In this document: in pieces, positions 1 to 50,229 of the stretch
How positions within the stretch are numbered: the first letter of the stretch is position 1
How the letters are laid out: every line of letters begins with the position of its first letter
IMG/VR virus record: IMGVR_UViG_3300005606_000001
Location: 1-50,229 of that record
From: a virus
DNA length: 50,229 nucleotides
Reading direction: 5' to 3' (one strand)
The notes under the pieces: model-generated
The model's database searches: none
What the model was told of the DNA's origin: nothing
Seen by the model: only the letters and a program-made list of their open reading frames with translations
Position numbers and translations under genes: made by a program

Positions 1-545
1 TCAAACTCAGTGAACTCTACTTTGAAAGGAAAGTATCTCCCCTCATTTCTAGTATAACTTTCTTTAGTAGTAGAAGGACCACACTTGATGGTTCCATTCT
101 TTTTGGTTTTACATTTAAACCTTCTACCTTTAACTGGTCTACCAACACCACCTAAAGGTTCATCTAGTCCTGCTGTAGGACCATTAGGATCAGAGTCACC
201 AGAGAATCCCGCTGCTTGTGCAGTAGAACCTGTGCTCATAGTAGGAGCACCTTCTTCTTTGACAGTTTTCTTTTTCTTCTCTGTCTTAGCAACATACTTT
301 CCTTTCGCATCACTATGACTGGTAGATCCAGGTCTTGCTGACGATACAACAGCACCATACCCAACCATATATTCTTTCACCATAGGTAGTTCTTTCTCTT
401 TAGTAGAGGCGAACTTCTTTACATCAGTCTTTTTCATACCTTTAGCAGCAGACGCAATCTCTTTCGATGGTGCAGACATCTCGCCCTTCTGGACTGCTCT
501 GACCATCCCCATAAATCTACGTTGTGCTACTGATACTGCGGGCAT
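1..545 (-). CDS. DUF3008-like protein, 3' end cut by window edge
   Basis: The frame starts at ATG 545-543 and runs off the left edge after about 181 codons. The N-terminus (MPAVSVAQRRFMGM, then VQKGE and a KKTDVKKFASTKE stretch) matches the short DUF3008 family of unknown function found in bacteria and phages. After about residue 60 it becomes Lys-, Ser- and Gly-rich (GKYVAKTEKKKKTVKEEG). The usual DUF3008 protein is only about 60 residues, so this is a longer protein carrying the domain at its N-terminus. Its ATG shares one base with the TAA of the upstream gene (TAATG coupling). Gene order suggests a virion or head-related role, but that is inference. Confidence 0.75.
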   Translation of the reverse strand, partial: MPAVSVAQRRFMGMVRAVQKGEMSAPSKEIASAAKGMKKTDVKKFASTKEKELPMVKEYMVGYGAVVSSARPGSTSHSDAKGKYVAKTEKKKKTVKEEGAPTMSTGSTAQAAGFSGDSDPNGPTAGLDEPLGGVGRPVKGRRFKCKTKKNGTIKCGPSTTKESYTRNEGRYFPFKVEFTEF

Positions 546-919
546 TAGAGTTTACTCAACTGTGATGTAACTTCAGCGTCAATGATTATCTCATCAAGAA
601 TACCATTGCCACCATTCGGATCTAATCTATTCAGATATAATAGATAAGATTTCATAATAGACCAATACTCCATTTCAATTTTAAAAATCAATAAAGGTAT
701 TGCTGCTTCACCAAACACATTAAACAATACAATCAAATGATTTAAGATCAAATGATTACGCAATACCCCAGACTTAACATATCTGCCAAAGAGACGTTTG
801 AGATACTTAAACCTCATCATATCTTCTTGGAAATCATCGTAAGTTACAGACTGGGGATTGTCATAATGCTTCATAGCGAACAACATATAGTTGTCGTTCG
901 TTAACACTGAAAAATTCAT
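545..919 (-). CDS. conserved cyanophage hypothetical protein, 124 aa
   Basis: A 124-residue protein starting MNFSVLTNDNYMLFAMKHYDN. It is rich in hydrophobic helices and has a basic central part (RFKYLKRLFGRYVK). I recognise the type as a small protein widely conserved in T4-like marine phages, but know no function. No signal peptide or clear membrane span is present, although residues 54-85 are strongly hydrophobic. It is downstream of the Ig-like virion protein with a 17-bp gap and is coupled to the DUF3008 gene by TAATG. Membership of the same late unit is likely. Confidence 0.7.
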   Translation of the reverse strand: MNFSVLTNDNYMLFAMKHYDNPQSVTYDDFQEDMMRFKYLKRLFGRYVKSGVLRNHLILNHLIVLFNVFGEAAIPLLIFKIEMEYWSIMKSYLLYLNRLDPNGGNGILDEIIIDAEVTSQLSKL

Positions 920-936
920 AACGAATTATAATTTAA

Positions 937-1725
937 TTAACTACCAAATGATAGAGTTGCGATAGAACTTACTACCTCTTTAGCACCTTTGCTACTGTTA
1001 ACTTTAACTCTGTATGAGTCACCATCATTAGCAGCAAGTTGTCCAGACAATACAAGAGATGCACTTGTAGCACCACTTACGTCAGCAAATCTAGTACCAC
1101 TAGCAGTTCTCTTCTGCCACTGATATGTGATTGTACCTGACTGATCAACAGTTGCAGCAACTGTGAATGTTGCAGCACCACTAGATGAGGTCTGGTTAGA
1201 AGGTTGTGTACCGATAGTAATAGTCTCAAGTACGTCTGCTACTACTGTCTCGTCTGCCATATCACCTGATGTTCCTGCTGCTACTCTTAGTGCAGCAAGT
1301 TTCTCTGCTTTATGACGTGTGGTTCCTTGTGCTGTATTGTATGTTCTATACAACCACCATCCTGGTCCGTCTATACCACGAGATTTGTTAGATGCAATTC
1401 CATCTTCTGTTGTATCTACAAATACTAATTGATAGTCAGTGATACTATCTCCACCTTTGATTACAAATTCTGCAACCGCTTTTGGTGGGGTTCTTTTAAT
1501 TACGCTTGATGCAGTAACTGTTGCAGTTGATCCTGCATATGCTTTATGTAACTCTATAGCAGTAGTGCTAGTTACCTGTTTAACAATATATGCAACGCTA
1601 GAAATTTCTAGTACGTCACCTGGGACTACGCTATCAGCAGCATTTTTCGTTACAGTAGCGTCGCCATTAGTGACGCTAATGTTCTGTGTAAATGCAGCAG
1701 CGTCAATCTTACCATAGATCGCCAT
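937..1725 (-). CDS. virion structural protein with C-terminal Ig-like domain
   Basis: A 262-residue Thr/Ser/Ala/Val-rich protein. Residues 1-85 contain a beta-rich module (PGDVLEISSVAYIVKQV) resembling modules in phage sheath and appendage proteins. The middle holds a GPGWWLYRTY motif. Residues 170-262 form an Ig-like domain, with the hallmark ITYQWQKR tryptophan strand and a GDSYRVKV strand. Such domains decorate phage capsids and tails. The gene has an exact T4-type late box (TATAAATA) 36 bp upstream and a TTGGAG ribosome site, which supports a late virion product. Whether it sits on head or tail cannot be read from the sequence. Confidence 0.75.
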   Translation of the reverse strand: MAIYGKIDAAAFTQNISVTNGDATVTKNAADSVVPGDVLEISSVAYIVKQVTSTTAIELHKAYAGSTATVTASSVIKRTPPKAVAEFVIKGGDSITDYQLVFVDTTEDGIASNKSRGIDGPGWWLYRTYNTAQGTTRHKAEKLAALRVAAGTSGDMADETVVADVLETITIGTQPSNQTSSSGAATFTVAATVDQSGTITYQWQKRTASGTRFADVSGATSASLVLSGQLAANDGDSYRVKVNSSKGAKEVVSSIATLSFGS

Positions 1726-1761
1726 TAGTTATTCTCCAAGAACATTGTGTTTCCTATTATT

Positions 1762-1769
1762 TATTTATA
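1762..1769 (-). promoter_or_regulatory. T4-type late promoter box for the Ig-like protein gene
   Basis: The minus strand reads TATAAATA, the exact T4 late consensus, 36 bp before the ATG at 1725. In T4-like phages this box is recognised by the gp55 sigma factor, which is encoded in this window. It lies just beyond the terminator of the upstream gene, so the Ig gene starts a new transcription unit. Confidence 0.7.
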
Positions 1770-1771
1770 AT

Positions 1772-1795
1772 AAAAAGGAGGGGTGTGCCCTCCTT
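1772..1795 (-). terminator. intrinsic terminator after the 68-aa gene
   Basis: A perfect 8-bp stem: minus-strand AAGGAGGG, 5-nt loop, CCCTCCTT, followed by TTTTATTA. It lies directly after the stop of the 1799-2005 gene and before the late box at 1762. Confidence 0.85.
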
Positions 1796-1798
1796 CGT

Positions 1799-2005
1799 TT
1801 ATCTTGCTTTGATTGCTGCTGAGACTTGCTCAAACAACTTATCATCTGCTTGTGTTTTAGTCATTTTGACTGCTTTACCGATGATGACTAAACAGATGTC
1901 GATGAGTTTATCACCAAGTTCTGCATCATCAGGGATTTTAGCGATTGCTTTCTCTATAATACTCTTCGCAAAGGGTAAGAGAAAACTTGAAACTGAACCA
2001 ATCAT
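1799..2005 (-). CDS. small hypothetical protein, 68 aa
   Basis: A 68-residue protein beginning MIGSVSSFLLPFAKSIIEKA. It has an amphipathic first helix and a hydrophobic helix (LIDICLVIIGKAV, about residues 34-46), and may associate with membrane. Its own terminator follows at 1772-1795. It looks like a small conserved marine myovirus protein, but I know no function. The reading frame, start and terminator are clear. Confidence 0.6.
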   Translation of the reverse strand: MIGSVSSFLLPFAKSIIEKAIAKIPDDAELGDKLIDICLVIIGKAVKMTKTQADDKLFEQVSAAIKAR

Positions 2006-2041
2006 TTTAATAAAGAATAAGGTACCTACCCTATATATACA

Positions 2042-2497
2042 TCAATGATTGTGTGCTTCGGATACTAATACTTCTAAATCTTCTACTGCTACGTTCTCAT
2101 AGATTCTTCCACCCTTGTCTACGATGTCATAGTGTGATACGTAGTGAGTGTTACCCTGATCATCTGGTTCTTCCATCTCAACTAGAGTGTGATGCTCTGG
2201 GATTGTAGTTACAAGACCATAATCAGCGTGCTCTGCCATCTTTGCACAGATATGAGTCTTCTTACCCATTGCTTTTGATATAGTCTTTCTTCTGTTAAGA
2301 AGATACTTATCATCTTTGTCGTGATCACCGTCGTTGTCGATGTCCTTGTCCTCTTTTCCTACAGGATCAAGTGTTTTCTTTGCTTTCTCTTGTAGGTTTT
2401 GTACTTCAAGACGAAGCATTTCGCGAATAGATTCTTTCATTAGATCAGATTTCTTTGGGTTTACTAAAATCTTAGATTTCTTTTCAGAGAGTTCCAT
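2042..2497 (-). CDS. protein with EF-hand-like calcium-binding loop, 151 aa
   Basis: A 151-residue acidic protein. The N-terminal third is a charged helix (about residues 15-42). Residues about 50-65 carry DKDIDNDGDHDKDD, a DxDxDG calcium-binding loop of EF-hand or thrombospondin-3 type, followed by KYLLNRRKTISKAMGKK. The C-terminal 80 residues are a mixed alpha/beta domain ending in SEAHNH. This loop followed by a basic helix recurs in T4-like phage structural proteins as far as I know. The gene follows the 605-aa protein with a 1-bp gap, so a head or virion role with Ca2+ binding is plausible but unproved. Confidence 0.65.
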   Translation of the reverse strand: MELSEKKSKILVNPKKSDLMKESIREMLRLEVQNLQEKAKKTLDPVGKEDKDIDNDGDHDKDDKYLLNRRKTISKAMGKKTHICAKMAEHADYGLVTTIPEHHTLVEMEEPDDQGNTHYVSHYDIVDKGGRIYENVAVEDLEVLVSEAHNH

Positions 2498-2498
2498 T

Positions 2499-4316
2499 TT
2501 ATTTATTCATTTTTTTATTGTATGCTTCCACACTACCATACTTTTTCACTTTCTCAATCTCTTCTCTTTTCTTTAACTGCATAGCAGTAGGTTTGCCTTG
2601 AACATAATACTTACCAGTACCTTTCTCAGGACTTGCCATCCCTTCTTCAAAATTCATTCTTTCTCTCCAAGAATAGTTTTCTTTTTTGACCTTCTTTCTT
2701 GAAGGTTCATCGTAGTCAGACTTACCGTGTTTCTTTGTACCCCCTAAACCTTGACCCATATTGTGCCAATGAGATCCACCTTGTCTATCATCATCAAACT
2801 TACTTATTGGTTTGTTTGGTCTATTGACGTGACCTTTATCCTTCTTGACACCTCTCTTCGCTTGGTGAAGTTCGCGACGAATAGGACGGTGATACTTGTC
2901 ACCGTAAGTATCTGATCCACCATAACTACGTGCTGATCTATCTTTTACTTTAGTCGCTCTGTCTTTTCCCATATCTCCCTTTGGAGTTTCAGAAATAACA
3001 AATTTAGTTGACTTAATTATTTCTTCTGGAACACAGTTAGGAACTTCTTTTCCACCTTTCATTTTAGTTGGAGGACTGCCAATCTTCTTTCCATCCCAAC
3101 ACTTAGATGCTTTCACGTTTTTACGTGCTTGCTTTAGACCTTCCTCTACAGATACTGGTGTGGTATCTTCGTGTTCGATTACCTTACCATCTTTATCCTT
3201 TTGATGATGCTCTACAAACTTAACAGGCATTGATACAGTTCCTTTTCCTGGAACGTACTTTGTAGTTCTAGGATTCTTAGGATCATCTGACTTGAAGTCT
3301 TTATGAATCTTAGCATATTCCTTCTTAGTCATCTTGAGTTCTTCATTATAATTATCAACTGCTTCTTTTACTCTATACAATACTCCCTCGTACTTTGGAT
3401 TAGGTGAAGTACTATCAAAAGCAGGATTATTTTTATAACGATCAGGTTGTGCGTTTCTTTGTTTTGTTAACTTCTTTGCTTTATCATCAAGATACTTTTT
3501 CATTACTGATGTATCCTTCTCTTCAATATGCTCCACCTCTTCTCTCTTAAACTGAGGATGATTGTCTAACTTCATTCCTCTTTTCTTTTCAAGTGCTGCT
3601 TTCTTTTTTGCTGACTCTTCTCCTGTGTTATCAGAGTATCTATTGTCATACTTCTCATATACAGAAGCGTATGCTTCTGCCATCTTAGCACCCGCTTTTG
3701 CCATACCACTCACTCTCTTTTTAATTTGTTTATCCTTTATCTTTTTAGTCCGAGGAGAAGGATTTTTAAAATTCATATGACCTTGAACTTCTTTTGATGC
3801 TTTAGCAACGTAACCACCTAGAGTTTTGTTACTCAACTCATCAAGATTCTCAACCTCTTCTACATTTAATGTCTTAGGATAGTCTTCATCACCAGGTTTT
3901 GCTTTCTTCTCACCAGAACCTGCCTTAATTCTTTTATCTTTATCGTGAACGTTATCCCACAATCCTGGTTTTTTGCCCTCTTCTACGTGCTCTACCTCTT
4001 CTGTCTTAGCAGATGCTTCTGATGGTTTTGCTTTTATAGTTCTCTGATTCTCGCACTGTGGATCTACAGTAGTCTCCTTTTCCTTAACAGTATCAATCTT
4101 TGGAGAAGCATCACTTGGTTTCATATTAAGTGTCGCTGCGTTTGCTGTCTCTACAAAAATCTGTGCTATTTCTTTTTGTGCAGTGCTGTGTGTATGCACA
4201 TCGATATACTCACTAGGGTTATCGGTGTTATGATTAGCATACTCTACGACATATCTGACACGTTGTACGTCTGAAGGACTATACTTCAATAGTTTTGTCG
4301 CTGTTTTAAGGTCCAT
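2499..4316 (-). CDS. 605-aa highly charged, Lys-rich late protein, likely virion/internal
   Basis: Low-complexity, Lys/Glu-rich and apparently largely disordered. Visible repeats are KPSDASPK and KPSEASAK near residues 67-110, EEVEHVEEGKK and REEVEHIEEKD, and an ELSNKTLGGYVAKA segment near residue 160. Such TLG(G/S)YV modules occur in T4-like phage structural proteins. The KPSDASP motif also occurs in the gp22 scaffold of this window. A CTAAATA late box lies 23 bp upstream. The high positive charge resembles phage internal or DNA-contacting head proteins, but no catalytic domain is visible. Function is unknown; a late virion or prohead role is inferred from promoter, neighbours and shared motif. 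Confidence 0.6.
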   Translation of the reverse strand: MDLKTATKLLKYSPSDVQRVRYVVEYANHNTDNPSEYIDVHTHSTAQKEIAQIFVETANAATLNMKPSDASPKIDTVKEKETTVDPQCENQRTIKAKPSEASAKTEEVEHVEEGKKPGLWDNVHDKDKRIKAGSGEKKAKPGDEDYPKTLNVEEVENLDELSNKTLGGYVAKASKEVQGHMNFKNPSPRTKKIKDKQIKKRVSGMAKAGAKMAEAYASVYEKYDNRYSDNTGEESAKKKAALEKKRGMKLDNHPQFKREEVEHIEEKDTSVMKKYLDDKAKKLTKQRNAQPDRYKNNPAFDSTSPNPKYEGVLYRVKEAVDNYNEELKMTKKEYAKIHKDFKSDDPKNPRTTKYVPGKGTVSMPVKFVEHHQKDKDGKVIEHEDTTPVSVEEGLKQARKNVKASKCWDGKKIGSPPTKMKGGKEVPNCVPEEIIKSTKFVISETPKGDMGKDRATKVKDRSARSYGGSDTYGDKYHRPIRRELHQAKRGVKKDKGHVNRPNKPISKFDDDRQGGSHWHNMGQGLGGTKKHGKSDYDEPSRKKVKKENYSWRERMNFEEGMASPEKGTGKYYVQGKPTAMQLKKREEIEKVKKYGSVEAYNKKMNK

Positions 4317-4337
4317 TTGATTAATTATCCTATGATA

Positions 4338-5489
4338 TTATTTAGACTTTCGGAAGTCGCTAAATTTCTTTACGCTTTGCCCAGGAGTCATTGCCTGTAC
4401 TGCTTGTCTATAGGTATCGGTTCCTATTTTCCAGTCGTTTCCTGACCCATCATCAGCAGAATGATGTTTTTCTCTTACCTCATTTAGTGAGGTTAACCAA
4501 CAACGGAATCTCCATCCGTTACCGTCTTCAAATATTGCATAGTTAGTTCCACGATGAACAATCTTACCTTGAACACCAGTGTCTAGGTGCTCAACTACTG
4601 TTCCCATATCAAAAATACTTTTGCGAACGTATGCTTCTCTAAGATTCTTTAGATCTAACTTAGGAGCGATCTGCCAGAGTTCTTTAATCTCTACGTCCTC
4701 TTTTTCTTGAATGCCCATACCTTTACGTACTGCACTCATTAGTTGTTTTGCTACTGATTCATCTTTTCCTGGAATACCTTTAGCAAAATCTTCTAGGTTT
4801 CCTTCAGCAGCAAATGCACGCATCTTAGATGCAGACATACCTTCAACACCTTCAGCATCAGGATCTCTTTGTCCACCAGATACTACCTTGAGTTCTTCAA
4901 AGTTGTATGCTTGACCATTATATTTTTGTAGGAGGTCATTAAATTCTGCTACCCTATCACTACCAACAACCATTGTTACTGAACTGTAACCCTCTTCATT
5001 GATAGAAGATAATACATTGAAAATGTTTCCTTTATCAGGATCATTTTGTATTGCCTCTGCGTGGTCGGGGAACATCTTTTTAAGATAGTTTATCTTCTCC
5101 GCAGGTTCCAACGGATTTTTCTTTGCATCAACAGTACGTGATGGATAAATCCTGTATTCTCCTCCTTGAGAAGACTCCGCAACTTTGGATAAAAGTTTTT
5201 CGTGACCCACAGTAGGAGGATTGAACCTCCCAAAAGTAATTGCAATGTTTCCAAGATCGTTTACTGAATCGTTACCTTCTTGTTCAGCAGCACCTTCTTC
5301 AGCACCTGCTCGTGCCTGTTCTGCTTCATCACGAGATACTGTAACTAATCTTTCACCACCTTCTGATTTTGCCACAATGTTACCTGTGCGATCAGCATAG
5401 TAACCGTGACCAACGTGTTGGAGACCTCGTTTCGCTGCTGCTTCTCCTGCAACAGTACGTGCTTCTGATAGGAATTGCTTAAATTTCAT
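4338..5489 (-). CDS. nucleotidylyltransferase-family protein with capsid-targeting-like N-terminus
   Basis: The 383-aa form starts at ATG 5489 (MKFKQFLSEA), preferred over an in-frame TTG at 5504 because this N-terminus resembles the T4 capsid-targeting peptide of internal proteins, with an LSE|A site of gp21 type. Residues 80-230 are a HIGH-type nucleotidylyltransferase: GRFNPPTVGH (88-96), VVGSDR (174-179) and GMSASKMR (217-224, ISTxxR-like). NMN adenylyltransferases and cytidylyltransferases share this fold. Residues about 280-350 form an SH3/KOW-like module (GTVVEHLDTGVQGKIVHRG). The substrate cannot be told. It lies 11 bp after the ligase-like gene. Packaging in the head is inference. 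Confidence 0.7.
   Translation of the reverse strand: MKFKQFLSEARTVAGEAAAKRGLQHVGHGYYADRTGNIVAKSEGGERLVTVSRDEAEQARAGAEEGAAEQEGNDSVNDLGNIAITFGRFNPPTVGHEKLLSKVAESSQGGEYRIYPSRTVDAKKNPLEPAEKINYLKKMFPDHAEAIQNDPDKGNIFNVLSSINEEGYSSVTMVVGSDRVAEFNDLLQKYNGQAYNFEELKVVSGGQRDPDAEGVEGMSASKMRAFAAEGNLEDFAKGIPGKDESVAKQLMSAVRKGMGIQEKEDVEIKELWQIAPKLDLKNLREAYVRKSIFDMGTVVEHLDTGVQGKIVHRGTNYAIFEDGNGWRFRCWLTSLNEVREKHHSADDGSGNDWKIGTDTYRQAVQAMTPGQSVKKFSDFRKSK
4339..4345 (-). promoter_or_regulatory. CTAAATA late-type box before the 605-aa protein gene
   Basis: The minus strand reads CTAAATA, the cyanophage variant of the T4 late box, 23 bp upstream of ATG 4316. It overlaps the stop codon of the preceding gene (4338). 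Confidence 0.55.
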
Positions 5490-5500
5490 AATACTATTTA

Positions 5501-6688
5501 TCAACCCCAGTTCTTTTCTATATTAAAGTTAGTTTTACTAAACTCTAGTCGGTCAACTAACTTTATAGCGGAACCAGATTTAATTGCTACAAAACCTTCT
5601 GGTGCTGTAACACGATAACCATTGTCAGTTTTGATGTAAGTACCAATAGTATTTACTTTTGATAACTGACGAACAATATACATCTTACATTCTGTTAAAT
5701 TCATATAAGATGCTACTGTCATATATATCGGTCGTGCATTAGTTTTGATAAACTTTAGACCATCCAGTTGTATCTGTTTATATTTATTCTTTGTCGCTTC
5801 TGTTTTCTTTGCATCAATTTCTTTTTGCAATGCTCCCATATAAAATTTTTCAAAAGCATTAGATACATCTGCTGTACTAGAAAACTTTACACCTTTTTTA
5901 ATGTAACTATTAAAAAACAATTTAAACACTTCTGATAGTAAAAATTTACCACTACCTGTCTGTCCTAGAATATCTAAAAATTGTGATGCTTGTTTCAAAG
6001 AACCTTCTGCACGGTTTGTTGCTGAGATAAACTTAGATAATGTAGGTCTATCAAATGTAGAAGCACCTGTTGCATCTGTAAAATTAGATGAGAATACTGC
6101 TACGTCATTACTCTTCATAGAAGATGTATTCACACCGAAAGATGCTTTCATATCTCTAACTGTGCCATCACCACCGCTATACTTTGTATGGAATACGATA
6201 CCCATCTTTGAGGTTCTAATTTTCTTACCCATATCACTCTTTACAGGTACAGCATAGGTAATAGTATTAGGTGTAAACACATAACAAGATTCACCATTTA
6301 CTTTTCTAGTGACCACATCATTATAAAAAAGTAAGTCGCCTTGCACGACACCTTTAATACCTAACTTAGGTAAATATTCTAAACAAACCTTAAGTTTATC
6401 TGCTAGTTGACCTGCATAGTATGTGTCTATATCAGTATTACTTCTACAAATCTTTGGTGTTCCTTTATTAAATACTGCTTTTGTTCCAACAAAAAATTTT
6501 CCTGTAGTAGGATGTTGTCCACATACAATAGCAGGTGCACCATCCCATTTGGTAGTAATTCGTATATTGGAATGTGGTTCTGTTAACATAAGACCTAACT
6601 CTCTTAGAATCTTGATAGCATTTCTACCACCATTAGACCCATTGTTGAGTATATCGTCTTCTAAATGTTCGAGGTGAGTGTTCTTCAT
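5501..6688 (-). CDS. ligase-like (KxDG) nucleotidyltransferase candidate, DUF6267-like
   Basis: A 395-residue protein. TTKWDGAPAIVCG at residues 45-57 contains K47-W-D-G50, matching the covalent-nucleotide motif I (KxDG) of polynucleotide ligases and capping enzymes. GVVQGDLLFYNDV (113-125) sits where motif III would be, and KMGIVFHTKY (161-170) resembles motif IV. The C-terminal half is helical with several lysines. I recall this as a conserved phage protein of unknown function (DUF6267). Ligase or nucleotidyltransferase activity is inferred from motif order only. It lies between a nuclease-like gene and a nucleotidylyltransferase gene with 1-bp and 11-bp gaps, so the three are probably co-expressed. 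Confidence 0.6.
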   Translation of the reverse strand: MKNTHLEHLEDDILNNGSNGGRNAIKILRELGLMLTEPHSNIRITTKWDGAPAIVCGQHPTTGKFFVGTKAVFNKGTPKICRSNTDIDTYYAGQLADKLKVCLEYLPKLGIKGVVQGDLLFYNDVVTRKVNGESCYVFTPNTITYAVPVKSDMGKKIRTSKMGIVFHTKYSGGDGTVRDMKASFGVNTSSMKSNDVAVFSSNFTDATGASTFDRPTLSKFISATNRAEGSLKQASQFLDILGQTGSGKFLLSEVFKLFFNSYIKKGVKFSSTADVSNAFEKFYMGALQKEIDAKKTEATKNKYKQIQLDGLKFIKTNARPIYMTVASYMNLTECKMYIVRQLSKVNTIGTYIKTDNGYRVTAPEGFVAIKSGSAIKLVDRLEFSKTNFNIEKNWG

Positions 6689-6689
6689 A

Positions 6690-7589
6690 CTATCCTAGTT
6701 TAACATCTAATCTAATTACTGGATTATATTGTGTGACACCTTGTAGACTGGTAGGAATCCTCTCTATAGGACCTAGAACACCCTTTCCCAGTTGTCTTGT
6801 CTTTGGAAATGTACCTTGTTTCTTTTTAGAAAATCTTGGATTTACTATTGCACAAAACTCTTGTACTAATTTCTTAGTAATTGGTCTCACACCTTTTTCT
6901 GTTAGTATATGTGTCGCTATTTGAAGAGGTTTTCCTTTTAATGTCATCTTTCCTGTGATTGATTCTTCTACAAAAGCACATCTAAATTCATCATAGACTG
7001 ATCCGACACCATCCTTACCTTTAGTTCCTATAATTTCTATCAACCTTTCTTCTAGTGCTGCTGCATTTGGATTGTGTTTGATTAATGAATCAACGTCTTC
7101 CTTTGTCATATATTTATTTGGAAAAAATGCTTCCACATCATTAATTACCTTTTGAATATTTGCCAAAGTATTACCATCTGTGCTTGAACCCTTACCTCTA
7201 GCAATTTTTTTATATATTTCAGTGAGTGCAGTTACATTAGTCTCTATCATTGAACTACTAAGTTGAAAAGAATTTCCATATTTCATAGAGCATTGATATA
7301 ACTTACCACCTTTATAAAAAACTATATCAGATTTACTTCCCGATTCCATCTTTTCAAATGAGGCATAAAATTTTAAACTTTCATTAGTGGATAAGGTCTT
7401 TGCAAGTTTATCTACTACTTTTACAGAGTCTTTTTGTACTGTGCTGTTTGTTTTATTCCAAGTTGCTAATGCTTTTTCTTTAGTTTTTAGTTGTTTACTA
7501 GATAAAACTTCTGGATTAGTAAGACGACTATATGCAGTATGTAATACGCACCATTCAAACTGAGTTCCTTGATCTTGTTCCCTTGCCAT
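6690..7589 (-). CDS. PD-(D/E)XK nuclease-like protein, 299 aa
   Basis: A 299-residue protein. SKSDIVFYKGG (residues 85-95) followed by LYQCSMKYGNSFQLSS (97-112) resembles the core of restriction-endonuclease-fold enzymes: Asp at a strand end, then a (E/Q/S)xK strand and a Ser-rich helix start. D88, S101 and K103 are the candidate active-site residues. The usual Glu of ExK is missing, as in some family members. The C-terminus is basic (PRFSKKKQGTFPKTRQLGKG) and may bind DNA. A CTAAATA box lies 14 bp upstream, so it is likely late. Alternatives are a structural protein or an inactive fold. The function is inference. Confidence 0.45.
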   Translation of the reverse strand: MAREQDQGTQFEWCVLHTAYSRLTNPEVLSSKQLKTKEKALATWNKTNSTVQKDSVKVVDKLAKTLSTNESLKFYASFEKMESGSKSDIVFYKGGKLYQCSMKYGNSFQLSSSMIETNVTALTEIYKKIARGKGSSTDGNTLANIQKVINDVEAFFPNKYMTKEDVDSLIKHNPNAAALEERLIEIIGTKGKDGVGSVYDEFRCAFVEESITGKMTLKGKPLQIATHILTEKGVRPITKKLVQEFCAIVNPRFSKKKQGTFPKTRQLGKGVLGPIERIPTSLQGVTQYNPVIRLDVKLG

Positions 7590-7602
7590 CGACCTTTTTT
7601 AC

Positions 7603-7609
7603 TATTTAG
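7603..7609 (-). promoter_or_regulatory. CTAAATA late-type box before the nuclease-like gene
   Basis: CTAAATA on the minus strand, 14 bp before ATG 7589 and inside the last codons of the 2OG oxygenase gene. It would drive the 6690, 5501 and 4338 genes together. Confidence 0.5.
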
Positions 7610-8151
7610 AAGGTACCTGCTTTTTTATATAGATTCATAGCAAAACAACGTCTTCCTGCTGATGTAGGTGGTACTTCGTGTTGCATCTTTGCATCAAATA
7701 TTAATAGTTGTCTTGCTGACACATAGTATGGATTACGTCCGTCAAACATTACAGGTGATGCACCATCATCTATTTTTAAATATCCAACAGCAGCAAAATC
7801 AGCAGGAAAATGACAGTGTGGTTTCACATAGTCTCCCTGCTGATAGTCTGCACCCCATATATCTTTAGCATAATATTCTACATCTGTAGTTCCATCATTC
7901 AATCCACCATAAACTCTACCACCTGCGTTATATATTAGATTAGCAATCATTTTACAACATAAAGTGACATACGATTCGCACTTAGGCATCTTCATATCCC
8001 AATCAGTTTGACGTGCTACAACATTAGATGCTTCTGGTGATGGTTTATCTAACTTCAACCAATCATCAATAACAATGTTTGCTTCTTCAATACATTCATC
8101 TGGTAGTATAAACTCGAATACGGGTTGTCCACTACCAACATAAACTGTCAT
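7606..8151 (-). CDS. 2OG-Fe(II) oxygenase-like protein
   Basis: A 181-residue protein with a jelly-roll dioxygenase signature: KPHCHFPADFAAVGYLK (near residues 110-126) gives the first metal histidine, and LLIFDAKMQHEVPPTSAGRR near the C-terminus gives the distal His plus the Arg that usually binds 2-oxoglutarate. The second position of the first motif reads HxH rather than the classical HxD. The family hydroxylates amino acids, bases or small molecules; the substrate is unknown. The start overlaps the stop of the membrane protein gene (ATGA). It is one of seven such genes in the window. Confidence 0.75.
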   Translation of the reverse strand: MTVYVGSGQPVFEFILPDECIEEANIVIDDWLKLDKPSPEASNVVARQTDWDMKMPKCESYVTLCCKMIANLIYNAGGRVYGGLNDGTTDVEYYAKDIWGADYQQGDYVKPHCHFPADFAAVGYLKIDDGASPVMFDGRNPYYVSARQLLIFDAKMQHEVPPTSAGRRCFAMNLYKKAGTF

Positions 8152-8483
8152 CTTAGTTCATTAACTTTCTCTACTATTTTATCTATAATGTCAATGTCTA
8201 TTCCTAAAAATGGTGGTACAATACCTAGTAAACGAAGTGTGCCATCTAGAAATAATGCTAGACAAGTAAATCCTAGTATCATACTTATGACAGTAGCATC
8301 TCTATTGTGCTTACGCATTGACTCTTCATCAATACGTTTTGCTTCGTCTAAAGTTCTTTGTAGTAAAAGTTCAACCTCTTGCTTAGTATAAAAACTCCCG
8401 ACAAACGGAAGTTTTATTAGAGGTTTTATATCTGAGAATGGAAAATTAGTCACTTCTTTTTCCTGTGGTAATTTATCTGTCAC
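8148..8483 (-). CDS. small membrane protein, 111 aa, GTG start
   Basis: Soluble N-terminal half with a charged helix (EVELLLQRTLDEAKRIDEES, about residues 36-55), then a hydrophobic span (ATVISMILGFTCLALFLDG, about residues 63-81) and a short second hydrophobic part (LLGIVPPFLGI). The only start near the upstream stop is GTG 8483-8481, overlapping the end of mazG by 11 bp, so coupled initiation is likely. I do not recognise the family. It may tether a phage activity to host membrane, but no function can be assigned. Confidence 0.6.
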   Translation of the reverse strand: MTDKLPQEKEVTNFPFSDIKPLIKLPFVGSFYTKQEVELLLQRTLDEAKRIDEESMRKHNRDATVISMILGFTCLALFLDGTLRLLGIVPPFLGIDIDIIDKIVEKVNELR

Positions 8484-8970
8484 CTTCCTTACGCTTTTCT
8501 GAACGTTCTATAGAAAACTCTCCCTCTGGATAGCGAGATGCAAGTTTCACTGTATTACGGAAGATTACCTCTGCAAGACGTTCATCCAATGCCATCGCTG
8601 CTTGTGCAGCATACCACATCACGTCTCCGAGTTCTGTAACAAGGTGGTCTTTAACATCATCGTTCCAAGGTTTACCTTGAAATTTGATTTTTTTGACGAG
8701 TTCCATAAACTCTCCCGCTTCAGCAAGCATTCCTGATGCTGCGGTATCGAGTCTTTCTATTTTACACCCTTCTTTATGTAGTTCCTCGTACCTTTCTATG
8801 AGAGAATCATAACTCTTACTTGCATCAGATGTTACCAAATCAACGAATTCTGTGTACTTATCAAGATCAATATCAAACTTCTCTTGCTTTGGACGATCCT
8901 TCATTTTCTTAGCAGCAGGTGATGCGAACCCCTTAAAATCTTGAGGCATTGGGTCTGGTGTAGAAGTCAT
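8473..8970 (-). CDS. mazG: MazG-like nucleoside triphosphate pyrophosphohydrolase
   Basis: A 165-residue protein. Metal-binding motifs of the all-alpha NTP-PPase superfamily are visible: LAEAGEFMELVKK (E84, E87, E90) and ELGDVMWYAA (E113, D116), the EExxE...ExxD pattern. The first 35 residues are a charged extension. MazG hydrolyses (d)NTPs to monophosphates; in cyanophages it is a common auxiliary gene proposed to alter nucleotide or ppGpp pools. It is coupled to helicase gp41 by an ATGA overlap, placing it in the replication operon. Confidence 0.85.
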   Translation of the reverse strand: MTSTPDPMPQDFKGFASPAAKKMKDRPKQEKFDIDLDKYTEFVDLVTSDASKSYDSLIERYEELHKEGCKIERLDTAASGMLAEAGEFMELVKKIKFQGKPWNDDVKDHLVTELGDVMWYAAQAAMALDERLAEVIFRNTVKLASRYPEGEFSIERSEKRKEGDR

Positions 8971-10325
8971 ACTTTAAAATCTTGAAATAATGTTGGTTGA
9001 ATTTTAGGTGTATCCTCACCGTTGTGACCAGGATCTATAATATTTTCCTGTTGATCACAATCATACAGTCTCATCTTCCCCCTGTCAATACCCACAACAA
9101 ATCTTTTGTTCATTGTTGGATCATTGTATCTATTCTTTAACTGCTTGATCATTATTTGACCGTTTGCTTCCAAGTCTTCACTAGAAATAAGAGCAAACAT
9201 AAAGTCAGCAGTTGCAGGGAGACCAAAAGATTCAGAAGTGTCTGTAAGTTCCACATCTGAGTTCCCGTAACCTGATCTAGTAGTTTGAGTAGCACTAATG
9301 ATAGGAAGGTTGCACTCAGCAGCAAGACCACGGAGTTCTTCAGCGATTGCTTTAACATAGGTGTAAGAATTAACTATTGCCCCCTTATATCTAGCAGATG
9401 CACAGATGTTTAAGTAATCTACAAACACTACGTCAGGAGTAAAAGACTTTTTAATTGCTAACTCTTGTAGTAAAGATTTAAAATGACCTACGTGTGCTGC
9501 TGCTGTTGGGTATTCTTTTACAATAAGACGACCTTGAGTTTTTTCTGCAACCTTTGTCATCTTATTATCGTACATAACTTTAGGTAATGTTTCTAATTGT
9601 TGTACGTTTATATTCAATAAGTTTGCGTCAATACGTTCAGCAATCTTTTCTTCTGCCATTTCACAAGTAATATAAAGGACATTATATCCTTGCATTAAAT
9701 GTGATGCAGCAGTGTGGCACATAAACAATGACTTACCAACACCAGTTCCTGCCAGTGCAATATTCAGTGTCTTCTTACCTAGACCACCCTTTGTAATTTT
9801 ATTCAACATAGAAATATCAAAGGGAATCTTCTCCTCTTTTCTATGATAGAAATCAAATCTATCATCAGCATCATCAATATAATCGTGTCCAACAGAGTTA
9901 TCAAAACTTACAGCAAGTGCATCTGTTAGTAGTGATGGTATAGCATCTCTACTTGCTTTCTTTTCACCGTCTGCAATTTGTATTGACTCTAGTAAAGCAT
10001 TATATATTGCACGATCACGACACCATTTCTCAGTAGTATCTACTAACCATTTAAGATCGTGTGGTTCTTCTTTAAAGAAACTTACAGTATCTTCTATAAT
10101 TTTAGATTGATCACCAGTAAGGTCTTTACGAGTTTCGAGTTCAATATGTAATGCTTCCTTTGTTGGGATGCCATCATACTGTGTAAAATACTTTGAGGTT
10201 TCTTCAAAAATTATTTTGTTGTTGTTATCCTCAAAATATTCTCCTTTTATATGAGGTAATACTGTACGAGTAAATTTCTCATTGAAGAATATTGATGATA
10301 AAATTAGAGTTTCAAGATTAGACAT
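8967..10325 (-). CDS. 41: replicative DNA helicase gp41 (DnaB family)
   Basis: A 452-residue protein, close to T4 gp41 (475). The N-terminal helical domain is followed by a RecA-type motor: Walker A AGTGVGKSLF near residue 192, Walker B VVFVDYLNI, then ISATQTTRSG and the C-terminal KNRYNDP, KRFVVGIDRGKMRLY region. It unwinds DNA at the phage fork as a hexamer with primase. The primase gene gp61 is not in this window. The start (ATG 10325) overlaps the 2OG oxygenase gene by 8 bp, and mazG follows with ATGA. Confidence 0.93.
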   Translation of the reverse strand: MSNLETLILSSIFFNEKFTRTVLPHIKGEYFEDNNNKIIFEETSKYFTQYDGIPTKEALHIELETRKDLTGDQSKIIEDTVSFFKEEPHDLKWLVDTTEKWCRDRAIYNALLESIQIADGEKKASRDAIPSLLTDALAVSFDNSVGHDYIDDADDRFDFYHRKEEKIPFDISMLNKITKGGLGKKTLNIALAGTGVGKSLFMCHTAASHLMQGYNVLYITCEMAEEKIAERIDANLLNINVQQLETLPKVMYDNKMTKVAEKTQGRLIVKEYPTAAAHVGHFKSLLQELAIKKSFTPDVVFVDYLNICASARYKGAIVNSYTYVKAIAEELRGLAAECNLPIISATQTTRSGYGNSDVELTDTSESFGLPATADFMFALISSEDLEANGQIMIKQLKNRYNDPTMNKRFVVGIDRGKMRLYDCDQQENIIDPGHNGEDTPKIQPTLFQDFKV

Positions 10326-10899
10326 AATGTGTGTAAGAACTCACGATGAATTTGTCATCAGATATAGTACGTTTGCCCTCGTGAGGGAATAACCAAAGTG
10401 GGGGAAACATAATTAGTCTACCTGCTTTTGGTTTTATGGTGGGACCGTTTTCAAAAACAGTTTCACCACCTTCACTAACATCATTTAGATACCAGAACAT
10501 TGATAAGAATCTACGAGCAGATGCGTGATCTCCAACATCAACGTGTTTATCAAAACGATCATCCGATCCTGCTCTGTATCTCTTAACTCTGAATTGTTCT
10601 AGTGCAGATTTCATAGGAAAATATGCTCTGCAATCTACGTCCTCCATATATTTTTGGACATAGTGATGTGACGATTCAATCAAAGCATTTTGTATCAATC
10701 CCCACTCAGACCAAGGAGAGACATTGAGATTGTGCTCATTGTCATCTATTGATTGAGTAATATTGAATTGATGAAATGTTGGTAAACCATTTTGATCTAC
10801 CTCTTCGTGAACCTGACTACCGAACAATCTAATAATGTTTTTACAAACACTATCAGGTAATGTGTAGTCGTAAATTTGTATGTAATCTCTTAGTTCCAC
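10318..10899 (-). CDS. 2OG-Fe(II) oxygenase, P4H-like, GTG start
   Basis: A 193-residue protein with a classical prolyl-4-hydroxylase-like signature: DKHVDVGDH (HxD), SMFWYLNDVSEGGETVF and distal PHEGKR, where H binds Fe and K/R binds 2-oxoglutarate. The substrate is unknown. The start is GTG 10899-10897, whose first G is the last base of the uvsX TAG, so translation is coupled. Its position between uvsX and gp41 puts it in the replication operon, which would fit modification of nucleic acid or replication proteins (inference). Confidence 0.85.
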   Translation of the reverse strand: MELRDYIQIYDYTLPDSVCKNIIRLFGSQVHEEVDQNGLPTFHQFNITQSIDDNEHNLNVSPWSEWGLIQNALIESSHHYVQKYMEDVDCRAYFPMKSALEQFRVKRYRAGSDDRFDKHVDVGDHASARRFLSMFWYLNDVSEGGETVFENGPTIKPKAGRLIMFPPLWLFPHEGKRTISDDKFIVSSYTHYV

Positions 10900-11915
10900 T
10901 AACCGTACGCAAATTCTTTTTGTGCTGCCTCATCCAATGCTTCCATTATTTCGGTCGTGAAATACTTGTCAGGATTGGCAAGAATAGCAGAAGGAAAAAC
11001 GGAAGATTCACCAACAACAACCCTATTCCCCCTCCGTTGGAAGACTCCATACTTCTCACCCAACTCCAGTAATCCATAATACCTGTCGAGTCCACGTTCG
11101 TCATAGAAAAGACGAGTAGTAATTTTAGCATTCTCTTTTGTAAACCTAGATTTTTTTGTCTCACATCTAATGATGTTTCCGATCACCTCTTTACCATCTT
11201 TTTCTTTAGACTTAGCAAGATAGATGATAGTCGATGCTGCATACTTAAGACCAGAACCACCGCCCATTTCTTTTGTAGGTACATATGCACCCACTACATC
11301 ATATGTATGGTTTGTGACAATCATAGGTATGTTCGCTTTACCCAACTTCAAAGTAAGAACACGGAAGATTGCTTTGACAACCTGTGCACGAGTCATATCT
11401 CGTGTGTCTTTACCTGCTGATGAGTCTTCTACTTCTTTCGATGTAGATAACATACCAAGAGAATCAAGAACGAACATTAATGGTTTGCGTTCTGCCTCTG
11501 GTTGCTCAAGATACTTGTCAACAATCCTTAGTGATTGTGTTCTAAATTCTTGAACTGTAGTAACAGGAACTAAAACCATACGATCTGAAGGGATATTCCT
11601 AGTCTCGATCATATCCTTAGATAATGCAGACTCAGATTCAAAATAAATGCAACCTGCGTCTGGATTACTTTCAAGAAAACTTTTTACCATACTAAGGGTA
11701 AAGAAAGTTTTACCTGTACTACTCTCACCTGCAATAGCGGTGATTTTATTGGAAGGAATTCCACCCTTAATACTACCACTTACTAGGGCATTAAAGATGT
11801 AACTACCTGTATCTACAAAAGACGCAACGTCTCCTGCTGATACTCCATCTGACACTACACCTGCATACTCGTTTCCGATGTCGCTGATAATGTCTTTAAA
11901 AAATGCTGATGTCAT
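10899..11915 (-). CDS. uvsX: UvsX RecA-like recombinase
   Basis: A 338-residue protein, shorter than T4 UvsX (391). Walker [11 protein letters not shown] lies near residues 64-73. [12 protein letters not shown] is the Walker B strand, followed by the [13 protein letters not shown] helix and [11 protein letters not shown] with [10 protein letters not shown] (L2-like). It forms filaments on ssDNA for recombination-dependent replication, loaded by UvsY, which is also present in this window. Its ATG overlaps the gp43 stop (ATGA). Confidence 0.95.
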
Positions 11916-14389
11916 ACAAAAAGGTCTTCTAAAGTAGCGATTTTTTCTGCCTTCCAGTTGATAGTGTCCATAATAACCTGTAAAGGATCAAGAAAACTCT
12001 TCTGGAATTGTAGATCAAAATCTATGTATTTGTCAAGTCCAAACTCTTTAGGTAATGTTTGGAAAAATGAGATTACATTCTCGTTTATTTTATTGGGTCG
12101 TCTAAGATAAAGAAACTTTACTTTCTCTCCCTCTTGTATGAGAGGATACTTGTGAGTTATCTTTGTTTTCTTAGCGTGGAAATTATATAGTAACGCACCA
12201 CGCACGTGTATGGGAGTTCCCTTACTATAAATTGTAGCAGGATTTGAGAATTTGCCAACCCCATTACATCCACGAGGGAATGCAATATCTTCTGGTGGCA
12301 TACTTTCAAATTTCTTTCTGAAATCTCCTACAAATTCTTGTACATCAGATTCTGTACCATTCATAATAACTTTCAGTGCATCTTTAATTGCTGTCCTACA
12401 AGCAGCAGGTGTAGATGATTTAACTGCTTCAATACCCATCATCTTTAGTTTAGGTTCAGAGTATTGAACACCCTCACTATTCCATACATTGAGGATGTAT
12501 CTTTTCTTAGCAGTCCAGATGCCTTTGTTAGCGATGTTCTCTCGCTTCATAAACATCTTTTGATCATATGCGTTTACAGTGGTTGCCAACGCTTCATAAG
12601 AATTCTGAATATACTTTTCAAATTCCACATCACACACCTTTTCAAGGAACCTGAGAACGCTTTTATCGCTTTTCTCTCTGCCCTTGAATACAGTTTCAAC
12701 CAGAGAACCCAGATTAAGATAAATGGAATCGGTATCAGAAGCAATAACATAATCAACCTCCTTTGTTTTTAAAATTTTGTTTATGTAAGAGTTCATTTTG
12801 TTTTCTATCCAACGGATAGATAACTGTCCAGACAATGTAATTGCTTCGGCATTAGCAATATTAAAGTATCGGAAGTATTGATTTCCGATAGCACCATAAG
12901 CACTGTTAAGTTGAATCTTACGTGCCATCTGAATATTATTGAAAGCAGATATGTCTGCTTGTAATGCTTTATTACCTGTCTTTTCATATTCAGACTTAGC
13001 AATAAGCATTTTCTTTTTGTAGATCTTACGTTCATCGTAGATCTTTTGCATCATCTGAGGTAAGAACCCTTGGATGTCTTTTCTATATTGTGCACCATTA
13101 GCAGCAACACAATACTCACTATCAATACTAATTTCACCATCTAAGATTTTGTCCACTGAGATACTTGGGTATCTAGTGGGAACCAAAGTCTCTGGTGAAA
13201 TGTTATATTCCATAATGAGATGAGGGTACAGAGAGTTAAGGTCGAAACTAACCACCCAATCATATAACCCAGGTATAGGTTCCTTAACATACGCACCTGC
13301 GTATTTGTCATTCTTTTCACTTTCTTGACGAGGTGGAACACAGATATTCTTCTCCTTAAGATAATTGTATATAAGAGTATCCCAAGTGCGAACTTGAGAG
13401 TACACATCTTCAAAGTTTACTTTAGCATCATATGCCATAGTTACTGCTAGTTCAAGAAGTTTCATCTTCTTCTCTAGTCTGTCAACTAGATCAACGTCTT
13501 TGATGTTGTACTCTACAAACTTTTGCCAATGCTCTGTATAAAAATCTTTAAAGTTTTCATACTCACTATGATCTAGTTTACCTTCACCAAGTTCTACTGT
13601 AGCAATATGTTCTAGACGATAAGACTCTTGATTAGTATATGTAAACTTTCTATAGAGATCAAGATAGTCTAAGATACTAACACCTAGTATATCGTAAGCA
13701 AGATTTCTACGTCCTTGGATGTAGACTTCTCTCATATTAACTTTATTCCAAGGTGACAATGACTTCTGCCATTTATCTCCTAGGACACGTTCTAAACGAC
13801 GACAGATGTAAGGTATATCATACAAGTTGCAATTCCAACCAGTAATAATATCAGGTGTATTTTCACACCACCACTTATGAAAGTCAGCAAGCATTTCTTG
13901 TTCTGTCCAGAACACACGATACTCTGACTCTACATTTGCTTCACGAGTTCCCCAAGTAATAAACTTACCAGTTGCAAGATCTTTGATTGTTATACAAAGC
14001 ATCTCTTCCTGTGATGCTTGTACATCAGGGAATCCATTTTCACAGGCAACCTCAATATCAATAGTATAGATCTTCATATGATCCATATTGAATCTTAATT
14101 GACCTGGATATTTGTCAGAGATCCATTGATAAACAAAACGTTCATAACCGTGAACCTCAAAGTTTTGAACATCTTTGTACTTATCAATAAATTCTCTAGC
14201 ACGTCTAGCACCATCCTGTACAACAGGTGTCATTGGTTCACCTTTTAAAGTTCTCCATTTACCTTTAGCAGAGGGAACAAATAATACTGGTTTAATAATC
14301 TCTTTGAACGATACTGGTTCACCATTTTCATATCCTCTACAGAGGATAGAGTCGCCCAGTAGAGTTACGTTAGAGTATATTTTGCTCAC
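11912..14389 (-). CDS. 43: DNA polymerase gp43 (family B), GTG start
   Basis: An 825-residue protein (T4: 898). The 3'-5' exonuclease motifs are [11 protein letters not shown] (Exo I) and [12 protein letters not shown] (Exo II). Polymerase motif A is [14 protein letters not shown], motif B is [15 protein letters not shown] and motif C is [12 protein letters not shown]. The C-terminus ends near ATLEDLF, a hydrophobic tail of the kind that binds the sliding clamp. The start is GTG, overlapping the stop of the Sm-like gene (GTGA). It is followed by uvsX, so polymerase, recombinase and helicase are co-transcribed. Confidence 0.96.
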
Positions 14390-14622
14390 AATGCTTTTTT
14401 GTAATTAGTGATTGTATCTTTTGATGGATCTACTATAGTCATAATATTATCAGATGTCAAGAAACAATCTCTCTGATCTGTATGTAATGGAAATGGTGTG
14501 AACTTATCACCATCTATTTTCATACATCCTGTTATAAGATAAGATGGTTCTTCATCTAATTCTGTGACCTCTCCAATCAAGTAATTAAGATTTCTGAGTA
14601 TCACCAGTTTGATTGGTGCCAT
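14386..14622 (-). CDS. small Sm/Lsm-like protein, 78 aa
   Basis: A 78-residue protein with a beta-rich pattern similar to Sm folds: KLVILRNLNYLIGEVTEL (strand-turn-strand), EPSYLITGCMKI and a C-terminal LTSDNIMTIVDPS strand. It overlaps the next Sm-like gene upstream by 38 bp in another frame and shares a GTGA overlap with gp43. RNA binding or oligomerisation is possible but inferred from fold pattern only. The family is otherwise unknown to me. Confidence 0.65.
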   Translation of the reverse strand: MAPIKLVILRNLNYLIGEVTELDEEPSYLITGCMKIDGDKFTPFPLHTDQRDCFLTSDNIMTIVDPSKDTITNYKKAL

Positions 14623-14950
14623 TGTCTACCTCTGATAGTTTTACCCATTTAGATTCTACCTCTGGGTGTGGATTGTAAATTGTTTGAACCTGACTTAACT
14701 GTACTAGACAACGTTTGTCTGCTGACATAGGTATCCAAGGAAACAGTTGTAGATTTAGATCATTGATCTTCTGCGGTTCATCAGTAGTGCCTTCTTCAAA
14801 AAGCATTTCCGCTGTTGCTTCTATTATAACCTGATATGGGTTAGTTAGAAAGTATCCAATAGGAGCATACACTTCTTTATTTGGGTACGCTTCTTGAACA
14901 TCAGCGATTATATCTTCCCCGTTGGCGACTCTTACGATCTTGACGGTCAT
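14585..14950 (-). CDS. Sm/Lsm-like protein, 121 aa
   Basis: The start at ATG 14950 (MTVKIVRVANGEDIIADV) is chosen because GGAGAAAGAG precedes it; the longer frame to 15004 has no support. KIVRVANGEDIIADVQEAY has the shape of an Sm1 motif, and KRCLVQLSQVQTIYNP resembles the Sm2 strand with a 40-residue insertion between. I recall that an Sm-like protein of putative cyanophage origin from a marine metagenome has a published crystal structure; this looks like the same class. It overlaps both neighbours, just ahead of gp43. A role as RNA chaperone or translational regulator is inference. Confidence 0.7.
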   Translation of the reverse strand: MTVKIVRVANGEDIIADVQEAYPNKEVYAPIGYFLTNPYQVIIEATAEMLFEEGTTDEPQKINDLNLQLFPWIPMSADKRCLVQLSQVQTIYNPHPEVESKWVKLSEVDNGTNQTGDTQKS

Positions 14951-15086
14951 ACTCTTTCTCCATAAGTGATTGGTAAACACCTTTGACCATTTCGCCAAAG
15001 GCACGACGTGATGAAATATTTCTTTCGTCTGCTAAGAGACGAACATAATAAAGAAAATCCTCGACATCTTGAGTAGGGATGTCCAT
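14901..15086 (-). CDS. small hypothetical protein, 61 aa, first gene of replication operon
   Basis: The start at ATG 15086 is supported by AAGGAG 9 bp upstream; the longer frame to 15143 lacks this. The protein begins MDIPTQDVEDFLYYVRLL, is helical and ends in a basic tail (DRQDRKSRQRGRYNR), suggesting nucleic-acid binding. It overlaps the Sm-like gene by 50 bp. The terminator at 15156-15186 lies upstream, so this gene opens the gp43-uvsX-gp41 unit. I do not recognise the family. Confidence 0.6.
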   Translation of the reverse strand: MDIPTQDVEDFLYYVRLLADERNISSRRAFGEMVKGVYQSLMEKEYDRQDRKSRQRGRYNR

Positions 15087-15155
15087 ATTGACATTCTCCT
15101 TCTCTTTAATATGCCGAGGTGTGCAGTTCACATAGTAGTTCATAAATTTAGTTGA

Positions 15156-15186
15156 ATAAAAAAGAGACCCGATGGGTGGGTCTCTT
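15156..15186 (-). terminator. intrinsic terminator after the 15.2 kb secreted protein gene
   Basis: On the minus strand a perfect 9-bp stem (AAGAGACCC / GGGTCTCTT) with a 7-nt loop is followed by TTTTATTC. It closes the transcription unit of the 15211-15582 gene. Confidence 0.88.
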
Positions 15187-15210
15187 CAGTTGTGTATTAT
15201 GTATAAAGGT

Positions 15211-15582
15211 TTAGAAAGTGTACTTAAGTCCTGCTTTCCCTGCCCAGTCTACGTCATCAACATTAGTTGCTGCGGATAACTCACCATAAACTCCTACACT
15301 ATCAGTAAGTGTCTTACCACCACCGATGTAACCGATTAGTTCAGTGTCACCGAACTCGTCAGCAGTCTCTGTATGAGTAACTGTAGGACCACCTGATACA
15401 TACCAGTCAATACCATTAGGTGTTGTACCTTCGTATCCAAGTTGGAATTCCCAAGTTCCTGATGAATATGCTCCATCTGGATATGAACCACTTGCTTCTA
15501 CATTAACGTAAGGACCTGCAAACGCAGCACCAGAGAATAGAAGAGGGGTTGCAGCAAGTGCTGCGATTGTTTTTTTGATCAT
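15211..15582 (-). CDS. exported beta-rich protein with signal peptide, outer-membrane-like
   Basis: A 123-residue protein from ATG 15582. MIKKTIAALAATPLLFSGAAFA is a clear Sec signal peptide with AFA cleavage at about residue 22. The mature part has alternating aromatic/polar strands (YVNVEASGSY, WEFQLGYEG, DWYVSGGP) and ends in AGLKYTF. A terminal Phe after alternating residues is typical of outer-membrane beta-barrels. It has its own sigma70 promoter, structured leader and terminator. No Shine-Dalgarno sequence is evident. The likely location is host periplasm or outer membrane. A longer frame from 15669 would bury the signal and is rejected. Confidence 0.8.
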   Translation of the reverse strand: MIKKTIAALAATPLLFSGAAFAGPYVNVEASGSYPDGAYSSGTWEFQLGYEGTTPNGIDWYVSGGPTVTHTETADEFGDTELIGYIGGGKTLTDSVGVYGELSAATNVDDVDWAGKAGLKYTF

Positions 15583-15603
15583 TTTTGTTTTATAGTATCT
15601 CGC

Positions 15604-15691
15604 AAGAAAAAACCCTGCGGATGTTAGACTACCTCGACTAAGGTGTCTTTTGAATCTACGCAGGGGCACGATCTTTCGATCCCTTTGTATA
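15604..15691 (-). ncRNA. candidate structured leader RNA / attenuator or short terminated RNA
   Basis: The minus-strand transcript from the sigma70 promoter would fold into a GATC-GAAA-GATC tetraloop hairpin (15670-15681), then an outer stem CCCTGCG/CGCAGGG (15659-15665 with 15613-15619). This encloses an inner stem made of GAC/GTC and ACCT/AGGT with one bulge (627-634 and 641-647 of the 15 kb block). Six U residues follow immediately (15607-15612). Such a stem plus U-tract can terminate transcription, giving an approximately 85-nt RNA or attenuating the exported-protein gene. The structure was read by eye and its function is untested. Confidence 0.55.
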
Positions 15692-15698
15692 ATTATAT

Positions 15699-15727
15699 AG
15701 TATATCTTAATACATTAAGATTGTCAA
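15699..15727 (-). promoter_or_regulatory. strong sigma70-type promoter with palindromic spacer
   Basis: The minus strand has TTGACA (15727-15722), a 17-bp spacer and TATACT (15704-15699). The spacer and its edge contain an 18-bp palindrome, ATCTTAAT-GT-ATTAAGAT (15704-15721), a possible operator lying between the two boxes. It would drive the structured leader and the exported-protein gene early, using host RNA polymerase. Confidence 0.75.
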
Positions 15728-15738
15728 GTGTTTTTAAT

Positions 15739-16182
15739 TTAGGATATATCAAAAACTTTTCTCTTCTGATGTTCTGGTACAATCTTGTTCAAATTTATTG
15801 ATAGCAGACCGTTCTTGTATTGAACTTCTCCAATCTCTACATCATCAGCAAGGTTAAAAGTCTGAGTAAATTCCCTAGATGCGAGTCCACGGTGCACGTG
15901 TGTGCGTGGTTCTTCATCTTCTTTAGTTTTTTTAGATGCAATAGTTAGAACGTTTTGTTCTGTAGATACTTCTATGTCATCTTTATCCCATCCTGCAAGT
16001 GCCATCTCAATCTCCCAGTTTTCTTCTGAGTTTTTGATGATGTTATATGGTGGATAGGATCTGTTAGATCCGTTTGTGACATCCAATCTCTTGAGAGTTG
16101 GTCCTAATCCGATGCTTGTTTTCTCTATAGCATCCATTAGAAAGTCAAGGTCATTTGCTGTGTACCTAGATAGCGTACCCAT
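15739..16182 (-). CDS. hsp20: Hsp20-family small heat shock protein
   Basis: A 147-residue protein from ATG 16182, which has AAGGAGAAC upstream; the longer frame to 16233 is rejected. The alpha-crystallin core spans about residues 40-140: YPPYNIIKNSEENWEIEMALAG, DDIEVSTEQNVLTIASKK, then RGLASREFTQTFNLADDV and YKNGLLSINLNK. The C-terminal IxI-like tail is weak. Hsp20 genes are common in T4-like cyanophages and may help scaffold or head folding or host proteostasis. It is transcribed away from the plus-strand secreted operon. Confidence 0.9.
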   Translation of the reverse strand: MGTLSRYTANDLDFLMDAIEKTSIGLGPTLKRLDVTNGSNRSYPPYNIIKNSEENWEIEMALAGWDKDDIEVSTEQNVLTIASKKTKEDEEPRTHVHRGLASREFTQTFNLADDVEIGEVQYKNGLLSINLNKIVPEHQKRKVFDIS

Positions 16183-16236
16183 AATAGTTCTCCTTTTTAA
16201 GCGAGTGTGAATAGTGTCCCTGTAAGGCGACAATAC

Positions 16237-16243
16237 TATTTAA
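16237..16243 (-). promoter_or_regulatory. weak late-type box (TTAAATA) before hsp20
   Basis: TTAAATA on the minus strand, 55 bp upstream of the hsp20 ATG. It differs by one base from the CTAAATA boxes seen elsewhere, so it is only a candidate. Confidence 0.3.
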
Positions 16244-16316
16244 CACTATATGTATTGCTATGACTAGGGGGATAACCATAAGTAAATATACGGGTGTCGC
16301 GAAAGCATTTATTTGT

Positions 16317-16323
16317 CTAAATA
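16317..16323 (+). promoter_or_regulatory. CTAAATA late-type box for the plus-strand secreted operon
   Basis: CTAAATA lies 31 bp upstream of ATG 16354 on the plus strand. It is the only late-type box found pointing right, and it sits in the 171-bp divergent spacer shared with hsp20. Confidence 0.6.
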
Positions 16324-16353
16324 GAGCCAGTATAGTCTCTAAATTTAAAGACA

Positions 16354-16863
16354 ATGAAGAAACTCGCTTTCGTTATTGTTATGGGAATATTGGGTGCACC
16401 TCTATCAGCGAGGGCAGATTTAACACATAAGATTCAATCTAGTATCCAGTTAAATGTGAATGCAGCAGCGACTCAAGTAAGTCGTACTCCAAACGTTTAC
16501 AGTGTATCAGGTAACAACGTTACAACAACTGGTACAGATTCAAGTGGTTCATCATACAACACCATAGGTGCTATGACAATCACTGCTTCCACAGGGGTCG
16601 GAGCAATACCTTCTATCGGTGCAGTTCAGGCAACAGCAGGTGAAAGTTTCAGTTTTACTCAATCTTGGAATCAAGGTGATGCCATATCAACAACGTTGAC
16701 CACAGGTGCTGTATCAGCGTTCGGTGATCAGACATCCACAGCAGCAGGAACAAAAGATACTTTAGCAGGTACCATTGATTCTTCTGGTACAGTTACAGTA
16801 ACAGCAGGTGGAGCAGGTACAAGTGCCCTAGGACAATTTACTACTGAATTAACCATCCAATAA
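16354..16863 (+). CDS. exported Ser/Thr/Ala-rich protein 1 of plus-strand operon
   Basis: A 169-residue protein. MKKLAFVIVMGILGAPLSARA is a Sec signal peptide with ARA|D cleavage near residue 21. The mature part starts DLTHKIQSSIQLNV and is poor in charge and rich in Ser, Thr, Gly and Ala with beta-strand periodicity (YSVSGNNVTTTG, ESFSFTQSW, TLAGTIDSSGTVTV). There is no cysteine in the mature part. I recall homologues next to the following two genes in other T4-like cyanophages, all without function. Secretion into the periplasm, or assembly on virion or cell surface, is inferred from signal and composition. Confidence 0.75.
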   Translation: MKKLAFVIVMGILGAPLSARADLTHKIQSSIQLNVNAAATQVSRTPNVYSVSGNNVTTTGTDSSGSSYNTIGAMTITASTGVGAIPSIGAVQATAGESFSFTQSWNQGDAISTTLTTGAVSAFGDQTSTAAGTKDTLAGTIDSSGTVTVTAGGAGTSALGQFTTELTIQ

Positions 16864-16877
16864 GTAACTATATAATA

Positions 16878-17321
16878 ATGAAACGTGTATGGTACATATG
16901 TGGCATTGCAACGTTGACTATGGGCGTAAACCCAGTCATAGCAGTGCCTGTGGTGCCAAATTTTTCTCAGGGATCGATGACTAGCCACACGGAAACGACT
17001 TCCACCGTGACGGAGACCATAAATTCTATGGATTACGCGACGGGTTGGCAATATTCGGTCAGTGGTACAAATGTATCACAAGATGGAACAACCATATCAC
17101 CCGCTATAGGGAATGGTTCATCTAATACTATTAATGGAGTGACTTCGCAATGGCAAGACTTAGACCACGCAAACAAACCAAATTACACGATAACAACTCC
17201 AGGAGCAGCGTTCCAGTTCACGGAGACGTATCGTGCCCCAGGTCTAATAAATCATACAGTAATACAAAGAGAAACAACCATAACTTCGGTCACAGATACG
17301 CAAAGTATATTTCAACAATAA
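16878..17321 (+). CDS. exported beta-rich protein 2 of plus-strand operon
   Basis: A 147-residue protein. MKRVWYICGIATLTMGVNPVIA is a signal peptide with cleavage likely after VIA (about residue 22). The mature part starts VPVVPNFSQGSMTSHTETT and continues with alternating Thr/Ser strands (TVTETINSMDY, WQYSVSGTNV, AAFQFTETYR, TSVTDTQSIFQQ). It follows gene 1 by 14 bp. No Shine-Dalgarno is obvious. The shared pattern of a strand-rich mature part and an aromatic AFQFTETY/SFSFTQSW strand suggests that proteins 1 and 2 are related or co-assemble. Confidence 0.72.
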   Translation: MKRVWYICGIATLTMGVNPVIAVPVVPNFSQGSMTSHTETTSTVTETINSMDYATGWQYSVSGTNVSQDGTTISPAIGNGSSNTINGVTSQWQDLDHANKPNYTITTPGAAFQFTETYRAPGLINHTVIQRETTITSVTDTQSIFQQ

Positions 17322-18031
17322 TAGCAACAGTTCTCACTGCTAACGCTCTACCTATGCGTGCAGAGACAGTTGGTGGTGTGTCAGCAACAGCATCGCCAAT
17401 AGCAAACAGTTCTGGAAGTGTCACAAATCAAGCTATACAGGTTTTACAGGGTCCGTATATAACTAATACTTATGGAAATGGCATACAATGTCAAGGTCCA
17501 ACGTTAAACTTCACACCATATGTTACAGGGAGTACATCTATACAACGTCCCTACGAAGATCTGTGGTTTGATCAAGTGTACGATATGCGTGACTTGACTG
17601 GTACTACAGATGCAAATGGAAATCCCACAGGAGATGGTGCACCAGATAATCCAGGGCAAGTGTTATATGAAATTCCAGTAAGAACAGGTCAGAAAGATAA
17701 TCATTCACTGTCCATAGGTTTTAGTGCAACGTGGTCTAAACCATTAGACAAGACACTACAAAAATTATGTAAAGAAGCAGCAGCAAGTCAAATAGCATAT
17801 TCAGAACAACTTACTGCTAATAAAAGATTAGACTTTGAGATCGCGAGATTGAAAAATTGTGGTGAACTGATGAAGGCAGGAATAATGTTCCATAAAAACT
17901 CACCATACTATGCTGTATGTGCCGATGTGGTTCTAGTGAACCCACCTGGAGTTCTTCCAAACCACTCTCATACAATACCTAGTACAGATGCTTCATTATT
18001 AAAAGATGTATCTATTGGAACAAATCCTTAA
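17309..18031 (+). CDS. exported protein 3 of plus-strand operon, non-ATG start likely
   Basis: The frame is open from ATG 17150, but residues before 17300 look like a shadow of gene 2. A signal peptide (STIIATVLTANALPMRA|ETVGG) begins around 17309-17320, where only ATT or ATA codons exist. The first later ATG (17354) would destroy the signal. I place the start at ATT 17309, overlapping the gene 2 stop, as inference. The mature part contains NSSGSVTNQAIQVLQGPY, IQCQGPTLNFTPYV and SLSIGFSATWSKPLD, a coiled helix region (QIAYSEQLTANKRLDFEIAR) and cysteines in KNCGELM and YAVCADVV. The 3' end overlaps the convergent gene by 20 bp. The family is found in cyanophages without function. Confidence 0.65.
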   Translation: MSTIIATVLTANALPMRAETVGGVSATASPIANSSGSVTNQAIQVLQGPYITNTYGNGIQCQGPTLNFTPYVTGSTSIQRPYEDLWFDQVYDMRDLTGTTDANGNPTGDGAPDNPGQVLYEIPVRTGQKDNHSLSIGFSATWSKPLDKTLQKLCKEAAASQIAYSEQLTANKRLDFEIARLKNCGELMKAGIMFHKNSPYYAVCADVVLVNPPGVLPNHSHTIPSTDASLLKDVSIGTNP

Positions 18032-18707
18032 AAGGACATTTAGGACGATCACCAAACATTAACTGTGCTGACAGATGTGGTATGAGGTTCTTAAGATTAA
18101 CTCTCTTTTCAAACATCCTAATCTGTTCAAGTGTAGGAGTTGACTTGACCATATCAAATGTCTTGGTAAGATCATCCTCCTTATAAAATGCAAACCTAAA
18201 CAGTGGATCACCACGTTTAATTACTACTGGTTTACTCTTATCAACAACGTCAAATGCAAACGTTGCTAGTCTACTCCAATCAGATAGATTCCACCATCCA
18301 CCAACCAATGTGAGATTGTTTTGATAAGAAGTAAGACCACAATCTTTTTGTTCAACCCAAACATTTGGTGTGTCTGTCCAGATATAAAACTTCATCAGGT
18401 GTAATTGGAATGTACCAGTCTTCTGCCAATTCTGAATAGGTTCGAGATACTCACGTATGTTAGTATTGGGTGAGTCAATAGTCTCGTTATCGAAATCTAT
18501 ATTCAAAGTAACATCTCGTGGTGAGAATGCTGTAAACTCTCTCTTTGCCTTATGTGCCCAAGCAGGACATTTATGATAGGGTAAAGAAGGACTCTGATTA
18601 CTATAAAATCGTTCTGGTTCTATACCAACTCCATCAACATTTAATGGTGAATCAAGTGCATCAGGACCTGCATTACCTTCAAATGGATAATAATATATCT
18701 TTATCAT
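18012..18707 (-). CDS. hypothetical protein, 231 aa, last gene of membrane operon
   Basis: A 231-residue soluble-looking protein starting MIKIYYYPFEGNAGPDALDSP. It is rich in aromatics (SLPYHKCPAWAHK, FYIWTDTPNVWVEQ, LVGGWWNLSDW) with a helical C-terminus (TPTLEQIRMFEKRVNLKN). There is no signal peptide or membrane span. Its ATG overlaps the preceding stop (ATGA), so it belongs to the 21.4-18.0 kb unit, and its 3' end overlaps the convergent secreted-protein gene. I do not recognise a function. Confidence 0.65.
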   Translation of the reverse strand: MIKIYYYPFEGNAGPDALDSPLNVDGVGIEPERFYSNQSPSLPYHKCPAWAHKAKREFTAFSPRDVTLNIDFDNETIDSPNTNIREYLEPIQNWQKTGTFQLHLMKFYIWTDTPNVWVEQKDCGLTSYQNNLTLVGGWWNLSDWSRLATFAFDVVDKSKPVVIKRGDPLFRFAFYKEDDLTKTFDMVKSTPTLEQIRMFEKRVNLKNLIPHLSAQLMFGDRPKCPFKDLFQ

Positions 18708-19471
18708 TTTTTCTTTTTCTTCTTAGGACGTTTGAAGGCAGGTAATCCTTTCTTCTCACGATACTTATTAGTCTGTATCTCATTACGACTTAACTTAGGT
18801 GGTTCTTTACCGAACTTCTTTTGTATAGTCGTAGTGAGTTTTTTTATTGCAGGTTTTATAATTCTCAATAATAATGGTGTTGCAGCAGCAGATGCTGTAG
18901 CAACAACTGCTATCGATGCTGTTACAGATACTTGATTTGTAGATGGTAAAAATTGTTCGATTGTTGTAGTGTCCTCGTATAATACTACACATTGACCTTC
19001 TTTTATCTCGTGACCTATAACTCTCTCTTCTCCATTCTGAGTTAGATCACCAACTCTAGGTTGATTAGGTGCAGGACATTCTATTTCTTTTTCTGTAGGA
19101 GGTATGTTTGGTGGTGTTACTTCTGGTGTATCTATTTCTGGAGGTGGTGCTATATCTGGAACCACGGTCTCCTGTTGAAAGATTAATTCATCTTCTCTGT
19201 AATCTATAGTCTCAAAAGCAGGTACTCCTGCATCACAATATGTGAGGGTTTTATCAGGATCATCCTCAGTAAGATTTTTATTTTTTTGATTATTGAGTTC
19301 GTGTGCTTTAACGCAACCTGGAATATTGACAATAGGAGTTCCAATGTCAACTGTTACAGGAACGCTAGGACCAAAAGACCACGCGGGTTTTCCAACCCAC
19401 GGTGGTACATTTACATTATTGGTGTTTGGTATGTAGAGATCCGAAATAATAATATTTGGAACTTCTTCCAT
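18704..19471 (-). CDS. Pro-rich, probably membrane-anchored protein, 255 aa
   Basis: Residues 1-60 are beta-rich with tryptophans (VPPWVGKPAWSFGPS). Residues about 110-140 are proline-rich (VPDIAPPPEIDTPEV, PPNIPPTEKEI). Residues about 180-205 form a hydrophobic span (VSVTASIAVVATASAAATPLL), followed by a strongly basic tail ending FKRPKKKKKK. The layout suggests one membrane span with a basic cytoplasmic tail and an exposed Pro-rich arm. Three cysteines are present (GCVKAH, TYCDAG, IECPAPN). The start overlaps the upstream stop (TAATG). I know it as a cyanophage conserved type without function. Confidence 0.65.
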   Translation of the reverse strand: MEEVPNIIISDLYIPNTNNVNVPPWVGKPAWSFGPSVPVTVDIGTPIVNIPGCVKAHELNNQKNKNLTEDDPDKTLTYCDAGVPAFETIDYREDELIFQQETVVPDIAPPPEIDTPEVTPPNIPPTEKEIECPAPNQPRVGDLTQNGEERVIGHEIKEGQCVVLYEDTTTIEQFLPSTNQVSVTASIAVVATASAAATPLLLRIIKPAIKKLTTTIQKKFGKEPPKLSRNEIQTNKYREKKGLPAFKRPKKKKKK

Positions 19472-19692
19472 TACAGTCCTAAGTTAGGTCCAGTAGGTAA
19501 TACAGGTCCAGTTATATCAGGTAATGAATTTTGGATTGCACCACCTACAGAAGGCATAACTGATTCCATCACTTTACCTTTGATGTCTTCGATAATCGCA
19601 TCCTTGCGTATGAATACATACCCAACAGTACCAACAACGGTGAGAGAGATAACACCACTTGCAATAGCGATTCCATTAATGATCTTTTGCAT
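19471..19692 (-). CDS. small membrane-anchored protein, 73 aa
   Basis: The start is either ATG 19692 (MQKIINGIAIASG) or ATG 19707; I list the shorter. An N-terminal span (IAIASGVISLTVVGTVGYVFI) is followed by a charged stretch and a Gly/Pro-rich tail (PDITGPVLPTGPNLGL). This is a typical anchor-in, tail-out small protein. It overlaps the upstream gene and is coupled to the next by TAATG. An ATAAATA sequence at 19740-19746 lies upstream inside the preceding gene. Confidence 0.6.
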   Translation of the reverse strand: MQKIINGIAIASGVISLTVVGTVGYVFIRKDAIIEDIKGKVMESVMPSVGGAIQNSLPDITGPVLPTGPNLGL

Positions 19693-19999
19693 TGTAATTA
19701 ATTTCAAAATTGTTTAAACCCTTCACTTCTGAAGGTGAACTATTTATCACTCCAAACTGTTCACGTTCTTGAGCATCCCAATCTTCTTTAATTTTTTCTG
19801 CCTGTCTATCCACGTCTTCCATTGTGTTCTCTATCTTCTGCTCTATCCATTCTTCTTTAAGATATGCTACAAGACCTAGTAAAAGATGATTGATAGGAAA
19901 CCTTTGTTTCTTTGCCCATCTTTCCATCTTGGCATACCAAGGATCTACTCCTTTCCCAAATTGTTTTTCAAATTTAAGTAACGTCTTTTTCTTTTCCAT
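19676..19999 (-). CDS. hypothetical protein, 107 aa, charged with short hydrophobic segment
   Basis: The start at ATG 19999 (MEKKKTLLKFEKQFGKG) is preferred over 20035. It is rich in Lys, Glu and Trp (PWYAKMERWAKKQR), has a short hydrophobic helix (HLLLGLVAYL), then a charged helix (EEWIEQKIENTMEDVDRQAEKIKEDW) and an Asn-rich end. It overlaps both neighbouring genes. It is probably a peripheral membrane or coiled-coil protein; no family recognised. Confidence 0.55.
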   Translation of the reverse strand: MEKKKTLLKFEKQFGKGVDPWYAKMERWAKKQRFPINHLLLGLVAYLKEEWIEQKIENTMEDVDRQAEKIKEDWDAQEREQFGVINSSPSEVKGLNNFEINYNAKDH

Positions 20000-20265
20000 C
20001 TCGGTAAATAAAATACTACGAAAGAACCAATCCAAAAAATTGCTAGTAATGATATGTGTAGTAGTCTGTTAGAGTTTACTATTAGACCAAGTGTTACAAG
20101 TCCAATCCAAGTGTAATCTAACGTACCGTGAAGACGATACCACACATTGCTTCCTAATTTGTTAATGACTCTTTCTCTTTGTTTTGCAAACCACGGTGAC
20201 ACGTGACGCATCATCACGAATCCTTCGTTGAAGAACATAACAAAAAAACCAATCCAGAATATCAT
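19945..20265 (-). CDS. small multi-pass membrane protein, 106 aa
   Basis: Three hydrophobic spans: IFWIGFFVMFFNEGFVMM (1-19), YTWIGLVTLGLIV (about 50-63) and LLHISLLAIFWIGSFVVFY (about 68-86), separated by basic loops (FAKQRERVINKLGS, PRWKRKRRY). It is translated from ATG 20265, overlapping the previous stop. Size and topology would fit a holin-like or membrane-remodelling protein, but that is only one possibility. Confidence 0.6.
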   Translation of the reverse strand: MIFWIGFFVMFFNEGFVMMRHVSPWFAKQRERVINKLGSNVWYRLHGTLDYTWIGLVTLGLIVNSNRLLHISLLAIFWIGSFVVFYLPRWKRKRRYLNLKNNLGKE

Positions 20266-20471
20266 TTGATTTTATCTACTAATTCAGATTCATCGATTGC
20301 TTCTCGAATGATTCTCTTTAATTGTTTTGCTTGCTTCTTATTAATAGATCCAAGTGATGTATCTATCTTTACCTTTACCCAGTAAAGACCTATAAGAACA
20401 AGTGTAAAAGGAACTGCATCTGCCCAAGAGATTTCATTCCACGCTTCTACTACGTTTAATACTGAAAACAT
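20262..20471 (-). CDS. small single-span membrane protein, 69 aa
   Basis: A 69-residue protein with one span (AVPFTLVLIGLYWVKVKI, about residues 19-36) and a basic amphipathic C-terminus (KKQAKQLKRIIREAIDE). It overlaps the next gene by 4 bp (ATGA) in the late membrane operon. No family recognised. Confidence 0.55.
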   Translation of the reverse strand: MFSVLNVVEAWNEISWADAVPFTLVLIGLYWVKVKIDTSLGSINKKQAKQLKRIIREAIDESELVDKIK

Positions 20472-20480
20472 AATTTAATC

Positions 20481-21023
20481 CTAACAATTTTTATTTAGGT
20501 CTTCTGCCATATTACCACCAATCTCTGCACCTTGATCGCCACCAAACATCGCTACCCAACCTGCTGCAACCCAACCCACAAAGGGAATACTACTGAGAGT
20601 AGGAGCAGCACTAGCACCAATGCTTGTACCAACCAGTCTTCCAGTTCCTTTTGCAGCACCAACCGCTTCTATACACGCTACGTTCTTGTCTGTGACAGTA
20701 GAAGCACCTTGACTTGCTTGAGATTTTTGTATATGTACATCTCCATCCATTGTATATTCTTCTACTATCTCTGTTTTTTCATTTGCTAATCCTAGGAAAC
20801 CACCTTTCTCATCAAGTTTAGTTGTCTTATACATTGTCTTTGGATCATTTCCAACGTAACTCATCTTGTATCCATCTTTATCTGCGGATACAACGTATGA
20901 TGTATAAGGAGTTATAACAGGTGGATGTATGACAGGATATGTTTTTCTAGATGCTATCATACCAATCATCCCTATATGGGATACACCTAATAACGTACCT
21001 AAACCTAGACTAAACCATTTCAT
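20481..21023 (-). CDS. membrane-anchored protein with Gly-rich C-terminal segment, 180 aa
   Basis: Residues 1-25 (MKWFSLGLGTLLGVSHIGMIG) form an N-terminal anchor without a lipobox cysteine. The middle is beta-rich (SYVVSADKDGYKMSYVG). Residues about 115-165 are small-residue-rich (GAAKGTGRLVGTSIGASAAP, FVGWVAAGWVAMFGG), resembling glycine-zipper membrane segments. Cysteines near residue 117 and at the C-terminus could pair. The ATG overlaps the upstream stop (ATGA). Location at the host membrane or in the tail is inference. Confidence 0.6.
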   Translation of the reverse strand: MKWFSLGLGTLLGVSHIGMIGMIASRKTYPVIHPPVITPYTSYVVSADKDGYKMSYVGNDPKTMYKTTKLDEKGGFLGLANEKTEIVEEYTMDGDVHIQKSQASQGASTVTDKNVACIEAVGAAKGTGRLVGTSIGASAAPTLSSIPFVGWVAAGWVAMFGGDQGAEIGGNMAEDLNKNC

Positions 21024-21418
21024 TTTGAATCAGGAGTAATTTTTATAGGTGCTGACTCTATTCTTATAGTCTGTGCAGGAGCAGTCTCTGATGCCTTGGC
21101 AATAAGAAACTCCATATCTTTTTTAGATATGTTTGCATCTCCACTACCATCACCTGATTTCTTTTTCTTACCCCCAGTCTGGACACCAAAAGTTGCCAAA
21201 GTTCCTGTGAAAACCGAAGCTATGAAAGTTGGATCGATCTTTTCTCCTGCATCATAACCTGGTATTTTAACGTAGTTCAAAGTTAAAATTCCTGCGGACC
21301 ACACGAGAACGATCACTCTTATCAATGTCGCTAAGTACATCAGTTGCTCTTCTTTATCTTCTGCAACTTCTTTAAGTTTACCTATAGGACCTTTAGGTTT
21401 CTCTTTTACTTCTGCCAT
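21020..21418 (-). CDS. membrane protein, 132 aa, first gene of late membrane operon
   Basis: A 132-residue protein. A charged N-terminus (MAEVKEKPKGPIGKLKEVA) is followed by hydrophobic segments YLATLIRVIVLVWSAGILTL (about 28-48) and IASVFTGTLATFGVQTG (about 66-82), then a Lys/Gly/Ser linker and a charged C-terminus. Two spans with both ends cytoplasmic is a holin-like layout, but I cannot assign that. I recognise it as a conserved T4-like cyanophage protein. A CTAAATA box lies 23 bp upstream. Confidence 0.68.
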   Translation of the reverse strand: MAEVKEKPKGPIGKLKEVAEDKEEQLMYLATLIRVIVLVWSAGILTLNYVKIPGYDAGEKIDPTFIASVFTGTLATFGVQTGGKKKKSGDGSGDANISKKDMEFLIAKASETAPAQTIRIESAPIKITPDSK

Positions 21419-21439
21419 TACAATTTAGGGTAACTAACC

Positions 21440-21610
21440 CTATTTAGACACCAAAAATTTTCTAGTTTTCTTTAGATGTTTCCATTCAGTTCTTATTCTT
21501 TCGTATGCGACTTCTTGTGTTATCTTACCTGACATTTCCATTGCACACACATACTCAATCCTTTTAGCAAAATCCCTTACTACCTCTCCTAGTTCATCTG
21601 TCTCGTACAA
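21440..21610 (-). CDS. small protein, 56 aa, TTG start abutting regA stop
   Basis: Begins TTG TAC GAG directly after the regA TAA, giving (M)YETDELGEVVRDFAKRIEY and ending TRKFLVSK. The frame is a single well-formed charged helical protein filling the gap between regA and the late box. No ATG precedes the conserved-looking part, and the first in-frame ATG is at codon 24. Coupled re-initiation at TTG is therefore likely. Function unknown. Confidence 0.6.
   Translation of the reverse strand: MYETDELGEVVRDFAKRIEYVCAMEMSGKITQEVAYERIRTEWKHLKKTRKFLVSK
21441..21447 (-). promoter_or_regulatory. CTAAATA late-type box of the membrane-protein operon
   Basis: CTAAATA on the minus strand, 23 bp before ATG 21418, overlapping the TAG of the preceding small gene. 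It would start the 21418-18012 unit late in infection. Confidence 0.58.
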
Positions 21611-22042
21611 TTAAGATTCCTCCGTTACTTTCTTTTTACCGATGTTATATTTAGATTCTAAGACCCACTCCTTCTTATCTCTAAAAGAAATAACCTTGAT
21701 TTGATTTAAAGGTGCAATATCTTCGACTCTATTCTCATCTACCATTACAACTAAACCCCAATCAGACAACAGTTTTGTAATACGATTCCTACGTTGTACA
21801 TCATTAGTTGTTAGATTAGAATGCTTACCATCTAAAGCAAATAGTTCTTTGAAGTGAACAATATAATACTTACCTTTCTTATGTAATATATGGCAAGACT
21901 GAAATAGTTTTTTCTCTTTACGAGAAGCAACTCCAATTCTTGTTAGTGTCTCTCTTACCTTGAGGAAATCATCAGGTTGACGTAAAGTCACCTCTACCAT
22001 TTGCTCAGGATCCCACGAGATTTCTACATTCTCGTCAGTCAT
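21611..22042 (-). CDS. regA: RegA translational repressor
   Basis: A 143-residue protein (T4: 122). The T4 RegA core is plain: VEVTLRQPDDFLKVRETLTR, FQSCHILHKKGKYYIVHFKE, LLSDWGLVVMVDEN, KVISFRDKKEWVLESKYNIG. RegA binds AU-rich initiation regions of early phage mRNAs, including clamp and clamp-loader messages, and represses their translation. It lies next to gp62 with an ATGA overlap, as in T4, where regA follows gp44 and gp62. Confidence 0.94.
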   Translation of the reverse strand: MTDENVEISWDPEQMVEVTLRQPDDFLKVRETLTRIGVASRKEKKLFQSCHILHKKGKYYIVHFKELFALDGKHSNLTTNDVQRRNRITKLLSDWGLVVMVDENRVEDIAPLNQIKVISFRDKKEWVLESKYNIGKKKVTEES

Positions 22043-22437
22043 CTTTTGCCTCCTGTATTCATTTTAAGTTTAATCAAATCAATTTGATCCTTTGTCAGAA
22101 TCCTCAACGCATCCTTGGTTTTTTCATCAGAGTATTTAAAGTAACTCTTTACTATTTCAAAGTCCTTTATCTTCTCTTTTCTTTCCCAAGGAGAGAAACG
22201 TCGTTTCTTCCTAAGGCTATTTAGATAAAAGGAATATTGTAGATCTTTATCTAAGTGAAAGTGTGCATTCATTTCATTAGCGTACAGAACTGTATCTGTA
22301 AAACCACTAAGACATTTGTTTACAATGAATGGAGGATAGTTCTTTGCCCAGTCACCTTCACGTTCTAATAAGTTTTCTTTAGTGTGATTAACACTATTCA
22401 AATAATCCTTTAAAGGATAGTCGTCACGTTTGCTCAT
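22039..22437 (-). CDS. 62: clamp loader small subunit gp62
   Basis: A 132-residue protein, shorter than T4 gp62 (187) but typical of cyanophage versions as I recall. Signatures are PLKDYLNSVNHTK, PPFIVNKCLSGF, FYLNSLRKKRRFSPW and ALRILTKDQIDLIKLK. It pairs with gp44 to load the gp45 clamp. It is separated from gp44 by a 3.0-kb insertion of four oxygenase genes and a Dam methylase gene, whereas in T4 gp44 and gp62 are adjacent. Confidence 0.88.
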   Translation of the reverse strand: MSKRDDYPLKDYLNSVNHTKENLLEREGDWAKNYPPFIVNKCLSGFTDTVLYANEMNAHFHLDKDLQYSFYLNSLRKKRRFSPWERKEKIKDFEIVKSYFKYSDEKTKDALRILTKDQIDLIKLKMNTGGKR

Positions 22438-22952
22438 AATAAATCTCCTAGGTGAATGTCATCGCAAGGATGTGTTTGAAAGACAAGACTATATCTACGT
22501 GGAAATGCGTCTCTCACAGGAGGTCTTGCCATATGTGGAATGATAGATTGAAACTTTATCATTCTACCTGGATGAGGTGCTACTGATTTAATTATATCAG
22601 CAGTATCTTCTTTTATAAAGACGGTCTCTCCACCCATATTAATATTCCAGTCAAGATTAAGATAAATTAGATATGTTACACCTTGATCTACATTTGAATC
22701 AACGTGTGCTTTAGGGCAATCAGAATGTCTGAAACAATTATACAAACATTTTCTTGCTTCAATATCTAATAACTTAAAAAATTTATCTGCTACAGGTTCA
22801 AAGTTTGGATATTCAAATGCTTTGCCTAGAGTATATGCGTGTGCATTTTCTGGAGAGTCTGCTAGGTGATCCCAATCATTATAAGAATCCAAATAGTAAA
22901 ATCCTTCCTGTACTAATCTTCTAGGAAAGAAATCATCAATAACTTCAATCAA
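22434..22952 (-). CDS. 2OG-Fe(II) oxygenase-like protein, classical HxD
   Basis: A 172-residue protein. KAHVDSNVDQGVTYLIYLN gives HxD, followed by NMGGETVFI; the distal part is IKFQSIIPHMARPP with PRRYSLVFQ giving His and Arg. This is a complete 2OG-Fe(II) set. Its ATG overlaps the dam gene end, and its stop overlaps gp62 (ATGA). Substrate unknown; its position next to dam leaves open a DNA or nucleotide substrate. Confidence 0.82.
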   Translation of the reverse strand: MIEVIDDFFPRRLVQEGFYYLDSYNDWDHLADSPENAHAYTLGKAFEYPNFEPVADKFFKLLDIEARKCLYNCFRHSDCPKAHVDSNVDQGVTYLIYLNLDWNINMGGETVFIKEDTADIIKSVAPHPGRMIKFQSIIPHMARPPVRDAFPRRYSLVFQTHPCDDIHLGDLL

Positions 22953-23772
22953 CGAACAACTCCTCTAATGGTGACTTTATACTATAGTTAGTAATTAATA
23001 ATTCTTTCTTTCTAGTATTATCTTCTCTGTGTTGCATTCCATACGTAATAGAATATTTTTCTATTGTATATTTCTTGAATAATTCTTCAATGTTTTCGTT
23101 GATGTTATAAGTAATCATCCAGTCATTTGTTGTTTCTGTACAATGATATGCAAACTGTCTGTGATCAAAACCTTTGTGCATTGTTCCACCTTTACCACCA
23201 TATAAAAAATCTTTAATATCGTATGGAGGATCTAAGAAAAGAAAAGCATCATCACCAAAACATTTTTTATAATCTAAGTTAGTTATCTTCCAATCTTGAA
23301 TCAGTTCTCCATAGTAAGGTAAGTTCTTAATACCTTTCTTAGTAAAATTCTGTACTGATGCCTGTGGTGAAAATGATGAGTTCTCTGTTAGACCTGAGTA
23401 GGAACATTTATTCATTACCCAAAAGTAAACAGCAGACAAAAACATATCAGAGTCATTAACTCTAGTCTTTGCTGCGTGATATAGTTCTCTTGCTTTATCA
23501 GGAGTATCGTGATTCATCTTCAATCCCATTAGGGCATCAGATAAAGTATCAGGATCTTCCTGTAATATTGTCCAAAAATTATATAGAGGAACATATAAGT
23601 CATTTACCCATACAGGTATATCTCTATATCTTTTTGTAAATTCTATAGCAGTAGAACCACCACCAAGAAAAGGTTCTCTGTACTCTGTCATACGTGGCAT
23701 TTTATCCACGAGCATTGGTGCTACTCTAGACTTTCCACCAGGATACCTCAGAGGAGTCTTCAATGATTTCAT
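22945..23772 (-). CDS. dam: DNA adenine methyltransferase (Dam, D12 class)
   Basis: A 275-residue protein. LRYPGGKSRVAPML (residues 8-21) is the D12-class N-terminus, EPFLGGGS (33-40) is the SAM-binding motif I, and DPPY (181-184) is the catalytic motif. The C-terminus (EDNTRKKELLITNY) matches Dam-type enzymes. It transfers methyl groups to adenine N6, most often in GATC. It may protect phage DNA or mark replication. It is embedded among 2OG oxygenases inside the clamp-loader region, an insertion relative to T4. Confidence 0.92.
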   Translation of the reverse strand: MKSLKTPLRYPGGKSRVAPMLVDKMPRMTEYREPFLGGGSTAIEFTKRYRDIPVWVNDLYVPLYNFWTILQEDPDTLSDALMGLKMNHDTPDKARELYHAAKTRVNDSDMFLSAVYFWVMNKCSYSGLTENSSFSPQASVQNFTKKGIKNLPYYGELIQDWKITNLDYKKCFGDDAFLFLDPPYDIKDFLYGGKGGTMHKGFDHRQFAYHCTETTNDWMITYNINENIEELFKKYTIEKYSITYGMQHREDNTRKKELLITNYSIKSPLEELFVD

Positions 23773-24308
23773 TACGAATTTAATCTTGTTATTATATTAC
23801 CACTAACTGATACTCTTTGTCCAGTAGATTTGTAGGGATACACACAATGTTTTAACCAAGCAGGAAAAATAAAAATATCACCTACCTGTGGTTTGATAGG
23901 ACCAAACTGACATCTTGAGTGTGGTAACTGTTCTCCATAGTTAAACACGATCGAACCTGCTATCTCTGGTTCATCATACATTCCAGGTGGAATATCTACA
24001 TAAACTACAAAACTAAATTCACCTGCGTGATTATGTATAGGTTGCCAATCATCTGCACGTTGAAAATTTACCCAGATAGGTTCTATATCAATATAGTTTT
24101 GATTAGTATATGTACCAATATGCTTACGTAATTCATTTAAGTCACGTTTACTTGGATAGATGTAATACTGTTCTTCTAGTTGTCCTGCTAATATACCAGA
24201 CGCATCTTGAGATGGTTCTGCTTCAAAAGCATATCTCAATAAATCTAGTCTCACCTCTTCATCTATTTTATCGTGATAAATTTTAGGACCGAAAGGAGTT
24301 AAGATCAT
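23772..24308 (-). CDS. 2OG-Fe(II) oxygenase-like protein, HxH variant
   Basis: A 178-residue protein. WQPIHNHAGEFSFVVYVDIP has HNH at the first iron site. GDIFIFPAWLKHCVYPY gives the distal His, and GQRVSVSGNI gives the Arg. This matches the putative 2OG oxygenase family found in cyanobacteria and cyanophages rather than P4H. Flanking TAATG overlaps couple it to dam and to the next oxygenase. Substrate unknown. Confidence 0.8.
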   Translation of the reverse strand: MILTPFGPKIYHDKIDEEVRLDLLRYAFEAEPSQDASGILAGQLEEQYYIYPSKRDLNELRKHIGTYTNQNYIDIEPIWVNFQRADDWQPIHNHAGEFSFVVYVDIPPGMYDEPEIAGSIVFNYGEQLPHSRCQFGPIKPQVGDIFIFPAWLKHCVYPYKSTGQRVSVSGNIITRLNS

Positions 24309-24916
24309 TAGTTTACTTTTAGGTTTACCATATTCTGCCCATAAGGACCAAAGTTAATACCACCATCAGGTAGAGCATTCCAAGCAATAACAGCACGTGG
24401 TTCTGGACCGTGATGTGGTACAGACCAATGAATCATCCAACTTGGCCAGATCAATAGTTGACCTACAGTTGGTTCTATCGCTACAGCATTCTCATATGTT
24501 CCACTAATAATTTCTAACTGATTCATCGTACGTGGTGTCAGAGGGTCCTGGAAGACCGTAGGAGACCCCTCTGTGAGGTAATAGATACCAGACAGGTATG
24601 AAAACGGATGTCTGTGTGCTTGATGACAACCACCGCTATCAGGTCCACTTACATTTCCCCAAGACATACAGACCTTGAAGTTACCTTCAAACTGTAATTG
24701 TTCTTCAGTTTTTATATCATTCAAACATTGTTCAAACCATTTATGTATATCCTTAAATTCTTCTCTCTCAAATAAATCCCCTTTAGTAGTCTCTACAGTA
24801 TTAGGAATATTAAATAACCCACGTTCACATTCCATAAGGGTCTGTAAAGTAGGTTCTACTAAATCTTTATTATCAAATGAATAAAACTTAACTGGAAAGA
24901 ATTCGTGTGTGTCCAT
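24308..24916 (-). CDS. 2OG-Fe(II) oxygenase-like protein, HxH variant
   Basis: A 202-residue protein. CHQAHRHPFSYLSGIYYLTE is the family signature (HxH then SGxYYL), and GQLLIWPSWMIHWSVPHHG with PRAVIAWN gives the distal His and Arg. The SGIYYL motif places it in the putative 2OG-Fe(II) oxygenase family of TIGR02466 type. It overlaps the next oxygenase gene by 29 bp. Confidence 0.82.
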   Translation of the reverse strand: MDTHEFFPVKFYSFDNKDLVEPTLQTLMECERGLFNIPNTVETTKGDLFEREEFKDIHKWFEQCLNDIKTEEQLQFEGNFKVCMSWGNVSGPDSGGCHQAHRHPFSYLSGIYYLTEGSPTVFQDPLTPRTMNQLEIISGTYENAVAIEPTVGQLLIWPSWMIHWSVPHHGPEPRAVIAWNALPDGGINFGPYGQNMVNLKVN

Positions 24917-25475
24917 AATAATTGATATTCAAGATAGTTCTTGAAGAATGTTTTCTAGGTGCATTACCAGAGTGATACATACGACCATCAAAGATTACAT
25001 ACTTTCCTTTCTCAGGATCTATGTATTGTTTAGGTCTGACGTTCTCTGGATTTTCACCATACCTTTCTTTATATATTGTAGTTGGACCATCACTATTGTC
25101 AGCATAGTAAATCATAACCCAATGTCCAAACGGTGCGTCAACGTGTGGTTGTGTAGGTGGTACTTTATTTTTCATAGTCTTTGCTGCACGTACACGAATT
25201 AACTCACCAAAATCTCCATCAACATTCTTTACCATATACTTCCATAGTTTATCGAATACTATATCATATGCGTTTGACTTTATCTGATTGTCAGTGACAA
25301 TAGTATGTGCAAAATATGGATGCTCTTCGTATCCATCTAGTTGTAATACTTCAGCAGTGCCATTATAAAATGAGGTCTTTTCTTGGTAGAACCACGGAAA
25401 GGTATTATCTCTACACAAGACCTCATAGATAAAGTCTGCTATATGATTAGGAACGTATCCTACTTGTATTGACAT
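24888..25475 (-). CDS. 2OG-Fe(II) oxygenase-like protein, classical HxD
   Basis: A 195-residue protein. TQPHVDAPFGHWVMIYYAD gives HxD, KYVIFDGRMYHSGNAPRKHSSR gives the distal His and Arg, and NINYYGH ends the jelly roll. It begins within the 3' end of gp44 (16-bp overlap). It is the first of four oxygenase genes between gp44 and gp62. Confidence 0.8.
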   Translation of the reverse strand: MSIQVGYVPNHIADFIYEVLCRDNTFPWFYQEKTSFYNGTAEVLQLDGYEEHPYFAHTIVTDNQIKSNAYDIVFDKLWKYMVKNVDGDFGELIRVRAAKTMKNKVPPTQPHVDAPFGHWVMIYYADNSDGPTTIYKERYGENPENVRPKQYIDPEKGKYVIFDGRMYHSGNAPRKHSSRTILNINYYGHTRILSS

Positions 25476-26401
25476 TGCATCATCATCTCGGTTAGGAAAG
25501 CAACTAGGTTAATTTCTTGATCTGCAACAAATGCAGTTTTGTATTGATAGTCAGCAATGATTAGAACTGCCTGTGGAATACTTTGTGGTTGTAAATGATC
25601 ATATAGAGAATCATAGATAGTTCTCATAATAGAATTGGGATCATTGTCTAAGTTAGATACAACCCACTTACGCATTTTTGTAAACTCTTTTGTTTTTAGA
25701 TGAGTTACTAAATCATTTAGATTGGTTGCTTGTTGAACAGCAAGAACACCTGTATCAATTTTTCCAATAGAAGAATACCTTTGCAATTCATTTAAGGTTC
25801 TTCTAAAGTCAGGAAAATATTTCTGTACTAGAGCAGCAACAACTTTAGGTTCATAACCTACGTGCTCTTTATCTAGTATAGTTTTTATGCTAGTAAAAAA
25901 TTCTGCTGCAATAGTTGCTTTCTCTTTTCCTGTAACTGAAAAATCAATTACACTACATCTTGAATGTAATGGTTCAATAATTTTATTCTTATAGTTACAA
26001 GTAAAAATAAATCTACAGTTACTACTAAACTCTTCTATAGATGCTCTAAGTAAAAGTTGAACATCGTGAGTAGTATTGTCTGCTTCATCAATAATAATTA
26101 CCTTATGACTTGCAGATGATGCTAGAGACATAGTAGATGCAAAATTCTTTGCATTGTTTCTAACAGTGTCTAAGAATCTACCTTCATCAGATCCATTGAT
26201 TACATAATAGTCTGCACCAATCTGTTCACACATTGCTTTTGCAACAGTGGTCTTTCCAATCCCAGGAGGACCTGATAATAATAGATTAGGTAGTTCTCCT
26301 TTTTCTACAAACTTATTTAAAACATCTTTTATATTCTCTGGAAGAATACACTCATCAATAGTTTTGGGTCTGTATTTTTCAACCCACAAAAAGTTACTCA
26401 T
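25460..26401 (-). CDS. 44: clamp loader large subunit gp44
   Basis: The start at ATG 26401 (MSNFLWVEKYRPKTIDECI) is chosen because it forms TAATG with the upstream stop; it gives 313 residues (T4: 319). Walker A is LSGPPGIGKTTVA, Walker B/DEAD is VIIIDEADN, sensor 1 is FIFTCNYKNKI and the arginine finger motif is LHSRCSVIDF. It is the RFC-type AAA+ ATPase that opens and loads gp45 together with gp62. Confidence 0.95.
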   Translation of the reverse strand: MSNFLWVEKYRPKTIDECILPENIKDVLNKFVEKGELPNLLLSGPPGIGKTTVAKAMCEQIGADYYVINGSDEGRFLDTVRNNAKNFASTMSLASSASHKVIIIDEADNTTHDVQLLLRASIEEFSSNCRFIFTCNYKNKIIEPLHSRCSVIDFSVTGKEKATIAAEFFTSIKTILDKEHVGYEPKVVAALVQKYFPDFRRTLNELQRYSSIGKIDTGVLAVQQATNLNDLVTHLKTKEFTKMRKWVVSNLDNDPNSIMRTIYDSLYDHLQPQSIPQAVLIIADYQYKTAFVADQEINLVAFLTEMMMQCQYK

Positions 26402-26901
26402 TATGAAATCCAAGAAGGTTTGCGTTCTGGTCTACGAAGATAATTATCGCACACCCAAGGTTTAGATGCAATATATCTTTTGTATGCTGTAAAAGTGTCG
26501 ATAGTATTATCGTACTTGAACTCGTCATACATTGCCCTTACAAAATTTGTAGGTGCAGGACTATCAGGAAAAATAATATCAGCACACTCGATAGTATATT
26601 GACAACTGTGTGTCTTACCATAACGATGAGTGTACTCTGCACATAAGGCAAGTCCGTGTTCTATCAACCAACGGAAGTATGTCTGTGCCCATACTGTACA
26701 AGGGTGATTACGAAATGCACCTTTGTCTGTTTTGTATGGAGCACCATCTAACTTAGGTAAAACACCAAAACCGTGACCCCACTTTTCTGATGCAACAATA
26801 GAAAGCATTTGACAAGTTTCTAGTGGCATTTTGACAATGTGTTTGTCAGGTAATACCTGTGCTGACTTTACAGGGTCAGCATTTGTGACAAAAATATTCA
26901 T
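26401..26901 (-). CDS. conserved phage protein of unknown function, 166 aa
   Basis: Begins MNIFVTNADPVKSAQVLPDKH, a recognisable N-terminus found in many phage proteins of this length (D-x-VKSA...DKHIVKM..E..Q.L). It has many conserved-looking His and Trp residues (SEKWGHGFG, GAFRNHPCTVWAQTYFRW). No catalytic family can be assigned with certainty. It is coupled to gp44 (TAATG) and overlaps the DUF4385 gene by 4 bp. Confidence 0.7.
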   Translation of the reverse strand: MNIFVTNADPVKSAQVLPDKHIVKMPLETCQMLSIVASEKWGHGFGVLPKLDGAPYKTDKGAFRNHPCTVWAQTYFRWLIEHGLALCAEYTHRYGKTHSCQYTIECADIIFPDSPAPTNFVRAMYDEFKYDNTIDTFTAYKRYIASKPWVCDNYLRRPERKPSWIS

Positions 26902-27359
26902 TCGTTAGATCTCCATTCTTTTCTCATCCTAACATAGGTGTCGCATTTCGCAACAATATCTCTAATCTTTTTAAATATTTGTGCCGACTTAGCATACCTA
27001 CTTGTCATATGATCTGGTTCTTGGGGTCTTACATTGCCTTCATCATCATATTTCTTGCCTGTGTTATGATTAGCATAACGTCTTGATCTGGTAAAACCCA
27101 TCTCCAAGAATTTTCGACACATATCCATACCAATAAAATCCTCTTCATCTCTGTAACCGAGATACATCGAGTAAATTTTATTGGATGATGTTACTGCTTC
27201 GTCTGGAGTTTTGAATCTCCAATGAGCACATATATCATTAGTATAAGGGCGAACCAAAAGGACTCCCTGTTCTCCTCTTCCAATACGATAAAGGTTACGA
27301 GTTTCCTCGTCTGTAAAATCAAGTCTCTTGTAATCGAGTCCATAATCAAATTCTTTCAT
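26898..27359 (-). CDS. DUF4385 family protein
   Basis: A 153-residue protein. YRIGRGEQGVLLVRPYTNDI, HWRFKTPDEA and MDMCRKFLEMGFTRSRRYANH match the DUF4385 family of bacteria and phages, whose function is unknown. The basic, aromatic C-terminus would suit nucleic-acid contact. Its ATG immediately follows the stop of the 92-aa coiled-coil gene. Confidence 0.85.
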   Translation of the reverse strand: MKEFDYGLDYKRLDFTDEETRNLYRIGRGEQGVLLVRPYTNDICAHWRFKTPDEAVTSSNKIYSMYLGYRDEEDFIGMDMCRKFLEMGFTRSRRYANHNTGKKYDDEGNVRPQEPDHMTSRYAKSAQIFKKIRDIVAKCDTYVRMRKEWRSNE

Positions 27360-27638
27360 CTAGTCGAGTGCGTCTAGTTTACCGTGCTTTACAGGTTTGT
27401 GGTCTCTCATACCACCGTGGTTTCCGTCTCCAGGAAGTTTACCAGTTGCTATGTAAGTAACTGCATCAACTGATCCTTGAAGTCTAGTAAGATCTTGTTC
27501 GAGTTTTACATACTCATCATACCACCCTTGCAACTCATCTTTTCTAGCATTGAGTTGTTGGATACGTTTCTCAAATCTTGCCAACAGTTGTTCTGGATTC
27601 TCTGTTGGTTTTGGAGTGTCGTGTTTCTTAAGTTTCAT
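27360..27638 (-). CDS. small coiled-coil protein, 92 aa
   Basis: Residues about 12-55 are a charged heptad-like helix (LLARFEKRIQQLNARKDELQG then YVKLEQDLTRLQG). The tail is Gly/His-rich (GDGNHGGMRDHKPVKHGK). It overlaps the clamp gene by 4 bp (ATGA). Co-translation with gp45 suggests a replication-related helper, but that is inference. No family recognised. Confidence 0.6.
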   Translation of the reverse strand: MKLKKHDTPKPTENPEQLLARFEKRIQQLNARKDELQGWYDEYVKLEQDLTRLQGSVDAVTYIATGKLPGDGNHGGMRDHKPVKHGKLDALD

Positions 27639-28306
27639 TGTGGTTCAAGAGCGATAAAGTATTGCAGATCACGATTCACTGCATCAAATAGAGCACATCT
27701 ATTATCATAGATTGTAACATTATATTCTTCGGGTTGCAACCTAAGATTCTCTACTTTAAAACAATAGCAAAGATCATCTTCAGTTGTTGTTCCTACTGGC
27801 ACTTCATAACTGTTAGATGTCTCATTCTTTTTATCACATACAGTTAATACAAGAGAACCATTCTTGGAATATAAACATAAATCTTGAACTGCATAAACTG
27901 ATGCTGCACGTAGAAGATTATCTAACACATTAGGTTTAAGAGTAAACTTAACTGTCTTAGTGTCAGGTAGTTTAACTCCATCTTTAGGAGGTTGTACTAC
28001 GAGTTCTGGGTCGCTGTAGAAGAAGTTTGATTCCGCACCCGATTCATCTTTGATGATAACCTTACTGTCTGAACTGAAATCAAAGATAGGGTTCTCAAAC
28101 ATCGAGAGACCAGAGAGAAATACACCGAGGTCATAAATGGGGACTTGTGTAGGAAAGACTTCTTCGACTTCAGCAGAAGCAAATATGTTTTTGTTAACAC
28201 TGATCGTACGGATTTTAGAACCAGGATTGATAACAATAGATTTGTTGATCGTCGCAAAATTTTTAAGTGTGTTGAATGTGGATTTAGTTAATTTAACTTG
28301 GGTCAT
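27635..28306 (-). CDS. 45: sliding clamp gp45
   Basis: The start at ATG 28306 (MTQVKLTKSTFNTLKNFATIN) gives 223 residues, close to T4 gp45 (228). The longer frame to 28408 lies inside the upstream gene and is rejected. Recognisable parts are VPIYDLGVFLSGLSMFENP, VKFTLKPNVLDNLLRAASVY, YSKNGSLVLTV and the C-terminal FIALEPQ. It is the trimeric processivity ring for gp43, and in T4 also the activator of gp55-dependent late transcription. It overlaps the DUF3310 gene by 14 bp. Confidence 0.93.
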   Translation of the reverse strand: MTQVKLTKSTFNTLKNFATINKSIVINPGSKIRTISVNKNIFASAEVEEVFPTQVPIYDLGVFLSGLSMFENPIFDFSSDSKVIIKDESGAESNFFYSDPELVVQPPKDGVKLPDTKTVKFTLKPNVLDNLLRAASVYAVQDLCLYSKNGSLVLTVCDKKNETSNSYEVPVGTTTEDDLCYCFKVENLRLQPEEYNVTIYDNRCALFDAVNRDLQYFIALEPQ

Positions 28307-28565
28307 TGTTGTCGGACTTATCAGAGAAGTGTAATAAGAGTATAGCATAGTGAACGATTTTAACAATGTCCTTCCTTGCTGTTCCCTTGCGGTCGTAACG
28401 AGAAGCATACTTTAGAATATTACTTCTACAGAATGCTTCAGCATCACCAACCGATTCTATAATGTCAAGAGTTTGTACTTGTCCATTTGAGTAGTGACCT
28501 TCATAGGTCTTTTCAATGTACTTGTAAATTTCTTTGAGGAGTTTGTCCTCTTCATACTTGAACAT
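28293..28565 (-). CDS. DUF3310 family protein, 90 aa
   Basis: From ATG 28565 (MFKYEEDKLLKEIYKYIE). The core IIESVGDAEAFCRSNILKYASR, then IVKIVHYAILLL, is the DUF3310 pattern found in many phages; the role is unknown. The ATG lies 5 bp after a GGGGGT/ACCCCC hairpin with no free Shine-Dalgarno: the purine run AAGGGGG is inside the stem. An in-frame ATG at 28622 would include the hairpin in the coding region. Either translation depends on the hairpin or initiation is unusual. Confidence 0.72.
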   Translation of the reverse strand: MFKYEEDKLLKEIYKYIEKTYEGHYSNGQVQTLDIIESVGDAEAFCRSNILKYASRYDRKGTARKDIVKIVHYAILLLHFSDKSDNNDPS

Positions 28566-28567
28566 TA

Positions 28568-28592
28568 TAAAAGGGGGTTTATACCCCCTTAG
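28568..28592 (-). terminator. hairpin between cobS-like gene and DUF3310 gene
   Basis: Minus-strand AAGGGGGT, 4-nt loop, ACCCCCTT, followed by TTATAATG. An 8-bp perfect stem plus U-rich tail directly after the cobS-like stop looks like an intrinsic terminator, though the U-tract is short. It also overlaps the translation start of the next gene, so it may act on translation too. Confidence 0.7.
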
Positions 28593-28596
28593 TATA

Positions 28597-29700
28597 TCAG
28601 TCTTCCTTTTGGAAGTCAACATCTATCTTATCATAGAGTTCTAAGAATGCTTGCTTAGTCTCATCATCGAATCTATTGATGCTGTACTTGATTGCATCTT
28701 CTTTCTTATTGAAGATTGAGTATGCACGCATAATGTGTACAAGTCTACGAGTAGAGATCACTTCATCAATACCGCCATCGTTGAATGTCTTACGGATGAC
28801 CTGTGCCCAATCACATAGACGAGATACAAAGTCTTTGTCATTGATCTTTAGATCAGTAGCGATCTTAGTAAGAATCTTATTCTCAACAGTAACTGTTGGA
28901 TACTCTTGCTCTAGTGTGATAGCAAATCTCTCAAGGAATGCTTCGTTAAGAACATTGGTGCCGATGAATCTACCATCGTCAGAACCTTTACCTTTAGTAT
29001 TAGCAGTTGCAAATACATTGAATCCATTAGCAGGTTTTACATACCTACCTAGTTTCTTAAGGAATACACCTTTACCTTCTAGTACAGATTGTAAGCAAAG
29101 AATTTTGTTTGATGCTAGGTCAATCTCATCAAGGAGAAGGACAGCACCTCTCTCAAGTGCTTCGATAACTGGACCATTGTGCCATACAGTATCTCCATTG
29201 ACTAAACGGAAACCACCAATAAGATCATCTTCATCTGTCTCAACTGTGATGTTGACTCTTACAAAGTCTTTCTTAAGTTGAGCACACGCTTGTTCTACAC
29301 CGAATGTCTTACCATTACCAGATAAACCAGAGATGAATGTAGGATAGAAAACGTTTGAACTGATAATCTTTTTGACAGCAGTGAAGTTACCAAAAGGAAC
29401 ATAGTTAGGGTCAATGTCTGGAACAAGTATTTGCTCTGAACGAGGAACAGATTGTACTTGCTGAACAGCAGGTGTAGCAGCAGGTGCTTTGAATGTTTGC
29501 TCTAGTTCTTTAACAGATAGGTTCCACTTACCAATGGCAACCTTATAAGTCTTAAGACGTTTCTTGATTGTTGCTAGTGAACAACGAAACTCATCAGCAG
29601 CAGATAGTAGTTCTTTGACAGATACTTCATTGCCGAAGTTTGTTGTTAAGTATGTGACTATATCAGGTGTGGTCACAGGGATTGCAGTTGTGAAAGGCAT
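28597..29700 (-). CDS. cobS: CobS/MoxR-like AAA+ ATPase
   Basis: A 367-residue protein. The N-terminal 60 residues are a helix-turn-helix-like charged region. The AAA+ core has Walker A GLSGNGKT (125-132), Walker B VLLLDEIDLA (187-196), GKGVFLKKLGRYVKP, sensor FNVFATANTKGKG and an arginine finger region LERF. Cyanophage genes of this type are called cobS after the cobaltochelatase subunit, but the family is MoxR-type and a role in B12 synthesis is not shown. The partner is likely the adjacent VWA protein, as MoxR ATPases work with VWA proteins. Terminators lie on both sides. Confidence 0.88.
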   Translation of the reverse strand: MPFTTAIPVTTPDIVTYLTTNFGNEVSVKELLSAADEFRCSLATIKKRLKTYKVAIGKWNLSVKELEQTFKAPAATPAVQQVQSVPRSEQILVPDIDPNYVPFGNFTAVKKIISSNVFYPTFISGLSGNGKTFGVEQACAQLKKDFVRVNITVETDEDDLIGGFRLVNGDTVWHNGPVIEALERGAVLLLDEIDLASNKILCLQSVLEGKGVFLKKLGRYVKPANGFNVFATANTKGKGSDDGRFIGTNVLNEAFLERFAITLEQEYPTVTVENKILTKIATDLKINDKDFVSRLCDWAQVIRKTFNDGGIDEVISTRRLVHIMRAYSIFNKKEDAIKYSINRFDDETKQAFLELYDKIDVDFQKED

Positions 29701-29733
29701 TTGTTGTCTTGTGTCTATGTATATACAATAGCA

Positions 29734-29759
29734 ATAAAAAACCCCCTTGAAAGGGGGTT
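29734..29759 (-). terminator. intrinsic terminator after the VWA protein gene
   Basis: Minus-strand AACCCCCT, TTCA loop, AGGGGGTT, then TTTTATTG. A perfect 8-bp stem with a U-tract, 21 bp after the stop of the VWA gene and before the cobS-like gene. Confidence 0.9.
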
Positions 29760-29780
29760 GTGTGACACTAATATAATTGG

Positions 29781-31973
29781 TTATGCAACTGTCTCTATGA
29801 ATGAGTTGTGCATCTTCTTATTAGACTTCTTGTTCTTGAACATCTTTTTGAATGTCCTAGTAATCTCTGCACGTGAAGAACCTTCCTTGATGTCATCCCA
29901 TAGTTCTTCTGTATCGCTCTGATTGTTAGATGGCATAACGAATAACTTATGGTATCCAGTGTTTGTGAGAGCAACATACTTATCTTTTCTGTATGCTTTC
30001 TTTGCTTTCTCCATTGGTTCTGTATCATACTCAAATGCTCTACCGAAGAAGTAATGTCCATCACGTGAACCAAGTAAACGGAACCCAAGAATATTGAGAG
30101 CAGGATATGTCTCACGTAAGTTCTCAAGGAGAATTTCTGTAGTCTTATCACCTCCATCAAACTTACCGTAAGTACGTCCTAGTTTACGATCTCTAAGGGA
30201 ACAGTTGTAACCTATAGAATTTGGATATGGACGACTATGATAAGTATGATCACCACTGTAGTAAGAAGAATGTTGACCTTCACCATCAGTAAGAACACAT
30301 AGTGTAAGTTTGTCTACTCTTTTGATAAACTCTTTTATAACAGGTTTCATCAATACGAGTGCTTCATTCAAAGGTGTACCTGATAGACCGAATCCTGGTG
30401 CCATTTGATAACTTACAGAGAAACCATTTTTGAAACTGTAGTAACTTCTGTAGTTGTTAGCAGTAGCATTAACGAAAAGGTACTTAAGTGAATCTTCAAA
30501 GTTTTTCTTTTTCTGCTTTGAAGATACTACATTGAGTAATGTAAAACCATTTTCAAGGGCAAACTCACCTACGACAGGTTCGTGTAGACTTTTATATCCA
30601 TAACTATCGGGGTCGTGCTTAATACCATTGACATCCATTCTATAAGATGCAGCATATCCATCATTAGTAAATGCGTAAACATCAAATGGGATGTTGACTT
30701 TCTTACAGAACCAACATAGTTGGATAACTTGCTCTACAGTTTCTCTGATGTTATTAGACATAGAACCTGACCAATCTAATAAGAAAATCATACCGTGATT
30801 CTTACCTTCTGGAAGGACAGTAACTTTCTTGAAAATATCATCAGTAAACTTGTATGTGTGTAGTTTAGATGTATCAAGAACACCTGTACGAGAGGTTCTA
30901 GCACGAGCATATGATGATGCTGCTTTCTTACACTCAAACTCTTTTACAAGATAGTTTACTTCTTTCTGTGATTTCTTGTGGAAGGTCTTGTATTCATTGA
31001 TAGTTTGATCATAGGATGCTTGCTTGCCTTCTTCTTTTAATTCATTCTCAGAATTGTAATGGTCTCTGTTTACTTTTAGAAGATAGTCAGAACCAACTGT
31101 AAAGTGATCAGGATTTAGTTTCTTTGGTAGTTCAACATATACAGTATCACGACCGAAATGTGGTTCCTCTGTTAGGTCTTTAGTTCCTTGAGTAAACGCT
31201 TCGTCAGTTTGTGATTGGAATGGATCGTAGTCTACACCACCAGAATTACCACCTTGTGCTTTACCTTCTTGCACTCCTTTTTGTTGCATCTGCTGTCCTT
31301 GATCCCAAGGTTGATTTGGATCGATAATTTCTAGGTCTGGTGTTTGCTCACCTTCACCTAGATTTCCTTGACCGCTACCTTCTTCTTCTCCTTCTTCTGT
31401 TTCAGCAAGTTTCTCTAGTTCTTTTTCCTTTTCAATCTCTTGCATTACTTTGTATATTTCTACTGCTGCTTCTATTGCATCTTCAAATGTTTCTGCGTCA
31501 CCTACAAGGTCTACAAGATACTCGTGCTCTGGAGCAAAGTCGATAGGAGTAAATGCACCTGACTTGAAGTGAAGATTGATCTTGTCAACTAGATTGATCT
31601 CATCTTGATCATCAGGAATCATAAAGAAATCCATAGCATCTAGTTCTCTGTATCCTCTATAAAATGTTTTTGGAAGACCACCATACTTTCTCTTCATCAA
31701 CTTCTCAATACGTGCATCTTCTGTTACGTTGATGATTGACTTAGGGCAAGGTAAATCATCCCAGTGTCTATTAGGTGTGAATAATGCGTGTCCTACTTCG
31801 TGTGCTACTAGAAGATCATATACTTCTTCAGTTGCTTTTTCCCAGTTAGGTAATGTAAGAACTCTGCGAGCAACATCGAAAGATGCAGTTTCACAGGTCT
31901 TGTGCTCAACAACAAGGTCTTCTGTTGCAAGTAGTTTTGCAAGTGTACCTTTTACTCCAGTGTTAACAGTCAT
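29781..31973 (-). CDS. HExxH metallopeptidase-like plus VWA domain protein (CobT-like partner)
   Basis: 730 residues from ATG 31973; a longer frame to 32027 has a poor N-terminus. VAHEVGHALF (57-65) is an HExxH zinc motif, and NVTEDARIEKLMKRKYGG (82-99) could give the third ligand, as in gluzincin-like peptidases. Residues 170-260 are acidic then Gln/Gly-rich. The VWA domain starts near 390: FLLDWSGSM (DxSxS MIDAS), then LSGTPLNEAL (Thr) and VLTDGEG (Asp), so all three MIDAS elements are present. MoxR AAA+ plus VWA pairs insert metals or remodel proteins in bacteria. Protease activity and target are unknown. Confidence 0.82.
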   Translation of the reverse strand: MTVNTGVKGTLAKLLATEDLVVEHKTCETASFDVARRVLTLPNWEKATEEVYDLLVAHEVGHALFTPNRHWDDLPCPKSIINVTEDARIEKLMKRKYGGLPKTFYRGYRELDAMDFFMIPDDQDEINLVDKINLHFKSGAFTPIDFAPEHEYLVDLVGDAETFEDAIEAAVEIYKVMQEIEKEKELEKLAETEEGEEEGSGQGNLGEGEQTPDLEIIDPNQPWDQGQQMQQKGVQEGKAQGGNSGGVDYDPFQSQTDEAFTQGTKDLTEEPHFGRDTVYVELPKKLNPDHFTVGSDYLLKVNRDHYNSENELKEEGKQASYDQTINEYKTFHKKSQKEVNYLVKEFECKKAASSYARARTSRTGVLDTSKLHTYKFTDDIFKKVTVLPEGKNHGMIFLLDWSGSMSNNIRETVEQVIQLCWFCKKVNIPFDVYAFTNDGYAASYRMDVNGIKHDPDSYGYKSLHEPVVGEFALENGFTLLNVVSSKQKKKNFEDSLKYLFVNATANNYRSYYSFKNGFSVSYQMAPGFGLSGTPLNEALVLMKPVIKEFIKRVDKLTLCVLTDGEGQHSSYYSGDHTYHSRPYPNSIGYNCSLRDRKLGRTYGKFDGGDKTTEILLENLRETYPALNILGFRLLGSRDGHYFFGRAFEYDTEPMEKAKKAYRKDKYVALTNTGYHKLFVMPSNNQSDTEELWDDIKEGSSRAEITRTFKKMFKNKKSNKKMHNSFIETVA

Positions 31974-32004
31974 TTGAATTTGTTTCGTTACACATATATT
32001 AAAC

Positions 32005-32054
32005 GTTTCCTGACTGTTTGGAAACACTTAGTAGACGGTTTATTAATTGTCTAC
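32005..32054 (-). promoter_or_regulatory. two inverted repeats in leader of VWA gene
   Basis: Arms GTTTCC/GGAAAC (32005-32010 and 32020-32025, 9-nt loop) and GTAGAC/GTCTAC (32031-32036 and 32049-32054, 12-nt loop) occupy the 77-bp gap. No U-tract follows, so these look more like operator or mRNA structures than terminators. No sigma70 -35/-10 pair is convincing here. Confidence 0.4.
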
Positions 32055-32215
32055 ATCTTTTTCTCGCTGCTCTTAGTTTCTGAGGTTTTAGATGTCTCTT
32101 CGTCTCCTTCTTCGAGTGATGCTGCCAATTCGGGATTCTTGTACTCATCTTTCTTTTCCAGATCGTTGATTAGTTTGTCCAACCACTCGCTGTTATCGGT
32201 AAATCTTTCAATCAT
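32051..32215 (-). CDS. small acidic protein, 54 aa
   Basis: ATG 32215 overlaps the oxygenase stop in ATGATTGA. It encodes MIERFTDNSEWLDKLINDLE, KKDEYKNPELAASLEEG and a Ser/Thr/Lys tail ending SSEKKM. It is highly charged and helical. It completes the gap before the VWA leader and is translationally coupled. Unknown function. Confidence 0.55.
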   Translation of the reverse strand: MIERFTDNSEWLDKLINDLEKKDEYKNPELAASLEEGDEETSKTSETKSSEKKM

Positions 32216-32786
32216 AGACTAACATAGATGGAAATCTTTCTAATCTATCTAGGTGAGTTAAAGATAGCATAAACGAGACGCTCCATCTTTCTTCATTTGA
32301 ATAATTATATGTTACCTCGTGGTCCAAGAACCCTGGCCAGATCAGGATGTCTTTCTCTGTAGGTATGTGAAGATGGGTGGAGCAATGATAGGGTTGGTGT
32401 ATCATCATTGCTTCTACTGTAGGTGATGGATTATAAAACTGTATGTTACCTGAGTCTGCTTCTGGAACTGTCACATAGTATGTACCTGCCATATCACAAC
32501 AAGCGTGATTGTGTCTGGTTTGATATGATCCTGGTGGATTTATGTTAACCCAAGCGTGAGTGCATTGTAGTTTATCATCATACTTTGATATTGCTTCATT
32601 AAGATATGAACCAAACTCAGGATACTCTAAATGAATACGATTGTCTGATCTTATTGTAGAATATCCAGTTCCATTGAAAGCATTATCTGGCACACAAAAT
32701 TCATCCCTTCTACTATGTAGATGTTTCTGGAACTGATGGTGCATTTTAAACTCATCATTTCCTCTGTAGTAAGGAGTGTCAAACAT
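32208..32786 (-). CDS. 2OG-Fe(II) oxygenase-like protein, HxH variant
   Basis: A 192-residue protein. YQTRHNHACCDMAGTYYVTV gives HNH and the GTYYV variant of the family SGxYYL motif. KDILIWPGFLDHEVTYN gives the distal His, and EERWSVSF the Arg. The middle loop EADSGNIQFYNPSP matches the TIGR02466-type family. The start overlaps the zinc-ribbon gene stop (TAATG). It stands apart from the 22-25 kb oxygenase cluster. Confidence 0.82.
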   Translation of the reverse strand: MFDTPYYRGNDEFKMHHQFQKHLHSRRDEFCVPDNAFNGTGYSTIRSDNRIHLEYPEFGSYLNEAISKYDDKLQCTHAWVNINPPGSYQTRHNHACCDMAGTYYVTVPEADSGNIQFYNPSPTVEAMMIHQPYHCSTHLHIPTEKDILIWPGFLDHEVTYNYSNEERWSVSFMLSLTHLDRLERFPSMLVYD

Positions 32787-32950
32787 TATGGTCTAAATTC
32801 ATCTTTTGGTAAATAGACCTCAACATATGATCCACATTTAGGACAAGAAAGATTACTAACTATAGCAATCTCATCATTACAATAGTCTTCTCCATTAAAG
32901 TCTCCTCCCCAGATTAATTGTACATCTGGTCCGCAGTGCCAACAGTTCAT
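32786..32950 (-). CDS. small zinc-ribbon protein, 54 aa
   Basis: Starts at ATG 32950 in an ATGA overlap with the gp46 stop. MNCWHCGPDVQLIW and LSCPKCGSYVEVYL give two CxxC pairs 32 residues apart, a zinc-ribbon layout. It ends KDEFRP. Typical phage zinc ribbons bind DNA or RNA or act as protein adaptors. The gene is too short for most gene finders but is tightly coupled on both sides. Confidence 0.68.
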   Translation of the reverse strand: MNCWHCGPDVQLIWGGDFNGEDYCNDEIAIVSNLSCPKCGSYVEVYLPKDEFRP

Positions 32951-34662
32951 TCTATTTCTCCACACTTAGAAAAATTGTTTACCTTATCAAATTTAATTGT
33001 TTTTTCAAATTTGTCAAGTAGGACTTCACCTTTATGTGAAATGATAAAGATGTTTGTATCACCAAAACCCTTTAGTATTTTCAATAGTTCTTCGGTAGCA
33101 TAGTTGTCCAAAGAACTATCAAAAACCTCATCTAGAATAAGTAAATTTGTTGCAATCGAGTTTTTCATTTTTGCAACGTGTCTCCAAGTAAATAATAATG
33201 ACAAGTCGATCTTCTGTTTTTCTCCCTCTGAAAAAGAGGAGTATGAGAATTTGTCACGATAACGGGATTTGATAACTTCATTAAACTCTTCATCAAGAGT
33301 AAAGTTAATATAAGTATCCATATTAGATAGGAACTTATTGATACTTTGATTGATAACAGGTATATACTTTGCAATAATTTTAGACTTAATACCACCATCT
33401 TTTAATAAACTACTTACAAGTTTGTAATCACTTGATAGTCTTGACACTTCTGCACAGGCATCTTCTTTAACATCAAACTCTGCTTGTCTTTGCATAAGAG
33501 TTTGTTTCTCTGTAGCAATATTAGGTTTGTCGTGTAACTTTTTAATCTCTCCTAGTATTCTAGTATTAGTCTTTACTAATCTATCTTGTTTATCTAATAG
33601 ATGATGTATCTCTCTTTGCATATCTGCATACTTATCTGCTGCTTCTGTAAATGCAACCATCTTAGATCTTACCTTTGCAATCTCTAACTTAAGTTGATCA
33701 CGTGCTTTATCTAACTCATTACCTTTAGTTGCTAGACTATTTACTTTTATATTTCTGAGTGACTCATTAATATCTTGAGTACAAGTAGGACAAGTAGAAT
33801 GTTCATTAAAAAATTGTATATCTTTTTCTATTCTTTCAATCTTAGTATCTAATTTAGTTTCAATAGTTTTTGCTGATTCCCATTTAGATTCAAGAACATC
33901 TATATGATTTTTAAAATCACCTAGTTCTGTCATAGATGTTTGTAAAAAATCCATCTTACTTTTTATTGCCATCATACCATCTTCGTTCTCTTTAAACTGT
34001 TCTTCTAATACTTGTATGCGTTCATCGTTAGCACCTGTTAATGCTGATAGAGTTCTCTTCTGTGCAGTAACTCTCTCCTCTGCTATCTGCAATTCATACT
34101 CACAGTCTCTAAGTGATTCATTATTATCTCTTACACGTTCTCTCAATAAGAGATTCATATTAGAAAAAATTTGTATGTCTAGTAGATCTTCTATAACTTC
34201 TCTTCTATGTGCTGCTGTAAGTTGCATAAAAGGAACAAATGTACTACTCCCTAGTATGACTACTTGTGTAAATGATTTATAATTAAGTTTTAAAACAGAT
34301 TGTTCTAAGTATTTTTGATAGTCTCTACTAGCAGCATCTTGATCTAACAATGCACCATTACGATATATCTCAAAGATAGCAGGTTTCATACCACGAACTA
34401 CTTTATAACTAACCGTCCCGACTTTAAATTCTATTTCTACTACACAATCTTTATCGTTAATTGAATTGACTAAAAGACCCTTACTAACTTTGCGGAAGGG
34501 TCTATTAAATAATCCGTATGTTAAAGCATCAAGCATTGTAGATTTGCCTGTGCCATTACCACCAATGACTAGAGTTGATCTAGTATCGGATAAATTAAAT
34601 TCTGTGAATTGATTGCCTGTAGATAATAAATTCTTCCAACGAAGTTTTTCAAATACAATCAT
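32947..34662 (-). CDS. 46: recombination endonuclease subunit gp46 (SbcC/Rad50-like)
   Basis: A 571-residue protein (T4: 560). Walker A VIGGNGTGKSTMLDAL is near residue 35, a Q-loop-like VVILGSSTFVPFM follows, and long coiled coils flank the zinc hook CPTC (near residue 295). Signature FSEGEKQKIDLSLL and Walker B LLILDEVFDSSLD lie near the C-terminus. With gp47 it resects DNA ends for recombination-dependent replication and host DNA breakdown. It overlaps the 88-aa gene by 4 bp. Confidence 0.95.
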   Translation of the reverse strand: MIVFEKLRWKNLLSTGNQFTEFNLSDTRSTLVIGGNGTGKSTMLDALTYGLFNRPFRKVSKGLLVNSINDKDCVVEIEFKVGTVSYKVVRGMKPAIFEIYRNGALLDQDAASRDYQKYLEQSVLKLNYKSFTQVVILGSSTFVPFMQLTAAHRREVIEDLLDIQIFSNMNLLLRERVRDNNESLRDCEYELQIAEERVTAQKRTLSALTGANDERIQVLEEQFKENEDGMMAIKSKMDFLQTSMTELGDFKNHIDVLESKWESAKTIETKLDTKIERIEKDIQFFNEHSTCPTCTQDINESLRNIKVNSLATKGNELDKARDQLKLEIAKVRSKMVAFTEAADKYADMQREIHHLLDKQDRLVKTNTRILGEIKKLHDKPNIATEKQTLMQRQAEFDVKEDACAEVSRLSSDYKLVSSLLKDGGIKSKIIAKYIPVINQSINKFLSNMDTYINFTLDEEFNEVIKSRYRDKFSYSSFSEGEKQKIDLSLLFTWRHVAKMKNSIATNLLILDEVFDSSLDNYATEELLKILKGFGDTNIFIISHKGEVLLDKFEKTIKFDKVNNFSKCGEIE

Positions 34663-34925
34663 ATGATTAAGTCAGGGGGAGGGGTAACAAGATCGTTAGG
34701 AGTAATTATGCAATACATATAACCGTGATTAATACAGTTTGTTCGTACTTGCTCTTCGTCTAACTCTAGGATTTGTAGAGGACGATTATAGTCTAGTGCC
34801 TCCAACTGTCCATAATAGCGTAAAGCGTCGTCTTTGTCAACAAAAATTTGTACAACCTTTTCATCTTTCTCGTCATCAGTGACAGCGTAGACTCCACCAG
34901 TTGCTTTATCAGTAAGAACAAACAT
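34659..34925 (-). CDS. small hypothetical protein between gp46 and gp47, 88 aa
   Basis: Begins MFVLTDKATGGVYAVTDDEKD and continues VVQIFVDKDDALRYYGQLEA, ending in hydrophobic PPPDLII. It is alpha/beta without known motifs. It is coupled to gp47 (shared base) and to gp46 (ATGA). A gene at this place is common in cyanophages as I recall; function unknown. Confidence 0.65.
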   Translation of the reverse strand: MFVLTDKATGGVYAVTDDEKDEKVVQIFVDKDDALRYYGQLEALDYNRPLQILELDEEQVRTNCINHGYMYCIITPNDLVTPPPDLII

Positions 34926-35971
34926 CAGACGTTAAGTGCCTCAAGGTAAAGTGATTTAACTATTTTAACAATATTCTTTTTGTCAATGTGATCTTCTAAT
35001 TCATTAACATAATTTTCTAAGATAGTCATTGTATCTTCTAGTTTAATAGACTCATCTATCTCTACTGCTTCAAGAGTAAGATCTTCAATAATTTTTAAAT
35101 CTGCAACACCAACATCTTGTAAATGTTTTACATAACGATCAAATAATTTTTGATTATCTTTTTGTTGAACTACGAGTTTTACGTAACTTCCTACCAGTTC
35201 TTTATGGTCTGGTAATGTTTCATAATCATTATTAGTATCATCATAAAATATTTTTTCAAATATATTAAAAGGATTTTGTATAAATGTTAATCTTAGGTCA
35301 TCAGTATTTAGGACGTGAAATCCTCTAACTGCACCGTAATCATTCCAGTAAAGTTGGTACGGATTACCCAGATACATTATATTATCCATCCTTGATCTGT
35401 GATGAAAATGTCCTGTGCAAGTTAATTTAAACTTAGAATATCTTTCTGGGTCATCACCGTGTTGCATACGAACTCCAGGAAGTGCTTCAAACCCTTGTAA
35501 TTCTAGATGTCCCATACAAGAAGTAGCATCTGTATCTTCTATTGCTTTGTAAATATCATTTTTATTATCATCACAAATCCAAGGAAGCATTAGAAACTTT
35601 CTCTCGTCTAAAGTTACCTCTGTCGGTTTTGTAATAATTTCTAAGTTATCATATTCTTTTAATAAATGTTCGCAAGCATTTACTCTCAAAGTATTCTTGA
35701 AATATATGTCGTGATTACCTATCAACATATACATTTTTATTCCTCTATCCTGTAAAGGTTTGAACCACATATCTCTAGTTGCTTCTAAAGAAAGATAGTT
35801 TATACTTTTACGTTTATCAAAAGTATCTCCTAAACAAAAGACAGTATCTATATTATTCCTATCAATGTAAGGAAATACAATCTGTTCATAGAACTGTTTA
35901 AATTTGTTTAGGAATATCGGGTTGTCATTCCTAGCACCAAAGTGCTGATCTGTTATTAAAAGAATCTTCAT
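34925..35971 (-). CDS. 47: recombination endonuclease subunit gp47 (SbcD/Mre11-like)
   Basis: A 348-residue protein (T4: 339). Calcineurin-like phosphoesterase motifs: ITDQHFGARND, CLGDTFDKRKS, LIGNHDIYF and CTGHFHHRSR. It is the nuclease partner of gp46. The ATG overlaps the upstream gene stop (ATGA). Confidence 0.95.
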   Translation of the reverse strand: MKILLITDQHFGARNDNPIFLNKFKQFYEQIVFPYIDRNNIDTVFCLGDTFDKRKSINYLSLEATRDMWFKPLQDRGIKMYMLIGNHDIYFKNTLRVNACEHLLKEYDNLEIITKPTEVTLDERKFLMLPWICDDNKNDIYKAIEDTDATSCMGHLELQGFEALPGVRMQHGDDPERYSKFKLTCTGHFHHRSRMDNIMYLGNPYQLYWNDYGAVRGFHVLNTDDLRLTFIQNPFNIFEKIFYDDTNNDYETLPDHKELVGSYVKLVVQQKDNQKLFDRYVKHLQDVGVADLKIIEDLTLEAVEIDESIKLEDTMTILENYVNELEDHIDKKNIVKIVKSLYLEALNV

Positions 35972-36273
35972 CCTATATCCTCTGGTGCAGGAATACCTTT
36001 ACTCTTGATAAATGATTGTTTCTGCTCTTTCATATACTCTTCCCTACCATCTTTAGTAAAGACACCCTTTTCATAATCGAAGTAAGGGTGTGGTGCAGCA
36101 GATACTACTGGGTCTTTTGTTCTGTTCTTGATAACAATAAACCTATCAGCAGCAAATGTTCCTGCTAATTGCACCTCAATCTCATCAGTATCTTTCCAGT
36201 TAACAGTGCCATCCTTTTTAGTGTGAAGCATTGCTTCCTGTATTTTGTCAATAATTTCTTGTGTTAGTTTCAT
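35968..36273 (-). CDS. conserved hypothetical protein, 101 aa
   Basis: A 101-residue protein beginning MKLTQEIIDKIQEAMLHTKKD, with GTVNWKDTDEIEVQLAGTF, FIVIKNRTKDP and a charged C-terminus. No domain recognised. It overlaps the 56-aa gene (ATGA) upstream and gp47 downstream, so it belongs to the gp55-gp47-gp46 string. Confidence 0.65.
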   Translation of the reverse strand: MKLTQEIIDKIQEAMLHTKKDGTVNWKDTDEIEVQLAGTFAADRFIVIKNRTKDPVVSAAPHPYFDYEKGVFTKDGREEYMKEQKQSFIKSKGIPAPEDIG

Positions 36274-36440
36274 ACTTCAATGTCGTACTCAATTTCAATA
36301 ACTTTAGATTGTCTGCCAGTAGAGTCTGCTCTGGTCAGTTGTGTTAGATTACCCCTCAGTTGTTTAGTAATCTCTTTAAGTTCTTTTATTAGATCTTGTT
36401 CTAAATCTTCTAAAGGATCCCAGTGTCTATCTGCTTTCAT
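36270..36440 (-). CDS. small helical protein, 56 aa
   Basis: ATG 36440 overlaps the gp55 stop (ATGA) and its TGA overlaps the next ATG, so it is coupled on both sides. The sequence MKADRHWDPLEDLEQDLIKE, KELKEITKQLRGNLTQLTR is a charged helix followed by VIEIEYDIEV. Unknown function; its placement supports reality despite its size. Confidence 0.65.
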   Translation of the reverse strand: MKADRHWDPLEDLEQDLIKELKEITKQLRGNLTQLTRADSTGRQSKVIEIEYDIEV

Positions 36441-36925
36441 TGATACCTATTATTCATTTCAATACGAGTCTTGATGTTGTTTAGTGAAGCAGTATCTACA
36501 TCACCATCAGTGTGGAATATCTGATCAAAACCAGACTTCTCGATAATTTTTTCTCTAATAGATTGCTGTCTTTTTTCTTTTGCAATTCTTCTTAAAAAAG
36601 CAAAGTAAACTATTTGTGTAAAATAAGCAAACGGATTTTTAGATTTATTTGGATCGAAGTTATCTATATACTGGACACAGTTCTCTATCCCATCTGATAC
36701 CATATCTTCTTTGTACATATAGTTTATGAAGTTGGGTCTGTAAGATAGATGCGTAGCAATTTTTAGAAAACAATCTCCTACGTACTCAGGAATCCTTGGT
36801 TTAGGTTTGTCTTGAGATGCAGCACGTTTAATTCTTTCTTTATGATTAATTAGTGCTTCTAAAAATTTTTTATTGTCAACGTAATGCTGACTTTTTTGTT
36901 TCCTTCTTGGCATCGAGATCGCCAT
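36437..36925 (-). CDS. 55: late transcription sigma factor gp55
   Basis: A 162-residue protein (T4: 185). Conserved parts are YVDNKKFLEALINHKERI, FLKIATHLSYRPNF, MVSDGIENCVQYIDNFDP and NPFAYFTQIVYFAFLRRIAKE (sigma region 2-like). gp55 directs host RNA polymerase to late boxes such as TATAAATA, which are present in this window. The start is ATG 36925, with ATG 36913 a possible alternative. A sigma70-type promoter lies upstream, suiting early or middle expression. Confidence 0.93.
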   Translation of the reverse strand: MAISMPRRKQKSQHYVDNKKFLEALINHKERIKRAASQDKPKPRIPEYVGDCFLKIATHLSYRPNFINYMYKEDMVSDGIENCVQYIDNFDPNKSKNPFAYFTQIVYFAFLRRIAKEKRQQSIREKIIEKSGFDQIFHTDGDVDTASLNNIKTRIEMNNRYQ

Positions 36926-36949
36926 TAATAACTAAGTTTCCTATACACT

Positions 36950-36978
36950 ATAGTACATTATTTGTTAGGAAACGTCAA
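36950..36978 (-). promoter_or_regulatory. sigma70-type promoter for gp55, flanked by inverted repeat
   Basis: Minus strand TTGACG (36978-36973), 17-bp spacer, TACTAT (36955-36950). An 8-bp inverted repeat GTTTCCTA/TAGGAAAC (36936-36943 and 36966-36973) brackets the -10 region. The start site would be about 20 bp upstream of the gp55 ATG. Confidence 0.5.
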
Positions 36979-36984
36979 TAGGGG

Positions 36985-37013
36985 TTGACAACAGTTGTAA
37001 TTATCTGTACAAT
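36985..37013 (+). promoter_or_regulatory. sigma70-type promoter on plus strand, divergent from gp55 and antisense to uvsW side
   Basis: Plus strand TTGACA (36985-36990), 17-bp spacer, TACAAT (37008-37013). The -35 box is 6 bp from the -35 box of the gp55 promoter, back-to-back. No plus-strand gene follows; transcription would run antisense into the 37046-37495 gene. A 9-codon ATG frame follows an AAGGG at about 37030. Confidence 0.5.
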
Positions 37014-37045
37014 TAACACTGTAAGGGTTCAAGGGATGGTTATAA

Positions 37046-37495
37046 CTACTCTAAAGGTTTATTAAATAGATCTTCAAATTTCTTTCTGTTCTCGTCAACA
37101 GTTCCTAAGAATCCTTGATTAGGGTTAGGGTCAACTTCATTCCTTTCTCTTATATCTGCTAGGGATTCGTGTCTGAATTCTTGACGTACAAACATTTTAT
37201 ACATCATCGTCGCCTCCGTCGATTGCGGGGCGAGGGATATTATTTGATTATCAGGAACTATATAAAACTCCTCATCAGAAAAATACATCCATCTTTTTAA
37301 TCCAACCATCTCAGTTCTTTTACCATCCCCAATATTAACTGAACCGTGATGTACTTTTGCAGGGTCAACTATAAAAACAACATCAGTTCCATCGGTATCT
37401 TTTACAACAGTAAACTTACCAATAACCTCATCTCCATTAGTGAGTTTGGCAACTCCTAAAAATTCTTCTTCGTGTTTGACGTAATTGAGTGACAT
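37046..37495 (-). CDS. Sm-like hypothetical protein, 149 aa
   Basis: MSLNYVKHEEEFLGVAKLTNG then DEVIGKFTVVKDT resembles an Sm1 strand-turn-strand. MVGLKRWMYFSDEEFYIVPDNQIISLAPQ resembles the C-terminal Sm2 strands, as in the two small proteins ahead of gp43. The tail is charged (RHESLADIRERNEVDPNP). Function unknown; RNA binding is possible. It is followed by the 120-bp double-promoter region at 36926-37045. Confidence 0.62.
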   Translation of the reverse strand: MSLNYVKHEEEFLGVAKLTNGDEVIGKFTVVKDTDGTDVVFIVDPAKVHHGSVNIGDGKRTEMVGLKRWMYFSDEEFYIVPDNQIISLAPQSTEATMMYKMFVRQEFRHESLADIRERNEVDPNPNQGFLGTVDENRKKFEDLFNKPLE

Positions 37496-37499
37496 TGTT

Positions 37500-38960
37500 C
37501 TACTTCCTTAGATTGATTTCTGTAATTGAGTAGTCAAATTTTTCTTCGTTATATGTTTTGATTCTAAAAACCATATGGTTTAAAGTCATATTACGATTAT
37601 GTTCATTACTAATATCATCAGCAAAGTCATAAAGGTAGGCACGTGCTTTGGAATCGTGTTTCCTAAGTGTTCTTCCTATAGATTGAAGGTTCCTAATTCT
37701 AGACTTGGATGGTGAAGCAAAGATTACATTATGTAGGTTCTTAATATTAATACCCGTACTGAATGTACCGTACGATGCAAGAATGATAGCATTGCTAGTC
37801 ACCTCACATATCTCTCTCACCATTTCCCGATCAGAAGTATCAGTTCCTCCGTGGATATAAAAGAGTTTTTTATTTCCCTTTTTACTATTTATCATATCTC
37901 TGAGAACATCTCCGTGTCTTTCAATGTAATTGAATAGCACTAGAGTATTACCAGTTAGGTCTGACGCTAAGTTTACTATAATTTTATTTCTTTTTGGATG
38001 TGTAATTATATACTCTATCTCTTCCTGATAGTTTTCAAACTCAATATATTCGTGCTTACATACCAATACATTTATTTTTAAATCTGATAAGTATCCTTTC
38101 TTCTGCAACTCATCAGTTCTAATTACTTTTTCTACTGGACCAAATAATCCTTCTAGTTGTAATTGATGGCATTGCATACCATCGAGAGTACCTGTTAGAC
38201 CAATACGATACTTACAAGCGTGCATCTTGGTCAATAATTTTGTTAGAGACTTTGCTTTGTAAAGGTGTGCCTCATCCCCGATAACAACATCAAACCTATT
38301 AAAGAAATTGCGAGGTTCCTTGTAGATAGACTGCCACGTAGAAATGACAACAGGAGATTCTCTATAACGTTCTTTCCCTGCATAGATTTTGTTAACGTGT
38401 TCTCTTGCATTCCATCCATAATCTTGAAAGTCCTTAAATAATTGTTCTACTAATGATGTAGTTGGTACGATAATAAGTATTTGCCTATCGTGAAGCAAGT
38501 GCCATCTAATTAATGTATAGATGATTAACGATTTCCCAGATCCAGTTGGTGATAGTAAAAGTCTTCTGTTATACTTAATGCTGCAATAAAGTCCTCTAAG
38601 TTGGTATCCTCGGATCTTGAAAGGCAGATTGAGACCTCTAACAAAGGAAGCAACAGACTCAGGGGTGACAAATTCTTCCGACTCATTTGGTTCTCCGTAT
38701 TGTTTGTTTGACTGTACACTATAATTATAACCTTTTTTGTTTAACCATTCAATTAGGTAATCATATAATCCTACATACAACTCTCCATTTCCAGGTGAAT
38801 ATAATCTAATTTTTCCGTCCCAGTATTTGTACCTTCTTTGCTTCTGTAAAAACTTTGCATTAGGTACTTCAAAGGTAAAATAATCTGATAATTCTTGATG
38901 GATGTGAGGATCAGCATCAACTCGCAAGAAGACTTCATTCTTCTTTGTAATGAGGGTCAT
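37500..38960 (-). CDS. uvsW: UvsW RNA-DNA/DNA helicase
   Basis: A 486-residue protein (T4: 503). Superfamily 2 motifs: LSPTGSGKSLIIYTL (I), IIVPTTSLVEQ (Ia), VIGDEAHLYKA (II), IGLTGTLDG (III), VIFASPSKSRIRNLQSIGRTLRK (V-VI). It unwinds R-loops and branched DNA, helping the switch from origin- to recombination-dependent replication. It abuts uvsY by a shared base. Confidence 0.95.
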   Translation of the reverse strand: MTLITKKNEVFLRVDADPHIHQELSDYFTFEVPNAKFLQKQRRYKYWDGKIRLYSPGNGELYVGLYDYLIEWLNKKGYNYSVQSNKQYGEPNESEEFVTPESVASFVRGLNLPFKIRGYQLRGLYCSIKYNRRLLLSPTGSGKSLIIYTLIRWHLLHDRQILIIVPTTSLVEQLFKDFQDYGWNAREHVNKIYAGKERYRESPVVISTWQSIYKEPRNFFNRFDVVIGDEAHLYKAKSLTKLLTKMHACKYRIGLTGTLDGMQCHQLQLEGLFGPVEKVIRTDELQKKGYLSDLKINVLVCKHEYIEFENYQEEIEYIITHPKRNKIIVNLASDLTGNTLVLFNYIERHGDVLRDMINSKKGNKKLFYIHGGTDTSDREMVREICEVTSNAIILASYGTFSTGINIKNLHNVIFASPSKSRIRNLQSIGRTLRKHDSKARAYLYDFADDISNEHNRNMTLNHMVFRIKTYNEEKFDYSITEINLRK

Positions 38961-39388
38961 TAGAAACCTGCTTCAAAACGTCTATGTTCAAGGGCATTTT
39001 TAATATGATAGGTTCTATTGTTAATTTGTTTTAACACCCCTTCCAAATAATTTATAACAGTTTCAAAGTATGCTATTTTTAATTGTTGAGTCTGTATGTC
39101 CTCGTCTGCTTCCATAAAAGTATTCAGATCATTTTTCAATACTTTTAAATCAAAAGGATTTTCTTTATATACTTCCGCATCTGCTTTACCAGTATAAAAA
39201 AGATACTTGTCTCTTCTCAAGATACTAAGTTTTTTCTTATTATCTTCTAGTATTAAAGAATACTTTGACCAGAAGTCTTGATACTTTGCGTGTAAAGATG
39301 GTATCTTTAATGACTCTGCGTCTAATTTGTCTTCATCAAAAATACAGTCTCCTGCCCAAGACTGTTTAATCATTTCAAGTGGGTCCAT
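38960..39388 (-). CDS. uvsY: UvsY recombination mediator
   Basis: A 142-residue protein (T4: 137). DPLEMIKQSWAGDCIFDEDKL, LHAKYQDFWSKY, YLFYTGKADAEVY and the C-terminal RTYHIKNALEHRRFEAGF align with T4 UvsY, which ends in a similar FEAG. It loads UvsX on gp32-coated ssDNA. It is adjacent to uvsW, as in other T4-like phages. Confidence 0.9.
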   Translation of the reverse strand: MDPLEMIKQSWAGDCIFDEDKLDAESLKIPSLHAKYQDFWSKYSLILEDNKKKLSILRRDKYLFYTGKADAEVYKENPFDLKVLKNDLNTFMEADEDIQTQQLKIAYFETVINYLEGVLKQINNRTYHIKNALEHRRFEAGF

Positions 39389-39391
39389 ATT

Positions 39392-39949
39392 TTATTTTAA
39401 TGTTGTCAAGCGTTGTCCAGATAGTGATTGGATTTCATATTGTAGATAGTTAAATTCTACCACAGAATTAAAGTATTCGGTGTCAGATAATGCAGCGTCA
39501 AACTCTAGTGTGTTCAATGCTATTGGGAACATATCTTTAAATACTATATTAAAGTTTGGTTGAAAATTACTATTCAATACAGTGAGAGTTCCGTCAGCAA
39601 ATTCTTTATCACCAATACCTTGTGCAAAGTTATTTGTTTGTGAGTCAATAAGTTCTTGTCTCTCCTTAAATTTCTCAGGAACACCAAGTCCTCTCATCCA
39701 GTTATGGATAATCAGATAGTTCTCAAGATCTTCATCTACTAAAAATCTTAATGATAGTGTTTGATATGACAATACACCTTCAAATGGAATAGGTCTGAAT
39801 GGTGTTGGTTGAGTTAGTTCACCGACTGATATAGCGGGTATGTTTGCTGATTGACAAAAGTATGCAATCTTAGGATACTTCGCTAAGGTAAATCGGAAAC
39901 CACCTGGACTGAGGAAATTCCTGTTGCTTATTTGCGTTGGAAAAGACAT
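39392..39949 (-). CDS. 3: tail tube-family protein at the gp3 position
   Basis: A 185-residue protein. GGFRFTLAKYPKIAYFCQSAN, PTPFRPIPFEGV, LSYQTLSLRFLVDEDLENYL and HNWMRGLGVP show the fold pattern of gp19-like tail tube and terminator proteins. Gene order (gp23, small gene, this, uvsY, uvsW) is where cyanophages carry gp3, the tail completion protein. A T4 late box is 28 bp upstream. The gp3 label rests mostly on position; it could equally be called a gp19 paralogue. Confidence 0.68.
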   Translation of the reverse strand: MSFPTQISNRNFLSPGGFRFTLAKYPKIAYFCQSANIPAISVGELTQPTPFRPIPFEGVLSYQTLSLRFLVDEDLENYLIIHNWMRGLGVPEKFKERQELIDSQTNNFAQGIGDKEFADGTLTVLNSNFQPNFNIVFKDMFPIALNTLEFDAALSDTEYFNSVVEFNYLQYEIQSLSGQRLTTLK

Positions 39950-39976
39950 TTACGATATTAGTTGTTTCCGTAATTT

Positions 39977-39984
39977 TATTTATA
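39977..39984 (-). promoter_or_regulatory. T4-type late box before the gp3-position gene
   Basis: Exact TATAAATA on the minus strand, 28 bp before ATG 39949, just after the stop of the 54-aa gene. Confidence 0.7.
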
Positions 39985-40149
39985 CTACTCCCAGTATTCG
40001 TCTAGAACATCAAGAACGTTATTTAATATCATCTGTGCAGCAGCACGTTCGTTTTCATTCCAATGAGGGTACCACTGGTGCTGATGTAAACCATCTTTCA
40101 TTCTCATTACTTTTGCAAGCATTTGAACTTTGTTCAATCGTCCGTTCAT
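39985..40149 (-). CDS. small conserved protein after gp23, 54 aa
   Basis: From ATG 40149 (MNGRLNKVQMLAKVMRMKDG), with GGGAGG 10 bp upstream; the longer frame from 40179 starts inside the terminator tail and is rejected. LHQHQWYPHWNENERAAAQM and VLDVLDEYWE follow. It is helical, with His/Trp-rich middle. It lies beyond the gp23 terminator. Unknown function, but it looks conserved in cyanophages. Confidence 0.6.
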   Translation of the reverse strand: MNGRLNKVQMLAKVMRMKDGLHQHQWYPHWNENERAAAQMILNNVLDVLDEYWE

Positions 40150-40177
40150 AGAAATGTTCAACCTCCCATTATTTAAC

Positions 40178-40206
40178 ATAAAAAAAGACCCCCGAAGGGG
40201 TCTTTG
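40178..40206 (-). terminator. intrinsic terminator after gp23
   Basis: Minus-strand AAGACCCC, loop TTCG with an extra G, GGGTCTT, then TTTTTATG. A strong GC stem with UUCG-type loop and U-tract, 20 bp after the capsid gene stop, as expected for a very highly expressed gene. Confidence 0.92.
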
Positions 40207-40226
40207 TAAAGTATATAAGCGATTGC

Positions 40227-41594
40227 TTACATTAGGTTATCAACAAGAACTCTTCTGTAATAACGGTTAGCGTTAGCAGTAAGTGCTCCCTCTCCTTGAG
40301 TTGTACCTTCCGCGAATGGGTTTGCAACAAGACCGTATCTTGTCTTAAATCCGATTTTTGGTTGGAATGTGTCCTGACCAACTGCTCTTACCATTTGTAG
40401 AGGAACATATGGACAGTAGAATAATCCTGCATCATATGCAGAAGATCCTTTGTATCCTGCAACATAGAAGTGTCTGTCACTTACGTTTGCTGAATATGGG
40501 TCAACATAAACCTTGATTCTTCCGTTTAATGTTCCTGCAAGTGTTGAGGAGTTATCATCTGGAAGTAGGTTGCTGTTACCTTGTAGAGCAGGAGTGTAAT
40601 CAAGTACACCTGCCATTGAGAGTGCTGAAGCAACGTCAGCAGAACATATAATTATGTTCCCTTTTCCGCGACGAGTTTCGTGCCCGATTGCGTTCATATC
40701 TCTCTCGATCTGGAATAGAAGTCCTTTGAACTTCTCAACAGACCATCTACCATTGGAGTCTACGTCTAAGTCGAAGATACCTGCGGTAGCAGTGTTGTTC
40801 TGAGCACCAGGTCTTGCAATCTTGTAAACAGTTCTAACAACTTCCCTGTTGATTTCAGCAAGGACTTCAGTTGATAGGATGTTTGCCAATTCAGACTCAG
40901 CGTCTAAACCGTGAACTGCTTTAAGATCCTGTGCTAGTTCTAAACTGTACTCTGCCTTGAGTGCTCTGGACTTAGCAGTCACAGTAACTTTCTCAATACT
41001 GAAGTTCATTTCAGCGAAGGCATTAGAACCAGTACCTAGAGTCTCAGACTCATCGGTTCTCATTCCTGTACCGTTTGTAAATGTACCAGAGTCGTTAAGT
41101 AGACCTGGGTTTGATCCTGCCTGAGCAGAACCTGCTGAACCGAATCCGCTAGTACCCGCAGCGTCAGTTCCAGAGAACTGTGAATCTGCTTCATTAAAGA
41201 ATGCTTCAGTACCAGATGCACGGTTGGTTCCGTATCTAGATCTCATCGCAAAGATGAGTCCAGTTGGACCAGTCATAGGTTGTACACCCGCAATGTCATA
41301 AGCGATTAACTTAGGCATTGATCTTCTAATCAATGAGATTAGAACTGGGTCGAAACCTGCAACAGGACCAGTTGCTGTAGCAGTAGCACTAAAACCTGCT
41401 GCTGAACTTGAAGATCCAGTAGAGTTTGTAGGTGCTGCTTCAGTTAAAATTCCTGCTTCTTCGCGTAGGAATTTTTCTTGGTTTTCTAACAGGACAGCGG
41501 TAACTGCTTTTCTGTATGTATCCTTGATACCATCAAGTCCATCACAGTCAAGAACAGGGTTCCACTTTTCCTGCAACTGTTCAGAATTAAACAT
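40227..41594 (-). CDS. 23: major capsid protein gp23
   Basis: A 455-residue protein (T4: 521). The N-terminal delta region ends in AGILTEAAP, with a gp21-type cleavage site LTE|A at residues 52/53. Then come GFDPVLISLIRRSMPKLIAYD, VQPMTGPTGLIFAMRSRYG, LKAEYSLELAQDLKAVHGLD and KIGFKTRYGLVANPFAEG, all typical of gp23. The ribosome site is GGAGGGG. It forms the hexamers of the head. No separate gp24 vertex gene follows. Confidence 0.97.
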   Translation of the reverse strand: MFNSEQLQEKWNPVLDCDGLDGIKDTYRKAVTAVLLENQEKFLREEAGILTEAAPTNSTGSSSSAAGFSATATATGPVAGFDPVLISLIRRSMPKLIAYDIAGVQPMTGPTGLIFAMRSRYGTNRASGTEAFFNEADSQFSGTDAAGTSGFGSAGSAQAGSNPGLLNDSGTFTNGTGMRTDESETLGTGSNAFAEMNFSIEKVTVTAKSRALKAEYSLELAQDLKAVHGLDAESELANILSTEVLAEINREVVRTVYKIARPGAQNNTATAGIFDLDVDSNGRWSVEKFKGLLFQIERDMNAIGHETRRGKGNIIICSADVASALSMAGVLDYTPALQGNSNLLPDDNSSTLAGTLNGRIKVYVDPYSANVSDRHFYVAGYKGSSAYDAGLFYCPYVPLQMVRAVGQDTFQPKIGFKTRYGLVANPFAEGTTQGEGALTANANRYYRRVLVDNLM

Positions 41595-41650
41595 TTGCGT
41601 ATTTCCCCTCCAGGAAAAGTATTTTTGAAAAATTGTTTAGGGTATTTTTA

Positions 41651-42646
41651 TCACTTAGTCCAACGACGTAAAGCATCCACGTAACGTGACATACTTTCAG
41701 TCATATCTGTATCCACAACAGGTTGTACGTCTTCAGCAATAGTTTCTGTTGCAGGAGCAGCAGGTTTGCTAGGATAATAACTCTCCTTAAGAGTTGCTAC
41801 CTTATTGCGGAATGACTCTTCATCTTCAAACTCAACACCCTCAGCAAGTTGGGATAACTTCTCCTTTTCGGTAGATGCTAAACCTTCTGCTATTTCGTTC
41901 ACTATCCCATTCTTAACAAAGGCACTTACCTTTTTAGTAAGTTCAACATTAGCTTCAATTTGCTCGTTGAGTTTTGTTTCCATATTATCTAATTCAGCAG
42001 TCATTGCATCAACAACGTCTGCTTTCTCGTCAGGAACCTCAATGTGGTTCTCAACGAAAACTTGTTTAAGACCAGAAACTACACTCTCAGCGATCTCTGC
42101 CTTGAGACCATTTTCGACTTCGAGTTGGTTAGTGTCTAACCATTGCTGAGTTGCGTATGTAAGATACTCATCAACTTTCTCAGCAAGTTCTGTCTTAATT
42201 TTTTCTACTTCCTCTGAAAGAGTGGAAGCGTACTCTTCGTGGATCTTACCCACTTCCTCATTCAAACGAGAAACAACTGCTGCTTCAAAAATAGTAGTTG
42301 CTTTTTCTTTGAATTCTTCGGAAAGGTCCTCACCCTCTGTGAGTGCTGCTACATCAGCGGATAAGTCAACCTCAATAAGGTTGTCGCCTTCTGCATTTTC
42401 TGCTTCAACAGACTCGTGCTTCTGAGGACTAGCATCAGAAGGTTTTGTTTTTGGAGCAGTCGCTGTTGGACCACCACCAGTTTTGAGTTTGTTTGACTCA
42501 TCATCAGGTTTAGAGTTCGTTGGAGTAGGACCTCCAAGATCTTGAACTGCACCTAAAGAAGACTGATCAGATACAGCACCGTCAAATTTTGCTTCGGTGA
42601 CTTCCTGCTTATCTTCGGGTGTCATAACTTGTTCATCTGCGGACAT
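41651..42646 (-). CDS. 22: prohead scaffold protein gp22
   Basis: A 331-residue acidic, helical protein (T4: 269). The N-terminal 80 residues are low-complexity with TKPSDASPQKHESVEAE, a motif shared with the 605-aa protein. The remainder is coiled-coil-like (KIHEEYASTLSEEVEKIKTE, MTAELDNMETKLNEQIEANVE) and ends MTESMSRYVDALRRWTK. It is the core scaffold degraded by gp21. A T4 late box is 43 bp upstream. Confidence 0.88.
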   Translation of the reverse strand: MSADEQVMTPEDKQEVTEAKFDGAVSDQSSLGAVQDLGGPTPTNSKPDDESNKLKTGGGPTATAPKTKPSDASPQKHESVEAENAEGDNLIEVDLSADVAALTEGEDLSEEFKEKATTIFEAAVVSRLNEEVGKIHEEYASTLSEEVEKIKTELAEKVDEYLTYATQQWLDTNQLEVENGLKAEIAESVVSGLKQVFVENHIEVPDEKADVVDAMTAELDNMETKLNEQIEANVELTKKVSAFVKNGIVNEIAEGLASTEKEKLSQLAEGVEFEDEESFRNKVATLKESYYPSKPAAPATETIAEDVQPVVDTDMTESMSRYVDALRRWTK

Positions 42647-42688
42647 TAGTTGTCTCCTTGTTAAATGTAATACAGTTTTTCTAACAAT

Positions 42689-42696
42689 TATTTATA
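42689..42696 (-). promoter_or_regulatory. T4-type late box before gp22
   Basis: Exact TATAAATA on the minus strand, 43 bp before ATG 42646, directly ahead of the scaffold-capsid pair. It overlaps the last codons region of gp21. Confidence 0.7.
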
Positions 42697-42697
42697 A

Positions 42698-43345
42698 TTA
42701 TAAAGTTCCTAGGAACTGTGAAAACGCGGAAAGTTTTCTTTCTTCTAGGACTCTACTACTAGGGGCATTGTCTAACCCACGTTTAATATGTGCAAGTTCT
42801 GACTCTTTTATAAGTCCGTTTGCCCATACCCACTCCTTTCCTTCCATAATACCATTAACAAAAGCATCAGGTGCGGAAGGATCAGCAACAATATCTGCTG
42901 CTGTAGCGAGCATATAGTCATCAGCGACAACTTTACACCCATTAGTTTCTTTTAATGATCCAATACCACGTGAAGAAACTCCAAGTTTTACTCCTTCATC
43001 AAGCAAGTTCTTAGCAATGTTACCCATTGGTGTTTCGAGAATACGAGCACGACCTCTGAAGTTATTGCCTTCTTGAACTAAAGAAGTAATTAAATGAGAT
43101 GCACGATCTAAATTTACGGTAGGACCTTCTGGATGACCTAACTCACCAAGAGCACGACCGCTTTTTACAAATGACTCATTATATTTAGACACTTCTCTCT
43201 CAAGAGTTGCTAACGGATACATTCTTCCGTTGCGGTTTTTAATCTCTCCTTGTAGAAAAGTACCCTCTATATAGAGTTTTTTCTTACCGTTTTTCTCTTC
43301 AGTTAAGACTTTTACGTCTTCAACCTTCTCCGTTATCAGTTTCAT
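42698..43345 (-). CDS. 21: prohead protease gp21
   Basis: A 215-residue protein (T4: 212). RALGELGHPEGPTVNLDR carries the catalytic His (H71), and LGVSSRGIGS carries the Ser (S124/S125), matching the T4 His-Ser pair in order and spacing. FLQGEIKNRNGRMYPL is the family N-terminal strand. It cleaves prohead proteins after (L/I)xE. Candidate substrates in this window include gp23 (LTE|A) and the nucleotidylyltransferase (LSE|A). It overlaps the small core gene by 26 bp. Confidence 0.93.
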   Translation of the reverse strand: MKLITEKVEDVKVLTEEKNGKKKLYIEGTFLQGEIKNRNGRMYPLATLEREVSKYNESFVKSGRALGELGHPEGPTVNLDRASHLITSLVQEGNNFRGRARILETPMGNIAKNLLDEGVKLGVSSRGIGSLKETNGCKVVADDYMLATAADIVADPSAPDAFVNGIMEGKEWVWANGLIKESELAHIKRGLDNAPSSRVLEERKLSAFSQFLGTL

Positions 43346-43520
43346 TAGGTGTTTCCTCTGTTTCTTCTGGTTCTGTCAGAAAGTTTTTTGCAATTTCAAT
43401 TTTTTGCTGTTCGATAGCAGCAGCGGTCATTGTATTCATCGCATCGTCAACCTCTGAACTGACATCTTTTGATCCAGAAAAGAGTTTGTTGACTATTTCC
43501 ATAGCTCCAATGCTAGGCAT
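43320..43520 (-). CDS. small prohead core protein (gp67/gp68 position), 66 aa
   Basis: MPSIGAMEIVNKLFSGSKDV, then a helix (DDAMNTMTAAAIEQQKIEIAK) and an acidic tail EPEETEETPNETDNGEG. Between portal and protease T4-like phages carry small acidic core proteins (gp67, gp68), and this fits by size, charge and place. A CTAAATA box is 21 bp upstream. Confidence 0.7.
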   Translation of the reverse strand: MPSIGAMEIVNKLFSGSKDVSSEVDDAMNTMTAAAIEQQKIEIAKNFLTEPEETEETPNETDNGEG

Positions 43521-43541
43521 AATTAATTCCTCAATTAATAC

Positions 43542-43548
43542 TATTTAG
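43542..43548 (-). promoter_or_regulatory. CTAAATA late-type box before the small prohead core gene
   Basis: CTAAATA on the minus strand, 21 bp before ATG 43520, overlapping the TAA stop of gp20. Confidence 0.58.
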
Positions 43549-45173
43549 AATTCTCCGCGTTTATAATCAGCGGGAGTGACTGATTCGGGTCCAGATGATG
43601 TAATATCCTCGGACTCTTCCTCTGGTGGAGCATCCATTGGTGCACCTTCTAAAGGTTCTCCTGTCATAGGATCAACAGCAGCGGGGTCTGGTAACTTACC
43701 ACTACTAATTTCTCCTTCCATTTGCTTGTCAATCTCCTTAATCTCAGCGTCTGACTGACGTAAGACCTTACGACGTATATAGTCAAGAGAGAAGTAACGA
43801 CCCGCAAAAGGATCCATTGTAGTAACAAGATTCATTCTTTCATTCAGAATTTCTTGATCTTTTAATTCACTGAAGTAGTTATCAGCAATAAAATCATACT
43901 GAATGTGCTCAGACATATCATCCCATTCTTCAATAGAGATGATACCTTTTAAAACTAATTGTGTCTTAAGTAAATCGTGGAATAATTCTGAGAATTTTTT
44001 GCGGAGACGTGTAACAAACTTTTGGAATTTAACTTCATCACGTGTAATCTCAGCAGCACGACCCAAATTAAATGTGGAATCAGATTCTAATCTAGACTCT
44101 GGTACATTTAATGCACGGTATAGTTTCTTTTGGAAGTACTTGACATCCTCAAGTTCTCCAAGATTTTGTCCACCTGGGAGCGTAGTGATTTCAGTACCTC
44201 GTCCTCCTTCTCTTCTGGGCAACCAGAAATCTTCGAGCATCGACATAAATTTTCTGTCATCTCTTATTTCTCCTGTATCTGCATTGTAAACTAATTTGTT
44301 TCTATAGCGACTCATAACCTCACGGAGGTATTGTTCCGCTTTTTGTTTTGGTAGATTACCTACATCAATGTAGAATATTCTACGTTCTGGTGCTCTTGAT
44401 AATCTATAGATCACAAGACTATCTTCAATCATTCTAAGTTGATTGAGTGCTTTGATTGCCTTATGTAAATGTGACATAATCACATTCTTATTCATATCTT
44501 TCAAACCACTGTGGCAGAAAGCAATAGCATCAGATGCAATCTTGATCCCTGTAGTTTCAAGACCACGTAAACCTTTTTGATTGTAAACGTAATATTCTGC
44601 TGATCTAGGTGCAGTTAAAGATTCCATTGTGCGTGGATCTACAAACTGTCTATCTTTCTTTGCTTCAAATTCTATTACTTTACGAATCTTACGGGGGTCA
44701 ATATACCTTAACTCTGTAATACCACGACGAGGATTCTTAGTATCAATGACCTTATGGTAATATAACTTTCCATCTATGTACCATCTGCGGAATATATCGT
44801 ATGCTTTCTTATCAAAATCTAGTAATCTGAGAACGTTATGAAACTCATCTCTGATTTTTTTGCGTATCCCTGCACTTACTTCTAGGTTTGCTAGGTCTAC
44901 ATCTACGGGACTATCATCTCTTTCACCCGCTATTGCTTCGTTGACAACATCATCCACTGCCCTATCACACTCTGGGTGAATGGACATTTCTCTATATCGT
45001 CTAATAAGATCTGATTCGTCTTTATAACTACCATCTAAGTCAATAGCGGTTCCAAAATAACCACCACCTGCTACGGGAGTTGCAGCATCATCAGATTCTT
45101 TACGCACAAAAGAAGGACCATTATTCTGACCCTTCTTCGCACGCTCAAGAGAATAACCAAAAAGTTGAGACAT
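43545..45173 (-). CDS. 20: portal vertex protein gp20
   Basis: A 542-residue protein (T4: 524). Typical regions: YREMSIHPECDRAVDDVVNE, DIFRRWYIDGKLYYHKVID, YRLSRAPERRIFYIDVGNLP, LPRREGGRGTEITTLPGG and FNLGRAAEITRDEVKFQKF. These are the regions used for cyanophage g20 diversity surveys. The C-terminus is acidic and Pro-rich (PMDAPPEEESEDI). It forms the dodecameric DNA-entry ring. Confidence 0.96.
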   Translation of the reverse strand: MSQLFGYSLERAKKGQNNGPSFVRKESDDAATPVAGGGYFGTAIDLDGSYKDESDLIRRYREMSIHPECDRAVDDVVNEAIAGERDDSPVDVDLANLEVSAGIRKKIRDEFHNVLRLLDFDKKAYDIFRRWYIDGKLYYHKVIDTKNPRRGITELRYIDPRKIRKVIEFEAKKDRQFVDPRTMESLTAPRSAEYYVYNQKGLRGLETTGIKIASDAIAFCHSGLKDMNKNVIMSHLHKAIKALNQLRMIEDSLVIYRLSRAPERRIFYIDVGNLPKQKAEQYLREVMSRYRNKLVYNADTGEIRDDRKFMSMLEDFWLPRREGGRGTEITTLPGGQNLGELEDVKYFQKKLYRALNVPESRLESDSTFNLGRAAEITRDEVKFQKFVTRLRKKFSELFHDLLKTQLVLKGIISIEEWDDMSEHIQYDFIADNYFSELKDQEILNERMNLVTTMDPFAGRYFSLDYIRRKVLRQSDAEIKEIDKQMEGEISSGKLPDPAAVDPMTGEPLEGAPMDAPPEEESEDITSSGPESVTPADYKRGEF

Positions 45174-45198
45174 TAACTATGTACCTGTTCTACGTAAC

Positions 45199-45205
45199 TA
45201 TTTAG
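45199..45205 (-). promoter_or_regulatory. CTAAATA late-type box before gp20
   Basis: CTAAATA on the minus strand, 26 bp before the gp20 ATG at 45173, in the 52-bp gap after gp19. Confidence 0.62.
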
Positions 45206-45225
45206 CGAGGTAAGAAACCGCGTTT

Positions 45226-45897
45226 TTATGACTGGTTTCCGCTATCTACGTCGTTGTCGTAAGTCCAGTATTGTACTTGGAACTCTACAGTGTACTCTTC
45301 TGGAGTGTCATTTGTTCCCCAGTCAAGTTCGATAGCACTGATGTTACTTGGCCAGATACCTTCAAATCTATAAGTTCTGATGATGTTTCCTTTACGATCC
45401 ATCTGACGAACTTTTGCTGTAGACTGATAGTCTGCAATAGTATTTGAATTTTGGAAGTTTTGTTGTAGTGCTTGGATGTTAGATGACCACGCCTCGAAGA
45501 ATGCTCTGAACTTAAATGATTGATCATTAAGTACAGTCACTGTCCAAGGTTCAAAGGTTCTATCACCTGCAATTTTTAATTGTCTTCCTCTGTAAGGAAC
45601 GTTAACAACTCCTACAACGGATGCGGGAATGTTTGCTGCCTTTACAAGGAATGTACCAAACGCATTTGCTGTAGTAGCGTTTAGTTGTGAACCACCGCTT
45701 AGTGTTTCTAAAACGTCAGCGGTTGATCCAGTTACTCCACCAGGTTGAGGTGTAATCTCACTCTGTAAAACAGGAGGTGCGAATACTTCAACTTGGAACA
45801 GATTAGGACGTGCAAAGTCCTTTACGTTATCTCGGAAGGTAAAGATAGGTGCTTTTATGTTTGCACCTTGTACCTGTCCTGGTTGTGCTTCTGCCAT
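45226..45897 (-). CDS. 19: tail tube protein gp19
   Basis: A 223-residue protein (T4: 163). DFARPNLFQVEVFAP, KIAGDRTFEPWTVTVLNDQS, RTYRFEGIWPSNISAIELDW and EYTVEFQVQYWTYD align with T4 gp19. An insertion (about residues 45-85, Gly/Thr-rich) explains the extra length. It stacks as hexamers inside the gp18 sheath. It follows gp18 by 18 bp. Confidence 0.95.
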   Translation of the reverse strand: MAEAQPGQVQGANIKAPIFTFRDNVKDFARPNLFQVEVFAPPVLQSEITPQPGGVTGSTADVLETLSGGSQLNATTANAFGTFLVKAANIPASVVGVVNVPYRGRQLKIAGDRTFEPWTVTVLNDQSFKFRAFFEAWSSNIQALQQNFQNSNTIADYQSTAKVRQMDRKGNIIRTYRFEGIWPSNISAIELDWGTNDTPEEYTVEFQVQYWTYDNDVDSGNQS

Positions 45898-45915
45898 TGT
45901 TAGTTACTCTCTTGA

Positions 45916-48705
45916 TTAAGATGTTACTTCACTGAAACTAGAACCAGTTCTAGTAGCGGTAAAGGTTAATGTAATGTAGTTGATAGAGCGTGTTGGTTTC
46001 ACGAATATCTCCGCGAAGAACTCTCCTCTATCTATTGCTTCAGGTGGGTTGTTGCTCGTATCGCAAACGACCAAGAAATCAACGATTCCGCGACGAGATT
46101 GTATTGAACGTAGGAATGGTTCTACGATGTTCTTGAATGAAGAACGTGTAAACTCATCGTTAAGTTCAAAGAGTTGTGTTTTTGCTGCGTCTGAAATTGC
46201 ATCTTCTAGTACCAAGAACAAGCGACGAACGTTAATTCTGTCGAATGCTGATTGATATGAAAGTGCAGTCTTGTCACCGAATAGTACAATACCCTGACCT
46301 GGGAATGATACGATTGGGTTGACTCTTGCAGCATAGAGTTTGTCTCTATGATCTTTTAGAGGTGAGTAAGCAAGTTTAATTGCATTACGTAATTGACCTC
46401 TATTAAATCCTGCGGGTGAGAACCACGCTTCTGAATTTAATGTTGCACTTAGTACAAGACCTGCAACGTCTGCGTTACAAGGAACGTAACGATATACGTC
46501 ATTGTACTTGTCATAGATGTACTTATAGTTGTTATCGAATACAGCGTAAGATGTTGATCCTAACTTACTGTACATATCGATTGTTTTATTAACAATTACA
46601 TTTGTGTCTGATTGTCCTATTACATCTCCGCGTGATGGTGAGATAAATGCGATACAATCTTTACGAGTTGCAGCAATGTCAATGATCTTCTGTGCTTTAG
46701 CAACAGTATCATTAGCGTTTGCCATTGATGGACCCATCAAAATGTAATCTACATCAACTGTTTCTCTATCACCTATAAGGTCATATCCACCAAGGATATT
46801 TGCACGAGATACTGTGTATCCGTCTACTCCACCTTGTAGTGTGTATTTTACAGTTGAACCATTTGTTGTGCTGATTAGTTCACGACCAAGATTTGTTTCG
46901 TTATCTTTGATTGGTGTTGCGTATTTGATAAGATCAAATGAACGAGACACACCAGATAAACCAAACCCGCCATTAGCAGCAGCGTCAACATCCATTAATG
47001 ATGATCCTTCGTGAGAACCCCAGTAAACGTATGCTGAGTTAGATTTGATTACATCTTTATAGTAAAGTGTTTCGCCTTGCACACCTTTAGCGTCTGTAGA
47101 CTTAGAAACAAATAGGAATTTCTCAAGGACTGATCCAGGAGTTCCTGTTAGTTTTCCATCTCCGTCAAGGATGAGGATGTGCATCTGGTCATTATCACCA
47201 CCGCGATCCTTTACCCAAGGAGAAGTTGTAGGACGTGGAGCAATGTTGATCCATTTTTGTTCGCCACCATAGTAACGTTCTTCGTATTCTGAACGTACGC
47301 TTAATACTTGAATACCACCACTAGAAGTGTTGTCATCATCGATTGTGTAGTTTGCTGCAAAGTCTTCTGAACCTGCATTGTTTACAACACGTAACTGACG
47401 TTCAACGCTTTCTACTGTTGCTTTGTCACCTGTTCTGTTACCACCTGATGCTGCATCCCATAATGCAATAACATCACCTGGATCAAGAACATCTGATGAC
47501 TGAGCATAGTCAACGCTAAGTTCAATCTTTCTTGTTACAGGATCATATGCTACGACCTGTCCAAGAACGTCGATAGATGATGGAGATGAAGCATCTGTTT
47601 CTGCTCTCCAATACTCACCAACCTTAAAGTCTCCATTAATAGTTGTAGGACTCAATGTAACAACCATTGTGTAACTAAACACTTTTGCTTGTGAGTTTCC
47701 TAGACTATAGGATATGTTTGACTTGTTTGTAATTATATCTGTGAAATCCCATTCAGCAGATGTAGGTGCTCCGAGTGATAAGATTTGATCTGGACCTGCA
47801 TCGGTCATCACTATTCTTAGTGAGTTACCAAAAACTCCAGGGAATCTTGAACCCCACTTCCAAGCGTTAGCAGCAGTCTCGATTGTTGATTCATACTGCT
47901 CAATGTTTTTAATAAGAGGAGCAGTAACACCTGTTACAGTTGTCTCATTAATAAATGTTTTGCTGACTGTTACAGTTAGACGAGAAACAGCAACACCATC
48001 TGTGTGAGATGAAGCAGTTGTGCTTAGTTCTCCACGTGTTACGGTTAAGTCGTTTCCAACGATAGCACTTACACGAATTATCTCATCTTCAATCTTTAAG
48101 TAGTCGTTTAACTGTACGTTAAGTGCACCACCGTCAGCAACAGTAACTGTTGTGTCACTTGAACTTAATGTTCCACCCTCGTTTAAAGTTGTAGATGTTC
48201 CTGCTTGTTCTATTAATGTAATAGATGAACCCGCAGCGTGTGAAGTAGCAGCAGATGCTAACTGTCCACGTAGAACTGTTAGGTCATTACTGTTTACAGC
48301 AGTAACCTGTAGTATTTCAGCGTCTATTAAGATCAGATCGTTCTGAGCAAAGTCTGTACTATCCTTAACTGTAAGAGTAGTATCTGCTCCACTGAAAGTT
48401 GTCTGAGTTGTTTGTGCTGTGTCTATTGAGTTTTTAAGTGCACTTGCTTCTGCTCTTATGACTTTTAATGTACCGCCATAGAGTAAAAACTGTGATGCAC
48501 TGTACCAGTATTCGTAGTTAAAGTCACTAGGTCTACCAAATGTAGAAAGTAATTCTTTCTCACTTGTAATATCAACAATCTTGTTGACAGGACCCTTTTC
48601 AAAAGAACCGACTATCACTGCCACATTATCTAAAGTTGCATTTGCAACTGTTGTCAGATCCTTTTCAAGTACAACGACCCCTGGTGAAAGTTGGGTGGAT
48701 GCCAT
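45916..48705 (-). CDS. 18: contractile tail sheath protein gp18
   Basis: A 929-residue protein, much longer than T4 gp18 (659). The N-terminus LSPGVVVLEKDLTTV and the C-terminal half (RNAIKLAYSPLKDHRDKLYA, IVSFPGQGIVLFGDKTAL, FDRINVRRLFLVLEDAI) are conserved sheath parts that interlock around the tube. Residues about 100-245 hold two tandem copies of a beta-rich module absent from T4, probably exposed on the sheath surface. Another long insertion lies around 330-560. Confidence 0.95.
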   Translation of the reverse strand: MASTQLSPGVVVLEKDLTTVANATLDNVAVIVGSFEKGPVNKIVDITSEKELLSTFGRPSDFNYEYWYSASQFLLYGGTLKVIRAEASALKNSIDTAQTTQTTFSGADTTLTVKDSTDFAQNDLILIDAEILQVTAVNSNDLTVLRGQLASAATSHAAGSSITLIEQAGTSTTLNEGGTLSSSDTTVTVADGGALNVQLNDYLKIEDEIIRVSAIVGNDLTVTRGELSTTASSHTDGVAVSRLTVTVSKTFINETTVTGVTAPLIKNIEQYESTIETAANAWKWGSRFPGVFGNSLRIVMTDAGPDQILSLGAPTSAEWDFTDIITNKSNISYSLGNSQAKVFSYTMVVTLSPTTINGDFKVGEYWRAETDASSPSSIDVLGQVVAYDPVTRKIELSVDYAQSSDVLDPGDVIALWDAASGGNRTGDKATVESVERQLRVVNNAGSEDFAANYTIDDDNTSSGGIQVLSVRSEYEERYYGGEQKWINIAPRPTTSPWVKDRGGDNDQMHILILDGDGKLTGTPGSVLEKFLFVSKSTDAKGVQGETLYYKDVIKSNSAYVYWGSHEGSSLMDVDAAANGGFGLSGVSRSFDLIKYATPIKDNETNLGRELISTTNGSTVKYTLQGGVDGYTVSRANILGGYDLIGDRETVDVDYILMGPSMANANDTVAKAQKIIDIAATRKDCIAFISPSRGDVIGQSDTNVIVNKTIDMYSKLGSTSYAVFDNNYKYIYDKYNDVYRYVPCNADVAGLVLSATLNSEAWFSPAGFNRGQLRNAIKLAYSPLKDHRDKLYAARVNPIVSFPGQGIVLFGDKTALSYQSAFDRINVRRLFLVLEDAISDAAKTQLFELNDEFTRSSFKNIVEPFLRSIQSRRGIVDFLVVCDTSNNPPEAIDRGEFFAEIFVKPTRSINYITLTFTATRTGSSFSEVTS
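47977..48159 (-). repeat. sheath module, copy 2
   Basis: Encodes gp18 residues 183-243: SDTTVTVADGG, NDYLKIEDEIIRVSAI, NDLTVTRGELSTTASSH. About half the positions match copy 1 (48208-48387). Confidence 0.7.
48208..48387 (-). repeat. sheath module, copy 1
   Basis: Encodes gp18 residues 107-166: ADTTLTVKDST, NDLILIDAEILQVTAV, NDLTVLRGQLASAATSH. The shared frame is TxTV...ND.L.I..EI..V.......NDLTV.RG.L.......SH..G. Confidence 0.7.
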
Positions 48706-48747
48706 TGTTTAATTCTCCTTGAAAAATGCTTCCAATTTTACTAGAAT

Positions 48748-48754
48748 TATTTAT
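48748..48754 (-). promoter_or_regulatory. ATAAATA late-like box before gp18
   Basis: ATAAATA on the minus strand, 43 bp before the gp18 ATG in the 90-bp gap after the zinc protein. It matches the last seven bases of the T4 late consensus. No terminator is visible in this gap. Confidence 0.5.
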
Positions 48755-48795
48755 TAATACCGATGTTTCTGATGGGGAAACAAAACGTGAACTGT

Positions 48796-49026
48796 TTACC
48801 AGTCAGGATAGTCACACCATTTACGACTCTTTTTATTTCTTCTACGTACTTGAACACGTTTCTTAGTACATTCTTTACACTCATATGCAAATGCAGATGG
48901 GTAGTTACCTCTATCCTTTCTAGTTTTATAAAAATCTGATAATAAATTTTTTGTGACAAGACATTTACGACACCTTCTATCTTCTAATAATAGGTGTTCT
49001 AATTCTAACTCGTCCTCTAGGTTCAT
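48796..49026 (-). CDS. small zinc-finger protein between gp17 and gp18, 76 aa
   Basis: Two CxxC pairs, CRKC (residues 19-22) and CKEC (50-53), with a basic tail (KKRVQVRRRNKKSRKW). The layout CxxC...F(Y)...CxxC resembles the zinc region of endonuclease VII/HNH-type phage proteins, but the catalytic His/Asn part is missing, so it is more likely a nucleic-acid-binding adaptor. The ATG overlaps the gp17 stop (ATGA). Confidence 0.7.
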   Translation of the reverse strand: MNLEDELELEHLLLEDRRCRKCLVTKNLLSDFYKTRKDRGNYPSAFAYECKECTKKRVQVRRRNKKSRKWCDYPDW

Positions 49027-50229
49027 CTATATTCCCACATATAGGTTCTTTCACCATAAGGATCAGAGTTCCAGACGTTACCATCTTCATCAATAAATGT
49101 TGTATCTTCTATACCATTATCAACAAAACCAAATGGTGCCATATCTGCTTCTATTGCTTCTCTTTGTTCTTCATACATCTTTACACGAACATCATTATCG
49201 TGTATCTCTTTAAAATATGGTTGCACTGCTAACCAAGCAAAGATAACTAAACACATAGCAAGGTCATCATTACATCCTTCTTCTGCTTGCCACGACTGTC
49301 CTTTCTGAATAAACGTAGTTAGTTCTGAGATAATATCATAATCACATAGAGTCATCTTATCATCTTCTATTAATTGTTTTAAGTTAGAACAACCAACTTT
49401 CTTTACAGCACTAGACATCTTTACACCAAGTTGTACTTTACCACCAGAGAATCCTTGTCCTATAACTTGTCCTGCTCTACCACGCATAGCAGACATTAAT
49501 AGATTGTCATACTCAAGATCATACTGTATGATGTCTGCTACCTGTGCACCAACGTCATTTACTTCTACTAATACAAAAGCGTGGTTGTATGCACTTGCAG
49601 TCTTGACTATAATATCTGGGAATAAAAGAGGTTTAACTGTATTACTTCTATATTTTGCTACTAATTTATACGGAGGTTCTGTAGTATCAAATATACAAAA
49701 TGCACTATAGTCACCATCTACTCCGCGTGCTACGTCTACAGTCATTGTATAAGTGTGTCCGTCAATCGGATCTTCATAAACATCCAGTCCTACACTGGAG
49801 TGTAGAGGATCTTCATAAACCATTAATCTTAATTTACTTGCGGAAATTAGTGTATCTACAGATCCTAGAAACTCACATTCAAACTCAACTCTGAACTGTG
49901 CCTCTGATGTGTTTGCTATAGTTTGCTCTTTCCACTTCTGATCTCTACCTGGAACCTGTGACCAGTGCACCTCTGTATTAACATATTCGTTCTTATTTCT
50001 TTCTGCATCGTGCCATATTTTATAATACATATTCATCCCGTGAGGGGTAGAAATGATAATAACTTTTGTTGATTTACCAGAAGATATAGTAGGATAGACA
50101 GAAGCAAAAAACTGTTCAGCAATATTATTCGGAACGAACGCAAACTCATCAAGGAAGATAATATTAAAGGACATCCCACGAACAGCAGAAGCAGAAGTAG
50201 ATGAAGCAAGGAGACGAGATCCGTTCTCC
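49023..50229 (-). CDS. 17: terminase large subunit gp17, 5' part beyond window
   Basis: The open frame continues past an internal ATG (50174) to the window edge, reading NGSRLLASSTSASAVRGMS, which matches the adenosine-binding/ATPase region of gp17, so the N-terminus lies outside. NIIFLDEFAFVP is Walker B with the catalytic Glu, and IISTPHGMNMYYKIW is the coupling motif. MTVDVARGVDGDYSAFCIFD starts the RNase H-like nuclease with its Asp, and the C-terminal region has further acidic residues (GCNDDLAM). It cuts and pumps phage DNA into proheads at the gp20 portal. Confidence 0.95.
   Translation of the reverse strand, partial: ENGSRLLASSTSASAVRGMSFNIIFLDEFAFVPNNIAEQFFASVYPTISSGKSTKVIIISTPHGMNMYYKIWHDAERNKNEYVNTEVHWSQVPGRDQKWKEQTIANTSEAQFRVEFECEFLGSVDTLISASKLRLMVYEDPLHSSVGLDVYEDPIDGHTYTMTVDVARGVDGDYSAFCIFDTTEPPYKLVAKYRSNTVKPLLFPDIIVKTASAYNHAFVLVEVNDVGAQVADIIQYDLEYDNLLMSAMRGRAGQVIGQGFSGGKVQLGVKMSSAVKKVGCSNLKQLIEDDKMTLCDYDIISELTTFIQKGQSWQAEEGCNDDLAMCLVIFAWLAVQPYFKEIHDNDVRVKMYEEQREAIEADMAPFGFVDNGIEDTTFIDEDGNVWNSDPYGERTYMWEYR

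Follow-up and report, generated by a model that had tools for sequence, protein, structure and literature searches.

The "cluster of five hypothetical proteins" of Sullivan et al. (2010; PMC3037559), in which T4-GC 218, 219, 234, 235, and 237 are clustered, often with a plasmid stability gene, forms the published gene set closest to the locus analyzed here. The cluster was described there without a function, and the same account names S-PM2 as the one phage that lacks it. Among systems with a known function, the two-component spanins, of which 228 of 677 phages have overlapped pairs, offer a likeness. Kongari et al. (2018; PMC6139136) count 20 spanin-less phages on Prochlorococcus and Synechococcus, and guess at a fragile outer membrane.

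Organization of the Gene Block

Our window, i.e., the whole stretch of DNA that was analyzed, belongs to a virus of marine cyanobacteria and comprises 50,229 nt (IMG/VR record IMGVR_UViG_3300005606_000001, positions 1 to 50,229), and the block under study lies at 15211-21418. A preliminary description of this DNA had placed the ORFs of the block correctly, and they are as follows:

15211..15582, minus strand: DUF680/PhCOG173 outer-membrane beta-barrel-like protein of 123 aa (PF24653 Phage_OMP, phrog_417; Pfam and PHROG match), referred to as DUF680/OMP
16354..16863, plus strand: S1, exported protein, phrog_564 (profile match; T4-GC 237 by position in P-SSM4 and S-SM1)
16878..17321, plus strand: S2, exported protein, DUF6322 (PF19847), phrog_650 (profile match; T4-GC 236 by position)
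17150..18031, plus strand: S3, exported protein, phrog_848/1755 (T4-GC 235 by position), beginning inside S2 in the -1 frame
18012..18707, minus strand: g8, phrog_17480, eighth operon gene, no TM-like segment, outside the common cassette
18704..19471, minus strand: g7, phrog_570 (T4-GC 234 by position), rich in Pro toward the N terminus, with a single TM-like segment near the C terminus and a tail rich in Lys
19471..19671, minus strand: g6, phrog_568 "plasmid stability" (T4-GC 414 by position), small, one TM-like segment
19676..19999, minus strand: g5, phrog_6464, no TM-like segment
19945..20265, minus strand: g4, phrog_31495, two TM-like segments
20262..20471, minus strand: g3, phrog_9048, one TM-like segment
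20481..21023, minus strand: g2, phrog_605 (T4-GC 219 by position), N-terminal anchor, C-terminal Gly-rich hydrophobic stretch
21020..21418, minus strand: g1, DUF6450 (PF20048, phrog_2714; T4-GC 218 by position), holin-like small membrane protein (113.8 bits, cut-off 25)

The T4-GC numbers were taken from the GenBank notes of SSM1_163-169 and PSSM4_133-140, to which g1, g2, g7, S3, S1, and g6 correspond by profile, and the cluster of Sullivan et al. (2010) makes up most of the block.

With segments called by 17-residue Kyte-Doolittle hydropathy at a threshold of 1.6, signal or membrane segments are present in 9 of the 13 block proteins vs. 3 of 44 other ORFs of the window, the latter hand-picked from minus-strand ORFs of 100 aa or more (Fisher p 1.4e-5); tested singly against shuffles of their own protein, only the segments of DUF680/OMP, S2, and g1 beat 95%. 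Four Sec signal peptides had been claimed, and those of DUF680/OMP (residues 6-22), S1 (residues 3-19), and S2 (residues 10-26) exceed the threshold, whereas that of S3 falls below it in the window (Kyte-Doolittle 1.37) and is visible in the family alignment. Likewise, in the facing operon (21418-18704), for which six to seven membrane proteins had been proposed, six of the seven (g1, g2, g3, g4, g6, and g7) have a TM-like segment but g5 does not. The window has 45 further plus-strand ORFs of at least 60 aa; the nine that were checked have no PHROG match, which is compatible with the claim that S1-S3 are the only plus-strand genes but does not prove it.

The Exported Proteins and the S2/S3 Overlap

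S1 is a distant paralogue of S2, and S1 of MED4-184 matches both phrog_564 and phrog_650. S2 is predicted to be mostly beta, with two very long strands, in a low-confidence model. In S3, the family alignment (A1) places a hydrophobic segment at about residues 46-70, preceded by a basic extension of about 50 residues, together with a conserved signal-peptidase-like site. A low-confidence model predicts a 42-residue helix (201-242), a stretch from which seven residues are missing in T7-like S3 proteins. Four Cys are invariant across 51 aligned S3 sequences, which would suit an oxidizing compartment. S2 and S3 both look like cleaved secreted proteins; structure prediction was otherwise uninformative, and a PDB fold search with the predicted structures gave no significant match.

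The preliminary description recognized the three plus-strand genes but overlooked that S2 and S3 overlap out of frame, with the following features:

17136..17139, plus strand: GGAG resembling a Shine-Dalgarno site, within S2 and preceding the S3 start (conserved GGA and GTG codons)
17150..17321, plus strand: dual-coding overlap of S2 and S3, 172 nt, with S3 in the -1 frame of S2
17303..17365, plus strand: hydrophobic signal segment and predicted cleavage region of S3, starting near the S2 stop (alignment A1; helix 46-64 in the low-confidence model)

The first ~57 codons of S3, as far as the signal segment, are thus dual-coding with S2. Across 138 representatives the overlap contains no S3-frame stop, vs. 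about three each under synonymous shuffling (3.05 per sequence for the T4-type); all 83 T4-type loci keep this frame free of stops through the final 166 nt of S2, or back to where the contig begins. An ATG stands at -166, -172, or -178 in 82 of these 83 loci, the remaining one being cut by the contig edge. The wobble base before TGG is A in 41 of 41 sequences (0.44 expected), and the Shine-Dalgarno-like S2 codons are kept as GGA in 34/41 (0.36 expected) and as GTG in 40/41 (0.41 expected). These counts show S3 to be open from an ATG inside S2, and the overlap to be under selection to stay open. Overlaps occur in three phage types, with lengths of 166-178, 139, and mostly 208 nt, and an overlapped pair is also a mark of two-component spanins.

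Alternatively, the internal start may go unused, with S3 made by -1 frameshifting from S2 or from a start near the S2 stop, and the frame kept open for another cause. The -1 relation of the two frames would suit this reading, as would the 21 of 83 T4-type loci with an ATG between -4 and +40 relative to the S2 end (43 with ATG, GTG, or TTG), but 40 loci lack any start codon there, and the near-universal internal ATG with its conserved preceding codons also speaks against it. Other phages point the same way as the alternative: in P-SSP7 the open overlap is only 124 nt, with GTG; in MED4-184 itself the S2/S3 frame relation differs; and of 56 podovirus-type loci, 53 keep the frame open even ahead of the -208 ATG, while nine lack that ATG. 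GenBank is divided, with the S3 start after S2 in P-SSM4 and P-SSP7 but inside S2 in Syn9, S-SM1, and P-GSP1. Taken together, we regard an unused internal start as very unlikely. With the internal start preferred, the GenBank entries that begin after S2 would appear to lose the signal peptide, which suggests one way in which such genes go unnoticed.

Late-Type Boxes and a Separate Transcription Unit

The presence of CTAAATA ahead of both operons, as first described, was confirmed, and its position is conserved across loci:

16317..16323, plus strand: late-type box CTAAATA, 30 nt ahead of the S1 start codon
21441..21447, minus strand: late-type box CTAAATA, 22 nt ahead of the g1 start

Within the window the 7-mer itself is not enriched (11 matches vs. 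11 for the reversed control). Across loci, TAAATA lies within 100 nt of S1 in 58/69 (reversed control 17/69), mainly between -30 and -36 but with minor clusters around -46 to -49 and at -71, preceded by C in some loci and by another base in others, and within 80 nt of g1 in 34/50 (control 11/50).

The DUF680/OMP gene has signals of its own:

15161..15187, minus strand: terminator-like hairpin downstream of the gene, 10-pair stem followed by a T-rich tail
15583..15688, minus strand: structured leader of the mRNA, covarying hairpin with a GUCG-containing loop (alignment A4; RNAfold pair types)
15699..15727, minus strand: sigma70-type promoter TTGACA-17-TATACT, 11/12 matches, the best in 14500-21800

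Sigma70-type sites in 14500-21800 number 21, not above shuffles (24.1), and seven terminator-like sites of this sort were found in the region vs. 4.4 expected; the promoter site recurs with 10-12 matches in 22 of the 26 loci listed, at -144 to -154 in 19 of these. The leader folds with z = -2.65 (15583-15702), although RNAalifold on a MAFFT alignment detected no covariation, and Rfam at the gathering threshold gave no match. Because of its own sigma70-type promoter and terminator, and the lack of a late box within 220 nt, the DUF680/OMP gene is outside the late operon pair, and its promoter is early-type. The view of the whole block as one late envelope-directed set therefore holds for S1-S3 and the facing operon but not for this gene, and the data support a late, envelope-directed, co-inherited gene block. 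DUF680/OMP also has some literature: its homologue was detected in S-SZBM1 virions (SSZBM1_90, named DUF680 like SSM1_172 of S-SM1), and a gene of that name was mutated in evolved S-TIM4 populations.

Distribution and Gene Order Across Cyanophages

By tblastn (one query each, E 1e-5) against 50,697 phage records, matches were found in 428 records for S3, 405 for S2, 404 for g7, 438 for g1, and 365 for g2, with record names beginning Synechococcus, Cyanophage, Prochlorococcus, or Marine except for one "uncultured" and one Tiamatvirus. Co-occurrence, which had been suggested as a check, was observed: among 13 hand-picked whole records, DUF6450 (over the cut-off) and S2 are both present in nine and both absent in four, one of the latter (S-CREM2) having a DUF6450 match below the cut-off (16.9 vs. 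25 bits). The conserved cassette consists of g1, g2, g6, and g7 facing S1-S2-S3, with conserved late-type boxes before both halves, and its membership is largely kept in T4-like, MED4-184-type, and T7-like phages.

T7-like cyanophages have the genes arranged as (DUF7936)-1TM-DUF6450-S2/S3-TerS-TerL, close to the arrangement of the lysis genes of T7; g1 is present in 68 of 80 such loci, and in the other 12 the contig extends no more than 44 bases upstream. Phages of this kind are on the published spanin-less list. In the MED4-184-type, six loci have a terminase pair on the strand opposite g1 and upstream of it, about 700 nt away in three examples; a search for g1 came up empty in 30 of 80 loci, 15 of them with 300 bases or more upstream.

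One or two TM-like segments were called by hydropathy in 185 of 190 DUF6450 homologues, in line with the 1-3 segments of a small holin (one only in 67, as in g1 of the window; none in five), and the GenBank note of the P-SSP7 homologue reads "2 transmembrane regions predicted by TMHMM." DUF6450 did not match the named holin families in Pfam, PHROGs, or NCBIfam, and g6 had no match in Pfam or NCBIfam. All 159 homologous ORFs longer than 150 aa keep the C-terminal segment and positive tail of g7; g7 lacks an N-terminal signal, and an N-out topology is a guess from charge.

Possible Functions of the Cassette

Of the lysis, envelope structure, and superinfection exclusion functions suggested initially, lysis fits best because of the gene neighborhood in T7-like cyanophages. 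We tentatively propose, at somewhat short of an even chance, that the cassette serves late in infection for exit through the outer membrane, as a lysis module that has no lipoprotein. The holin-like DUF6450 protein would permeabilize the inner membrane, and the exported S1-S3 would act in the periplasm or at the outer membrane jointly with g7, whose Lys-rich tail, following the C-terminal TM segment, presumably lies in the cytoplasm, to disrupt the outer membrane as spanins do elsewhere. The basic S3 extension would be cut off together with the signal peptide, and the overlap would therefore mainly tie S3 translation to that of S2. Points on the side of lysis are the membership across three phage types, the T7-like order, the terminase pair near g1 in MED4-184-type loci, the late boxes, the DUF6450/S2 concordance, the spanin-like overlap, the C-terminal TM segment of g7 and the podoviral 1-TM protein, and the invariant Cys of S3. 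Against it, S2 and S3 are absent from S-SZBM1, S-CREM2, and the scanned S-PM2 record (a spontaneous deletion mutant), and S2 from Syn5, yet all of these must lyse their hosts; moreover, no endolysin was recognized beside the cassette among ten proteins checked, only some of them neighbors. The lack of a lipobox, the missing N-terminal signal of g7, the DUF6450 homologues with a single TM-like segment or none, the MED4-184-type loci in which g1 was not found, and the lack of a significant fold match also count against this reading.

The exported, Ser/Thr-rich S proteins, with paired Cys in S3, might instead coat or block the outer surface or a receptor late in infection, for superinfection exclusion or against re-adsorption of virions to debris, and a cassette common in T4-like cyanophages but missing from some would suit such an accessory role. 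Superinfection exclusion, however, usually needs early expression, against which the late-type boxes argue somewhat, and the DUF6450 and terminase neighborhood in podoviruses would be left unexplained, so this seems unlikely. Comparably unlikely are virion-associated or tail-fiber-linked proteins that pass via the periplasm, or a phage-made fiber on the infected cell: signal peptides would carry the proteins away from cytoplasmic virion assembly, even if in P-SSP7 and P-SSP10 the cassette comes after tail-fiber genes or after a large late gene that occupies their place, the S2 model has its two very long strands, and the homologue of the separate DUF680/OMP gene is in S-SZBM1 virions. The S-CREM2 and S-SZBM1 virion lists say nothing on S1-S3 because both phages lack the genes. 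Still less probable is upkeep of the host envelope or of nutrient uptake through a long infection, for which phoA/pstS genes and a DUF680 gene nearby in S-SM1 could speak; the proteins have no transporter similarity in Pfam or NCBIfam, and a single scan of genome contigs from bacteria and archaea yielded 16 S3 relatives, several on contigs or MAGs that appear viral, and therefore no clear host counterpart to S3.

When cyanophages lyse Prochlorococcus and Synechococcus, a large amount of the fixed carbon of the ocean is moved, and the cassette provides specific candidate genes, in hundreds of isolates, for how cyanophages pass the outer membrane. More doubtfully than for the lysis function itself, the marine cyanophages listed as spanin-less may share one lipoprotein-free module for breaching the outer membrane that passes among T4-like, T7-like, and MED4-184-type phages, with an out-of-frame dual encoding of the two key exported proteins that predates the divergence of the versions to one third amino-acid identity or lower.

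Comparison With Known Systems

The window has the gene families of the Sullivan et al. (2010) cluster in a convergent layout, like S-SM1 and Syn9, but here the g2/g6 order is swapped and g3, g4, g5, and g8 are inserted, and in P-SSM4, unlike in the window, g7 is on the S strand. The plasmid stability gene, proposed in that account to give mobility, here looks like a small one-TM membrane protein. Export, the S2/S3 overlap, and the T7-like and MED4-184-type copies appear to go beyond what that paper says of the cluster, and the beginning of S3 out of frame inside S2 in three phage types is a new finding. DUF680/OMP is a clear member of PF24653 Phage_OMP (130.7 bits, cut-off 27), to which only the promoter and structured leader are added here.

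A lipobox, as in an o-spanin, was found in 0/31 S2, 1/51 S3, 0/157 S1, and 0/45 g2 sequences, and formal spanin membership was rejected for the cassette on this ground; a lipobox-type motif occurs in 66/168 g7 sequences, but with no strongly hydrophobic stretch ahead (mean KD 0.45). For an i-spanin, defined by an N-terminal TM and a periplasmic helical or coiled-coil domain, the hydrophobic segment and low-confidence helix of S3 would speak, and its signal-peptidase-like site would speak against it. The g7 and podoviral 1-TM proteins share the C-terminal TM segment of the unimolecular spanin (T1 gp11), but differ in having no N-terminal lipoprotein signal. DUF6450 is like phage holins in being small, with charged termini and either one or two TM segments, and is a candidate holin by sequence. 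Despite the lack of a lipoprotein and a mostly beta S2 (low confidence), the cassette has in common with two-component spanins such as lambda Rz/Rz1, as outlined by Kongari et al. (2018), paired exported products, an out-of-frame overlap, a possible holin gene adjoining, and probable late expression.

Organization of the exported and membrane protein block

In the window, a contig of 50,229 bases from a T4-like cyanophage, the gene for DNA polymerase gp43 is followed by the DUF680/OMP gene, hsp20, and S1, S2, and S3, which face g8, g7, g6, g5, g4, g3, g2, and g1 (in this order), and then by regA. The features discussed here are:

15211-15582, minus strand: DUF680/OMP, outer-membrane beta-barrel-like gene with a Sec signal
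15583-15688, minus strand: leader of the DUF680/OMP gene
16354-16863, plus strand: S1, exported protein
16878-17321, plus strand: S2, exported protein (DUF6322)
17150-18031, plus strand: S3, exported protein, starting inside S2
18012-18707, minus strand: g8, end of the facing operon
19471-19671, minus strand: g6 (phrog_568), 66 residues with one hydrophobic, TM-like segment
21020-21418, minus strand: g1 (DUF6450), start of the facing operon

The preliminary description of this region as an envelope-directed block largely stands, with the DUF680/OMP gene removed and an overlap of S2 with S3 added. Proteins with TM-like or signal-like segments are indeed concentrated here (9/13, vs. 3/44 other window ORFs that we chose for comparison). 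The CTAAATA late-type box, which had been reported for both operons, is not enriched as a 7-mer in the window (11 matches, and 11 for the reversed control), but its placement before S1 and g1 is conserved. In 58/69 loci, TAAATA is found 100 nt or less from S1, mostly at -30 to -36 (reversed control 17/69), and in 34/50 loci it is found 80 nt or less from g1, clustered at -27/-28 (control 11/50). Plus-strand ORFs besides S1-S3 (9/45 compared with PHROGs) gave no match (0/9).

The closest annotated records by DNA are P-SSM3, P-RSM3, and P-SSM4, with about 11% of a 10-kb query aligned at about 79% identity. A tblastn search over 50,697 phage records matched S3 in 428, S2 in 405, g7 in 404, g1 in 438, and g2 in 365 of them, and the names of the matched records are those of cyanophages or marine phages. 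An excerpt of Sullivan et al. (2010; PMC3037559) describes T4-GC 218, 219, 234, 235, and 237 as a cyanophage gene cluster. By profile and order, the window genes beyond DUF680/OMP are this already known cluster (T4-GC numbers taken from the S-SM1 and P-SSM4 annotations). Pfam, PHROGs, and NCBIfam assign no function to the families of the block, except for the label “plasmid stability” of phrog_568 on g6; NCBIfam had no match for ten block proteins, and g6 matched neither Pfam nor NCBIfam. The g6 label may be wrong, in which case the basis of the 2010 idea of mobility falls.

The cassette is carried by three phage types. In profile searches, T4-type loci have S1, S2, and S3 facing g7, a g6/g2 pair of variable order, and g1; P-SSM4 has g7 on the S strand. 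In the MED4-184 type, g1, S1, S2, and S3 face g7, g6, and DUF7936, and six loci have terminase genes upstream of g1. The T7-like order is DUF7936, a protein with one TM segment, g1 (DUF6450), S2/S3, TerS, and TerL. The g1 gene was found in 68/80 T7-like loci (no more than 44 bases of upstream sequence are available in the remaining 12) and in 50/80 MED4-184-type loci, where 15/30 of the remainder have at least 300 bases upstream. The TM segment and tail of g7 have a weak match in the podoviral one-TM protein (E 9.1e-4, P-SSP10). Both proteins have a Pro-rich N-terminal part and a positive tail; the topology of g7 is a prediction. GenBank notes for three successive P-SSP7 genes read one TM, two TM, and signal peptide. 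DUF6450 (over the cut-off) and S2 were concordant in 13 records, with both in nine and neither in four (S-CREM2, S-SZBM1, a deletion mutant of S-PM2, and Syn5); S3 was present in 5/8 whole records scanned, a subset of the 13, and absent in three. A search for an endolysin near the cassette gave no match among ten proteins.

Several side observations came from the same searches. A small phrog_402/2738 protein is free-standing in the window (1799-2005, minus strand) and in Syn5 (gp48), and in P-GSP1 matches the C-terminus of S3 as a fusion; the positions outside the window are L253, 8151-8867, and L251, 6666-6836. An S3 homolog lies on a 188-kb contig (L259) of the bacterial isolate assembly Nonlabens xiamenensis 1Q3; this contig is about as long as a cyanophage genome and may come from phage contamination or misbinning. 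Related viral contigs hold a manA RNA match (L024, 5882-6068, minus strand) and a PhotoRC-II RNA match (L018, 1297-1391, minus strand).

Overlap of S2 and S3

The overlap of S2 and S3 is under selection. In T4-type loci, a possible S3 start is an ATG within S2, in the -1 frame. Counted from the end of S2, its position is -166, -172, or -178 in 82/83 loci (the exception, L038, is cut off by a contig edge), and the S3 frame has no stop across the overlap in 83/83 loci collected without an ATG or open-frame filter. After synonymous shuffling of S2 codons in 41 T4-type representatives, the sequences contain 3.05 stops each and stay open with a mean probability of 0.046, although the count of 0 stops in 41 is partly by construction, as the filter for this set demanded an overlapping ATG and an open frame. 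The wobble base that creates the ATG is A in 41/41 (expected 0.44), and at GGAGTG, 9-14 nt upstream of the ATG, GGA is present in 34/41 and GTG in 40/41 (expected 0.36 and 0.41). Four-fold third-base diversity falls from 0.59 outside to 0.50 in the overlap and 0.24 in the SD/ATG stretch (five columns).

The protein encoded from this start has an N-terminal extension (the part within S2), a hydrophobic segment, a conserved P..A cleavage-like site, and a mature protein with invariant C114, C207, C237, and C257. On average, the extension has a net charge of +9.0, and stop-free shuffled versions one of +4.3 (mean z 1.65). S3 could instead start close to the end of S2: an ATG, GTG, or TTG is also present near the S2 stop in 43/83 loci, and GenBank places the S3 start after S2 in P-SSM4 and P-SSP7, and inside S2 in Syn9, S-SM1, and P-GSP1. 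In a spread sample of isolates, the S3 match begins at residue 11 or earlier in 55 of the first 56 listed (the exception being RB11-B). From the conserved ATG, its upstream motif, and the open frame, we infer that the internal start is used.

S3 of the MED4-184-type and T7-like phages is 25-33% identical to T4-type S3 and has the same arrangement. In the MED4-184 type, the ATG is at -139 in 77/79 loci with both genes, and the overlap is open in 41/41 representatives (expected chance 0.04); the fixed A of the ATG is uninformative here (expected 0.85). MED4-184 itself (L004) has a frame relation unlike its 78 relatives, at 5922-5966, as would result if the overlap contained an indel or a sequencing error. 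In T7-like phages, the overlap is in the same frame in 76/76 loci with both genes, an ATG at -208 is present in 47/56 representatives, the overlap is open in 56/56 (chance 0.056), and the frame upstream of this ATG is open in 53/56 (chance 0.44). P-SSP7 is an exception, with a 124-nt open overlap and GTG. In most representatives of this podovirus type (L171-L250), the -1 frame is open nearly from the S2 start, and a second ATG lies 8 nt past that of S2.

The loci are related, and their counts are thus non-independent; the coding tests were made on representatives of <93% identity, dropping 36/77 T4-type, 35/76 MED4-184-type, and 17/73 podovirus-type usable loci. T4-type and podovirus-type loci are the best 80 matches of a query including the extension, which favors loci that have it. 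The MED4-184-type query was without the extension, so that this set is unbiased in this respect and the fairest of the three.

The DUF680/OMP gene and its leader

The preliminary description had included DUF680/OMP in the block, but its own sigma70-type promoter, the best match of the region (11/12), and a terminator-like hairpin 3' of the gene make it a separate unit, which should be left out of the late block. Among the first 26 loci listed, 22 have a sigma70-type site of 10-12 matches, which falls at -144 to -154 in 19. In eight of these 26, [CT]TAAATA touches the -10 hexamer at -121 to -126, which counts against the gene lacking a late box and makes some late input possible in those loci; the motif is absent in the window and 17 others.

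The leader is conserved across loci and folds better than shuffles (z -2.65). Its hairpin has a GUCG-containing loop, and the paired bases vary on both sides between loci. When the hairpins are folded singly, each of the nine pairs nearest the loop occurs as three to five pair types, counted without structural alignment and including two of 16 distinct sequences (L016, L017) cut at a wrong GTCG. RNAalifold on a MAFFT alignment of the leaders found no compensatory pairs, in our opinion because the variable hairpin is misaligned. Rfam at gathering thresholds gave no match in the window, leader included, and weak matches of the leader (E 0.54 or worse) were dismissed as chance. Ahead of DUF680/OMP, the stretch at 15583-15727 (minus strand) combines a structured leader showing covariation with a sigma70-type promoter that is conserved.

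The virion list of S-SZBM1, in an excerpt (PMC9146016), includes SSZBM1_90, a homolog of DUF680/OMP. In S-TIM4, a gene bearing this name is termed nonstructural and acquired 13 mutations during evolution on Synechococcus WH8102 (PMC6224464). GenBank product names were rejected as a proxy for virion mass spectrometry: although detection of SSM1_017 (T4-GC 15) has been reported, its entry remains a “hypothetical protein.”

Structural models and comparison with lysis systems

AlphaFold2 models were uninterpretable both for S3 (mean pLDDT 58.8, pTM 0.29, alignment of 51 sequences) and for S2 (67.1, 0.33, and 31 sequences). Foldseek found nothing significant in the PDB (best E 0.04 for the S2 model and 1.8 for the S3 model). 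Against viral models, S3 had 15 matches with E <= 0.001, several of them nameless and the named ones S3-like cyanophage or marine phage proteins. By sequence, S3 had no match in the PDB, and S2 a single one, a ribosomal protein (E 0.067).

Literature searches returned no paper naming DUF6450, DUF6322, or DUF7936, nor PSSP7_043-045, PSSM4_137/138, or “T4-GC 235,” and the matches listed for cyanophage gene overlaps held nothing on the S2/S3 pair. The overlap is already visible in some GenBank annotations; in these searches, we found no publication that discusses the dual-coding start, its distribution across the three phage types, or the resemblance of the neighborhood to that of lysis genes.

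Judged by the lipobox, the cassette is formally no spanin. T7 itself has its holin gene between the tail-fiber and small terminase genes, and its overlapping spanin genes between the two terminase genes. T7-like cyanophages have at this place a two-TM protein and then the overlapping exported pair, ahead of the small terminase gene. These phages are among those without spanins in the list of Kongari et al. (2018; PMC6139136), who point out that gene overlaps and misassigned starts conceal such genes and allow for a type I membrane protein or an OMP in this role. The T7-like gene layout, taken with these points, leads us to prefer the reading that the cassette may be an outer-membrane exit (lysis) module.
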